NCBI GenBank assembly: GCA_000724175.1
Contig: JPGV01000029.1
Span: 75,379-122,651 of the forward strand
Reading direction: 5' to 3'
DNA length: 47,273 bases
Origin: [Candidatus Thermochlorobacteriaceae] bacterium GBChlB
Lineage (GTDB): Bacteria; Bacteroidota; Chlorobiia; Chlorobiales; Thermochlorobacteraceae
Below are positions 1 to 47,273 of the stretch, piece after piece. The notes under the pieces are model-generated. The model saw only the letters and a list, made by a program, of their open reading frames with translations. It had not been told where the DNA came from and searched no databases. The position numbers and the translations under genes are program-made. How positions within the stretch are numbered: position 1 is the stretch's first letter; every line of letters starts with the position of its first letter.

Positions 1-3000
1 GTCGGGTTAAATGGATTCGGATAGTTCTGCGACAAGTTGTAGCTAAAGACACGTGCTTGCACGGGTTCGCGGACTTCCACGCTCACAGTTTGAGCGTAGT
101 CATGCACCGTGCCGTCGAGGTCAAATGAGCGCAGTTTGTAGGTATATCGCTTTCCGACTTCAACGCCGCCATCCAAGAAACTGTAATTTGTCGCGGTTGT
201 CGTTGTGCCTTTGCCCTTGAGTTCTGGCGAGAAGCGGAACGATGCGATTTCTTGCTGCTCTTGGCTGCTTGTCTCCTCGCTGGCGGAACGCAGCACAACG
301 AAGCCCGCATTTTGACGTTCCGACGCGGTTGTCCAATTTAGCCTGACGCCCTCGCGGGTTGCCGCACCTGTAAACGCCGAGAGTTCGACGGGCAATGGAT
401 TATCGCCGCCTTCATCGCCAATGGCAAATTCAGAGAACGAGTTGAACGGCACCGTGCTTTCTAAGTTGCCCGCATTGATTGTTCCGCCGATGTTCTGCCA
501 AGCCGATGTGCTGTTGTCGCGTTTCAGCCAGCGCAGCGCGGGTGGATTCGTTACGCCCGCCAGAGCGGTTAAGGGAATGCTGACTCTGCCGTTGGTAAAT
601 ACCATATCGGTGTTCGTGAAGTCCCAATAGTATTGGCTTGCGCGCGTGATTCCCGTCGGCAACGTCGTTGCTCTCGGCGGAGAGTTTAGTGAGGTAACAG
701 TTAAAATACCAGATGTTGTAACATCGGCCACAAAGGTAATTGACGTGCCAGTAAAGGTGGTTGTGCTGGCTGTCCCTACCGCAGGCGTCGCTGTCTCGGT
801 GATAACGGCATTTGGAATTTGCTCGCCAAAGACGATAAACGGCAAGCCTTGCGGTGCTGCATTGTCTAAAATATCGCCCCACGCTGTTCCATTAAACTGC
901 CGCGCGTTTCCGGTGGTGGTTTGTCCTTCAATCGTAATTGGCGGCACCCAAGGACCTGACGTAAGCGTTCCGCCGGTTTGCCAATCGATCCAGTAGGTTC
1001 CGGGCGCAAGCGTCAAGCCGTTGGTAAGCGCGACCGTCTGCGCCATCAGCGGACGGTCAACGTTGGTCAATGTTCCGCTAACGCGGTAAATACCAGAGAA
1101 TTGGGTGCGCGCCATGCGGTTCGTGGTCGTATTTCCAAATACAATTTGGCTGCCAGCATCGCCCGGTCTGCCGCGCCAAATCCGCAGATTCACGTTGTTT
1201 ATCGTAGAGGTGATTGGGGAACCTGTTTGGTAGGCATAAAAAACAAGCGAGTCCAGCCGCCAGCCCTGTCCCGCGGGGACGACGAAGTCGTCAGCGACTC
1301 TATTAGCAGAAGGAATTGAATGTAGGAATCCAAATGAGCTTAAACCAGTGGCGATGTTGCTTGCGTCGGCAAAGTTTGCGCCCTCGGCAGGGTTTGTAAC
1401 CAGCGGGCCGTTGCTGTAAATCTGTTGAGGTGAGGGCGCAACGACGGTAAAGGTCGAGCTACCTGCGGTCAAGCTCAATCCTGATACGGTCAGTTGAACG
1501 CCGCTTTGCGCTGTGTTGTATGTCAGGTTACGGAAGATGACCACATTTTGACCCGGATTGACGGTCGCGGTCAGCGGGCCACTCAGCGTTCCAGACCCGG
1601 CTGTTAATGACAGCGTTACCGTGCCGCCGTTCGGTGCGGGTTGCGGATTTCCGCCCGCATCTTGCAGTTGTGCAATCACAGTGAAGGGGATATTGATTGT
1701 CGGCGCCAGCGGGTTTAAAATCGCAAAGCGCGTTGCCGGATTTTGAGGCACAAACCGATACGTGCGACCCACATCAGGGTTTATATTGTTTCTGACATTG
1801 AACGTGATGTCAGTTCTGGACAGCACAAAGATGTTCCCTGTCGCTGTTCCAAACGGGGCGTTCCATGCTGTTGCAGAGCCTTTGTTTAGAACAACGACTT
1901 GAGCGGCAGCCGTTGATAAGCCTTTAATACCCATGCCAAATGTTCTAAACGTGGGCGCTCCGATTGATGGGGCGAATGTTCCATATACAAATTCTACCAC
2001 GCCGCTTTCGTAGAGTTTGATTTGGAAATTCATGTTGTCGTACTGAATTGGCACTGCGGTTGACTTTTCGCGCACATTCTTGAACTGAATTGTGCAGACG
2101 CGATTCGGAGCTGTTCCTGTGGTGTGAACTCGATACTCCGGCGTTGATGTGCCAGCTTGCAAGTCGTGGTTCAATACCGAGATGATATCGACGTCCAATG
2201 CATTTGTGCTTGCCAATACGCCACCTGCGCCCGTTTGGTCTTGTGGAGTTGTAATAAACAACGCAGCACTCGATGGATTCGTGCTGCCCAGTTTGATAAA
2301 GCCGTTGGTGTTTAGAATGAATTGACTATACACCCTGCCGTTGTAATCAAAATTGAAGCCGATATTGACGGGCGCGGAGTTGGCATCGTCAAAATTGGCG
2401 GTGGTAATCGCGCTACCGTTTGAGCCTAAGTCTGTGTAGCCTGTATTGACGTTGAATGTCGTCGCTGGCGAGTAGCGAAACACACCGCCAACTGTCAGAA
2501 TGGAAAACAGCGGGCTGGTTTCCACGACGGCTCCGCTGTTTGCCGTCAAACGAATTTGATAATCGTTGCCGTCAGCGAGCGCGACGGGCGGCGTATAGGC
2601 AAAGGTGCCTGTGTTCGGCGTTCCAGCGGAGATAGAGCTATTGAACGCGCCGCCTTTGAGCAAGTCGATGACCACGTTGCCCGTGATGATGCCCGTATTC
2701 GTCCAAGTGATATTGACCGACTGCCCCTTTGTCCATGACGCTCCTGAAACTGGGTTTGTCAGCGTCAATGTTGGATTTCCCAAAGCAGCTTGGACAGCGC
2801 GCCGAGCATTCACTCTGCCGTATCCCATTTGGAACGTCCATGTTCCCAGCGTTCTGCCACTTGCTGTGCCGTAGGGATAACCGCCGACTTTATCGGTCGT
2901 TGTTTGTAAAATTTCCTCGAGTTGAGTGCCTGTCAAGGTCGGGTTAGCCGAGGCGGCAAGCGCAACGACGCCTGCGGCAATCGGACACGCTGCCGATGTG

Positions 3001-4541
3001 CCACCGAAGAACGTTTCATTGTCTGCGGTGTAGCCTGCTGTGCCAGCGCGGTCGGTCGTCAGCGTACTAACGCCCGGCGCGACCACATCAAGGTCGTTTC
3101 CGAATTGAGAAAAGCCCGCTTTGCGGTCGGTGTTGTCGGTTGCGCCGACGGCGATGATGTTTGCGGCTCTCGCCGGATAACCAACCGTGCTGGCGCCGCT
3201 GTTGCCAGCCGAAAAGAGCATAACGGCACCAAGCCCGCCGCGCGCGTTTGTGCGGACGCTGGAAAAGCTGGCTTCCCACGACGCATTGCCACTGCCACCG
3301 CCCCAACTTTGGCTGACAGCCACAAGCCCCGTTACCGTATCCGTCGCTGAAGCGCATCGTGCGATAACCGCGTCGGTTGTAGAAAAACCGCCTGAAGAGT
3401 TGAAGTTAAATCCGTTTCTGACCAAGTGAACGCGCACGTTGTATCCGACGCTGGCGACGCTTGAGTTGTTGTTGGTGAGAGCGGCAATCAAGCCGGCGCA
3501 CGGCGTGCCGTGATTTTCATTTGCAGCGCCGGGATTTTGTGGGCTCGCTGGACCGCCAAAGCCGCTTGACCCATCTGTGCCGGCGGCATCGTAGCTGCTG
3601 GTGATTTTTCCTGCCAACTCTGGATGAGTTAAATCATATCCTGAATCCCAAACGGAGACGACGACCGTCGAAGAGCCTGTGGTTAAGTCCCATGCCGTCG
3701 TCGCGCTGATGTCTGCGCCAACCGTGCCAGTTTGCCCGCTGATGGTTTGTCCGGTGTTTTGCAAGAACCACTGTTGGCTGAACGACGGGTCGTTGGGCGT
3801 TAGGAAAAATCGTATTGGCCTTGTCGGCAGCATAGGTAAAAATGGGTTCTTTGTCGGGCGCGGTTGCGACGATAAAATCATCTGACGAATCCGTTCTTCG
3901 GCTTCGTCAATTGCTGGTGCTGGGGTTTTTGTTACTTTGTCTGTGCTTTGGTGCGAGTAGCAAATGTGCATAAAGTTCGGCTGCGCAAACTCGACCAGCC
4001 CGCTCTCGACCATGCGTTGAGAGGCCAGAAACGGGTCAACGCCGTCATCGAGCCGCACCAATACTTGCTCTTTGTCGCGCCCCATTCGGAATGTTTCAAT
4101 CACGTTTGCAGAGACTTCAGCGTTCATGCTTTGCAGCCGGGCGTCGCCTTTTGCCTTCGGCATATAAATCACTTCGTTGGTTACATAGAGTGTGTCGCCC
4201 TCCAACGTCATAAAGGCAGGATAGGCGCTTTCCACTTCGGGGGTCGCTCTTAGTTGCGCCAACAACGCTGTCATTTTAGACTCGGAGCGGTCGGCAGCAT
4301 TAAGTTCATAGCGCAACGCTCGCATGACCAGCGGCTGCTCTCTTTTGAGCGTGAGCCGCCCAAATGACTTCATCAAATCGGTTTTACGCGACGGTAAGAC
4401 ACTCGACTTGTATTTTACATACACCTCCGATGTCGATGCAATCAATGACCGCTTTTCTCCCTTGTAGTAGTAGAACGTGTTTTGCTGCGCCGCCGACAGC
4501 ACTGGCACGAATAGAAGAAAGAGTAAAAGGTATTTTTTCAT
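1..4541 (-). CDS. Secreted S8 subtilase with type IX secretion sorting domain (3' end outside window)
   Basis: Predicted extracellular serine protease, at least 1513 residues, open to the window edge. The start at 4541 gives a clear signal peptide (MKKYLLLFLLFVPVLSAAQ). A prodomain-like region follows to about residue 230. The catalytic triad is visible: WDSG near 297 (DSG rather than the common DTG), NHGTPCAG near 342, and GGTSAACP near 514, with the oxyanion Asn in SAGNSG near 445. A Kre9/KNH-like Ig segment (about 585-665) and further beta-rich repeats come next. The last visible residues read NLSQNYPNPFNP, the start of a T9SS type A sorting domain, so only some 70 residues should be missing. 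FCB bacteria use this domain for outer-membrane export and surface attachment. It is divergent from the acyl-CoA synthetase. The substrate is unknown. Confidence 0.93.
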   Translation of the reverse strand, partial: MKKYLLLFLLFVPVLSAAQQNTFYYYKGEKRSLIASTSEVYVKYKSSVLPSRKTDLMKSFGRLTLKREQPLVMRALRYELNAADRSESKMTALLAQLRATPEVESAYPAFMTLEGDTLYVTNEVIYMPKAKGDARLQSMNAEVSANVIETFRMGRDKEQVLVRLDDGVDPFLASQRMVESGLVEFAQPNFMHICYSHQSTDKVTKTPAPAIDEAEERIRQMILSSQPRPTKNPFLPMLPTRPIRFFLTPNDPSFSQQWFLQNTGQTISGQTGTVGADISATTAWDLTTGSSTVVVSVWDSGYDLTHPELAGKITSSYDAAGTDGSSGFGGPASPQNPGAANENHGTPCAGLIAALTNNNSSVASVGYNVRVHLVRNGFNFNSSGGFSTTDAVIARCASATDTVTGLVAVSQSWGGGSGNASWEASFSSVRTNARGGLGAVMLFSAGNSGASTVGYPARAANIIAVGATDNTDRKAGFSQFGNDLDVVAPGVSTLTTDRAGTAGYTADNETFFGGTSAACPIAAGVVALAASANPTLTGTQLEEILQTTTDKVGGYPYGTASGRTLGTWTFQMGYGRVNARRAVQAALGNPTLTLTNPVSGASWTKGQSVNITWTNTGIITGNVVIDLLKGGAFNSSISAGTPNTGTFAYTPPVALADGNDYQIRLTANSGAVVETSPLFSILTVGGVFRYSPATTFNVNTGYTDLGSNGSAITTANFDDANSAPVNIGFNFDYNGRVYSQFILNTNGFIKLGSTNPSSAALFITTPQDQTGAGGVLASTNALDVDIISVLNHDLQAGTSTPEYRVHTTGTAPNRVCTIQFKNVREKSTAVPIQYDNMNFQIKLYESGVVEFVYGTFAPSIGAPTFRTFGMGIKGLSTAAAQVVVLNKGSATAWNAPFGTATGNIFVLSRTDITFNVRNNINPDVGRTYRFVPQNPATRFAILNPLAPTINIPFTVIAQLQDAGGNPQPAPNGGTVTLSLTAGSGTLSGPLTATVNPGQNVVIFRNLTYNTAQSGVQLTVSGLSLTAGSSTFTVVAPSPQQIYSNGPLVTNPAEGANFADASNIATGLSSFGFLHSIPSANRVADDFVVPAGQGWRLDSLVFYAYQTGSPITSTINNVNLRIWRGRPGDAGSQIVFGNTTTNRMARTQFSGIYRVSGTLTNVDRPLMAQTVALTNGLTLAPGTYWIDWQTGGTLTSGPWVPPITIEGQTTTGNARQFNGTAWGDILDNAAPQGLPFIVFGEQIPNAVITETATPAVGTASTTTFTGTSITFVADVTTSGILTVTSLNSPPRATTLPTGITRASQYYWDFTNTDMVFTNGRVSIPLTALAGVTNPPALRWLKRDNSTSAWQNIGGTINAGNLESTVPFNSFSEFAIGDEGGDNPLPVELSAFTGAATREGVRLNWTTASERQNAGFVVLRSASEETSSQEQQEIASFRFSPELKGKGTTTTATNYSFLDGGVEVGKRYTYKLRSFDLDGTVHDYAQTVSVEVREPVQARVFSYNLSQNYPNPFNP

Positions 4542-4899
4542 AACGCGTGTTGTTTTGATGTTTGTAGAGTTGTTGATAGAAAATGTGCATTACGTTTAGA
4601 TACGCTCGCGCAACAGCCGTTGATTTGCAGTTTCGCAACACTTTGTGTTGAACGATTTAATTGGCGGCATGCCCTTAACGGCAAGCAACGTGCCCTAAGT
4701 TGTTCCACATATTTTGTTGACAGTCTGCAAATGTAAAATTTTCGCTCGTTTTTTGCAAAGCTGCTTTTTTCGAGAGCGTTGCTCATTTGGTCGCGACTGC
4801 GTGTTTCTGCACCGCGCTTTTCTTTTTCAATGAAATTTTCATAAATACGCTGCACAACGCGCTTGACAAATTCACTATCAACGAAACCGTAACAACGCC
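4542..4899. other. Divergent intergenic region, no gene seen
   Basis: These 358 bases separate the divergently transcribed subtilase and acyl-CoA synthetase and should carry both promoters. I found no convincing coding frame, RNA gene or TAnnTTTG element. A TTGACA lies at about 4863, but no good -10 stands 16-18 bases after it. There is a short inverted repeat, AACAC-TTT-GTGTT, near 4640. Confidence 0.5.
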
Positions 4900-6738
4900 A
4901 TGCCACTCATTAATACGACCTTTAAGACCTTGCCCGAGATGTTCTCGAGCGTTTTCACGCACTACAAGGGGCGCAAGGACTGCTTTGCGATGTATCGAAA
5001 ACTCAACGGAAAATATGAAGGCATCTCGCATGACGACCTCAAAGCTGATGTGGATGCGCTTTCAGCCTATCTGACATCCATCGGCGTAGAGAAAGGCGAC
5101 CGTGTGGCGATACTCTCAGAGAACCGTCCTGCGTGGGTCGTCGCTGATATGGCAATTTTGCAACTCGGCGCGATTGACGTGCCGCTCTATCCATCGCTAC
5201 CGCCGAATCAAATCGCTTACATTCTTCAAAATGCTGACTGCAAAGCCGTCATTGTCTCGACTGCCTTGCAACTTGGCAAGGTTCGGAAAATTCGAGACGA
5301 AGTTCCGTCGGTTAAGCATATCATTTCTATGAATGAGTTGGAAACGGCAGGCGATGATGAAATTGAACTCACAAAGGCGCTGGCGTTGGGAAAATCCTAT
5401 CTGCAACACCATCCCACGGCGCTCGACGGCGTTGGCATTTCGGAAGAAGACCTTGCCACGCTCATTTACACGAGCGGCACGACGGGCAATCCGAAAGGCG
5501 TGATGCTCACGCACCGCAACCTTTGCGAGAACATCAAGTCGTGCAATACATCCATGTGCGTGCCGCTCGACATCGGCGAGCAAGATGTCGTGTTGTCGTT
5601 TCTGCCGCTTTGCCACTCTTACGAGCGCACCGCAGGCTATTATATGATGTTCGGCTGCGGCGTCAAGATTTACTACGCTGAAAGCATCGACACGGTCAGC
5701 CTTAACATCACCGAAGCGAAGCCGACGATTGTCATTACCGTGCCGCGCCTATTTGAGCGCATCAAAGCGAGTTTATTCAAGACTATCGATGCTGCTGCAC
5801 CTGTGCGGAAAAAACTTTTTTATTGGGCGCTGGATGTTGGCTACAAATTCCAAGCGGCAGCACGGGAGAAAAAACTTTCGCCAATTATCTCTGCACAACA
5901 TGCGCTTGCCGATACACTCGTCCTCTCCAAAGTGCGCAAGCGGTTCGGCGGCAGAATGCGGTTTTTCATTTCGGGCGGCGCGGCGCTGCCGCAACAGACG
6001 GGCGAATTTTTTGCCGCCGTTGGCCTCTTGATTCTCGAAGGATTTGGTCTGACAGAGACCTCGCCGGTTACGCACGTCAACCGTCCCGACAGCATCAAGT
6101 ATGGCACCGTCGGTCCCGTCATCGCTAATGTCGAGCATAAAATCGCGCCCGATGGCGAGATTCTCCTGCGCGGTCCGAACATCATGAAAGGCTATTGGCG
6201 CGACGAGGCTGCCACGCGCGAAGTCATTGAACCCGACGGCTGGTTTCACACCGGAGACATCGGCGAAATCGATGAGATGGGACGGCTCAAAATCACCGAC
6301 CGCAAGAAGCATATCATTGTCAACTCTGGCGGCAAGAACATCGCACCGCTTCCAATTGAAAACCTGATTGCGAACAACCCATACGTCGACCAAGTTGTTG
6401 TCTTAGGCGAGAAGCGCCCGTTCCTCAGCGCGGTGATTGTGCCGAACTTCGACAGCCTACGCCAATTCGCCGACCGTGAAGGCATTACATTTGAATCCAA
6501 CGCCCAGCTTATTGAGAAAGAGCCGATAAAAAAACTCTTCGACGAACACTTGAAGAAAATTTCGCGCGATCTGGCAAGCCACGAAAAAGTGCGCCGTTTC
6601 TTGCTCGTCGCCGAGCCATTCTCGATTGAAAAAGGTGAAATGACGCCGACGATGAAAGTCAAACGCAAGTTCGTCGAGGAAAAATTTAAAGATGAGTTGG
6701 AAGCGCTCTACAAAGGGTTGGTCTATGAGGCGGATTAA
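4900..6738 (+). CDS. Long-chain fatty acid-CoA ligase (AMP-forming)
   Basis: Activates fatty acids to acyl-CoA through an acyl-AMP intermediate, for beta-oxidation or lipid recycling; cytoplasmic or membrane-associated. 612 residues, normal for the FadD/long-chain ACS family. ANL-superfamily motifs are in order: the P-loop YTSGTTGNPKG (from residue 190), EGFGLTETSP, LRGPNIMKGYW (about 422), the hinge motif GWFHTGDIG (447), and the C-terminal catalytic Lys in TPTMKVKR (Lys586). No strong Shine-Dalgarno precedes the ATG. It stands alone, divergent from the subtilase and convergent with the CDF transporter. Chain-length preference cannot be read from the sequence. Confidence 0.93.
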   Translation: MPLINTTFKTLPEMFSSVFTHYKGRKDCFAMYRKLNGKYEGISHDDLKADVDALSAYLTSIGVEKGDRVAILSENRPAWVVADMAILQLGAIDVPLYPSLPPNQIAYILQNADCKAVIVSTALQLGKVRKIRDEVPSVKHIISMNELETAGDDEIELTKALALGKSYLQHHPTALDGVGISEEDLATLIYTSGTTGNPKGVMLTHRNLCENIKSCNTSMCVPLDIGEQDVVLSFLPLCHSYERTAGYYMMFGCGVKIYYAESIDTVSLNITEAKPTIVITVPRLFERIKASLFKTIDAAAPVRKKLFYWALDVGYKFQAAAREKKLSPIISAQHALADTLVLSKVRKRFGGRMRFFISGGAALPQQTGEFFAAVGLLILEGFGLTETSPVTHVNRPDSIKYGTVGPVIANVEHKIAPDGEILLRGPNIMKGYWRDEAATREVIEPDGWFHTGDIGEIDEMGRLKITDRKKHIIVNSGGKNIAPLPIENLIANNPYVDQVVVLGEKRPFLSAVIVPNFDSLRQFADREGITFESNAQLIEKEPIKKLFDEHLKKISRDLASHEKVRRFLLVAEPFSIEKGEMTPTMKVKRKFVEEKFKDELEALYKGLVYEAD

Positions 6739-6791
6739 CCAATGCCGTTTGTTTATCAGCAGAAATGCCGAGGCTTGATGCTCGAGCTGAC

Positions 6792-7760
6792 TCAACGCAC
6801 ATGGTTGTGATGATGCTCATCGCGCGATTTCATTTCGGCAGCTTCGGTGCAGCCGTCGCCGTGTTTGATGGCGGATTTTACTTTGGCGTTTTCAAGCTGC
6901 ACCGTAACATGTTCAATGTTGAATTTTTCTTTCAACATTTTGTTGATGCCGAGAATGAGTGTTTCGCTGCAATCATATTCATCGACCAAGACATGACAGC
7001 TAAGCGCGTTCACGCCCGACGTGATTGACCACACGTGAAGGTCGTGCAAATCACAGACGTGCGTCATGTCGCGTAGCGCCCGCTCGACGCCCACAATATC
7101 AAGGTCTTTTGGCACAGACTCGAGCAACACATCAACCGCTTCAACGATGATTCCCCACGCACTTCGGACAATCAGCGCGGCGATAAAAAAGCTGACGATG
7201 GAATCTATCGGCGTCCAGCCCGTCAGCCACAGCAGCGCCGCACCGACCAACACGCCGACCGATCCCAGTAAATCGCTCAAGACATGCAGATACGCCGCCC
7301 GCACATTGACGCTCGCGGCGCTCGACGGATGCAGCAGCAGCACACTTATGATATTGGCAACCAAGCCAATGCCGCCATAGAGCATCATTTCTGACGAGTG
7401 AATGTCCTGCGTTTCAAACAGCCTGCGCACTGCCTCATAGCAAATCAGCATGGTAACGCCGAAGAGCAAGACGCCGTTGGCGAGCGCAGCTAAAATCTCG
7501 ACTCGATAAAATCCGTAGGTGCGCTGGGGCGTTGCGGGAAGCCGTGCTGCCCATGCGGCAAAGTATCCCAGCAAGAGCGAAAAGACGTCGGTCGCCATGT
7601 GTCCCGCGTCGGCGATGAGCGCGAGGCTGCCGCTTAAAAATCCGCCGATGAGTTCCACAAGAAAGACCGTTAGGGTTATGAGCGACGCCCAGCCCAACCC
7701 GCGTCTTGCATGGTCGCTCGTTTGAAGTTTGTGCAAGTAAATGTCGTGATTATGTTCCAT
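6792..7760 (-). CDS. CDF-family divalent metal cation efflux transporter
   Basis: Exports Zn2+, Co2+, Fe2+ or similar across the inner membrane by proton antiport. 322 residues with about six membrane segments and a cytoplasmic C-terminal dimer domain (LHDLHVWSI). The transport-site motifs are present: D51-x-x-H54-x-x-x-D58 in TM2 and H159-x-x-x-D163 in TM5. Short His-rich stretches sit at both ends (MEHNHD and DEHHHNH), as in CzcD/ZitB proteins. It starts 18 bases after a LolC/E-type permease and is the last gene of an eight-gene minus-strand block whose first gene is ferritin-like, so iron or another metal is plausible. Substrate specificity is not determined. Confidence 0.92.
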   Translation of the reverse strand: MEHNHDIYLHKLQTSDHARRGLGWASLITLTVFLVELIGGFLSGSLALIADAGHMATDVFSLLLGYFAAWAARLPATPQRTYGFYRVEILAALANGVLLFGVTMLICYEAVRRLFETQDIHSSEMMLYGGIGLVANIISVLLLHPSSAASVNVRAAYLHVLSDLLGSVGVLVGAALLWLTGWTPIDSIVSFFIAALIVRSAWGIIVEAVDVLLESVPKDLDIVGVERALRDMTHVCDLHDLHVWSITSGVNALSCHVLVDEYDCSETLILGINKMLKEKFNIEHVTVQLENAKVKSAIKHGDGCTEAAEMKSRDEHHHNHVR

Positions 7761-7778
7761 AGTTCTCTCGGTTGATTT

Positions 7779-9029
7779 TCACTTTCGCGCGGCGCGGTCG
7801 AGCACCGTTGCAGCTTTCTTGGCTGGGTAAATGCTTGCCAGCACTGCAATGCCCACCGCCGCAGCTGCGGCAATCAAAAAATCGTCTCGCTCAATTGCCA
7901 CTGGATACGCCTTGATGATAAACGCGTCGCCGTAGGGCAACGGCACAATGCCAAACGTTTGCTGCGCTGTGCAAATCAGCCAGCCCAATCCAATGCCGAT
8001 TGCCGTGCCGATGACGCCAATGAGCAATCCCTCGAAGAGGAAAATTTTTTCAATGCTTTGCTTTGTCATTCCAATACAATAAAGGAAATACAAATCCTGT
8101 TTTTTTTCAATCGCTGTCATCGTGAGCGACCCAATCAGGCTCATTGAGGCAACGATGATAATTAGCATCAGGATGATGAAACTTCCCCACTTTTCAAGTT
8201 TCATCACGCGGAAAAGTTCTTCGTATTTATCGGAGAGCGACTGCACGGCGTAGCGCTCGTTGAGCTGTTTTTCCATCAGCCACGCTTGAACCTGTTTTTT
8301 GAGCGTCTCGTTATCGATGCCAGCTGAGGCGTAAATATCAACGCCGCTAATATCGGCGGGCGACAGCCTGAAAATGCGTTGCGTGATTGGAAGAGCAGCA
8401 AGCACGTAGGCATCGTCGTAGGCTCTGTGCGCCGAGAAATAATTTTGAACGGTCAAGACGGGCAATTCGGGAGCGCTTGCCGTAATGCCGCGTTGCAGTG
8501 CGTCTAAGCCGTCGTCAATCGCTCTGGGGCTGAGCAAACGGGCTTCGGTTTTGTATGTCGCCGTAAATTTTTGAGCCAGCCCAATTCCAATCGTTAGGCT
8601 CTGGTTATCGAGTGGTTCGTAGCCTGCATCTAAAAATCGCGCCATGCGTTTATAGGCGCTTTGCTCTATGCCTTTAAGCGCCACAACGCCGCTTTGCCGC
8701 TCAGTTATCATCAAGACTTTTCCCTCGACGAAGCGATGCACCGATGCCACACTCGGCAGCCGTTTCAATTCCAAGAGCAGCGTATCCGAAATGGACATCG
8801 ACGCGCCGCGCGTTGACACAAGCTGCACATCGCTATCGACGACCAAAAACAAATCCGTCGCTAATTTACGAAAGCCGTTGAGGACACTCAACACAACCAC
8901 AATGGTGGTTACACCGATGATGACGCCTAAGATGCTAATGCCAGTGATGATATTGATGACGCGCGTTTTTTTGGCGGCGCGAATAAATCGATATGCCGCT
9001 AACTGCGCAACCTTGCCTTGATAACTCAT
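7779..9029 (-). CDS. LolC/LolE-type ABC permease (FtsX domain)
   Basis: Inner-membrane subunit of the LolCDE class, which releases lipoproteins to the outer membrane, or of a related MacB-like exporter. 416 residues: an N-terminal membrane segment (about 25-52) followed by VLNGF, as in LolC/E, a periplasmic MacB-PCD-like domain (about 55-270), then three membrane segments in the C-terminal FtsX domain. It is 12 bases downstream of the cNMP/PP2C phosphatase and 18 bases upstream of the CDF exporter. A second LolC/E-like permease lies on the other side of the phosphatase, so the pair probably forms a heterodimer. No ATPase is adjacent; the nearest LolD-type ATPase is at 25777. Confidence 0.85.
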   Translation of the reverse strand: MSYQGKVAQLAAYRFIRAAKKTRVINIITGISILGVIIGVTTIVVVLSVLNGFRKLATDLFLVVDSDVQLVSTRGASMSISDTLLLELKRLPSVASVHRFVEGKVLMITERQSGVVALKGIEQSAYKRMARFLDAGYEPLDNQSLTIGIGLAQKFTATYKTEARLLSPRAIDDGLDALQRGITASAPELPVLTVQNYFSAHRAYDDAYVLAALPITQRIFRLSPADISGVDIYASAGIDNETLKKQVQAWLMEKQLNERYAVQSLSDKYEELFRVMKLEKWGSFIILMLIIIVASMSLIGSLTMTAIEKKQDLYFLYCIGMTKQSIEKIFLFEGLLIGVIGTAIGIGLGWLICTAQQTFGIVPLPYGDAFIIKAYPVAIERDDFLIAAAAAVGIAVLASIYPAKKAATVLDRAARK

Positions 9030-9041
9030 GGGTAATGACGT

Positions 9042-10262
9042 TTATTTAAATCGCAACGCAACGATGGTCATATCGTCTAAGTTTTCGCGTTCTTCCGCAA
9101 AGCTGTTACACGCCTCGAAGAATTTTTCAGCAACGCCGACAGCGCTCTGTTCCGTTTTGCAAATTTTGTAGAGCATATCTGTCGCGGCTTCGTATCCCCA
9201 CATTCGATTGTTTTTGTTGAAGCGTTCCGCGAATCCGTCCGTCCAAAGAATCAGCATGTCGTTTTTTTCAAAGCGGAGTTCTTTCGTCTGCACGGGAATG
9301 CGTTTGAGGAAGCCGAGCGGCGGGCATTTCAACTCAATGCTTTCCATTGTTTGTTCAGCAGCGTTGAAGTAAAGCGGCAACGGCATTCCAAGCGACGTCA
9401 ATTTCAAGGTTCGCGTTCTGACATTGAGCAATCCGACGGCCAAGCTCATACCGAGACCGCGCTCATGGATCGCCTCACGCAAAGCGTCGTTGAAGCTCAT
9501 CATGATTTCCTCGAGCGGCTTTTTCGACAAGTCGCTTTTCGACGCGCTGACCAGCAAGACCTTCGCCATGCCGACGATTAAGCCTGCTGCCATGCCATGT
9601 CCGACCGCGTCGCCGCAAGCAATGACGTAAGTATCGTTGCCGACGTCGATGAAATCGTAGTAATCGCCGCCGACTTCGGTCGCGGTCATCATTTTCGCTG
9701 CCACTTCAACGCCTTCTAAATCCAAGTGGTCTTTTGGCAGCATAGAGAGTTGCACCTTGCGTGCGTATTCCAATTCCTCTGTTTTGCGTTTAAACTCCAA
9801 CGCTTCGAGTTCCTTGATTTTTTCCTGAATCAACCGCGCGGTGATGTCTCGCACACGAAATGAGAGAATCTTGATGAGGTTTTGCAGAATTTTTATCGCG
9901 TCTGATGCCCGCTCTCGAAAGAGCCAATCGAGATCGGGCTGTTGGAGTTTGAGCAATCTGGCTCGCTCTTTAACGACGACCATCGCCGAGCGTTTGAGAT
10001 TATCGAACATCGCCATTTCGCCAAGCACTTGCCCATCTTGGAGCGTGAGGAATTTTTCGTCGTCGCCGTCGGGATTTTTTTTATACAAATCGACTTTGCC
10101 CGATAAAATGACATACATCAATCGCGGCATATCGACGCCTTCGCGGAACAGCACAATGCCGGGGGGATGCTCCTCGACTTCAGCACGTGCAAAAAGCTCA
10201 GATAACGTCTCTTGTGAGACATTTTCGAAAAGTGGAATATGCTCGACGGAAAATGTAGTCAT
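9042..10262 (-). CDS. Cyclic-nucleotide-binding domain fused to PP2C-type (RsbU/SpoIIE) serine phosphatase
   Basis: Predicted cytoplasmic signalling phosphatase, usually acting on phosphorylated anti-sigma antagonists (STAS proteins). 406 residues. An N-terminal cNMP domain (about 5-115) keeps a plausible phosphate-binding cassette: Gly81-Glu82 and Arg91-Ser92-Ala93. A coiled-coil linker follows (about 145-175), then the SpoIIE domain with the metal-binding motifs GGDYYDF (198-204), GDAVGHG (217-223), WTDGFAE and the terminal DDMTIVAL. All key acidic residues are present, so it should be active. It lies between two LolC/E-like permease genes with gaps of 7 and 12 bases, an odd context. No anti-sigma partner is encoded in the window. 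Confidence 0.92.
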   Translation of the reverse strand: MTTFSVEHIPLFENVSQETLSELFARAEVEEHPPGIVLFREGVDMPRLMYVILSGKVDLYKKNPDGDDEKFLTLQDGQVLGEMAMFDNLKRSAMVVVKERARLLKLQQPDLDWLFRERASDAIKILQNLIKILSFRVRDITARLIQEKIKELEALEFKRKTEELEYARKVQLSMLPKDHLDLEGVEVAAKMMTATEVGGDYYDFIDVGNDTYVIACGDAVGHGMAAGLIVGMAKVLLVSASKSDLSKKPLEEIMMSFNDALREAIHERGLGMSLAVGLLNVRTRTLKLTSLGMPLPLYFNAAEQTMESIELKCPPLGFLKRIPVQTKELRFEKNDMLILWTDGFAERFNKNNRMWGYEAATDMLYKICKTEQSAVGVAEKFFEACNSFAEERENLDDMTIVALRFK

Positions 10263-10269
10263 CTTTTAT

Positions 10270-11538
10270 TCAAGAACGAATCGCCTCTACTGGATTTAAC
10301 TTCGCCGCGCTCGACGCTGGAACAAATGAGGCGGCAAACGAAATCAAGACGCTGATGAGAGAAACGGCAAGATAATGCGTTGGTTCAATCGCCAGAGGCA
10401 CTTGGCTGATATAATATGTTTCTTGTGGCAACGAAATCAAATGAAATTGTTTCTCGATAAGCGTCAGCACAAGCGCAAGCACATTGCCGAGCAACACACC
10501 GAGAACGGCAATCACCGCTGCCTGCGAGACAAAAATGCCGCGCACACTTTTTCGGCTGCCGCCAAACGACATCACAATTCCGATTTCGCCGCGCTTTTCC
10601 AAAATCATAATCAGCAGCGTCGAGACGATGTTAAACGCTGCCACGATTGTAATCACCAAGAGCAACAGTGGCACAATGTTCTCTTGCAATTTCATCCACG
10701 CAAATATGTTTTGATTAAGCTCATAGACCGAGCGCGCGACAATTGGAAACTTAAATAATTTGTTTGTTTCTGCGGTCGTCTGTTGTATGAGAGTTACATC
10801 TTTGACCGTCGCTTCATATCCCGTCAATTGTCCGTTTAGGTCTAAAAATGTTTGCATCGCGTCGAGCCGAGTAAAGACGACCACGTCGTCGTGTCCCTGC
10901 GACATTCCCGTCTCGAACATTCCAACCACCCGCGCCGACTCGATATGCAAGGCCTTCAGCGCATCAACGGCGCTCTTTTCGCGCCAACTGTCGGGCTGTA
11001 AATCTTTGCTCGATGCAATGACCAGCAATTCGTCGCCGACATTCACGGCGAGCTTCTGCGCCATTTTTTTTCCAACGACAGTCGGCAGGCTTTTTTCTGC
11101 TGGGCTGTCAGCGAAGAAGTTTCCTGCAATCATTTTTCGTCGTATAAACGACACATCGGTTTCCAGCACGATGCCTTTAAGCGTTGCAGGTTCGAGCGCA
11201 GACTCTAAACTGTCGCCTTTGGATTTTAAAATCACGCTGCGTTGCAAAAACGGTGAGAGCGCGGCAATGTTTTGAACTGACTTAATTTTGTTCGTGTCAA
11301 TTTCGCTGGTAAGCAGTTCTCGGAAGGCAGCGTGAGAGAGTTGCAGATGCGCTCCAAAGCCAATGAGTTTGGACTCGATTTCGCGCGTAAATCCGCTCAA
11401 CACAGACAGCGCGAGAATCAGTGCGGCAGTGCCGAGCGTTACGCCCAACGCAGCAACGGTAGCAATGAATGTGGGCGCTTTGCCACCCTGTGCTTTTGGA
11501 AACGCAAATCGCTGTGCAACCGTCAGTTCGAACTTCAC
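10270..11538 (-). CDS. LolC/LolE-type ABC permease (FtsX domain), second copy
   Basis: Same family as the permease at 7779 but diverged in sequence. 422 residues: an N-terminal membrane segment (about 25-48) followed by LSVLSGF, a periplasmic domain (about 50-275), and three C-terminal membrane segments around ITIVAAFNIVSTLLIM. The start is GTG at 11538, supported by a GGAAGGA ribosome-binding site nine bases upstream. It lies between the diguanylate cyclase (18 bases) and the phosphatase (7 bases). Two different FtsX permeases in one operon fit a LolC+LolE arrangement whose ATPase is encoded elsewhere. Confidence 0.85.
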   Translation of the reverse strand: MKFELTVAQRFAFPKAQGGKAPTFIATVAALGVTLGTAALILALSVLSGFTREIESKLIGFGAHLQLSHAAFRELLTSEIDTNKIKSVQNIAALSPFLQRSVILKSKGDSLESALEPATLKGIVLETDVSFIRRKMIAGNFFADSPAEKSLPTVVGKKMAQKLAVNVGDELLVIASSKDLQPDSWREKSAVDALKALHIESARVVGMFETGMSQGHDDVVVFTRLDAMQTFLDLNGQLTGYEATVKDVTLIQQTTAETNKLFKFPIVARSVYELNQNIFAWMKLQENIVPLLLLVITIVAAFNIVSTLLIMILEKRGEIGIVMSFGGSRKSVRGIFVSQAAVIAVLGVLLGNVLALVLTLIEKQFHLISLPQETYYISQVPLAIEPTHYLAVSLISVLISFAASFVPASSAAKLNPVEAIRS

Positions 11539-11547
11539 TTCACATAG

Positions 11548-11554
11548 TCCTTCC
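11548..11554 (-). promoter_or_regulatory. Shine-Dalgarno deciding the GTG start of the LolE-like gene
   Basis: GGAAGGA on the minus strand, nine bases before the GTG at 11538. An ATG closer to it (11545) runs immediately into TGA, so the GTG is the better start. Confidence 0.55.
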
Positions 11555-11556
11555 GT

Positions 11557-12903
11557 TTAGCCCGACGTCGCTGTTGCCTGGGAGACGTCTTCAAAATGAA
11601 CGACGCGGTTGCGCCCTTTGTGCTTGGCATCATAAAGTGCAATGTCGGCAGAACTGACGAGGGATTCTTCATCGGACGCATCGTTTGGAAATGTCGCCAC
11701 GCCGAGGCTCGCCGTTAGGTTTCCGCCCGGCTGGGCTTCTTGATTGACGAACACAGCATCCTCAATTGATTTTCTGATGCGCTCGGCAATCATTACCGCT
11801 TCGCTTTTATCGGTGCGCGGCAGCAGCACGGAAAATTCTTCGCCGCCGAACCGCGCGGGAATGTCGGTTTCTCGACATTCTTCCTTCATCAATCGGGCGA
11901 CTTTTTTCAAGACCTCGTCGCCGAGCAAGTGTCCATTGGTGTCGTTATAAACCTTGAACTTGTCGACGTCGAGCATAATGAGCGAGAGCGGTTCGCGGAA
12001 GCGCTTGGCGCGGGCAATTTCGGAACGCATCTGGCTCTTGAAATATCGATAGTTGAAGAGCTTTGTTTTCTCGTCCGTCATAATCAGCGTGCTGAGTTCG
12101 TTGGTCATTTCCTTCATCGCTAACCCGAACTCGCTCAATTTACGGGCGAGCATGGCGATTTCATCGTTAGGATTTCGCTTGGCAACAAACGCCCGCAAGC
12201 CATCGTTCATTCGGTCAATGCTCTTCATATCATCGACGCGCGCGTAGCTGACCATATCGGTTACTTGATTTATTGGGCGCGACGTCGTGCGATAAATAAA
12301 CCATGCCAAGAGCGTCAGCAACGGCACGAACACTGCGCCCATCACCATTGAGACTTGCAAAAATTTTCGCAACTCGTTTCGCACTTCATTCGAGGCTTTG
12401 GAGAGCTCAACTTCTTTTTTCTCGACGAGCGTATTGACCTTTTGATACATCGGCACTAACCGCTCGTTGTACTGCTTGGTGAGTTTCTTGATTTGTTCCT
12501 GCTCGTCTTTCGGCTTAGTTCTGGGCGGCACAACATGCTCTGCCTGCTCGAAGTATTCTTCTTGAAGTTGCTTGACTTGTGTAAGCGTCTGAACAGCTTC
12601 TTTGTCGTTGCGGTAGCTATCGGTGAGCAGGTTCAAATTTTGTTGCAAGGATTTTTTGACGCGCTTGGCTTCCTCGAGCCAATACTTGTTGTCGGAGGCG
12701 ACATATTTCCACAACGCCGCATCGTAACGCACCAGTTGCGCGTTCAAGTCGCTGGCAATCACGAACTCGTTGACGTTCTTCGCGATATACTGACTAAACC
12801 GCTCTTCGAATTTGAAAAAAAGGTAAAGTGCGGCACATGGAAACGCAGCGGATACAATTATCGCCGCAAACAGCAGCAGCGAAATTTTACTGCTAAATTT
12901 CAT
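11557..12903 (-). CDS. Membrane-bound diguanylate cyclase (sensor-HAMP-GGDEF)
   Basis: Makes cyclic di-GMP from two GTP. 448 residues: TM1 (about 9-30), a periplasmic helical sensor of roughly 160 residues resembling four-helix MCP/CHASE3 bundles (class not certain), TM2 (about 195-215), a HAMP-like linker, then the GGDEF domain. The active-site loop is GGEEF (353-357), a functional variant. Arg344-Glu-Thr-Asp347, five residues before it, is a canonical RxxD inhibitory I-site, so product feedback is expected. A GGGAG-type ribosome-binding site precedes the ATG. It lies 95 bases after the PstS-like pair and 18 before the LolE-like gene, suggesting that the lipoproteins or their ligand could feed its sensor domain. 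Confidence 0.92.
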   Translation of the reverse strand: MKFSSKISLLLFAAIIVSAAFPCAALYLFFKFEERFSQYIAKNVNEFVIASDLNAQLVRYDAALWKYVASDNKYWLEEAKRVKKSLQQNLNLLTDSYRNDKEAVQTLTQVKQLQEEYFEQAEHVVPPRTKPKDEQEQIKKLTKQYNERLVPMYQKVNTLVEKKEVELSKASNEVRNELRKFLQVSMVMGAVFVPLLTLLAWFIYRTTSRPINQVTDMVSYARVDDMKSIDRMNDGLRAFVAKRNPNDEIAMLARKLSEFGLAMKEMTNELSTLIMTDEKTKLFNYRYFKSQMRSEIARAKRFREPLSLIMLDVDKFKVYNDTNGHLLGDEVLKKVARLMKEECRETDIPARFGGEEFSVLLPRTDKSEAVMIAERIRKSIEDAVFVNQEAQPGGNLTASLGVATFPNDASDEESLVSSADIALYDAKHKGRNRVVHFEDVSQATATSG

Positions 12904-12998
12904 TGTCTTCTCCCATCGTTCTTTTTAATGTTCAGAATGTCCATCTTTAAACGGAATATAGCGCGTTCCGACGTGAATCGCCGTCGTTTTTCTCACGC

Positions 12999-13928
12999 TT
13001 AATCTTCTCGAAAATTCACGATGCGAACTGGCTGTTTGTAGGGCGCGAAGCCGTTTTTCTGAAAGACCCCTTGCCCTTCACGCGCCAGAAACGATGCAAA
13101 TCCTAACGGCAGTTTTTGGCGCAATGGATACGCAAAATAAATGCGATACGTAAGCGGATACTCGCCGAGATAGACTTGCTCCTGATGCGGCTCAACTGAC
13201 TCGACTCGACTGGAATCGCGCGCGACGATTATCGAGAGCACTTTAAATGCTGTCGTGTCGGGCTGGCGTATATCCAAAGCCGGTCGCGCATAGCCCGTTC
13301 CCGCGTATCCTAAAAACCCTTGCGATTTTGGCATAAAACTTTTCATCTGCGCGAAACTTGTGCAAGGATAGGCGCTTTTGGCAAACGACTCGGCACGGAG
13401 CAACGAATCTTGCAGATACTCTCGCTGCCCATCGTTGAGGCTTGTAATGAAGAGTTGAATCGGTTGCTTCTTACCGCCGACGCTCGACCAATCGGTAATT
13501 TTTCCGCTCAAAATATCGCGCAGTTGCGCTGGCGTGAGGGCTTTCACAGGGTTTTCAGGATGCACAAGAAAACATACGGCGTCGACGGCAATCGGCTTTT
13601 TTTCAAGCTCGAGTTCGACTTTTTTTAACGCTTCAGTTTCTTCGGGCTTGAAGTCGCGGGCAACGATGACAAACCGTGTCTCACGGTTGATGAGCTTCTC
13701 AATGGCTTTGCGCGTCAGCATTGTTTCATTCGTTATTTTGGCGTCTTGCCAGATGCGCATGAACTCCTTGAGCTGTGGGTCAATCATCGGCGCGACGGAT
13801 TGGTCAATGGTAACTTGCAGCGACCCTTTGGTCGTGGTTTCATCATCGCTTGTGTAGGCGCAACCGGTTAGAATGACTACCGCCGACAGCGCGGCGAGCA
13901 TTATTCTTGCAACGTGCGAAAGTGACAT
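12999..13928 (-). CDS. PstS-like substrate-binding lipoprotein, copy 1
   Basis: Predicted lipoprotein of the phosphate-binding (PstS/PBP-like) superfamily. 309 residues with a signal peptide ending in the lipobox LTGC. The family hallmark VCFLVHPENPVKALTP followed by LRDILSGKITDWSSVGG matches PstS-like proteins. The usual phosphate-binding loop (GSGT/SGTR) is replaced by SLNDGQREYL, so phosphate may not be the ligand. No PstA, PstB, PstC or PhoU gene is in the window. It forms a tandem pair with the next gene upstream (34-base gap) and precedes the diguanylate cyclase. A sensor role is inference. Confidence 0.85.
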   Translation of the reverse strand: MSLSHVARIMLAALSAVVILTGCAYTSDDETTTKGSLQVTIDQSVAPMIDPQLKEFMRIWQDAKITNETMLTRKAIEKLINRETRFVIVARDFKPEETEALKKVELELEKKPIAVDAVCFLVHPENPVKALTPAQLRDILSGKITDWSSVGGKKQPIQLFITSLNDGQREYLQDSLLRAESFAKSAYPCTSFAQMKSFMPKSQGFLGYAGTGYARPALDIRQPDTTAFKVLSIIVARDSSRVESVEPHQEQVYLGEYPLTYRIYFAYPLRQKLPLGFASFLAREGQGVFQKNGFAPYKQPVRIVNFRED

Positions 13929-13962
13929 TCGTTCTTTTGCCGATGAATGATTAAGTGATGGA

Positions 13963-15135
13963 CTATTTGTTAGGCGGCGTGAGTTTGAGCTGAGCTCGAA
14001 GCGGCACCAGTCCTTGTTTCAAAAAGACGCCCTGCCCTTCGCCCTCTAAGCTCTGTCCCAAAAATCCTGCAAAGCCGGGCGGCAGTTCGCCAACGCCGAT
14101 TCGAAGCGCGTAATAAATGTTGTAAGCTAACGGATATTCCAAACGGTTTCCTTTATCGTCACTGAAGCCGACGACATAGGCTTGGAACGGCAAGACGCGG
14201 TCTGCGCCAAACTTTTCGGTCGAGACCGCCAAGACTTTATACTGCGTCGTGTCGCGTTTGGTTTTATCCAAGTCGAGCGCAGCGCGCGCCTCGGTCATCG
14301 TCAGATACCCAATGCCGCCGGGCGTATTTTTCACGGCGTCAATCATTTCGGCGGCGGTTTTGCAGGTTACTGCACTGTCGGCAAATTTTTCGCCCGCCAG
14401 AACAGAGTCTTTGAGATATTCGCGGCGTCCGTCGTTTTCTGCCGAAAGGAATACTTTAATCGGGAGTTTTTTTCCGCCGACCTTTTCCCAATCATTAACC
14501 TTGCCGCTCAGAATGTCGCGCACTTGCGAGAAGCGCAGGTCTTCGACAACCTGTGTTGGATGCACAATGAGGCAGATGGCATCGCGGGCGATTTTGAGTT
14601 GGCGCGTTTCAACGCCAGCTTTCGCCATAGCGTCACGTTCCTCGGGCTTGAGGTCGCGCAACAGCAAAGCGAAGCGCAGCCGGTCGGCAATGAGCTCCGA
14701 AATCGCTTCGGCGGAACTCATCGGTTGCAAGAACAGCATCGCGTTTGTGCGTTTAGCTTTGAACGCCTTGACAAGTTCTTCGGCGAGCGGCATGAGCGCA
14801 GGGTCTACACCAACTGTCATTTCACCCGCGATGCTGGTTTCTTCTTTATGATTTCGCTCCGAGAGCGCTTGCACCGCGCGCTTATAGATTGGGTCGCTCG
14901 AGAGCGATAGGAGCGTGCCTCGTTCCTGTGGAGTGAGCGCGCCTGCCAGCATGAGTTTTTTCGTGGCAGCATCGTAGCGCACTTTCTTTTGCAGGTCCGA
15001 CGGAAACTGTACACCTTGTGGCAACGTCTCGAGCGTAACCCCCGTCTCGGGCTGTCCGCACGCCGCCAAAAGCATTGCCATTAACAACGCAAGCAAAACG
15101 AGGCGGTCGTTTCCAACGACAAATGTTGAGTTCAT
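13963..15135 (-). CDS. PstS-like substrate-binding lipoprotein, copy 2
   Basis: Paralogue of the 12999 gene. 390 residues with a signal peptide ending in the lipobox LAAC. It has about 80 extra residues before the binding domain, including PQERGTLLSLSSDPIYKRAV. Shared landmarks are ICLIVHPTQVVEDL, VRDILSGKVNDWEKVGGKK and the altered loop SAENDGRREYLKDS where PstS has SGTR. Residues around TPGGIGYLTMTEARAALDL match the PstS C-terminal lobe. It lies 36 bases after the ferritin-like gene. The tandem duplication and the shared loop change argue for a common new ligand. Confidence 0.85.
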   Translation of the reverse strand: MNSTFVVGNDRLVLLALLMAMLLAACGQPETGVTLETLPQGVQFPSDLQKKVRYDAATKKLMLAGALTPQERGTLLSLSSDPIYKRAVQALSERNHKEETSIAGEMTVGVDPALMPLAEELVKAFKAKRTNAMLFLQPMSSAEAISELIADRLRFALLLRDLKPEERDAMAKAGVETRQLKIARDAICLIVHPTQVVEDLRFSQVRDILSGKVNDWEKVGGKKLPIKVFLSAENDGRREYLKDSVLAGEKFADSAVTCKTAAEMIDAVKNTPGGIGYLTMTEARAALDLDKTKRDTTQYKVLAVSTEKFGADRVLPFQAYVVGFSDDKGNRLEYPLAYNIYYALRIGVGELPPGFAGFLGQSLEGEGQGVFLKQGLVPLRAQLKLTPPNK

Positions 15136-15171
15136 ATTCCAAAACTAATTTTCAGGTTTTTGTTAAAAAAC

Positions 15172-15654
15172 TTAGTTGCCGTTTTTGAAGGCGTGAATAT
15201 CGCCCGGGCTGCGAAGCATTTTGTTCACTTCCGCGATGTGCAACTCTTCGTCGTGAATCATTTGACGGGCGTATTCTTCGAGCAAAATGGATTTGTCCTT
15301 AACGAGTTCTAAGAGCTCTCGGTAGTAGGCGAGCGCGGTCAGTTCGGCTTCCAGCGATTCGCGCAAGATGGCACCGATGTCATGGTTTTCCGTCTCAAGC
15401 AAATGTCCAATCGCGAGCGATGGATGTTCGCCCATCCCTGTAATGAGTTCGCCCGCTTGCTGTGCATGCGCCAGCGATTCGGTTGCTTGCGAGCGAAGCC
15501 ACGAGACAATCGGAATGCGGTTGTATCCGTAGATCATCAGCGAATAGTGCGTATAGCGCACTACACCGGCGAGCTCGGCTTCCAAAATTTTGTTCAAGAC
15601 AGCGGTTACCGCTTTTCTGTCGATTTTTTCATCGAGAAATGTGGTCGTTGGCAT
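15172..15654 (-). CDS. Bacterioferritin-like ferroxidase/iron-storage protein
   Basis: Four-helix ferritin-like protein of 160 residues, the usual size for bacterioferritin; predicted to oxidise and store iron in the cytoplasm. Likely metal ligands are Glu25 or Glu27 in helix 1, Glu59/His63 in helix 2 (an E-xxx-H spacing rather than the textbook ExxH), Glu99/Glu102/Glu104 in helix 3, and the clean E136-x-x-H139 in helix 4. The ATESLAHAQQAGELITGMG segment is typical of one bacterioferritin branch. It is the first gene of the eight-gene minus-strand block and divergent from the L,D-transpeptidase across 91 bases. Heme binding cannot be shown. Confidence 0.85.
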   Translation of the reverse strand: MPTTTFLDEKIDRKAVTAVLNKILEAELAGVVRYTHYSLMIYGYNRIPIVSWLRSQATESLAHAQQAGELITGMGEHPSLAIGHLLETENHDIGAILRESLEAELTALAYYRELLELVKDKSILLEEYARQMIHDEELHIAEVNKMLRSPGDIHAFKNGN

Positions 15655-15745
15655 CTTTGAAAAGAGTTAGAGTTTAAAGAAATTGATTCGCGGAAATTTA
15701 GGTGAAATTTTCCGTATCTCATTTAATTGCTGCCAAAATAAAAAA

Positions 15746-16246
15746 ATGAACGCGGTTCTTGTTGTTTTATGCTTGTTTAGATTTGGTCAAAGCCCAAGCG
15801 CAGCGGCGCAAGTTGAGCCACCACGCCGCATCGTTATTACCCAACATAATTTTACGCTACGGCTCTTCAAAGGCGATTCGCTCGAGAAAAGCTATCCGGT
15901 AGCGGTCGGCAAAAACGCAGGCGATAAGGAACGCGTCGGCGATTGTCGCACGCCCGTTGGCGCGTTTTACATTTCACAAATTCAAGATGCGCGGGCATGG
16001 ACGCATGATTTCAACGATGGAAAGGGCATCATTAAAGGCGCTTACGGTCCGTGGTTTCTACGGCTTTACACAGGCGCAGATAAAACGCGCTCGGGCAAAG
16101 CATGGACAGGCATTGGAATTCACGGCACACACGCGCCCGAATCCATTGGCACGGCGGCGACCGAAGGCTGCATTCGTTTAAGGAACAGCGACCTTCAAGA
16201 CCTCAAATCGCGTGTTAAGGTTGGCATGCCAGTGATCATCGAGTAA
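15746..16246 (+). CDS. L,D-transpeptidase (YkuD domain), exported
   Basis: Crosslinks peptidoglycan by L,D-linkages or attaches proteins to it; periplasmic. I chose the ATG at 15746 because it yields a signal peptide (MNAVLVVLCLFRFGQSPSAAA); an upstream ATG at 15683 would add 21 unlikely residues. The product has 166 residues. The YkuD active site is complete: HGTHAPESIG, then the catalytic Cys in EGCIRLRNSD. GDCRTPVGAFYIS is the usual substrate-side motif. The 3' end overlaps that of the convergent TfoX-like gene by 11 bases. Confidence 0.92.
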   Translation: MNAVLVVLCLFRFGQSPSAAAQVEPPRRIVITQHNFTLRLFKGDSLEKSYPVAVGKNAGDKERVGDCRTPVGAFYISQIQDARAWTHDFNDGKGIIKGAYGPWFLRLYTGADKTRSGKAWTGIGIHGTHAPESIGTAATEGCIRLRNSDLQDLKSRVKVGMPVIIE

Positions 16247-16697
16247 TTTTTTCTTTCGGGTTGCCCATTTTGGCGGCGGGCGGTTTCTTTTTCGACGAGC
16301 GTTTCTTTGGCGTTTGAACTACGCCCAGCAGTTCGCTTTGCCGTCGCGCAAGTTCATAAACGCCGTTCAAGGTTCGTTCAAATGCCTCGTGCTCGTCGGA
16401 GAGTTGCAGCCACTTTTTAATCACGCTGTTCGGTTGTAGGTCGGGAAATGTTTTCAGCAACGCCGCATGATGTTTTACTTCGGTAACGACCAGCAAGCCG
16501 CGCCATTCAGGCGAGATGTTAGTACGCTTGCCAGATGACGCCGTGCCGCCTGTAAAAACCAAACAGACTTTGTCTTTGCCGCGCTGCTGATAGACCGAGA
16601 CGCCGCCAAACATCGGTTTAAACTCGACATTGTCTAAGTCGCTGAACCGCCGCAGAATCGGGTCGTTCAGCCAAACATCGTCGCGGCTTCGGTTCAT
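16236..16697 (-). CDS. Protein with a TfoX N-terminal-like domain
   Basis: About 153 residues from the ATG at 16697; a longer frame begins with TTG at 16802, but that extension overlaps the upstream gene and looks non-coding. The stretch FKPMFGGVSVY, followed by a beta-rich segment and WLQLSDEHEAFERTLNGVYELARRQ, resembles the small TfoX-N/YjhX-like domain; the similarity is weak and judged by eye. The C terminus is Lys/Arg-rich (KKRSSKKK), suggesting nucleic-acid contact. It lies 82 bases downstream of the exported 128-residue gene on the same strand. Function unknown. Confidence 0.7.
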   Translation of the reverse strand: MNRSRDDVWLNDPILRRFSDLDNVEFKPMFGGVSVYQQRGKDKVCLVFTGGTASSGKRTNISPEWRGLLVVTEVKHHAALLKTFPDLQPNSVIKKWLQLSDEHEAFERTLNGVYELARRQSELLGVVQTPKKRSSKKKPPAAKMGNPKEKITR

Positions 16698-16779
16698 CTT
16701 GCATGGCTTTTGCTGTGACACAACGGTGAAAAAGTATTCCAAAACAGCGCTCTGAAATGTTTTTCCCAGCTGCAAACAG

Positions 16780-17166
16780 TTACATCGCAGGCGATTGCGC
16801 AAGCGGTTTCGGCTCGACGAGCTTAAGACTTTTCACTTTCGCCGAAATGAGCCGACTGCCTTTGATATGTTGGCTCATCACATTACCGGGTTGAATGACG
16901 GTGTGTTCGTAGGCATAGCCGACGTCGAAGTTTATCCAGTCCCAGCGCGTCTCGACCTCGACAGTAACGACGGCGGCTTTTTCGTAATCGTTTCGCACTT
17001 CAATTAAAATTGAGCGGTCGCCGACTTGGGTGGAACGCAGAAAGAGCAGATTTTTTTGTCCATCTTTGAGCGGTTTCCATTCTGGAGCGTAAGGTTTCTC
17101 GGCGGTGAGCATCAGGAATGCAGCGGTTATCGCCGACAGCGTGAGTAAAGACACATAGCGTTTCAT
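16780..17166 (-). CDS. Small exported protein of unknown function
   Basis: 128 residues from the ATG at 17166, chosen because GGAGGT stands four bases upstream and because it yields a signal peptide (MKRYVSLLTLSAITAAFLML). The mature part is short and beta-rich (SILIEVRNDYEKAAVVTVEVETRWDW), like a periplasmic immunoglobulin-like or FxLYD-type fold. No family recognised. A perfect 13-base palindrome (17194-17206) lies just upstream. Confidence 0.72.
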   Translation of the reverse strand: MKRYVSLLTLSAITAAFLMLTAEKPYAPEWKPLKDGQKNLLFLRSTQVGDRSILIEVRNDYEKAAVVTVEVETRWDWINFDVGYAYEHTVIQPGNVMSQHIKGSRLISAKVKSLKLVEPKPLAQSPAM

Positions 17167-17170
17167 AACT

Positions 17171-17176
17171 ACCTCC
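17171..17176 (-). promoter_or_regulatory. Strong Shine-Dalgarno for the 128-residue exported protein
   Basis: GGAGGT on the minus strand, four bases before the ATG at 17166. It is the best ribosome-binding site in the window and fixes the start. Many other genes here have no recognisable site. Confidence 0.7.
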
Positions 17177-17193
17177 ATAGCGTTGAAGCCGCC

Positions 17194-17206
17194 ATGCACG
17201 GTGCAT
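17194..17206. promoter_or_regulatory. 13-base palindrome, possible operator
   Basis: ATGCAC-G-GTGCAT is a perfect inverted repeat around one base, 28 bases upstream of the 128-residue exported gene. It could be an operator or a 5'-leader hairpin. Confidence 0.3.
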
Positions 17207-17421
17207 TTGTTTTGACGGCTTTGATTAGAGAGTCCGTTTTTGAAAGAACTGCTTTTGTGGGTATGTAATACTACGCAGCGCGAGCGGTACTTCGACGATT
17301 TCTTGCGGAGAATATCTTTTGACTGCGGACGATTTGGACGGTTTTGCGCGCAAAGACTTTCACTTCAAGCACATGACGCTCATGTTTTTTTTTGCGCGAG
17401 GATGCCAGTGCGCTGCTATGA

Positions 17422-17979
17422 TTACGACACAGGGTAATACGGGGAAATCATCACATACACCAGCACGCCAGTCACGGCGACATAGAGCCAAAGCGGCAGC
17501 GTAATGCGGGCGATTTTTTTATGCTTTTCAAATTCGCCGCGCCACGAGCGGGCAATCGTAAACAGCGCGAGCGGCAGAATAATCGCGGCAAGCACGATGT
17601 GTGTGAGCAATACAAAGTAATATACAAGGCGAATCGCGCCCTCGCCGCCGAACTTCGTCGCTGGTGCTTGCGAGTGGTAAATCACATAGGAAATCAAAAA
17701 GATGCTCGATAACACAAACGTGCTGACCATCATGGTTTTGTGCAGGCGAATGTTCTTGTTTTTAATCGCTATAAACCCAAGCACCAGCAGAACAGCGCAC
17801 GAGCCGTTGATGAACGCATGAAACTTCGGCAGATACGATACATTGACGCCGCCGCCAAGCGAGAGAATTTGCGGAAAGAAAATTAGAAATGCCACAAGGC
17901 TCACGACAACAACCGAGAGCGCGTAAATGAAAATCGACAATGATTTTTCGTTGGCTTGTTTTAAGTCTAGCGTTGCCAT
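17422..17979 (-). CDS. DUF420 membrane protein, probable cytochrome oxidase assembly factor
   Basis: 185 residues with about five membrane segments and the DUF420 pattern: LPKFHAFING, then NIRLHKTMMVSTFVLSSIFLISYVIYHS, then LTHIVLAAIILPLAL, and a C-terminal KHKKIARITLPLWLYVAVTGVLVY. The His residues in these helices are characteristic. DUF420 proteins (CtaM in Firmicutes) are needed to assemble heme-copper oxidases. Here the gene lies 30 bases downstream of SCO1, the copper-delivery protein, which supports that role. No oxidase subunit gene is in the window. Confidence 0.88.
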   Translation of the reverse strand: MATLDLKQANEKSLSIFIYALSVVVVSLVAFLIFFPQILSLGGGVNVSYLPKFHAFINGSCAVLLVLGFIAIKNKNIRLHKTMMVSTFVLSSIFLISYVIYHSQAPATKFGGEGAIRLVYYFVLLTHIVLAAIILPLALFTIARSWRGEFEKHKKIARITLPLWLYVAVTGVLVYVMISPYYPVS

Positions 17980-18009
17980 AAAATTTGAAATATGTTTTCG
18001 TTACGATGA

Positions 18010-18633
18010 TTATTTCGTTGAAGCCGTCTGCGCTATGAGCGGTCGAGCCAGTTCGCGAATGTTGGATTTCAGCACCGAGAGGCTCGCCGGCTCGCCGCTT
18101 GCAAAGTAGCCACGAATCTGTGCATCTTGGTCGATGAGCACAAACTTTGTGCTGTGTCCGGCGGGCAAGTTTTCGGCGGGCAGCAGACATCCTTTCTCCG
18201 AGAGCGTTATCACATCTTGAATGCTGCCGCGTAAAAATTTCCATCGGTCATCGACCACGCTGTGGTCTTTGGCATAGTCGCGCAGGACGTCGGGCGTGTC
18301 GTGTTGTGGGTCAACGGTTATCGAGACGAACTGCACTTTATCGGACGAGGCGTAGAGTTTGTAAAGCTCTTCGAGTTGTTTCGACATCACTGGGCAGGCG
18401 CTTGGGCATCGGGTAAAGAAGAAATCCAACACGGTAATTTTGCCGCGCAGATTTTTTTCGGTGAAGGGGTTTCCGTCTTGGTCTTGAAATTGAAACGCAG
18501 GAACAGCGGCATAGATGGGAATTTCTTTGCGCGATAGGTCAGCAAATTGAATGGTTAGCACAGCCAGCGCGGTTATGCCGAAAACCGCTGCGCTGAAGAC
18601 CAACAGCGTTTTTCTTAAATCCTTTATTTCCAT
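18010..18633 (-). CDS. SCO1/SenC/PrrC copper chaperone for cytochrome oxidase
   Basis: Inner-membrane-anchored thioredoxin-fold protein that delivers copper to the Cu-A site of cytochrome c oxidase. 207 residues with one N-terminal membrane anchor (about 10-28). The Cu ligands are present: Cys76-x-x-x-Cys80 in TRCPSACPV and His160 in GHSTKFVLID. It precedes DUF420 by 30 bases on the same strand. Two imperfect 21-22 base direct repeats lie immediately upstream of its start. Confidence 0.94.
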   Translation of the reverse strand: MEIKDLRKTLLVFSAAVFGITALAVLTIQFADLSRKEIPIYAAVPAFQFQDQDGNPFTEKNLRGKITVLDFFFTRCPSACPVMSKQLEELYKLYASSDKVQFVSITVDPQHDTPDVLRDYAKDHSVVDDRWKFLRGSIQDVITLSEKGCLLPAENLPAGHSTKFVLIDQDAQIRGYFASGEPASLSVLKSNIRELARPLIAQTASTK

Positions 18634-18635
18634 TT

Positions 18636-18683
18636 TTACGGCAATACTTCTTTTACTGCAAATTACGGCAAAACTTTTTTACT
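18636..18683. repeat. Two imperfect direct repeats upstream of SCO1
   Basis: Copy 1 (18636-18657) and copy 2 (18663-18683) share TTACGGCAA followed by ACTT, a T-rich run and TACT, and start 27 bases apart. They lie in the SCO1 promoter/leader and could be tandem regulator sites. Chance is possible because the tract is T-rich. Confidence 0.45.
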
Positions 18684-18831
18684 CATCATTGGCGGCATAA
18701 AAATAACACAATGCGCCGACTGACAAGCAACGCTTTTTCAACGACAAAAATGGCAATTCGTTCCGCCCGCCGTTTCGTTGACGAGAAAAAATCGTAGTTT
18801 GTCGCTGAGAATGCCGTCGCCGTTTTGCGGA

Positions 18832-18861
18832 TTGAAAATCAACGACGGTTGGTTAGTTTTG
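18832..18861 (+). promoter_or_regulatory. Candidate Bacteroidota-type promoter for the LON-domain gene
   Basis: TTG (18832-18834), 19 bases, then TAGTTTTG (18854-18861), an exact match to the TAnnTTTG -7 consensus of Bacteroidota sigma factors. The ATG follows 31 bases later. Confidence 0.4.
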
Positions 18862-18892
18862 CGTCTCTTTTTACAAACGCGCCGAAATTATC

Positions 18893-19546
18893 ATGTCAGA
18901 GAAAACGATTATCCCGTTGTTCCCATTGCCGCTCGTCGTTTGTCCCGATGAAACGCTGCCGCTTCACATCTTTGAAGAACGCTACAAAGCCATGATTGCC
19001 TTTTGTCGTCCAGCAGCAGCGGGCGGCGCGCCGAAGCCCTTTGGCGTCTCTCTTGCTTACAACAACAAACTCTACCCGATTGGCTGCACCGTTCTGATTG
19101 AAGAAATTGTCAACGAATACGAGGACGGGCGTCTGGACATCATTACTGTCGGAGCCATGCGCTACAAGATGCTTGAAACCTACAAAGACAAGCCGTATAT
19201 GCGCGCCGCGGTTGAATTTTTCGACGATGACGGTGAAGCGACCGACAACAACTTGCGCCAAAAAGCAATTGCGCTGCACTTAAAGTTCATTGAGTTACTC
19301 AACGGTGAAACGACCGTCGAGGAATACGACGCCGATGAGCGCGTCTCGTTTCGCATTGCGCACTCCGCTGGCTTTGATGTGATACAAAAGCAAAAGGTGT
19401 TGGAAATGACCAATGAAAATGCGCGGCTCGAGCTGCTCATCGAGCATTTCGAGAAAAACATTCCCGAAATCGAGCGCACCGAAGAAATTAAACGGCGGGT
19501 GCGTTCCAACGGGCACTTCAAAAATTTGCGCTCCCTCGATTTTTAA
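18893..19546 (+). CDS. LON substrate-binding-domain protein
   Basis: 217 residues consisting only of the N-terminal domain of Lon protease: it begins IIPLFPLPLVVCPDETLPLHIFEERYKAM, the classic LON start, and later has YEDGRLDIITVGAMRYKM. There is no ATPase or protease domain, as in many stand-alone LON proteins of unknown role, possibly adaptors. The C-terminal half is helical with a likely coiled coil. It heads a run with nadC (30-base gap) and an exported protein. Confidence 0.92.
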   Translation: MSEKTIIPLFPLPLVVCPDETLPLHIFEERYKAMIAFCRPAAAGGAPKPFGVSLAYNNKLYPIGCTVLIEEIVNEYEDGRLDIITVGAMRYKMLETYKDKPYMRAAVEFFDDDGEATDNNLRQKAIALHLKFIELLNGETTVEEYDADERVSFRIAHSAGFDVIQKQKVLEMTNENARLELLIEHFEKNIPEIERTEEIKRRVRSNGHFKNLRSLDF

Positions 19547-19576
19547 CACCGTGATTTACTTCTTTGCCGCAACGCT

Positions 19577-20473
19577 ATGCCGGGAGATGCCTTAGAGCTG
19601 AACGATTTTATCCGCCACTGCGAAGTCGAGACCATCGAGTCGGCGATGCTCGAGGATTTATATTCGGGCGATATTACCACCGAAGCCACTGTGCCAGACG
19701 ACCACCGAAGCAAAGGCGTCATTCGCGCTAAATCGAGCGGCGTGGTGGCAGGCATTCGCGTCGCGCAGATGATTTTTTCAATGTCGAAAAATCCCATCGC
19801 CTTCACGGCTCGCAAAAAAGATGGGGATGTGGTGGCAGCGGGCGATGTCCTCGCCGAAGCGGTCGGCAAAACCGAAACACTGTTGGTGTGTGAGCGCACC
19901 GTGTTGAACTTTATGCAACGGATGTCGGGCATTGCCACCAAGACCGCCGAGTTCGTTGCGCTCATCAAGCACACCAAGGCCAGCCTGTTGGACACGCGCA
20001 AGACCGCGCCCGGTCTAAGATTCTTTGATAAGGAAGCGGTCAAACTCGGCGGCGGCACCAATCATCGCATTGGGCTGTTCGATATGATGCTAATTAAAGA
20101 CAACCACATTGATGCGTCGGGCAGCGTTCAAGAGGCAATTCGACGCGCCAAAGAGTATCGCAAACACAAAATGCTCGATGTCAAACTTGAAGTCGAGGTG
20201 CGCTCGCTCGAGGAACTGCAAGCCGCGTTGCCATTTACGCCCGATATTATCATGCTCGACAATTTTTCGTTAGGCGATTTAAGGAAAGCCGTCGGCATTG
20301 TCAGAGCGAAAAAAGCGTCTATTCAACTTGAAGCCTCTGGCGGTGTGAGCAAAGAAACCATTGGCGCAATTGCCGAAACAGGCGTCGATTTCATCAGCGT
20401 TGGCGAACTGACGCACAGCGTTACGGCAATGGACATTTCAATGAAAATTTCACCTATCGGTTCAACGATATGA
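19577..20473 (+). CDS. nadC: Nicotinate-nucleotide pyrophosphorylase (quinolinate phosphoribosyltransferase)
   Basis: Converts quinolinate and PRPP to nicotinate mononucleotide, CO2 and PPi in de novo NAD synthesis; cytoplasmic. 298 residues, the normal size. Family signatures are in order: DLYSGDITTEATVP, CERTVLNFMQRMSGIATKT, LLDTRKTAPGLRFFDKEAV, GGGTNHRIGLFDMMLIKDNH, and the C-terminal LEASGGVSKETI followed by GVDFISVGELTHS. nadA and nadB are not in the window. The stop codon overlaps the next start as ATGA. Confidence 0.97.
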   Translation: MPGDALELNDFIRHCEVETIESAMLEDLYSGDITTEATVPDDHRSKGVIRAKSSGVVAGIRVAQMIFSMSKNPIAFTARKKDGDVVAAGDVLAEAVGKTETLLVCERTVLNFMQRMSGIATKTAEFVALIKHTKASLLDTRKTAPGLRFFDKEAVKLGGGTNHRIGLFDMMLIKDNHIDASGSVQEAIRRAKEYRKHKMLDVKLEVEVRSLEELQAALPFTPDIIMLDNFSLGDLRKAVGIVRAKKASIQLEASGGVSKETIGAIAETGVDFISVGELTHSVTAMDISMKISPIGSTI

Positions 20474-20994
20474 CGCGGCTGTTTTTATACCAAACGATTG
20501 TTTTTAGCCTGTTGGGTCTGAGTTGGGCGGCGTGCGGTAATGGACTCGAGCCTGATTTTCGCGCCGAGAGTGCCAATGCGCGCGGTCGCTTTCGCGGCAC
20601 AATCACGTTTCGCAATTGGCCTCCGCCCGTTCCCGATAGCTTGCAGCCCGACAGTTTGCGCGAGCTGTTGTTTGTCGTCTATCGCACGCCGCCCAGCGCA
20701 GCACTATTTTTAGACCCTAATAATCTCGCCGATACGATTTTTTTGCGCCGCGCATTTTACCGCCCAACGTTCCAAATCGACCGCGAAATTGCCGCTGGAA
20801 CGTATCAGTATGTCGCCGTGGCGCAGCAGTTCAGGGGATTCGTGCTTGACCCAAATAATTGGAGACCTGTCGGCGTCTTTGGTGGCAGCCCGTCCAATCC
20901 CACTGGCGCCCCAATGGTCATTCAGCCAAATCAAATCACAACGAATGTGGACATTGACGTCGACTTCTGGCGCCCCTTGCCGTTTCCACGATGA
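20470..20994 (+). CDS. Putative exported protein or lipoprotein of unknown function
   Basis: 174 residues. The N terminus is a signal peptide ending in WAACG; the Cys suggests a lipoprotein, but the lipobox is imperfect (Trp at -3). The mature protein is Pro-rich with a beta-sandwich look (GRFRGTITFRNWPP; IDREIAAGTYQYVAVAQQF), like carboxypeptidase-regulatory-like or transthyretin-like domains. It overlaps nadC by 4 bases (ATGA), so translation is probably coupled, though no link to NAD synthesis is evident. No family recognised with confidence. Confidence 0.75.
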   Translation: MTRLFLYQTIVFSLLGLSWAACGNGLEPDFRAESANARGRFRGTITFRNWPPPVPDSLQPDSLRELLFVVYRTPPSAALFLDPNNLADTIFLRRAFYRPTFQIDREIAAGTYQYVAVAQQFRGFVLDPNNWRPVGVFGGSPSNPTGAPMVIQPNQITTNVDIDVDFWRPLPFPR

Positions 20995-21052
20995 GCCAAC
21001 AGAGTGATGCAGAAAACTTTTCCAAAAGCACAAAGGTGCTTAAATTAACCCA

Positions 21053-21060
21053 TAACTTTG
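21053..21060 (+). promoter_or_regulatory. Candidate TAnnTTTG -7 element before the 92-residue gene
   Basis: TAACTTTG matches the Bacteroidota -7 consensus exactly and lies 42 bases before the ATG at 21103. I see no clear TTTG -33 partner, so support is partial. Confidence 0.3.
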
Positions 21061-21102
21061 CGCCGTAACGCATTCAAAATAAAACGCTGTCTCTGAAAAC
21101 AG

Positions 21103-21381
21103 ATGAGCCAAAACTCTGTTCCAAAGCATTATATCGAGAAAGTATTTCTCCAGTATTATGCGGACGGGCGGACAGGCGAGTTTTTCCTTGCCGATAACTA
21201 CAACAATCTCAAAGGCTTCCGACCGATGCTGGAAGAGAATACTAAAAAAATTAAGGATGTCGCCGTCAGTTTGGTTCGAGCAGGATTTATGGTCGGCACC
21301 ATCAATCGTGAAAAAGACATCACAGTAACGATCAAAGGCATCACGTCCGAAGGCTTGAAATACCTGCGCACGCTGCCCTGA
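21103..21381 (+). CDS. Small protein of unknown function, possibly winged-helix
   Basis: 92 residues, separated from the preceding operon by 108 bases and probably transcribed on its own. The C-terminal ITVTIKGITSEGLKYLRTL resembles the wing and final helix of small winged-helix proteins (compare 'LTxxGxxYL' endings), and the first half is helical, but no family is recognised. Two bases separate its stop from the convergent glycosyltransferase stop. Confidence 0.7.
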   Translation: MSQNSVPKHYIEKVFLQYYADGRTGEFFLADNYNNLKGFRPMLEENTKKIKDVAVSLVRAGFMVGTINREKDITVTIKGITSEGLKYLRTLP

Positions 21382-21383
21382 TG

Positions 21384-22598
21384 TTACGCGGTGCGGCTCT
21401 CCGTCGTTGCGCTCACGTTCCCTGTCGGCGCATGATTTCTCAACACATCAATCGAGTAGAATGTGCCGCGCCACTCCACGCCGCCGCGCAGCGTGATGCC
21501 AATCGCTGATTTCAGAAATCCGTATAAAAACAGCAGCGACATCAATGGATGAAGCGCCGTGTAGGCCAGTGCTTTTAGGGCAGGTCGTCGAAGCGCATAA
21601 ACGAGGAAAATCAACCCGATGGAAACGCCGCCGCACGCCTGAGCAAACCCGTTAGGGAGCATCGGCAGCCAGTACGGCGCAACCAGCCCGCCCAGCGTTC
21701 CTGCAATTCCAATCAGCACCCAACCCCACGAAAAATTCACGCCCGGAAACGCACTGCGTTCAATGCCGCGCACGCTGTCCCAAAGTCCATTGCGCCAACG
21801 CACCGACACCATCGAGTCGCCGCCCAGCACATGTGTGCCTTCACGCTGGCGCTTCACATAGTAGCCGAGCATCACATCGTCGGCCACTTCGCTCTTCAAC
21901 ATGCGGTGTCCGCCGAAGGCTTCATAGAGATCACGCTTGATGAAATTGAATGCGCCTACGCCAATGTAAGCCGATTGATTGTTCGGATTCTTTGCGCCCG
22001 TCGGACTGAACTTCCATGTAAAAAGCAATGCAAAGAGCGCAATGAACGCTTCTTCAAAAATGTGTTCGGCGAGCATCTTTGGATAAATAACGATATGCTT
22101 CGCGCGTTGAGTTTCGGCGTAAGCGACGGTTTTCGAGAGCGTGTCGGGCGCGAACAAAATGTCGGCATCGGTAAATAAGATATACTCGCCGCTCGAGGCT
22201 TCGACGCCTTTTTGGTTTGCATGATTTTTTCCGAGCCAGCCGCTGGGCAACACCGTTACATGAATCGCTTTGATGCGCGCATCTTGTTTAGCCAAGTCGT
22301 TGATGATGTCGCCCGTCTCATCGGTTGAGCGGTCGTTGATGACGATGAGTTCAAACCTTGGGTAATCTTGTCGGAGGAGCGACTGTAGCGACGCTCGAAT
22401 TTTCGCCGCCTCGTTACAGGCCGGAACAACGATGCTGACAAGGGGTTTCGGCGTAGCTGCATCGAGCGGCTTGATGGCGTCAAGCGCTGGAATCGCGCGC
22501 TTCATATAGGCGGCACGCAGAAACATCGCCGACCAACCGACAAGGCAGAACAGCGAAAAGGCGTCAAGCAGGGCGTTTGGTGTAAAAAAGTCGGGCAT
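21384..22598 (-). CDS. Membrane-anchored GT2 glycosyltransferase, CrtQ/CruC/HpnB-like
   Basis: Inverting GT-A enzyme of 404 residues. An N-terminal membrane segment (about 8-28) precedes the GT2 domain: SIVVPACNEAAKI, VINDRSTDET, PSGWLGKNHANQKGV, the DxD-like FTDADI, and VADDVMLG. Three or four C-terminal membrane helices follow, then GVEWRGTFYSI. The 'GW-GK-xA' segment and the terminal 'VEW+G--Y' motif are shared with CrtQ (diaponeurosporenoate glucosyltransferase), CruC (chlorobactene glucosyltransferase) and HpnB. A carotenoid or hopanoid glycoside is therefore plausible, but no carotenoid gene is adjacent. Confidence 0.85.
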   Translation of the reverse strand: MPDFFTPNALLDAFSLFCLVGWSAMFLRAAYMKRAIPALDAIKPLDAATPKPLVSIVVPACNEAAKIRASLQSLLRQDYPRFELIVINDRSTDETGDIINDLAKQDARIKAIHVTVLPSGWLGKNHANQKGVEASSGEYILFTDADILFAPDTLSKTVAYAETQRAKHIVIYPKMLAEHIFEEAFIALFALLFTWKFSPTGAKNPNNQSAYIGVGAFNFIKRDLYEAFGGHRMLKSEVADDVMLGYYVKRQREGTHVLGGDSMVSVRWRNGLWDSVRGIERSAFPGVNFSWGWVLIGIAGTLGGLVAPYWLPMLPNGFAQACGGVSIGLIFLVYALRRPALKALAYTALHPLMSLLFLYGFLKSAIGITLRGGVEWRGTFYSIDVLRNHAPTGNVSATTESRTA

Positions 22599-22696
22599 AG
22601 AGCGTTAAATTGCAGTTGAAGATAAGCCAGAGTCATAACGCCGACGACCGCTTTCCAATTTCAAACAACCTCTAAAAAATTATCAGTAAAAGTAAC

Positions 22697-23947
22697 ATGA
22701 ATATCCTTGTTCTTAATTGCGGCAGTTCTTCCGTCAAGTTCCAACTCATTCAGACCGACTATGACATGATTAACGCCAACACAGATAAGACATTGGCGTC
22801 TGGGCTGATTGAGCGCATCGGCAGCGAAGCCCTGATTACATTCAAGAACATGAGCGTCTCGCCCGCGAAGGTGCAGCGGTCTGCGGCGCCGATACGCGAC
22901 CATCAGGCGGCAATTTCATTTGTGATTGAATGGTTGATTTCGAAAGAGTCGGGCGTGCAAGGCGTCGGCGGCATTAGCGACATTCAAGCCATTGGGCATC
23001 GCGTCGTTCACGGCGGCGAAAAATTGACGGCCTCGACCGTCATTGACGACCATGTTATCGACCAAATCGAGGACTGCAACGAACTTGCGCCGCTTCACAA
23101 TCCGCAGAACCTGAAAGGCATCTATGCCACGCAACATCTTTTCGGCGCAAGCGTGCCGCAAGTCGCCGTCTTCGACACAGCGTTTCATCATACCATGCCG
23201 GAGCATGCGTATCTCTACGCCATTCCGTATCAATTCTACCGTCGACACAAAATTCGCCGTTACGGCTTTCACGGCATTTCGCATCGCTATGTCAGCTTTC
23301 GCTATCGAACCTTGATGAACATCGAGCGCGATACAGTTCGGCTTATCTCGATTCACTTGGGCAACGGCTGTTCGGCGTGCGCGATTGAAGGCGGCTGCTC
23401 AACCGACACGTCCATGGGTATGACGCCGCTCGAGGGATTGGTGATGGGCACACGCTCTGGCGACATTGATGCCGCAGTGCTGGCATACTTAGCGCACAAA
23501 GAAGGTTTATCATTTGACGAAGCCGAGCGCGTGATGAATAAACAATCCGGACTGCTTGGCATTTCAGGATTGACCAATGATATGCGCGACCTCATCGCCG
23601 AAGCTGAAGAAAACAATGACCGTCGTGCCAAACTTGCTATTGATGTGTTTTGTTATCGGGTCAAGAAATATATCGGCGCGTATTTGGCGGCGCTCAACGG
23701 CGCAATGGCGATTGCTTTCACGGGCGGCATTGGCGAGAACGCGGCATTCATTCGAAAAAAAATCTGTAGCGACCTTGACTGGCTTGGCGTGCGACTCGAT
23801 GAGGCAGAGAACCATAAAATGGTCGGCGGTAAAGAAGGCAAGTTTTCAATGCCCGATAGCCGGCTTGCGCTGTGGGTGATTCCGACCAACGAAGAGCTCA
23901 TCATCGCCCGCGACACATTTCGCGCCCTCGTTACAGAAACCGCGTAA
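22697..23947 (+). CDS. ackA: Acetate kinase
   Basis: Interconverts acetyl phosphate + ADP and acetate + ATP. 416 residues, close to the usual 400. Motifs: NCGSSSVKFQL (Asn7, Ser10, Ser12), GHRVVHGG, FDTAFHHTMP (catalytic Asp), YGFHGISHRYV, HLGNGCSACAI, GTRSGDIDAAV, FTGGIGENA and the C-terminal TNEELIIARD. No phosphotransacetylase is adjacent. It begins a co-directional run to the M48 protease (to 27315), though gaps of 19-84 bases leave room for separate promoters. Confidence 0.97.
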   Translation: MNILVLNCGSSSVKFQLIQTDYDMINANTDKTLASGLIERIGSEALITFKNMSVSPAKVQRSAAPIRDHQAAISFVIEWLISKESGVQGVGGISDIQAIGHRVVHGGEKLTASTVIDDHVIDQIEDCNELAPLHNPQNLKGIYATQHLFGASVPQVAVFDTAFHHTMPEHAYLYAIPYQFYRRHKIRRYGFHGISHRYVSFRYRTLMNIERDTVRLISIHLGNGCSACAIEGGCSTDTSMGMTPLEGLVMGTRSGDIDAAVLAYLAHKEGLSFDEAERVMNKQSGLLGISGLTNDMRDLIAEAEENNDRRAKLAIDVFCYRVKKYIGAYLAALNGAMAIAFTGGIGENAAFIRKKICSDLDWLGVRLDEAENHKMVGGKEGKFSMPDSRLALWVIPTNEELIIARDTFRALVTETA

Positions 23948-23968
23948 CGCGCCAACGCCCTGATGGAG

Positions 23969-24000
23969 TTTGAGACAAGTTGAACTTAATGCTATATTTC
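23969..24000 (+). promoter_or_regulatory. Candidate Bacteroidota-type promoter for the YdcF-like gene
   Basis: TTTG (23969-23972), a 20-base spacer, then TATATTTC (23993-24000), one mismatch from TAnnTTTG. The ATG lies 31 bases further on. Spacing and order match the known FCB promoter layout. Confidence 0.4.
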
Positions 24001-24031
24001 TTTAATCTTTCGTTTAACGCTTACTGCCACT

Positions 24032-24694
24032 ATGATGCGATTTGTCAAAACGGTTTTTATTGGTCTTACCTCGCTTTCGTTGTCAATGTTTTCGGGCATT
24101 CTCGTTCTGATAGTCGGCACATGGATGTCGTGGGAAAATGCCGAGCATCCGCCGCTTACCGTCGCTGTGATTCTGGGAAAACGGTTGGACAACGGACAGA
24201 TTTCACCTGCGCTGTCGGCACGGCTCGATAAAGCCATGACGCTTTACGACGAAGAGGTCGCCAGCTATTTTGTCCTGAGCGGCGGCGTTCCGCAAGGCGA
24301 GGGCGACAGCGAGGCGCAAGCCATGAAAGCCTATCTGCAAGAACGTGGTTTCCCGACCGCGCATCTGATCTTGGAAAATCAGTCGACGACGACCATCGAC
24401 AATCTCTACTACTGCAAATTGCTTCTCGACAGCCTTGATTGCGAGCCAGTGTATTTGGTTACAAGCCAGTCACACCTTTGTCGCGCGATGCTCATTGCGG
24501 AGCGCTGCGGCGTCAGCGCCATCGGCGTGCCTGCGGACATGGCGGGCAACGCGCTTGAAATATGCGGCGAGTATCTTTATGAGGCGGTGTGCTTAGCGTA
24601 TTTCCTTGCTGTCGAGCAGTGGGATATGGTCAATCCCGACGACATTCCGTCGTATAATCCCCGGCTCAAATATGCCTTCGCGCTGCGTCGCTGA
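24032..24694 (+). CDS. YdcF/SanA-family (DUF218) membrane-anchored protein
   Basis: 220 residues. One N-terminal membrane segment (about 8-30) anchors a Rossmann-like DUF218 domain: VAVILGKRLDNGQISPALSARLD, YFVLSGGVPQGEGDSEAQAM, LILENQSTTTIDNL (Glu/Ser/Thr cluster) and VTSQSHLCRAMLIAERCG. Members such as SanA, ElyC and YdcF affect envelope integrity or peptidoglycan lipid carriers; the biochemical activity is unsettled. It lies 84 bases after ackA and 52 bases before isocitrate dehydrogenase. Confidence 0.9.
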   Translation: MMRFVKTVFIGLTSLSLSMFSGILVLIVGTWMSWENAEHPPLTVAVILGKRLDNGQISPALSARLDKAMTLYDEEVASYFVLSGGVPQGEGDSEAQAMKAYLQERGFPTAHLILENQSTTTIDNLYYCKLLLDSLDCEPVYLVTSQSHLCRAMLIAERCGVSAIGVPADMAGNALEICGEYLYEAVCLAYFLAVEQWDMVNPDDIPSYNPRLKYAFALRR

Positions 24695-24746
24695 CAGCAT
24701 TTCTTTCTCAAAAACCACTTCGTAAAACCTAACGCAAGTTTGTAGT

Positions 24747-25757
24747 ATGTCTCAATCATCGCATGTCATCACGCTTCTGCCGGGCGACGGCATTGGCCCT
24801 GAAATCACCGCCGCCGTCGTTGACATCATCGCCGCAACGGGCGTCAAAATTACTTGGGAAGAACACATCGCTGGCAAAGCCGCGCTCGACAAAATGGGCG
24901 ACCCGTTGCCCGAGTCAGTGCTGGACTCCATCAAAAAAAACAAGGTCGCCTTGAAAGGTCCGCTCACGACCGAAGTCGGCAAAGGCTTTAAGTCGGTCAA
25001 TGTGCAACTTCGAAAATCGCTCAACCTCTACGCCAACTTGCGTCCGACGAAAACCATACCGGGGGCGCGGGCGCGCTACACCGGCGTCGACATCATCGTC
25101 GTGCGCGAAAATACCGAAGACCTTTACGCTGGCATTGAAAATGAAATTGCGCCTGGCGTCATTCAAGCCTCAAAGATCATCACCCGTGAAGCCTCGACAC
25201 GCATCGCCAAATTTGCGTTTGAGTATGCTCGAGTACATCACCGCAAAAAAGTCAGCGCGATTCACAAAGCGAACATCATGAAACTCGCCGACGGGTTGTT
25301 TCTCAAATGCTGCCAAGAAGTTGCGCAAGACTATCCTGACATTCAATACAACGAAGTCATCGTCGACAATTGCTGTATGCAGCTTGTTACGAACCCGACA
25401 CAGTTCGATGTAATGGTGCTTGAAAATCTTTACGGCGACATTGTCTCGGACTTGTGCGCGGGCTTGGTCGGCGGCTTGGGCGTGGTGCCGGGCGCGAACA
25501 TCGGCACAGAAGCCAGCGTTTTTGAAGCGGTTCACGGCTCTGCGCCGGATATTGCCGGCAAAGGCATTGCAAATCCAACGGCGATGCTGCTCTCGGCGGT
25601 GATGATGCTGCAACACATTGCCGAAGACCACGCGGCAGAGCGTATTTTGAGCGCTGTCTATCGCGTCTTGGGCGAAGGCAAAGTCCTTACGCCCGATTTG
25701 CGCGGCGACGCCACAACGAGGCAATTCACCGACGAAATCATCAAGTTTATTAACTGA
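24747..25757 (+). CDS. NAD-dependent isocitrate dehydrogenase
   Basis: Oxidative decarboxylation of isocitrate to 2-oxoglutarate in the TCA cycle. 336 residues, the short NAD-IDH/IDH3 type. Substrate residues: Ser83-Val-Asn85 and Arg89 in SVNVQLR, and Arg99 in NLRP, marking isocitrate rather than isopropylmalate specificity; VRENTEDLYAGIE is also IDH-type. Catalytic Lys and Asp residues lie in IHKANIMK and ENLYGDIVSDL. Cofactor choice: Asp268 in HGSAPDIAG stands where NADP enzymes carry Lys, so NAD is expected. It lies 19 bases upstream of the LolD-type ATPase gene. Confidence 0.92.
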   Translation: MSQSSHVITLLPGDGIGPEITAAVVDIIAATGVKITWEEHIAGKAALDKMGDPLPESVLDSIKKNKVALKGPLTTEVGKGFKSVNVQLRKSLNLYANLRPTKTIPGARARYTGVDIIVVRENTEDLYAGIENEIAPGVIQASKIITREASTRIAKFAFEYARVHHRKKVSAIHKANIMKLADGLFLKCCQEVAQDYPDIQYNEVIVDNCCMQLVTNPTQFDVMVLENLYGDIVSDLCAGLVGGLGVVPGANIGTEASVFEAVHGSAPDIAGKGIANPTAMLLSAVMMLQHIAEDHAAERILSAVYRVLGEGKVLTPDLRGDATTRQFTDEIIKFIN

Positions 25758-25776
25758 CTTTTTATCATCACCACCA

Positions 25777-26466
25777 ATGCAGCCTGTTCTCAGCGTTACA
25801 AACCTCACCAAAAGTTATCGGAGCGGCGAGGGCATCTTGGTGGCATTGCACAATGTTTCCTTCACGCTCAACGAAGGGGACACCTGCGCGATTGTCGGTC
25901 CATCTGGGTCGGGCAAAACCACGCTCTTAGGCATTTGCGCGGGACTCGACCGACAAACCAGCGGGTCAGTAACGCTCGCGGGCGTAACGCTCGACCATCT
26001 TTCGGAAGATGAACGCGCTAAAGTGCGCAATCAATTCGTTGGCTTTGTGTTTCAAAGTTTTCAATTGATACCTACGCTCACCGCGCTGGAAAATGTCATG
26101 GTGCCGATGGAACTGCGCGGCGAAAAAAACGTCCGAAAAGACGCGATTGACTTACTCGAGCAAGTTGGGCTGGGACAACGGCTCTCGCACTATCCCACGC
26201 AACTATCGGGCGGCGAACAGCAGCGCGTCGCCATCGCTCGCTCGTTCATCAACAAACCGAAAATCCTCTTTGCCGACGAACCCACCGGCAACTTGGACGC
26301 CGAGACCAGCGAAAAAATCGAAAACCTCTTGTTCGATTTAAATCGGGATAAAAAGACAACTCTCGTGGTGGTTACGCACAACCTTGACCTTGCTCAAAAA
26401 ACACGGCGCATTATCCGCTTGAAGGGCGGCGCGGTCGTCTCCGATTCGGCTGTGGGCGCAGACTAA
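25777..26466 (+). CDS. LolD/YbbA-type ABC transporter ATPase
   Basis: 229 residues. Complete nucleotide-binding domain of the MacB/LolD branch: Walker A GPSGSGKTT (41-49), Q-loop VFQSFQLIPTLTALENVM, signature LSGGEQQRVAIARS (about 147), Walker B ILFADEPTGNLD, H-loop VVTHNLDLA. It would power a LolC/E- or MacB-type permease, but none is adjacent; the only such permeases in the window are at 7779 and 10270. It lies 19 bases after IDH and 45 bases before the M48 lipoprotein protease. Confidence 0.92.
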   Translation: MQPVLSVTNLTKSYRSGEGILVALHNVSFTLNEGDTCAIVGPSGSGKTTLLGICAGLDRQTSGSVTLAGVTLDHLSEDERAKVRNQFVGFVFQSFQLIPTLTALENVMVPMELRGEKNVRKDAIDLLEQVGLGQRLSHYPTQLSGGEQQRVAIARSFINKPKILFADEPTGNLDAETSEKIENLLFDLNRDKKTTLVVVTHNLDLAQKTRRIIRLKGGAVVSDSAVGAD

Positions 26467-26511
26467 AACTTGACACTTGTATTCACTCCAAATATCCTAA
26501 CATTAACTTTT

Positions 26512-27315
26512 ATGTTCAAACACAAACCACTTTTGTCGCTGCTCCTTTGTCTGACGCTCGCTGCTTGCTCGACGGTAGCAATCACTGGGCGCAAGCAATT
26601 CAATCTCATTCCCGCCAATACCATGCTATCGATGAGTTATCAGCAATATGGCGAGGTCATCCGCTCAAGCAAATTGAGTTCGAACACTGTACAAACTGCG
26701 ATGGTCAAGCGATGTGGCGAGCGCATTCAAAAAGCCGTCGAGCAGTATTTCGCTCAAAACAACCTTTCTCAACAGTTGCGCGGCTTTGAGTGGGAGTTCA
26801 ATCTTATCGAGAGCGAACAGGTTAATGCGTGGTGTATGCCCGGCGGAAAGGTCGCGTTCTACACAGGTATCTTGCCGCTGACGCGCGACGAAACAGGCTT
26901 GGCCGTCGTGATGGGACATGAAATTGCTCACGCGGTTGCCGAGCATGGCAGCGAGCGAATGAGTCAGGGATTGCTGGCACAATTCGGCGGCATGGCGCTC
27001 GATAAAGCATTGGAATCGAAACCCGACGCCACACGCGCACTGCTCTTGGGCGCATTCGGTGTGGGCGCTCAACTTGGCGTGCTCTTGCCGTTCAGTCGCT
27101 TGCAAGAAAGCGAAGCTGACCGACTCGGCTTGATTTTTATGGCGATGGCAGGCTACGACCCTAACGAAGCGATTAACTTTTGGCAACGCATGGCGGCGGC
27201 GAAAGGCGGACAAGCACCGCCCGAATTTTTAAGCACACACCCTTCCGATGAGACGCGCATTCGGCAAATCCGCGACCTCTTGCCCGAAGCCATGAGCTAC
27301 AAGAAATACCGTTGA
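26512..27315 (+). CDS. M48-family zinc metalloprotease, lipoprotein
   Basis: 267 residues from the ATG at 26512, chosen because it gives a lipoprotein signal (MFKHKPLLSLLLCLTLAAC); an upstream in-frame ATG at 26470 would add a poor leader. The zinc site is HEIAH in VVMGHEIAHAVAEHG with a third ligand Glu in LQESEADRLGL, the LoiP/BepA pattern of outer-membrane quality-control proteases. The leading CSTVAITGRKQFNLIP is typical for this family. It follows the LolD-type ATPase by 45 bases, which may reflect a shared lipoprotein/envelope theme. Confidence 0.93.
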   Translation: MFKHKPLLSLLLCLTLAACSTVAITGRKQFNLIPANTMLSMSYQQYGEVIRSSKLSSNTVQTAMVKRCGERIQKAVEQYFAQNNLSQQLRGFEWEFNLIESEQVNAWCMPGGKVAFYTGILPLTRDETGLAVVMGHEIAHAVAEHGSERMSQGLLAQFGGMALDKALESKPDATRALLLGAFGVGAQLGVLLPFSRLQESEADRLGLIFMAMAGYDPNEAINFWQRMAAAKGGQAPPEFLSTHPSDETRIRQIRDLLPEAMSYKKYR

Positions 27316-27366
27316 AATACAGGCTTATTAAAAGCCACACATCAGCATCAGAAAAATTGGGCGTAA

Positions 27367-28854
27367 CTAATCGGTCAGATATTTTTCAGGAATAAGGTTG
27401 CCGATGTTGAGAATAAGGCGTTCATCGAGCGTTTTTTTGATGCGTGCCATTTCCCGAATGCCTCTCTCGCCAAACATCATCGCCAGATACTCCGCTTTTA
27501 ATTTGCCGACACCGTGTTCCGCCGAAATGGTGCCGCCGAGTTCAATCGTTTTTTTGATGAAGCCTCGATAGACTTCTTTTGCGCGTGCCGCCTCATCGGC
27601 GTTTTTCGGCAGAATATTCAAGTGCAAATGCGCGTCGCCGATGTGTCCGAATAAGATGTAGTCAAATCCGTTTGCCTCGCACTCGTTGCGATAGGCGCTG
27701 AGGAGTTCAGGGAAACGCTCATGCGGCGTTGCCATGTCGGTCGAGATTTTTCGTTGCTTGAACCGCGCATACCATTCATTGACGAGGACGGGCAAGGCGT
27801 GTCTGAAATCCCGAATTTGCTGTTGCTCGTCGGGCGTTAGGGCAATCCAACTCTGTTCCAAGAGCGCGCGATGTTTTTCCAACAACGCATACCACTCGTT
27901 GAGCGCAGCGTCTTCCGTTTGCGCGGTCGTCTCTTGCTCGAAGAATATCGCGCCTGCCGCGTGTGCTGGAATGTTGGGATATTTTTGTCGGAGAAACGTC
28001 AGCGAGCGCGCGTCGAAAAACTCCAACGCCCGCGCCGATATGCCCGCGCCCGCCCGTGAACGCGCCCGCGCCTCCTCGACGAATCGAAGCACATCGTCGT
28101 CCTGCGCGAAATACACGAGCGCGCTGAACATTTTTTCAGGCTTCGGCAGCAGTTTTAAATCTGCCTCGAGAATAACCGCCAATGTGCCTTCCGACCCGAT
28201 AAAGAGGTCGATTAAATCCATTTGTGGCTCTGCGTAAAATCCCGCAACGTGCTTTGAAGTGTTCGGCATCGCATAGTTCGGCAGTTGAAATCGGTAGCGT
28301 CGTCCGCGCGGCGTGGTAAAGTCCATCATATTTTGGGCGTCGGCGAAAATCGCGCCACGATGAACGTCCATCACATCGCCGTCGGCAAAGGCAAGTTTGA
28401 GACGCTCCACATACGGGCGCGTTGGGCCATATTTGAACGTGCGCGCGCCTGATGAATTATTGGCAATCGTGCCGCCGATGAAACAGTAGCGTTCCGTTGG
28501 GTCGGGCGTGTAAAGCAGTCCTAACGAGTCGACATCGCGCTGCACGTCAAACAGCAACGCGCCAGCTTGAACGGTCGCGCGGCCTGAGCCATCGGGAAAT
28601 TTTTGAATGTCGAGAATTTTATTGAGCCGATGAAACGCCATGGTTACGCCGCCGAAAGGAATTCTGCCCCCAGTGGTTCCTGTGCCGTTGCCAGACAGCG
28701 TTACGCGCGTGCGGTTCTGATAACACCGCGCAAGAACTTCCGAGACATCGCTATATGTCTCTGGCAAATACACGCCGTCGGTGTGTCCGCCCTGCAAGAC
28801 GCTGGTATCTTCGAGAAACGATTGTATGTCCGCTTGGTCAGTTTTGAAAATCAT
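27367..28854 (-). CDS. GlcD-type FAD-linked oxidase (D-lactate/glycolate dehydrogenase family)
   Basis: 495 residues. An N-terminal FAD-binding PCMH domain with LSGNGTGTTGGRIPFGG, RATVQAGAL and FIGGTIANNSSGARTFKYG, and a C-terminal FAD-oxidase domain with FGHIGDAHLHLNILP and SAEHGVGKLKAEYL. The family oxidises D-2-hydroxy acids (D-lactate, glycolate, 2-hydroxyglutarate) and passes electrons to quinone, cytochrome or an electron-transfer protein. There is no fused Fe-S/GlpC domain, and no GlcE or GlcF gene adjoins, so it may work alone or with a distant partner. It stands alone between convergent and divergent neighbours. Substrate not determinable. Confidence 0.9.
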   Translation of the reverse strand: MIFKTDQADIQSFLEDTSVLQGGHTDGVYLPETYSDVSEVLARCYQNRTRVTLSGNGTGTTGGRIPFGGVTMAFHRLNKILDIQKFPDGSGRATVQAGALLFDVQRDVDSLGLLYTPDPTERYCFIGGTIANNSSGARTFKYGPTRPYVERLKLAFADGDVMDVHRGAIFADAQNMMDFTTPRGRRYRFQLPNYAMPNTSKHVAGFYAEPQMDLIDLFIGSEGTLAVILEADLKLLPKPEKMFSALVYFAQDDDVLRFVEEARARSRAGAGISARALEFFDARSLTFLRQKYPNIPAHAAGAIFFEQETTAQTEDAALNEWYALLEKHRALLEQSWIALTPDEQQQIRDFRHALPVLVNEWYARFKQRKISTDMATPHERFPELLSAYRNECEANGFDYILFGHIGDAHLHLNILPKNADEAARAKEVYRGFIKKTIELGGTISAEHGVGKLKAEYLAMMFGERGIREMARIKKTLDERLILNIGNLIPEKYLTD

Positions 28855-28997
28855 CTGTTTGTAAATCGTAACAGTTTTGCCCTATTATGCTCTGCTATGA
28901 AGAAAACCGATGCGCACGCGGCACAGTTTCCAAATTGCGTTTAAAGACGCAGGGCAGTATTTTCATTGAATAGATATGCCATTTCACTTTTACTGCT

Positions 28998-30665
28998 ATG
29001 CAGCGAAAACGGTTAGGGAACATTATTCGCGGCTCGCTGCTCGAGGGTCTCGATATGAAACTCGATGAGCATGAGCCGTTGGAAAATATCAAAGCCGGAA
29101 AGTTCCTCGTCGTTGAAGGCGAGAAATACGATTTTTTTTCCATCATCACCGATATGCGGCTCGCCGCTACAAATGACCACTTGCTCAACAATCCGCCGAA
29201 CTTTCAGAGCGCGTTGATTCGACAAGTCGTTCAAGGCACGCTGGCGTATTCAATCGTTTCGCTTCGCCCAATGCTGATGCTCGAGAAAAACGCAGAGCAG
29301 CAGACACTCGAACCTGTCAAAACTATTCCGACGCACTTTGTTCCCGTCGCTGAAGCAAACGACGACGACATTGCCATCGTCTTCGGCAGCGAAAGTTTGA
29401 ACAAAGAATCGGGCAAGAAGTTTTTCTATGTCGGCACGCCACTCGATATGGCACAGCCCGTTTGCATCGATATGGCGCGGCTTTCGGAGCGCAGCAGTGC
29501 CGTGTTCGGCAGAACGGGAACGGGCAAAACATTCATCACGCGGCTGTTGCTTGCTGGCTTCATCAAAACGGACGCGGCGGTGAACTTGGTCTTCGATATG
29601 CACAACGAATATGGCACCAAAGGCACGTTCGAGGGCGTGGGACAAAAAGCTGTCAAAGGCTTACAGCCGCTTTTCGCCAATACGGGCAAAGTAAAAATCT
29701 ACTCGCTCGACCCCGACGGCACGCGCAAACGCGGCGGATATTGCGACCGCGAAGTGCTGCTCGGCATTGACCAAATCGAACCCGAAGATATTTTGCTTTT
29801 GCAAGAAGAGCTGCGGCTCAACCCGACTGCCGCCGAATACACAAACATTCTTAAAGGCAGGTTCGGCAAAACATGGCTCTCCGATTTTATGAATCTGATG
29901 AGCGGCAGCGCGATGCAAACACCCGAAGAGTTCGCCGAGCGTGAAAGACTCCTGCCCTCCTCGCTCGATGCGCTCTACCGACGCATGACGCGCCTACGCG
30001 ACAGTTGCAAATTTCTCGATTTCAATCCGCATAAGGACAAAATTAAAATCATCGACGACTTACTGACAGATTTACAACAAGGCATCAGCGTCGTGATTGA
30101 GTTCGGCAAATACGATAACATGATGAGCTACCTACTCGTGGCGAACATCATCACGCGGCGCGTCGAGGAGGAATACAAAAACTTGACCGACAATTACCTT
30201 CGCACCCTGCTTCCGCAGGACAAGCCAAAACAGCTTGTTATTACGGTCGAGGAAGCGCACAAGTTTTTAAATCCGCGCGCGGCGTCGCAGACGTCGTTTG
30301 GAAAAATCGCCCGCGAACTACGCAAGTATTACATCTCGCTCTTGCTCGTCGACCAGCGCCCGTCGAGCATCGACGATGAAATTTTGAGTCAAGTTGGCAC
30401 AAAGTTCGTCGCTGCGCTTTCAGATGAAAAAGACATTAACGCGGTTCTCTCGGGCGTGAGCAACGCGGGCGGCATGAAAAGCATCTTGGCAAGCCTTGAT
30501 GTGCGCCAGCAGGCGTTGGTGATGGGACACGCTGTTCCCATGCCCGTCGTGGTTCGCACGCGCGACTACGATGCTAAGTTTTACACCGATATGGGGTTCA
30601 TCGACGGCGAAGCCAAGCGCGAGAAAGTTCAACGCGACGTCAAAGCCTTGTTCCCCGACGAATAG
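28998..30665 (+). CDS. HerA/FtsK-type hexameric DNA-translocase ATPase (DUF87)
   Basis: 555 residues. An N-terminal HAS-barrel-like beta region (LGNIIRGSLLEGLDMKL) with linker, then the ATPase core: Walker A GRTGTGKTF (about 171), Walker B LVFDMHNEYG (about 198), and a second acidic motif VITVEEAHKFLNP (about 413) followed by LLLVDQRPSSIDDEIL, all HerA landmarks. HerA usually pairs with the nuclease NurA in DNA end processing, or with other effectors in phage defence. No NurA, SIR2 or other effector gene adjoins; the next genes encode tiny membrane proteins. Role inferred only as DNA translocase. Confidence 0.9.
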   Translation: MQRKRLGNIIRGSLLEGLDMKLDEHEPLENIKAGKFLVVEGEKYDFFSIITDMRLAATNDHLLNNPPNFQSALIRQVVQGTLAYSIVSLRPMLMLEKNAEQQTLEPVKTIPTHFVPVAEANDDDIAIVFGSESLNKESGKKFFYVGTPLDMAQPVCIDMARLSERSSAVFGRTGTGKTFITRLLLAGFIKTDAAVNLVFDMHNEYGTKGTFEGVGQKAVKGLQPLFANTGKVKIYSLDPDGTRKRGGYCDREVLLGIDQIEPEDILLLQEELRLNPTAAEYTNILKGRFGKTWLSDFMNLMSGSAMQTPEEFAERERLLPSSLDALYRRMTRLRDSCKFLDFNPHKDKIKIIDDLLTDLQQGISVVIEFGKYDNMMSYLLVANIITRRVEEEYKNLTDNYLRTLLPQDKPKQLVITVEEAHKFLNPRAASQTSFGKIARELRKYYISLLLVDQRPSSIDDEILSQVGTKFVAALSDEKDINAVLSGVSNAGGMKSILASLDVRQQALVMGHAVPMPVVVRTRDYDAKFYTDMGFIDGEAKREKVQRDVKALFPDE

Positions 30666-30750
30666 CGTCGATGCCCGCTGATGCCTGTATTTACTGGTTG
30701 TCTCGGCTGTTGCTATTTTCAACGCCGCAATTTCAAAAAAATTTCTCTTT

Positions 30751-31104
30751 ATGATTATTCGTTGGCTCTTGGTTTGGCTCATCAACGCAGCGGCGGTCTA
30801 TGCGGCGGCGTATTTAGTAGATGGAATTTTCATCAAGAGCGTTGCCTCGGCGTTTATCGTTGCGCTCGCTTTGGGGTTTGTCAATACGATTGTGCGTCCG
30901 ATTGTCGTCTTTTTCTCCCTGCCCGCCATTGCTCTCACGCTGGGCTTGTTCCTCTTCATCATCAATGCGCTGATGCTGCTATTGGTCTCGCTCGTCGTGC
31001 CGAATTTTGAAGTGCGCGGCTTTTGGACGGCAGTCTTAGGCTCAGTTGTCATCAGTGTTGTTTCGTTTTTTCTTAGTTTCATTTTGCGCATCAACGAAAA
31101 GTAA
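30751..31104 (+). CDS. Small membrane protein, phage holin 4_2 superfamily (PF04020), copy 1
   Basis: 117 residues with four membrane segments: WLLVWLINAAAVYAAAYLV, AFIVALALGFVNTIVRPIV, LPAIALTLGLFLFIINALM and a C-terminal helix. The NTIVRPI, then 'LPAIALTLGLFLFIINA' pattern is the signature of this widespread chromosomal family, which despite its name is usually not phage-borne. Function unknown. It is 85 bases after the HerA-like gene and 8 bases before its paralogue. Confidence 0.9.
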   Translation: MIIRWLLVWLINAAAVYAAAYLVDGIFIKSVASAFIVALALGFVNTIVRPIVVFFSLPAIALTLGLFLFIINALMLLLVSLVVPNFEVRGFWTAVLGSVVISVVSFFLSFILRINEK

Positions 31105-31112
31105 TTTCATTT

Positions 31113-31460
31113 ATGAATCTCACTCGGCTTTTGCTTCAATGGGCGATTACTTCCGTCGCCGTTTTCGCTGCGTCTAGGCTCGTGCAAGGCGTGAACATCA
31201 AAAATTTTGGCACGGCAGTCGTCGTTGCGGCGGTGTTTGGCATCATCAATGCGCTCGTCGGACCGATTCTGCGGTTTCTCTCGTTGCCCTTTATCTTTCT
31301 GACACTCGGACTTTTTCTCATCGTCATCAATGTATTTTTGCTTTACATTGCTGATTGGCTGATTGACGATTTCGAGTTAGAAGGCATTGTGCCAGCGGTC
31401 GTCGGCTCGCTCGTCATCAGCCTTACGTCCTATATCTTAGGGTTCGTGTTTCGGGTATAA
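31113..31460 (+). CDS. Small membrane protein, phage holin 4_2 superfamily, copy 2
   Basis: 115 residues with the same four-helix layout as the preceding gene: VFGIINALVGPILRFLSLPFIFLTLGLFLIVINVFLLYIAD. The two products are recognisably related but well diverged, an old tandem duplication. The 8-base gap implies one transcript. Function unknown. Confidence 0.9.
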   Translation: MNLTRLLLQWAITSVAVFAASRLVQGVNIKNFGTAVVVAAVFGIINALVGPILRFLSLPFIFLTLGLFLIVINVFLLYIADWLIDDFELEGIVPAVVGSLVISLTSYILGFVFRV

Positions 31461-31614
31461 ATCACACGTAGGCTATGCTGAACTCACTTTTGACACATCA
31501 CCTCCGCACTGTTGAGCATCTGGAAATTCCCTTGCTCTCCTCAATCAATTTAATTACGGGCAAAACGCATTTTTGAAATCGTTTTTAATACTGCAAATCA
31601 CATCATATTGCTCT

Positions 31615-32454
31615 ATGTCAACGCAAACCGACTCAAAGCAACTTACGCGGCAAGTAACCACGCGCTTGGTCGTCGAGATGAAGCAACGTGGCGAGAAAAT
31701 CGCCATGCTGACAGGATACGACTTCACGACGGCGCGGCTCTTGGATTCGGCAGGCGTTGATATTGTTCTCGTCGGCGATTCCGCCAGTAATGTCTTCGCG
31801 GGCAACGACACCACATTGCCGATAACGCTCGATGAGATGATTTACCACACCAGAGCGGTCGTGCGCGGCGTGAAATCCGCCACTGGGCGCGCGATGATTG
31901 TCGCCGATATGCCCTTTATGTCGTATCAACTCTCCTCCGAAGACGCGCTCAAAAACGCCGGTCGTTTGATGAAAGAAACTGGTTGCCACGCCGTTAAACT
32001 CGAGGGCGGAAGAGCGGTGATTGGCTCAGTCAAGCGCATTGTTGATGCAGGCATTCCCGTGATGGGACACTTGGGCTTGACACCGCAATCGATTTACAAA
32101 TTCGGCAGTTACAAAGTGCGCGCCAAAGAACAACGCGAAGCCGAAGAGCTGCGCAGCGATGCGGGACTCTTAGAGGAAGCGGGCGCGTTTAGCATCGTGC
32201 TTGAAAAAATCCCGAAAGCACTTGCAGAGGAAGTCTCGCGCGCAATTTCAATTCCAACTATCGGCATCGGTGCAGGCGCAGGCTGCGACGGACAAGTCTT
32301 GGTCGTCAACGATATGCTCGGCTTGAACAACGAGTTCAGCCCGCGCTTCGTCAGGCGCTACGCCAATCTCGAACAAACCATCAGCGACGCCGTGAAAACC
32401 TACGTCGCCGATGTTCGCAGCGGCATGTTTCCAAATGCAAGCGAAAGTTATTAA
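31615..32454 (+). CDS. panB: 3-methyl-2-oxobutanoate hydroxymethyltransferase
   Basis: First committed step of pantothenate (coenzyme A) synthesis: adds a hydroxymethyl group from methylene-THF to 2-oxoisovalerate. 279 residues from the ATG at 31615; an upstream in-frame start at 31573 would add 14 residues of intergenic character. Motifs: [61 protein letters not shown], and [22 protein letters not shown]. Other pantothenate genes are absent. Separated from its neighbours by 154 and 124 bases. Confidence 0.97.
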
Positions 32455-32578
32455 CGCGACAGCGCTTAGAGCGGCTTTTCATCTCACCAAGCAATGGCGA
32501 CATGACAACGCCCATAAGAAACATTTGCTCGATTTCCGTAACTTCGCCCGCGTTTAGTTTAACACATCTCAATCAGAT

Positions 32579-33037
32579 ATGACGCTTAAAGAAAAAATCA
32601 ACGAAGATCTCAAAGCCGCAATGAAGAGCGGCGACAAGGTCAGACTCGAAGCCGTGCGCGGCATCAAAAAAGAAATCATTGAAAAAGAGACCGCCGAGAA
32701 ACGCGAGACGCGCGGCGACCTCTCGCCTGAGGAAGAACTGGACGTGCTGGTTTCCATGGTGAAGCGCCGCAAAGATTCCATTCAACAATTTAAAGACGCC
32801 GGGCGCACCGATTTGGTCGAGGGCGAAGCAGCACAACTCGCCATTATTGAAACCTATTTGCCCGCGCAACTGAGCGAAGCAGATGTTGCCGCCGCCGTCG
32901 AAAAAATGATTGCGCAGATGGGCGCGACGACCCAGAAAGACGCTGGTAAAGTCATCGGCGCGTTGATGAAGGAGCTTAAAGGCAAGGCAGACGGCGCACT
33001 GGTTCAAAAACTTGTCAAAGAAAAACTGCCTGCGTAA
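32579..33037 (+). CDS. GatB/YqeY domain protein
   Basis: 152 residues matching the stand-alone YqeY family: MTLKEKINEDLKAAMKSGDK, LSPEEELDVLVSMVKRRKDSIQQF, and AIIETYLPAQLSEADV. The C-terminal half resembles the GatB tail that contacts tRNA, and roles in tRNA-dependent amidation or adaptor functions have been suggested but not proved. It lies four genes from HerA and two before seryl-tRNA synthetase; a GNAT acetyltransferase follows after 28 bases. Confidence 0.94.
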   Translation: MTLKEKINEDLKAAMKSGDKVRLEAVRGIKKEIIEKETAEKRETRGDLSPEEELDVLVSMVKRRKDSIQQFKDAGRTDLVEGEAAQLAIIETYLPAQLSEADVAAAVEKMIAQMGATTQKDAGKVIGALMKELKGKADGALVQKLVKEKLPA

Positions 33038-33065
33038 CATTAAACCTAACGATTGAATTCAGGTG

Positions 33066-33668
33066 ATGAGAGTTGACGGCGAGCGCATTTACATTCGCGT
33101 CTACGATGTGAGCGATGCGCCCGCCGTTACCAATGCTATCAACAGCTCGGCAGCGGAGTTGCGCGTCTGGCTTCCTTGGGTCGGCGAAAAAATCAGCCTC
33201 AAATATGAAGAAGAGTTTTTGCGCCAAGCTGTGGAGCAAATGCGCGAGAGCCGCGCGTTTTCGTTTGCTGTTTTTCTAAAACACACCGACGAACTCATTG
33301 GCGGCGTCGGCACGCACCCGATTGATTGGGCGAATTTTAAAACGGAAATTGGATACTGGATGTCGACCGCACATTCGGGCAAAGGCTACGCCGTCGAAGC
33401 CTGTGTTCTGTTGTTAGAATTTTTATTTTCGGAGTTAAAACTGCACCGCGTCGTCGCCAGTGCCGCCGAAGGCAACACGGCAAGCCTGCGCGTGATTGAA
33501 AAAATTGGGTTCGCCTTCGAAGCGGTGCAGCGCGAGGCGTTTCTTATCGGTTCGGTATGGCACAACCTTCGCAGCTATGCGTTGCTTCAAGATGAGTATA
33601 GAGCGCAACGGCAATCGCTTTACGAAAAGTTTCTCGGCGGCACGCGCCCAAAAATTCGACTGGCTTAA
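33066..33668 (+). CDS. GNAT acetyltransferase, RimJ/RimL-like
   Basis: 200 residues from the ATG at 33066 (a GTG stands one codon upstream). Acetyl-CoA-binding region: [25 protein letters not shown], where most RimJ/L proteins read 'Q/RGxGxA', and the C-terminal [19 protein letters not shown]. Such enzymes N-acetylate ribosomal proteins, amino acids or antibiotics; the substrate cannot be called. It sits 28 bases after yqeY and 35 bases before serS, consistent with a translation-related cluster. Confidence 0.92.
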
Positions 33669-33703
33669 GCCATCGTATCGGTCAAAAACCATTTTTAATC
33701 ATT

Positions 33704-35014
33704 ATGATTGATATTAAACTCATTCGCGAAACGCCCGAGAAAGTCAAGGCGATGCTCGAAGCGCGGCAGCAACACGCCGACCTCTCGCGTGTCGACGACC
33801 TTGTCTTGCTCGACCAAAAACGCCGTGCGCTTGTGGCGAAAGCCGACGACCTGAAAGCAACGCGCAACAAAGTTTCTGACGACATTGCCACCATTAAAAA
33901 ACAAAAAGGCAATGCGGACGATAAAATTGCCGAGATGAAAGTCGTCTCCGACAACATCGCCGCGCTCGATGCCGAGTTACGGACGATTGAAGCTGAACAG
34001 GAAAACATCTTGCTTCGCCTGCCGAATATGCTGCACGAGAGCGTGCCACTCGGCAAAAGCGCCGACGACAATAAAGTTCACAAGGAAGTTCTGTCGTTCA
34101 AGCGCGAGTTTGATTTCACCGTCAAAGACCATACGCAGCTGGGCAAAGCGTTGGGCATTTTGGATTTCGAGCGCGGCGCGAAAATTTCAGGCGCGGGATT
34201 TCCCGTCTATGTCGGCAAAGGCGCATCGCTGGAACGAGCGCTAATCAACTTTATGCTCGATATGCACTTGGAAAAACACGGCTACAAAGAAATCTTTCCG
34301 CCGTTTTTCGTCAACCAAGAATCGCTGCGCGGCACAGGACAATTTCCGAAGTTCATCAACCAAGTCTATAAGGTCGGCTACGAGGACGAAGAGAAATATG
34401 AGGCATCGGGCGTGAAGCTCTACGCAATTCCAACCGCTGAAGTGCCAATCACAAATTTACACCGAGATGAGATGCTCAAAGCTGCAGACCTGCCAATCAA
34501 ATACGCCGGCTACTCCGCGTGCTTTCGCAGCGAAGCAGGCAGTTACGGCAAAGACGTCAAAGGCTTTTTGCGATTGCATCAATTCAATAAAGTCGAGATG
34601 GTGAAATTCACCTTGCCCGAAACGTCGTATGACGAATTAGAACTCTTGGTGCAAGACGCAGAAGATATTTTGCAGGCATTGAAAATTCCGTATCGCGTGC
34701 TGCTTTTATGTAGCGGCGACATTGGCGCGGGCGCCGCAAAGTGTTACGATATTGAAGTCTGGTCACCTGCCGAACAGCGGTTTCTGGAAGCCTCGAGCTG
34801 CTCGAACTTTGAAGACTACCAATCGCGTCGGGCGCACATTCGATTCAAGCGCGATGAAAAATCAAAGCCTGAGTTTGTACATACGCTCAACGGGTCGGGA
34901 CTTGCCACGTCGCGCCTTATGGTCGCCCTGCTCGAGACTTATCAGACGAAAGAGGGAAAAATTGCAGTGCCAGACGTGCTGCGCCCCTACACGCGCTTCG
35001 ACATGGTTGGGTAA
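33704..35014 (+). CDS. serS: Seryl-tRNA synthetase
   Basis: Charges tRNA-Ser and tRNA-Sec with serine. 436 residues: an N-terminal coiled-coil arm (about 1-110) that holds the tRNA long variable arm, then the class II core. Motif 2 is in [21 protein letters not shown] (about 270), motif 3 in [17 protein letters not shown] (about 395), and the serine-binding [15 protein letters not shown] is present. The start at ATG 33704 gives the standard [10 protein letters not shown] terminus. A possible terminator follows. Confidence 0.97.
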
Positions 35015-35031
35015 GCTGAACAGACTTACCT

Positions 35032-35060
35032 CGACCGCCTTTCTTTTTTTGAGAAGGTCG
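35032..35060 (+). terminator. Possible terminator after serS
   Basis: CGACC pairs with GGTCG around a T-rich loop (an alternative CCTT/AAGG pairing exists), followed by TTTGGTTCTTT. The stem is short and the T-run interrupted, so this is weak. Confidence 0.3.
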
Positions 35061-35098
35061 TTTGGTTCTTTAATAAATTAACGGTTTCAAATTTTACA

Positions 35099-35111
35099 GC
35101 TCGAGTCGAGC
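35099..35111. promoter_or_regulatory. 13-base palindrome directly before the epimerase start
   Basis: GCTCGA-G-TCGAGC, a perfect inverted repeat around one base, ends four bases before the ATG at 35116. It occupies the ribosome-binding position, so it could be an operator or a translation-blocking hairpin. Confidence 0.35.
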
Positions 35112-35115
35112 AGCA

Positions 35116-36087
35116 ATGTTTTTCAATTTTATGCCTAACGCAGGAAATTGCCTTATTTTGGGCGGCGGTGGATTCATTGGGTCTCATGTTGCTGATATGC
35201 TGCTCAAGCGCGGCTATCGCGTAACCATATTCGGCAAGCGTAATTCCAAGAAAACTAACCTTGCTCATATCCTCGACCGCGTGAAGATTATCGAAGGCGA
35301 CTTCAACAACGATGTCGATGTGCGTCAGTCGCTCGACCGCATCGATTATGTCTTTCATCTCATTAGCGGCACACTACCAGCGACATCCAACGACAACCCG
35401 ATTTACGACATTGAGATAAACCTCGTCAACACGATTCGTTTGCTCAACGCTTCCGTTGAGCGTGGGGTCAAAAAAATTATTTTTGTCTCATCGGGCGGCA
35501 CCGTCTACGGCACACCGACGCACATTCCCATTAGCGAACAGCACCCAACGCACCCGATAAGTTCTTACGGCGTGGTCAAAAAAGCCATCGAGGATTATTT
35601 GTTTATGTATCACGCGCTTTACGGTTTAGACTATACTGTTCTGCGCTTGTCCAATCCCTACGGCGAGCGGCAAAACATCTTCGGCGTTCAAGGCGCCGTT
35701 GCAGTCTTTCTCCGCAAAGCGTTGAACGGGGAGCCAATTGAGATTTGGGGCGACGGCAATACCGTGCGCGATTATGTTTACATCGGCGACGTCGCCGAAG
35801 CTTTCGTTAACGCGTTGGAGACGACCACAGCCGAGAAGATTTTTAACATCGGTTCAGGCGACGGACGCTCTCTGAACGATATTATCAATTTAATTTCAAC
35901 GATTCACGGACCACGCATAGAGGTGAAGTATCTGCCAGCGCGCCGCGTCGATATCCCTGTCAATATCTTGGACATCTCGCTGGCTCGAACCCATCTTAAC
36001 TGGCAGCCTACAACGCCGTTTCAGGACGGCGTCAAAAGATTTTATAACTACCTCAATACCCAACGCTACGCGCAGCATGTCGGATAA
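35116..36087 (+). CDS. NAD-dependent nucleotide-sugar epimerase (UDP-glucose 4-epimerase family)
   Basis: Extended SDR of 323 residues: Rossmann motif GGGGFIGSHVADMLLKRG, catalytic Ser in FVSSGGTVYG, the Tyr-x-x-x-Lys pair in SYGVVKKAIEDY, and RLSNPYGERQ. The C-terminal IWGDGNTVRDYVYIGDVAEAF is typical for GalE-like proteins acting on UDP-sugars. An ATG at 35131 would give a tighter N terminus and is an alternative start. First gene of the glycan locus; it overlaps the next gene by 11 bases. Confidence 0.92.
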   Translation: MFFNFMPNAGNCLILGGGGFIGSHVADMLLKRGYRVTIFGKRNSKKTNLAHILDRVKIIEGDFNNDVDVRQSLDRIDYVFHLISGTLPATSNDNPIYDIEINLVNTIRLLNASVERGVKKIIFVSSGGTVYGTPTHIPISEQHPTHPISSYGVVKKAIEDYLFMYHALYGLDYTVLRLSNPYGERQNIFGVQGAVAVFLRKALNGEPIEIWGDGNTVRDYVYIGDVAEAFVNALETTTAEKIFNIGSGDGRSLNDIINLISTIHGPRIEVKYLPARRVDIPVNILDISLARTHLNWQPTTPFQDGVKRFYNYLNTQRYAQHVG

Positions 36088-36811
36088 TTCACATATCAGT
36101 TTGTCTGTTTTTTTTCCCGCCTATTACGACGAAGACAACATTGGCAAAGTGGTCGACAAGGCTGTTGAGGTCTTGGAGTCGCTCAAACTCAAAGAATACG
36201 AAGTCATTATTATCGAGGACGGCAGTCCCGACCGCACCGCCGAAGTTGCTGATGCGCTCGCGCAAAAGCACAAACACGTGCGTGTGATTCATCACGAAAA
36301 AAATATGGGCTATGGTGCAACCCTGCGCGACGGCTTCTACGCGGCGAAATTGGATTATGTGTTCTACTCCGATGGCGACAACCAATTCGATTTAGATGAA
36401 CTGCGTAAGTTCGTGGCCTTGATTCCGTATAGCGACATTGTCATCGGCTATCGCATCAGCAAGCAGTATTCTCAGTGGCGGCGATTTACATCGTTTGTCT
36501 ACAACTACGTTTTGCGGCGCTTGTTCGATGTAAATTATATGGACGTCGACTGCGCGTTCAAGCTGTTCAAAGCCGACTTATTCAAGAAAATTACGATTGA
36601 ATCTGTTGATGCGTTTATTGATGCGGAGATTATGCTCAAAGCGCGGCTCTTGGGATATACCGTGACGGAAATCGGCGTTAGGCATTTGCCGAGACTTGCA
36701 GGCGTCTCGACGGGCGCAAAACCAAGCGTCATTTTTAGAACGATTCGTGAGATTTACAATTTTCATAAAAAATACGGCAAGGACATCGCCGCAACGCACA
36801 AACCACATTGA
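36077..36811 (+). CDS. GT2 glycosyltransferase, polyprenyl-phosphate mannose/glucose synthase-like
   Basis: 244 residues, the size of soluble DPM1-type synthases. Motifs: SVFFPAYYDEDNIGKVV, IIIEDGSPDRTAEVAD, the DxD-like YSDGDNQFDLDEL, DVDCAFKLFKADL and the acceptor-side EIGVRHLPR. This family moves a sugar from GDP- or UDP-sugar to dolichyl- or undecaprenyl-phosphate. No C-terminal membrane helices are present. It overlaps the epimerase by 11 bases and is followed 4 bases later by a methyltransferase, so it is clearly in one operon with them. Confidence 0.9.
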   Translation: MSDNSHISLSVFFPAYYDEDNIGKVVDKAVEVLESLKLKEYEVIIIEDGSPDRTAEVADALAQKHKHVRVIHHEKNMGYGATLRDGFYAAKLDYVFYSDGDNQFDLDELRKFVALIPYSDIVIGYRISKQYSQWRRFTSFVYNYVLRRLFDVNYMDVDCAFKLFKADLFKKITIESVDAFIDAEIMLKARLLGYTVTEIGVRHLPRLAGVSTGAKPSVIFRTIREIYNFHKKYGKDIAATHKPH

Positions 36812-36815
36812 TACA

Positions 36816-37517
36816 ATGAAAAATGACGCTGTTCAAAAAATTGATTTCGATGACTACGCCGACAACTATGACGCGCATTTGCAAGAGACGCTCAAAGGGT
36901 TCGGCGAAGAGAGCGCATATTTCGCAGAGTATAAAGTGCGGCTGCTTAAAGAGCGGTTGGAAAAAACAGCGAGGGCGGCCCCGAAAACCATTTTGGAATA
37001 TGGCTGCGGCACGGGCAGAAACCTGACGTTTCTGCGCGCGTATTTTCCCGACGCGGCGATTGACGGCTGCGATATTTCAACGGAGAGTTTGAAACTTGCT
37101 GCCAAACGCGCACCCGATGTGCGTCTTTTTACGCTCCCTGCCGACGCGCCACTCAGACAATATGACATGATTTTTATCGCGTGCGTTTTTCACCACATTC
37201 CGCCATTAGAGCGCCCAAGTGCCTTTGAACGCATTTACTCCATGCTCCACTCTGGCGGCGAGGTGTTTGTCTTTGAACACAATCCGTGTAATCCTGTTAC
37301 ACAGCGCATGGTCAGCACCTGCCCGTTTGATAAAGACGCGATTTTGCTTCCGCCGTCAGAACTTGTTATGCTTACAAAAGCCGCTCAACTAAAGCTCCTC
37401 GAGAAAAACTACGCGCTATTTTTTCCCGCGCCACTCAAAGCCTTGCGTCCATTGGAAACCCACCTCGGCTGGTTGCCGCTTGGGGGTCAATACTATGTCA
37501 GAGCCGTGAAGCCATGA
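36816..37517 (+). CDS. SAM-dependent class I methyltransferase
   Basis: 233 residues from the ATG at 36816, four bases after the preceding stop; a longer frame from 36696 lies inside the GT2 gene and is rejected. SAM site: ILEYGCGTGRNLTFLRAYF, then GCDISTESLKLA, and FIACVFHHIPPLERPSAFERIYSMLHSGGEVFVFEHNP, a Methyltransf_11/12 pattern. Context suggests methylation of a sugar or lipid carrier in the glycan pathway; that is inference. The stop overlaps the next start as ATGA. Confidence 0.9.
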   Translation: MKNDAVQKIDFDDYADNYDAHLQETLKGFGEESAYFAEYKVRLLKERLEKTARAAPKTILEYGCGTGRNLTFLRAYFPDAAIDGCDISTESLKLAAKRAPDVRLFTLPADAPLRQYDMIFIACVFHHIPPLERPSAFERIYSMLHSGGEVFVFEHNPCNPVTQRMVSTCPFDKDAILLPPSELVMLTKAAQLKLLEKNYALFFPAPLKALRPLETHLGWLPLGGQYYVRAVKP

Positions 37518-38725
37518 TACACCCCGTCGCTGATTCGCTTGCAAGACCAACGGTTCTGATTATACCCACGCGGTATTGGGAACTACAAGCCTCTATCGAT
37601 GGATTAGCAAAAACACAAACGCCGCTTGTTGCGCTTGTGCCAAGCGACTCAATGATGCAGTATCGCGCGTTAGGGACAACCGACGACATAGGGCTGTATT
37701 ACTTTCTTCCAAAACTCGCACAGATTTTTCATCTTTCGCTGAACGAGGCATGGACGCTTTGGTTCTTCGGCATTTTGGCCATTGCGGTCGCCGTCGGCAT
37801 TTATGGAATGATGCGCTATTTGCAATCGCCGTTGGTCAAAGCCCTGTATCTTATTCAACTTGTCGGCTTTGCCGCGTTGGTAATTAAAATCGGCGACATT
37901 CACGCGCTTGCGCCGTGTTTGACGATTGCCGTCCTTCCATTCGCACCAAGATTTATTTCTGAACCCACTAACGACAAAAAGTTTTTACGGAGCGTCGGAT
38001 TGTTTGGCTTGCTTGGCGTGTTGTTTGGACTTGCGCACTCCATTCGCTCACACTCAGCGACGGCGCTCTTACTTTTTATTTCAACGCTGATTTTCTTTGC
38101 CTCAACGCTGGCACTAAACAAACGGCTGGTGTTGATTTTATCGCTCGTCATCGGATTTCTCCTGCCGCAATTTTATATGAAAACCGTTTTGGACACGCGC
38201 GATGAGTTTCTGAAAGCGCATCAGCCAACCTATACTGCCGCGCCGCGTCAACACCCATTTTGGCACACGGTTTATATCGGTTTTGGATTTTTGAGCAATG
38301 ACTACGGCATTCTCTACAAAGATGAAGTCGCTGCCGCAAAAGTGCGTTCCCTTGCGCCAGAAGCCGAGTATTGCTCACCGCAATATGAAACCGTGTTGAA
38401 GAACGAGACGCTCAAGTTGATCAAGTCTGACTTCGCATTTGTGTTTTTCACGATTGCGGCAAAGCTCGGCGTCATTGGCACGTATTTCATTTTATTTGCA
38501 AATGTCGGATTGCTTGCCGCGTTACGTCATCCTAAACGATGGGTTATCGAACTCGCGTTTTTCGCTGCGCTTGGGTTCAATGCGCTCTTTGGCGTTTTAG
38601 CAATGCCCAGACTTTCTTATCTGTGCGGATTTTTGGCAGTGGCGTGGCTTTATGGCATCGTCAGCCTTGATGAAGCCATTAGGCAAAGGCGGGAAACATT
38701 GAGCGCGTCAGTGCAAGAGTGGTAA
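37514..38725 (+). CDS. Polytopic membrane protein, possible GT-C glycosyltransferase
   Basis: 403 residues with about nine to ten membrane segments. The first 70 residues are not strongly hydrophobic and hold TTDDIGLYYFLPKLAQ, with an Asp-Asp pair before a helix, reminiscent of the acidic first-loop motif of GT-C enzymes that use polyprenyl-phosphate sugars. A long loop (about 230-300) is Tyr/Pro-rich. No family match is certain. It follows the methyltransferase by ATGA overlap, in an operon with a polyprenyl-phosphate sugar synthase-like enzyme, which supports the idea but does not prove it. The 3' end overlaps the convergent kinase gene by 18 bases. Confidence 0.82.
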   Translation: MIHPVADSLARPTVLIIPTRYWELQASIDGLAKTQTPLVALVPSDSMMQYRALGTTDDIGLYYFLPKLAQIFHLSLNEAWTLWFFGILAIAVAVGIYGMMRYLQSPLVKALYLIQLVGFAALVIKIGDIHALAPCLTIAVLPFAPRFISEPTNDKKFLRSVGLFGLLGVLFGLAHSIRSHSATALLLFISTLIFFASTLALNKRLVLILSLVIGFLLPQFYMKTVLDTRDEFLKAHQPTYTAAPRQHPFWHTVYIGFGFLSNDYGILYKDEVAAAKVRSLAPEAEYCSPQYETVLKNETLKLIKSDFAFVFFTIAAKLGVIGTYFILFANVGLLAALRHPKRWVIELAFFAALGFNALFGVLAMPRLSYLCGFLAVAWLYGIVSLDEAIRQRRETLSASVQEW

Positions 38726-39424
38726 TTGGTCGGGTAAGAAGAGCAAATAGCACAAATATGCAAATGCTGCTGAGGTCAATGGGATGGTTAGGTTGTCGTC
38801 AATTTCAAATCCGAATAGCTTGAACGGATAGACTTCCGCTGCTGTGGCTACCAGCGCCAGCCCGATGCCTACTGCCAAGTTCAAGTTTGGCGTTAGTGCA
38901 ACGACCGCAATAGCAGCGACGAAAAAGGCGATGCTGCCCTCAACCGTTTTCGAGAACAGCGGACGCTTGCCGAACTTGCGTCCGATAAGCGCAGCGGCTG
39001 TGTCGGCAATAATCAAAATCGTAAATGAGGCAATCGCAATCATTTTCGGAAACAGCCACACGACCAGCAAGGCAGAGAGCGTTACGAATGTCGCGCCGTT
39101 GAATCGCTTTTTGGTTTGGTCGAGTTCGTGCGGGCGCAGCATTGAGCCGAATGTTTTGTAATACCACCGCGCAATCGGTTTAACGAACATCTTCATCACA
39201 TCGACGGCGAAAAATCCCGCGAAGAGAATGACGAGCAGAAAAAGCGCAAGTTCTTTGGTGATGTTGTAGTAAATAATCGGAATGGCGATAGAGCACACAT
39301 GAATGGCTTTACGGGCGAGTTCATTGTGATAATGAATCTGTTCAACTCGATTCAGACGCTCGCGCTCGCCGAGTTGTTCTTGCGTCGCAGCGATAGCAGC
39401 GTCCTGTTCTTCGGGGTTTTTCAT
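38708..39424 (-). CDS. Dolichol/polyprenol/phytol kinase-like membrane protein (SEC59/VTE5 superfamily)
   Basis: 238 residues from the ATG at 39424; a longer frame upstream runs into the divergent RmlD-like gene and is rejected. About seven membrane segments. Landmarks: ELARKAIHVCSIAIPIIYY near the N terminus, then IIADTAAALIGRKFGKRPLFSKTVEGSIAFF, the CTP-binding signature of the SEC59/VTE5/CdsA-like superfamily. These enzymes phosphorylate polyprenols, phytol or diacylglycerol with CTP. Beside a DPM-synthase-like GT2 a polyprenol substrate is attractive; in a phototroph, phytol or farnesol would be an alternative. Confidence 0.88.
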   Translation of the reverse strand: MKNPEEQDAAIAATQEQLGERERLNRVEQIHYHNELARKAIHVCSIAIPIIYYNITKELALFLLVILFAGFFAVDVMKMFVKPIARWYYKTFGSMLRPHELDQTKKRFNGATFVTLSALLVVWLFPKMIAIASFTILIIADTAAALIGRKFGKRPLFSKTVEGSIAFFVAAIAVVALTPNLNLAVGIGLALVATAAEVYPFKLFGFEIDDNLTIPLTSAAFAYLCYLLFLPDQLPLLH

Positions 39425-39524
39425 CACGATAACGTTACGATTTATACACGATTTGCTTTTTGGACAACGATGTTTCTTACGCACCTTGCGGCAAGACAAG
39501 CTACGCAAAATTTTACGGACGAAA

Positions 39525-40421
39525 ATGATAAAACTTCTTCTGACGGGCGCGAGTGGGCTTTTAGGCGGAAACATTCTTCGCCACGCTGCTTGCGACAGCC
39601 GCATCAATCTTTGCGCCGTCCAAAAAAGCAACTTCGCTGTCCCTGAACGCTTTTCGCTTGGCAAAGAGATTTTCTCGCTCGATTTGACCGATGAAACCGC
39701 CGTTTGGAATCTCTTCTCGCAGTGGCGACCAAACGCAATTATTCACACTGCCGCCATGACCGAACCCAATGCCTGTGAATGGCAACGCGCCGATGCAACC
39801 CGCGCAAACATCGATGCTACGCACACGCTCGTCAAACTTTCCGAACACTTCGGCGCACGCCTCGTTTTCATCTCTACGGATTTGGTTTTCAACGGCGAGC
39901 AAGGGCTTTACAGCGAGACCGATCCGCCAGCGCCGCTCAGTTTCTACGGCGACACCAAAGTTCAAAGCGAAAACGATATTGCCGTCACGCTCACTGATTA
40001 CGCGATTCTGCGGACGAGCATTATGCTCGGCACTTCGCCGCGCGGAAATCGCGCCGTCAATGAGCGCCTGATGAGCGACGTGAGTGATGGAAAAACACCC
40101 ACGCTATTTTCGGACGAATACCGCACGCCAATTGCCGTCAATACACTTGCGCAAATTTGTTTGGAGTTTGTCTTGGGTGCAGCGCAAGAAGCAACGGGCA
40201 TTTTTCACGCCGTCGGCTCGGAACGAATTTCGAGATATGACTTGGGACGAAAAATTTTCGGACACTTTCACGTGCCAGAGCATTGCTATCGTGCCGCGCT
40301 CTTGCAGGACTTTACAGGAACGCCCCAGCGCCCGCGCGATTGCAGCTTGAACAACAAAAAGATTCTCGGCGTCGTTAGAACCCCGATTCCAACGCTTGAC
40401 GACATCATTGCAGGGCTGTAA
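39525..40421 (+). CDS. RmlD-like NAD(P)-dependent sugar reductase
   Basis: 298 residues from the ATG at 39525, which puts the Rossmann motif LLTGASGLLGGNIL at the N terminus; an earlier frame start lies in the divergent promoter region. RmlD-family features: HTAAMTEPNACEWQR, STDLVFNGEQGLYSETDPPAPLSFYGDTKVQSE (Tyr-x-x-x-Lys) and ILRTSIMLG. dTDP-4-dehydrorhamnose reductases and the related MAT2B-like proteins share these; RmlA, RmlB and RmlC are not in the window. Divergent from the kinase gene across 100 bases; ends two bases from the convergent small gene. Confidence 0.9.
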   Translation: MIKLLLTGASGLLGGNILRHAACDSRINLCAVQKSNFAVPERFSLGKEIFSLDLTDETAVWNLFSQWRPNAIIHTAAMTEPNACEWQRADATRANIDATHTLVKLSEHFGARLVFISTDLVFNGEQGLYSETDPPAPLSFYGDTKVQSENDIAVTLTDYAILRTSIMLGTSPRGNRAVNERLMSDVSDGKTPTLFSDEYRTPIAVNTLAQICLEFVLGAAQEATGIFHAVGSERISRYDLGRKIFGHFHVPEHCYRAALLQDFTGTPQRPRDCSLNNKKILGVVRTPIPTLDDIIAGL

Positions 40422-40423
40422 CC

Positions 40424-40873
40424 TTATTGCTCGCCTTTGACGATGAGGTTGAACTCTTCTTCGGAGTTGATGAGCTTGAAGTCGTCGCGCATATTTTTGA
40501 TAAAGAGTTGCACGCCATCAATGGTGAGCTTCGGCGTATTGTCAGCGGTGAGCGCGCCGTCGGGACTGTATTTGATAAGCTCGCTTGCTTGTTTCTGAAT
40601 TGCTTCAAAAAACTTTGGACTCACAACCACCGCCACCACGAGTCGATGATTTACCGTATCGTAATATGCCTCGATTTTTTGGTCTTCGGTCAGGGAGGCA
40701 TCGACCGACAAATTGAGTTTTTGCATCGTTCTTTGAGCGTTAAAGTTCTGAAAGCCGACTGGAAAATACACAATTTCTGTCGTGTTATGCGTTTGCAGCG
40801 GGAAAACCTGTGCTGGCTCGACGAGTTTCTCTGTTACTTCACCCACTTCTCCTGAATTCTTCCCGTCGCCCAA
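40424..40873 (-). CDS. Small protein of unknown function, last gene of the type I export operon
   Basis: At most 149 residues. The frame begins at a TTG (40873) inside the 3' end of the TolC-like gene; a GTG at 40846 or an ATG at 40726 are other possible starts, so the N terminus is uncertain. No signal peptide or membrane helix. The body (NLSVDASLTEDQKIEAYYDTVNHRLVVAVVVSP) is alternating beta/alpha with many acidic residues. The 40-base overlap with the preceding gene suggests translational coupling and a role with the exporter. No family recognised. Confidence 0.68.
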   Translation of the reverse strand: MGDGKNSGEVGEVTEKLVEPAQVFPLQTHNTTEIVYFPVGFQNFNAQRTMQKLNLSVDASLTEDQKIEAYYDTVNHRLVVAVVVSPKFFEAIQKQASELIKYSPDGALTADNTPKLTIDGVQLFIKNMRDDFKLINSEEEFNLIVKGEQ

Positions 40874-42240
40874 AGGTAATCGCTCACGGCGCGAAGGTAA
40901 TCAGCTTGTGCGGTGATGAGCCCTTGCTGAGAGGTAAAGGTGGCGCGTTCACGCAAGTTTAGAATCAGCAGCGAGCTTTCGCCAGCCAAAAATCGACGCC
41001 GCTCGCCTTCCTGAACCAGCAGCGCATAGTTGGTTTCCCGTTCTGCCGCATCAATGCGCTCTAAGGCTCGACCGATTGCCGAGAGCGCGTCGTCAATGTC
41101 AGCAATGACCTTTCGGTCGGTCTCGTATCGTTTGAGCAAGGTGCGCTGTGCTTTGATTTGCGAGAGTTGCAATTGCGCCGAGGCCTCTCGGAACAGCAGC
41201 GGTTGGGAGACCGACAGCCCTACTCTGTAATCAAAATTGTTGAACCCGCTAAAGTATTGCAAGGCTTGAAACTGCGCTTCGATATAGGGGCGTTGCAGTT
41301 CAGAGGCAAACCGCACATCGACATCGGCGGCACGTTGGTCAATCTCGATTTGCAGTGCTTCTGGTCGGACTTTCAGCGCATTTTGTTTATCCATCTCGAT
41401 TTGCGCAGCCGTGATGAGCGGCGCGGGCGGCAGGGCTTGCGGCACTGCGTTGAGCGGACGCGGCGTGCCTTCCTGATTCCACAAAAATACGGCAAGTTTA
41501 ATGCCGCTCGACTCGACTTTACGCTGTGCCTTCAAAACATCGCCGCGCCGTTTCTCGACTTCTTGCAACGCTTCGATGCTATCCAACGCCGCCGTTTCGC
41601 CGCGCCGAACACGTTCAGCAATCGCGTTAGCGCGCACAACGCCAATCTCAAACACGCGCCTTGCTACGGCTAATTGCGTATGCGCTTCCGACCAATCCCA
41701 GTAGGCTTCCGATGCTTTGCGCAGCAAGTTGTTTCGCAGTTCCGCTTGAATTGCCGCAGAAAGTTCGGGTCGCAAACTGGCTTTCTCGAATGTCGCTCGG
41801 CGTTTGTCGGTGAAGATGCCTTGTAGTAGCGGCACTTTGAGTCCGATTTCGGCTTCGCCCGTCGGGTCTGTTCGGTCGATGTTGTCGACGCGACTGCCAA
41901 CACCACGCTTGTATTTTGCAGATAATTTCGGCCCGAATGCTATGCCGAGCGGCAGCTCGACACCAGCGGAAATCACATCAACGGTTGGCGAGCCGCTTTT
42001 GGTCTTGCGCTCGATTCGCCCTTCGAAGACAGGGTCAAACTCGCCGTATGCGTCGCGCAATGTGGCATTGGCAATGTCGAGCTCTAAGTCTGCCGATTGA
42101 ATCGTCGGGTGAGCAGCGAGAACGAGGTCGAGAAAGCGCTGTAGCGAGAGCGAATCCACGCGCGGTTGGGCAAGCGTTGAAGCAGCAACGAATAGGGCAA
42201 CAACGGCGGACGCCAAACGCATCGGCACGTTCAGAAGCAT
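40834..42240 (-). CDS. TolC-family outer membrane efflux protein
   Basis: Outer-membrane channel of a tripartite exporter. About 468 residues from the ATG at 42240 (42222 is also possible; a further upstream TTG at 42273 is less likely), giving a signal peptide around MRLASAVVALFVAASTLAQ. The duplicated OEP helical-barrel repeats are visible: LRKASEAYWDWSEAHTQLAVARRV (about 170-195) and the C-terminal YALLVQEGERRRFLAGESSLLILNLRERATFTSQQGLITAQADYLRAVSDY, a classic OEP ending. Third gene of the operon ABC-HlyD-TolC. Confidence 0.92.
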   Translation of the reverse strand: MLLNVPMRLASAVVALFVAASTLAQPRVDSLSLQRFLDLVLAAHPTIQSADLELDIANATLRDAYGEFDPVFEGRIERKTKSGSPTVDVISAGVELPLGIAFGPKLSAKYKRGVGSRVDNIDRTDPTGEAEIGLKVPLLQGIFTDKRRATFEKASLRPELSAAIQAELRNNLLRKASEAYWDWSEAHTQLAVARRVFEIGVVRANAIAERVRRGETAALDSIEALQEVEKRRGDVLKAQRKVESSGIKLAVFLWNQEGTPRPLNAVPQALPPAPLITAAQIEMDKQNALKVRPEALQIEIDQRAADVDVRFASELQRPYIEAQFQALQYFSGFNNFDYRVGLSVSQPLLFREASAQLQLSQIKAQRTLLKRYETDRKVIADIDDALSAIGRALERIDAAERETNYALLVQEGERRRFLAGESSLLILNLRERATFTSQQGLITAQADYLRAVSDYLWATGRIQEKWVK

Positions 42241-42310
42241 TCTTGGTTGCAAGATGGTTTTTAAGCGATACAATGTTTCGAGAAGAACTTCCGTTGATTG
42301 CGGCTCTCGG

Positions 42311-43675
42311 CTACTTGTCTTCTTTGTCGTCTTTATCGTCTTTGTCCTTGTCGTCTTTGTCTTTAGCTGGAATGAACGATTTAGATTTCTTTTCTTTCAT
42401 GCCGCCCTTGACAGGAATTTGTTGCGGGAATCCGTTGAGTTGTCGCCATGCTTCGTAAATCAGGCTGACCTCGTTCAGCATCACCCAGCCGCTAACTTCC
42501 GTGCCTTGACGCAAATAGGCTCGATTTGGCCAAGGTTTATCGTTGGGGTCAGGTCTGACCAACACACGATATTTCCCGGAGCCGTCATCGACGGCATCAA
42601 TAACGCTTACAATGCCGCCAAATGTGCCGATAGAGATATTTGGCATTCCAGCGCCAAACGGCTGAATAGCTGGAAAGCCTGCGAACTGCAAGCGCACTGG
42701 CCGACCTGTGTCGATGATTGCGGCGTCTAAACTGCTGACGAAAATTTCTGCAGCGATGTCGTCGGTCGTCGGCGTAATGATAGCGAGGCGGTCGCCTTTT
42801 TTGACGTTCTGCGCTGCGCCTGCTTGTGCGATGCGCGTTACTTGACCGTCCACGGGCGAGATAATTGTCGCTAAATCTTTCCGCACACTCACATTGCCAA
42901 GCTCGAGGTCAGCTTTAGCGACAACGGCTTGCGCTTTACGGCGTTTCGCGCCTAACTCTGCTTCGGCGTTTTTGACTGCTTGTCGCTCAACTCTGACTTG
43001 TGCCATTGCTTTGGCGTATTCCGCTTCTTCTTTTTGAACGCTAAGCCGCGCCGATTCTAAATCGCGCCGAGCAATCAGGCCTTGTTTTTCCAACGAGTCC
43101 GCTCTGTAAAAGCGCACTTTTGCGATTTCCACCGCGAAGCGAGCGTTTTCCGCCGTTGCTAACGCTGCCGCATATTTTTGCTCTGCTTGTAATACTTTAT
43201 TCTGTGCCTGAACGATTTCGAGTTCTTGTTCGCTGGCGGTGTTGTTGCGCACGGCTGACTGTAGCTCGACAAAATTGCCTGCCAGATACTTTGTGTCAAT
43301 GTCGCGCAGTTGGGCAATCGTATCGCCTTTCTTCACGAGTGCGCCTTCATAGACATACCACTTGACGATTCTGCCGTCGATTTGTGCATCAATGGTTTGC
43401 GGGCGCGCATCGGGTGCAAATGATGTAACGATGCCCGACCCTCCCACATTCTGCTGCCATGTATTTGGAATAAATGCAATGATGAGCGCGACGGTCATTA
43501 GCACTGCAACAGAACGCGCAAGCGGCTGCGCCAGTTTTGGCACTTTGACCAGACGCAGCGCGGTTGTGTAGTAATACGGCACAACATTCTCCAAGTGAAA
43601 CGCGCCGTTGCCATGGTGACCATTGCCGTGAAGCGTCGTCGCTTGTTTTTTCTCCGGTGTAATCGTGCTTGCCAT
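42311..43675 (-). CDS. HlyD-family periplasmic adaptor with a Lys/Asp tail
   Basis: Membrane-fusion subunit linking the ABC protein to TolC. 454 residues from the ATG at 43675, supported by AAGGA seven bases upstream. A His-rich leader (HGNGHHGNGAFH) precedes one membrane helix (about 55-75). Then a biotinyl-lipoyl half (IDGRIVKWYVYEGALVKKGDTI), a long coiled-coil hairpin (about 130-280) and the second half (ISPVDGQVTRIAQAGAAQNVKKGDRL). The last 15-20 residues are almost only Lys, Asp and Glu, an odd charged tail that should reside in the periplasm. Confidence 0.92.
   Translation of the reverse strand: MASTITPEKKQATTLHGNGHHGNGAFHLENVVPYYYTTALRLVKVPKLAQPLARSVAVLMTVALIIAFIPNTWQQNVGGSGIVTSFAPDARPQTIDAQIDGRIVKWYVYEGALVKKGDTIAQLRDIDTKYLAGNFVELQSAVRNNTASEQELEIVQAQNKVLQAEQKYAAALATAENARFAVEIAKVRFYRADSLEKQGLIARRDLESARLSVQKEEAEYAKAMAQVRVERQAVKNAEAELGAKRRKAQAVVAKADLELGNVSVRKDLATIISPVDGQVTRIAQAGAAQNVKKGDRLAIITPTTDDIAAEIFVSSLDAAIIDTGRPVRLQFAGFPAIQPFGAGMPNISIGTFGGIVSVIDAVDDGSGKYRVLVRPDPNDKPWPNRAYLRQGTEVSGWVMLNEVSLIYEAWRQLNGFPQQIPVKGGMKEKKSKSFIPAKDKDDKDKDDKDDKEDK
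42314..42361 (-). repeat. Low-complexity Lys/Asp coding repeat
   Basis: Repeats of GAC/GAT and AAG/AAA codons (KDKDDKDKDDKDDKEDK) at the 3' end of the HlyD-like gene, with an irregular 9-base periodicity. The length is likely to vary by slippage between strains. Confidence 0.6.
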
Positions 43676-43682
43676 AATCAGT

Positions 43683-43687
43683 TCCTT
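43683..43687 (-). promoter_or_regulatory. Shine-Dalgarno deciding the HlyD-like start
   Basis: AAGGA on the minus strand, seven bases before the ATG at 43675. It excludes the upstream TTG at 43690, which overlaps it. Confidence 0.6.
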
Positions 43688-43707
43688 CAAACTGGCTTTA
43701 AAGTTGG

Positions 43708-46014
43708 TTATGATTTTCTTGAACTCTCGCCGTCGCTGCTTGGAAATTTGAGTTCAATCGATTTGCCTGCTAAGTCAATGGCTTCTTTTTCCTCTATGAT
43801 TTGTCGAACTAAGTCGGGGAAGAGTTTTGCAAAGTGCGTCTCGCTTCGAAACGCGAGTTCGCGCGGCGGACAGTCTTCGCAAATTTTACCATCTTTGAGA
43901 ACGAAAACTTTTTCAGAGCGGCGAATAAGTTCGGCGTCGTGCGAGATATTGATAATCGTCCAACTTCTTTCGGCGTAGAGCGCTTGCGTGATTTGCAGTT
44001 TGGTGCGCTCTTCAAGCCCTGAAAACGCTTCGTCTAAAATTAAGATACGTGGCTTGTTGATGATGGCGCGGGCGAACATCACGCGGCGAATCAATCCGAT
44101 GGGCATATTGAGTCCTGCGGCGTGAAGTTGCGTGTTTAAGCGGTCGGGCATCGCGCGAACGACATCATAGAGTTGCGAAATCTTGAGCGCCCATTCCAGC
44201 CGTTCCTCCGTGAAGTGCCGTCCCAACAAGATGTTTTCTTCAATTGTGCCTTCGAAAATTTCGTTCTTTTCCAGCACAATGCCGACGTTTTGGCGAAGCG
44301 CGTCTAAGCCCACTCGGGTCGTATCTATGCCGTCGATTTCAATGATGCCACTGGTTGGCTCGTAAAGCCTGACCAAGAGCGCAGAGAGTGTCGTCTTGCC
44401 TGCGCCGCTTTCGCCGACCAGACTGACGTGGCTTCCGGCGGGAACGCGCATTGTTACGCCTTTGAGCACTGGCGGGCTGTCGGTGTAGTTGAACGTAATT
44501 TGGTGCAGCGCCAGCGACGCCGGACCTGAGGCAGCAAGTTGCGCTGAGCCTCCGGATGTCTCTAACGGTTTGTCGATAAGGTAGGAGAGTTTATCAATCG
44601 CTGTCAGCAAATCGTAGTGCTGCTCGAATTGGTCAATTAGTTTTTCAATGGCGCCAAGCATAGCAACGATGACGAGTTCTGCCGCGACGAGTTGCCCAAT
44701 GGAAAGTTGCTGCTGCACCACCAAGCTGCCGCCGATACCCAACACGCCAACTGTCGCAAATGCCCGAAATGTAACCGACCCAGCAATCTGGCGCGCCAAC
44801 ACGATAAAGTGTTTGTTTCTTGCCGTTACGTATTCTGTTGCAAGATGGTCTAAATGATGATAGACAAACTCTGGCGCCGCATTGAGTTTGAAACTGGTTT
44901 GGCAACGCGCGACTTCCTCGAGCCATGCCGCAATCGCGTATTTCTTTTTTGATTCTTTGATGCTTGTTACCAAACCGTCTCTGCCTAAAATAAATACCAG
45001 AATCGGAATGAACGCAAGCAAACTCAAATCGAACAAGATGAAAAACGGGTGATACAATGCAAGCAATAGCAGCCCGATGATAGTGATGAGTGTCGCGCTG
45101 ACGCCGTCGAGCAAAAATTTTCCGATAGTTTTTTGAATCGTCAACACATCGAAGAACCGATTGACGAGTTCAGGCGTGTATTCCGACTCGAGTGACGCCT
45201 GTTTCATCTTTGGCAGGCGATAGCCAATCTCAAACGCAGTGCGGACGAAGATGCGGCGCTGCAAGACATCAATCACATAACGCTTCATCACATCAAACGC
45301 GCCGACGATGAGCAAGCCAACGGCGACGATGATACACAACACGAAGAGCTGCGTGGTAAAGATGCCGAGCATCACGGCGTTCACAATCGCCTGCGCCGAG
45401 AGCGGCACGATGAGCGAGAGCAAGCCAACAATGACCGCGTAGGTAAAGACAACGCCCATGTCGCCTTTTTCTTCTTTGAGCAGACTGGCAAGTTTGGATA
45501 AAATCACGCTAAGGTGGTCTTTGTGTTCGAAGCCGATGCTGTGTGCGTCTTTCGGACTCTTTCCGCCTTTGGCATAGGGCTGTCCGTCGGTGGTTAAAAA
45601 TGTCTTCAATTTTCCGTCGAAGCACAGAAGTTGAAGCGTGCTGCTGCCGTTGAAGAGGTCGCCTTCGGAGAGAACTGCGGCGCTTTCTTTCTCAAAAAGA
45701 TAGCACTCCGTCAAGCCAGATTTTTTCTCGATGCGTTTGATGAAAAGCAGCCCGTGCTGCGGGTGCAGCAAAAGGCTTTCGGCGGGCGCAAGCACAGTGA
45801 AATCTTTGCGAGCAATCTGCATCAGGCGCATCGCTAAACCGGACGCTTCTCCTACCTTCTGAAGGTCGCTGAAAAGATTTTGCGCGTTCAAATGCGCGGC
45901 GTGAAACTCATGGTGTAAATGCGCAGGAGAGACCACAACATCAACCTGTGTGGCAAGGTATTCTATGGCTCGAATCGCTTGATGCTCTAAACTTCCAACC
46001 TGAGTCTGTCCCAT
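43708..46014 (-). CDS. Type I secretion-type ABC exporter (fused permease/ATPase) with atypical signature loop
   Basis: 768 residues, far longer than a plain ABC half-transporter. An N-terminal soluble region (about 1-185) resembles the inactive C39-like domain of HlyB; the Cys-His catalytic pair is not evident. Five or six membrane helices follow (about 195-440), then the ATPase: Walker A GESGAGKTT (about 534), Walker B ILILDEA (about 657), H-loop NISHD. The Q-loop reads GIVLEKNEIF (no Gln), and the LSGGQ signature is replaced by LNMPIGLIRR (about 635). Such changes occur in some related exporters. First gene of the ABC-HlyD-TolC operon; 32 bases to the HlyD start. Cargo unknown. Confidence 0.92.
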   Translation of the reverse strand: MGQTQVGSLEHQAIRAIEYLATQVDVVVSPAHLHHEFHAAHLNAQNLFSDLQKVGEASGLAMRLMQIARKDFTVLAPAESLLLHPQHGLLFIKRIEKKSGLTECYLFEKESAAVLSEGDLFNGSSTLQLLCFDGKLKTFLTTDGQPYAKGGKSPKDAHSIGFEHKDHLSVILSKLASLLKEEKGDMGVVFTYAVIVGLLSLIVPLSAQAIVNAVMLGIFTTQLFVLCIIVAVGLLIVGAFDVMKRYVIDVLQRRIFVRTAFEIGYRLPKMKQASLESEYTPELVNRFFDVLTIQKTIGKFLLDGVSATLITIIGLLLLALYHPFFILFDLSLLAFIPILVFILGRDGLVTSIKESKKKYAIAAWLEEVARCQTSFKLNAAPEFVYHHLDHLATEYVTARNKHFIVLARQIAGSVTFRAFATVGVLGIGGSLVVQQQLSIGQLVAAELVIVAMLGAIEKLIDQFEQHYDLLTAIDKLSYLIDKPLETSGGSAQLAASGPASLALHQITFNYTDSPPVLKGVTMRVPAGSHVSLVGESGAGKTTLSALLVRLYEPTSGIIEIDGIDTTRVGLDALRQNVGIVLEKNEIFEGTIEENILLGRHFTEERLEWALKISQLYDVVRAMPDRLNTQLHAAGLNMPIGLIRRVMFARAIINKPRILILDEAFSGLEERTKLQITQALYAERSWTIINISHDAELIRRSEKVFVLKDGKICEDCPPRELAFRSETHFAKLFPDLVRQIIEEKEAIDLAGKSIELKFPSSDGESSRKS

Positions 46015-46044
46015 ATCGTCGCCGTCTAAATGCTTAGTGTTAAT

Positions 46045-46068
46045 GTTTCTGGAATTGTTTCTGGAATT
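46045..46068. repeat. 12-base perfect tandem repeat
   Basis: GTTTCTGGAATT occurs twice head to tail, 31 bases upstream of the ABC exporter start, in the position of its leader. Confidence 0.7.
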
Positions 46069-46167
46069 GTCTGAGCGATAATATATGCAACTGATTTGCC
46101 AGTTAAGAAATTCCCGTCAAATAAAAATTTAATTTTCAACAACTGACTGATGAATTTTTCACTTGGG

Positions 46168-46178
46168 GCGTATTACGC
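46168..46178. promoter_or_regulatory. 11-base palindrome, possible operator
   Basis: GCGTA-T-TACGC, perfect around one base, 49 bases before the histidine kinase ATG. Confidence 0.3.
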
Positions 46179-46226
46179 TTAACTTGTAAAGAAAGCTCAC
46201 CAAAATTAGAAACTGGCAAACGAGAC

Positions 46227-47273
46227 ATGGATTCTGTTGTCTTTTGGTATGCAATTGGGCTTGGCACAACGACGGTTATAGTGCTTGCCGTCGCGTTTGC
46301 TGGGTCGCTCCTTGCCAATCGCCGAGCCATGCGGCGCGAAAAAGAATTGCGCCTCGAGCGAGCCAGACGCAACGCCGAACAATTTCAAAACCTCGCCGAG
46401 TCCTCTCCGACGGCGCTGCTGGTCTATGGCAAGTCAGGCGTTCTCTATGCGAATCCTGCTGCCCTTGCATTGACTGGCTACGGCTCCGTCTCGGAATTAC
46501 GGCGGCAACCATTAACCGCACTGCTCCATGAGAGCGAGCGCGTGCTTACTGCCGAGCGCATTGAGTCGATTCTGACACTTCGACGACCGACACCCATGCG
46601 CGAGGTCAGACTGTTGCGCGCCGACCACACTGTTCGAGTCGTCGAGATTTCATCGCAACCCGTAGAATACAACAACGAAGCGGCTGTGCAAGTTATCGCC
46701 ATTGACATCACAGCGCGCAAAGCCGCCGAAGCTGAAAAGGAACGCTTGACCATGGCATTGATGCAGGCAGAAAAACTCAACGCGCTCGGACTGCTGACCG
46801 CCGGCGTTGCGCATGATTTCAACAACCTTATCTCTATCATTCAGCTCTCCACCGCCAGTCTGACCAAACGGCTTTCTGGTGAAACCGATGTCTTGCGGTT
46901 CAGCCAAGAGCTTGACAGCATTGAAAGCGCGGCAAACCGCGGCGCGGAAATTACGCAGCGTCTGCTGACCTTCGCTCGCCCAGAATTGCAGCAACAACAG
47001 TTTCTTTCTTTGCTCAACGTTCTGCACGATACGCGCCAGTTGGCTCAGAGCATTATGCCAAAATCCATTCGCTTTGAGATTGTTACACACACTGCGTCTG
47101 ATACCATTTTCGGCGACCCGTCGCAGCTTGCGCAAGTCTTTCTCAATCTTATCATCAACGCGCGCGACGCAATGCCGACCGGCGGGACATTGACCATCAG
47201 CGTTTTCACGCCTGACCTGTCTTGGGTCAAAGAGCGCTTCATGCTCGATAGTGCAGACATCGGTGGTCGCCGT
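46227..47273 (+). CDS. PAS-domain sensor histidine kinase (3' end outside window)
   Basis: 349 residues visible. One N-terminal membrane segment (about 5-30), a short basic coiled coil, a PAS domain (about 50-165, FQNLAESSPTALLVYGKSGVLYANPAA), then the kinase core: H-box GLLTAGVAHDFNNLIS with phospho-acceptor His196 and N-box FLNLIINARDAMPTGGTL (about 306). The HDFNN form of the H-box belongs to the HPK4/NtrB-like class. The G-boxes and any receiver domain lie beyond the window. The ATG at 46227 begins directly after the shared divergent region with the export operon, suggesting the two may be linked. Confidence 0.93.
   Translation, partial: MDSVVFWYAIGLGTTTVIVLAVAFAGSLLANRRAMRREKELRLERARRNAEQFQNLAESSPTALLVYGKSGVLYANPAALALTGYGSVSELRRQPLTALLHESERVLTAERIESILTLRRPTPMREVRLLRADHTVRVVEISSQPVEYNNEAAVQVIAIDITARKAAEAEKERLTMALMQAEKLNALGLLTAGVAHDFNNLISIIQLSTASLTKRLSGETDVLRFSQELDSIESAANRGAEITQRLLTFARPELQQQQFLSLLNVLHDTRQLAQSIMPKSIRFEIVTHTASDTIFGDPSQLAQVFLNLIINARDAMPTGGTLTISVFTPDLSWVKERFMLDSADIGGRR

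Follow-up and report, generated by a model that had tools for sequence, protein, structure and literature searches.

The PstS-like lipoprotein, the membrane diguanylate cyclase and the LolC-like and LolE-like permeases analyzed in this work constitute, judging from their gene neighborhoods, an old operon of the order Chlorobiales, as this core is kept in relatives while the flanking genes differ. In the genome studied here, the core is embedded in a block of eight genes, and the same comparison marks the ferritin, the cNMP-phosphatase and the CDF exporter genes of this block as later local additions.

Organization of the gene block

The analyzed stretch of DNA (hereafter, the window; 47,273 nucleotides) comes from the 3.05-Mb genome (51 contigs) of Candidatus Thermochlorobacteriaceae bacterium GBChlB. 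Its eight open reading frames (ORFs) spanning positions 6792-15654 are all located on the minus strand, with gaps, along the direction of transcription, of 36, 34, 95, 18, 7, 12, and 18 bp. The order of the genes and the seven gaps reported in the first-pass annotation agreed exactly with the ORF coordinates. The Pfam and NCBIfam searches identified Ferritin, two PBP_like_2, GGDEF, two FtsX+MacB_PCD, cNMP_binding+SpoIIE, and Cation_efflux+ZT_dimer proteins, which upheld the earlier domain calls with the exception of the HAMP domain assigned to the cyclase. In the order of transcription, the features are as follows:

15172..15654, minus strand, ferritin-like protein (160 aa; Pfam Ferritin 8.6e-16)
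13963..15135, minus strand, PstS-1, a PBP_like_2 lipoprotein with an extra N-terminal region (PBP_like_2 9.3e-27; predicted core operon, duplicated copy)
12999..13928, minus strand, PstS-2, a PBP_like_2 lipoprotein (PBP_like_2 1.1e-36; predicted core operon)
12904..12998, minus strand, 95-bp gap between PstS-2 and the cyclase, the widest of the block (read from the sequence)
11557..12903, minus strand, membrane diguanylate cyclase (GGDEF 5.5e-45; predicted core operon)
10270..11538, minus strand, LolC/E-like permease A (422 aa, GTG start; FtsX+MacB_PCD; predicted core operon)
9042..10262, minus strand, cNMP-binding and SpoIIE (PP2C-type) phosphatase (SpoIIE 4.1e-33, cNMP_binding 5.9e-17)
7779..9029, minus strand, LolC/E-like permease B (416 aa; FtsX+MacB_PCD; predicted core operon)
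6792..7760, minus strand, ZitB-like CDF cation exporter (Cation_efflux 3.2e-44; CDF superfamily 282 bits; ZitB 249 of 408)

No other run of eight genes separated by gaps of less than 100 bp exists among the 45 non-overlapping ORFs in the window, the runner-up comprising five. The GC content of the block (0.509) is close to that of the window (0.514), and there is therefore no sign of foreign DNA. Same-strand orientation by itself would be weak evidence for a functional block, and a part of it appears to be more than a product of chance because it is conserved in relatives. The 95-bp gap is a possible second transcription start. Scanning of the vicinity of the block for promoters gave 10 promoter-like matches, hardly above the shuffled sequences (mean 6.6, sd 2.7), and the terminator scan of the block region (18 matches vs. 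15.5 expected) was uninformative. A gene for a YkuD L,D-transpeptidase (window positions 15683-16246) is divergent from the ferritin gene, and the same pair was found in three other loci (L043, L047, and L122).

Conservation of the core operon in Chlorobiales

For the comparative analyses, the coordinates of three separate searches were merged to count adjacencies within Chlorobiales, in which the source genome represents the family f1 and f4 denotes Chlorobiaceae. In 58 of the 62 genomes carrying both, orthologs of the PstS-like protein and of the cyclase are encoded by neighboring genes with the same orientation, which bears out the co-occurrence of the PstS-like proteins with this particular cyclase that the first-pass annotation had put forward for checking. 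Among 53 genomes, the nearest gene for a LolC-type permease lies no more than 300 bp from the cyclase gene in 42 and no more than 1.2 kb from it in 46. The order of the core genes is held at 35-50% identity through four families. Many Chlorobiaceae have these four genes packed tightly, with overlaps of 1-11 bp or only 1-20 bp between them, the spacing between the PstS-like and cyclase genes being 4-12 bp or an overlap. When the 20-kb neighborhoods of the cyclase gene in families f1-f3 were set against those in Chlorobiaceae, PstS, GGDEF, and LolC/E were the only gene families shared repeatedly; two others are common to both sets, each owing to one f1-f3 locus. The earlier annotation had regarded the block as accidental should relatives keep its genes scattered; the four-part core is kept together across the order, so that this condition does not refute the block.

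In some genomes the core is dispersed: every part is scattered in G003, the PstS-like gene is displaced in G009 (which we take to be Chloroherpeton thalassium) and G012, and the PstS-like and ferritin genes of G004 are split from those of the cyclase and the LolC/E-like permeases. The LolE-like gene was found away from the LolC-like one (at ~8 kb, at 111 kb, or on another contig) in G031, G040, G041, G045, G049, G054, G055, and G060, which represent a part of the Chlorobiaceae genus g7. In G034, presumably Chlorobaculum tepidum TLS, the four core genes stand in order and include the only GGDEF gene of the genome. In this presumed C. tepidum, the genes transcribed divergently to the core operon (L204:12364-14694) are argC- and argJ-like, and the same families flank it in several further Chlorobiaceae. 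The search for related loci on contigs with PstS-1 gave no match, and the cyclase profile found there mostly unrelated GGDEF proteins. A presumed fusion of the PstS-like protein with the cyclase in G036 (740 aa) was rejected, as a stop codon separates the two genes.

Local additions to the core

The ferritin gene located upstream of PstS-1 is confined to the family of the source genome, where PstS-1 has a 78-84% identical ferritin neighbor in six sister loci. No full-length relative of the cNMP-SpoIIE phosphatase was found in the 14 other genomes of the 15 searched, and the source genome is the only one among them in which this gene is wedged between the two permease genes. In the sister genera g2 and g3, as well as in many Chlorobiaceae, the permease genes abut or overlap without it. 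A separate cNMP-domain protein, 44-49% identical to the phosphatase over its first 150 residues, is encoded 3' of the CDF gene in genera g3, g5, and g8, and also elsewhere in the source genome. The CDF exporter gene follows that of permease B in the same three genera as well; its distribution is patchy, the gene being adjacent in some genera only. In genus g3, a gene encoding a 337-aa 2-hydroxyacid dehydrogenase is inserted between the cyclase and LolC-like genes; this product had been considered a candidate phosphatase, which its identity as a dehydrogenase excluded. The earlier view of the eight genes as one system is thus not supported, given the phosphatase lacking a full-length relative in the 14 genomes, the family-level distribution of the ferritin, and the patchiness of the CDF exporter.

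The diguanylate cyclase and the c-di-GMP inventory

The predicted cyclase consists of a transmembrane segment, a helical periplasmic region, a second transmembrane segment, a linker, and a GGDEF domain with an intact GGEEF motif and RxxD I-site. GGDEF was the only domain scoring above the Pfam cut-off; a HAMP domain was not detected, and a match to it (E = 0.034) appeared in one relative only. The GGEEF/GGDEF and RxxD motifs are intact in every ortholog checked except that of G022, a genome closely related to the presumed C. tepidum TLS. The cyclase gene of G022 (L065:10782-12022) is split over two frames, which reflects either a naturally disrupted copy or an error in sequencing. The guanine-binding positions N320 and D329 are invariant in the orthologs. 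Such invariant Asn and Asp guanine contacts are expected of a true c-di-GMP enzyme rather than of a Hypr one.

The periplasmic region, helical in the AF2 model and shorter in Chlorobiaceae, is fast-evolving, with a mean identity of 39% against 67% in the catalytic part. Full-length orthologs of the cyclase occur throughout Chlorobiales, and none was found outside the order among 296 sampled genomes of the phylum, where the GGDEF domain alone matches.

Furthermore, the operon cyclase is encoded by the sole GGDEF gene in 37 of the 49 Chlorobiaceae genomes. The search for c-di-GMP partners covered EAL, HD-GYP, PilZ, and MshEN domains. None of the 49 Chlorobiaceae genomes encodes EAL, and PilZ and MshEN were missing throughout the 61 genomes searched; of the 37 Chlorobiaceae genomes with a single GGDEF gene, 35 also lack HD-GYP and hence all four partners. 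It is conceivable, albeit unlikely, that green sulfur bacteria possess a one-cyclase c-di-GMP circuit wired via the degenerate PstS-like protein to Lol export, in which c-di-GMP would report or set Lol traffic and not motility or biofilm formation.

The LolC/E-like permeases

Permeases A and B correspond to the two best matches to TIGR02212 in Chlorobiales genomes, among the matches listed. Their scores (215 and 192 bits, respectively) are under the curated cut-off of 362 bits, reached in none of the 61 genomes, and "LolC/E-like" is therefore the safe name. In comparisons with solved structures, the profile of permease A matched LolF and LolE (1e-51 to 2e-48) and that of permease B matched LolF, LolE, and LolC (1e-44 to 2e-40); overall, the matches of both to LolF, LolE, and LolC ranged from 1e-34 to 1e-51 (those to LolF and LolE from 1e-51 to 9e-41), while MacB gave 1e-10 or worse, or was not listed. 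The two proteins are probably housekeeping lipoprotein exporters. As the best LolC/E candidates of the genome, nearer to the LolF, LolE, and LolC structures than to MacB, they do not fit the part of signaling outputs that they had been given earlier.

Genes for LolD-like ATPases, all scoring under the cut-off, are present elsewhere in the source genome, and none of them is located in the block. One LolD-like ABC ATPase gene lies within the window (25777-26466) without an adjacent permease gene; its neighbors encode an isocitrate/isopropylmalate dehydrogenase-like protein and an M48 peptidase.

The PstS-like proteins

The AF2 model of PstS-2 (pLDDT 92.5) retains the PBP fold, and its nearest PDB fold is that of phosphate-bound PstS 4gd5 (E 2.3e-22, TM-score 0.89 by target length). 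The four phosphate loops (GSTS, GSSAG, SR, and GSGTR) all lack the consensus in each of the 33 Chlorobiales sequences aligned with 4gd5, and the single outgroup PstS-like sequence of the alignment has lost the phosphate-binding residues too. The residues that are invariant in the PstS-like proteins (G, F, Y, P, G, Q, and P) are of the scaffold type only. The TIGR02136 scores of 102.7 and 104.1 bits (the latter that of PstS-1) amount to about half of the cut-off (206.6 bits). In Chlorobaculum-like genomes, the PstS-like protein is devoid of the lipobox cysteine and carries an N-terminal hydrophobic segment instead, which suggests an inner-membrane location.

Of the 17 homologous loci examined outside the order (L104-L120), 15 have a gene for a TonB homolog upstream of the PstS-like gene, and 15 have one for a TPR homolog downstream of it. 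Together with the loss of the phosphate loops, this context speaks against the previous proposal that the lipoproteins sense an extracellular ligand. In G010 (L039:4414-8082), a TonB gene precedes the genes for two PstS-like proteins, the cyclase, and the LolC-like and LolE-like permeases; this arrangement suggests an intermediate between the TonB-PstS-TPR context of Bacteroidota and the operon of Chlorobiales and hints at the origin of the latter.

Loss of the cyclase

Within six Chlorobiaceae genomes without the cyclase (G020, G021, G032, G046, G049, and G055), the PstS-like gene lies 14-47 bp from the LolC-like one; in five of the six, other genes for GGDEF and for HD-GYP proteins are present. 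Two more Chlorobiaceae genomes lack the cyclase gene between the PstS-like and LolC-like genes, which are ~23 bp (G293) and ~140 bp (G265) apart in terms of match-to-match distances. In the LolC tree, the losses fall in two groups, one of them poorly resolved, and there were probably at least two cyclase-loss events. The persistence of the PstS-like gene beside the LolC-like one in these eight genomes indicates a role or a linkage of the PstS-like protein that is independent of the cyclase; on this neighborhood evidence, the PstS-like protein is not merely a sensor for that enzyme. Given the same genomes, a strict relay from the PstS-like protein to the cyclase, as assumed in the first-pass annotation, is not supported.

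A possible mechanism and the alternatives

The reading that we prefer, although we hold it tentatively and slightly short of an even chance, is that the PstS-like protein is a protein partner of the Lol permeases and the cyclase, so that lipoprotein export and c-di-GMP are set together, and the extra genes are local additions. The PstS-like protein would be tethered to the periplasmic side of the inner membrane, where it would act as a protein-interaction partner and not as a phosphate receptor, contacting both the Lol permeases and the helical periplasmic region of the cyclase. The cyclase would make c-di-GMP according to the state of the envelope, lipoprotein export and the c-di-GMP level would thereby be set jointly, and the phosphatase and metal genes would be riders. 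The eight genomes described above argue for the link to the permeases, and the PstS-like proteins with a hydrophobic N-terminus in place of the lipobox are consistent with an inner-membrane anchor. Further points in favor are the preserved order of the core amid unshared flanking genes, the intact motifs of the cyclase, the TIGR02212 rank of the permeases, and the loss of the phosphate loops from a retained PBP fold. Against this reading count the missing co-divergence of the PstS-like protein with the sensor region, the separability of the parts (G003, G004, G009, and G012), the permease scores under the curated cut-off, and the lack of a LolD gene in the block.

Two other explanations, equal to each other and each clearly less probable than the preferred one, have to be weighed. 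According to one of them, which we regard as rather unlikely, the core is a PBP-controlled c-di-GMP module of the NspS-MbaA type, in which a small ligand bound by the PstS-like protein would lead it to switch the cyclase via the periplasmic helices of that enzyme, the permeases being only co-transcribed. The adjacency of the two genes and their tight spacing in many Chlorobiaceae favor this explanation, as does the retained PBP fold, and control of c-di-GMP enzymes by PBP proteins is already established (PMC8967002, PMC9993111). However, the phosphate-binding residues are gone and only scaffold-type residues are invariant, the PstS-like gene stays beside the LolC-like one where the cyclase is missing, and the sensor region shows no co-divergence with the PstS-like protein. 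In 14 Chlorobiaceae, the co-divergence of the two beyond LolC distances gave a partial Mantel value of -0.04 (p = 0.58), and this negative result weakens a direct contact between the PstS-like protein and the cyclase. The partial correlation with the catalytic part of the cyclase in the same set (0.44, p = 0.006) is unexplained and no weight was placed on it.

The second explanation, improbable to the same degree, is that of co-expression only, i.e., the LolC/E-like permeases, the PBP-like lipoprotein, and the cyclase would share a common promoter for reasons of dosage or history, without direct contact. This would account for the shifting membership (the cyclase lost in several Chlorobium-like lineages, the PstS-like gene displaced in Chloroherpeton-like genomes), for the varying insertions (the 2-hydroxyacid dehydrogenase in g3, the phosphatase in the source genome), and for the coupling of the PstS-like gene to TonB and TPR genes outside the order, with TonB still upstream in G010. 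On the other hand, the adjacency has outlasted a deep divergence despite the full reshuffling around it, which exceeds the expectation for neutral neighbors. Finally, a relay comprising the whole block, in which the lipoproteins sense a ligand, the cyclase and the phosphatase relay it, and the permeases and metal genes are the outputs, accords with the tight same-strand run of eight genes, but is highly improbable given the phosphatase confined to the source genome among the 15 searched, the patchy ferritin and CDF genes, and permeases that are likely general Lol exporters.

Should the cyclase be functionally tied to LolC/E, as in the preferred reading, c-di-GMP would, to our knowledge, be connected with lipoprotein export for the first time; no title or abstract reporting such a link was found in a literature search whose coverage left subscription journals largely outside. 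The presumed C. tepidum TLS would offer a clean model, in which a single knockout would abolish any c-di-GMP produced by GGDEF proteins.

Comparison with known systems

The NspS-MbaA system of Vibrio cholerae and Sinorhizobium meliloti resembles the core in having a gene for a PBP-fold protein beside that for a membrane GGDEF protein. Here, however, the PBP protein belongs to another family, is a lipoprotein or membrane-anchored, and is retained without the enzyme in several genomes, whereas the GGDEF protein lacks EAL and the pair is coupled to LolC/E. The likeness to the LolCDE and LolF exporters lies in the two full-length FtsX/MacB_PCD permeases, for which LolF, LolE, and LolC are the nearest solved structures; in contrast to those exporters, the permeases studied here remain under the lolCE cut-off, their operon is without LolD, and it also encodes a cyclase together with a PBP-like protein. 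With PstS (TIGR02136; 4gd5), the PstS-like proteins share the fold and the superfamily, but the four phosphate loops are altered, the curated score is halved, and the block contains no pst transporter genes. The TonB-PstS-like-TPR operon of other Bacteroidota (L104-L120) has the PstS-like family in common with the core, whose partners in Chlorobiales are the cyclase and LolC/E, with TonB in addition to these in G010.

As in SiaABCD of Pseudomonas aeruginosa, a SpoIIE-type phosphatase gene is clustered with that of a GGDEF enzyme in the block, and NF038263 and NF038266 were among the matches; nevertheless, the phosphatase found here is cNMP-linked and absent from relatives. Membership in this system was rejected on the scores (53 of 700 and 162 of 290 bits), and no match to SiaB or SiaC was obtained among the block proteins. 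In the core operon of Chlorobiales, known parts are combined in a new way.
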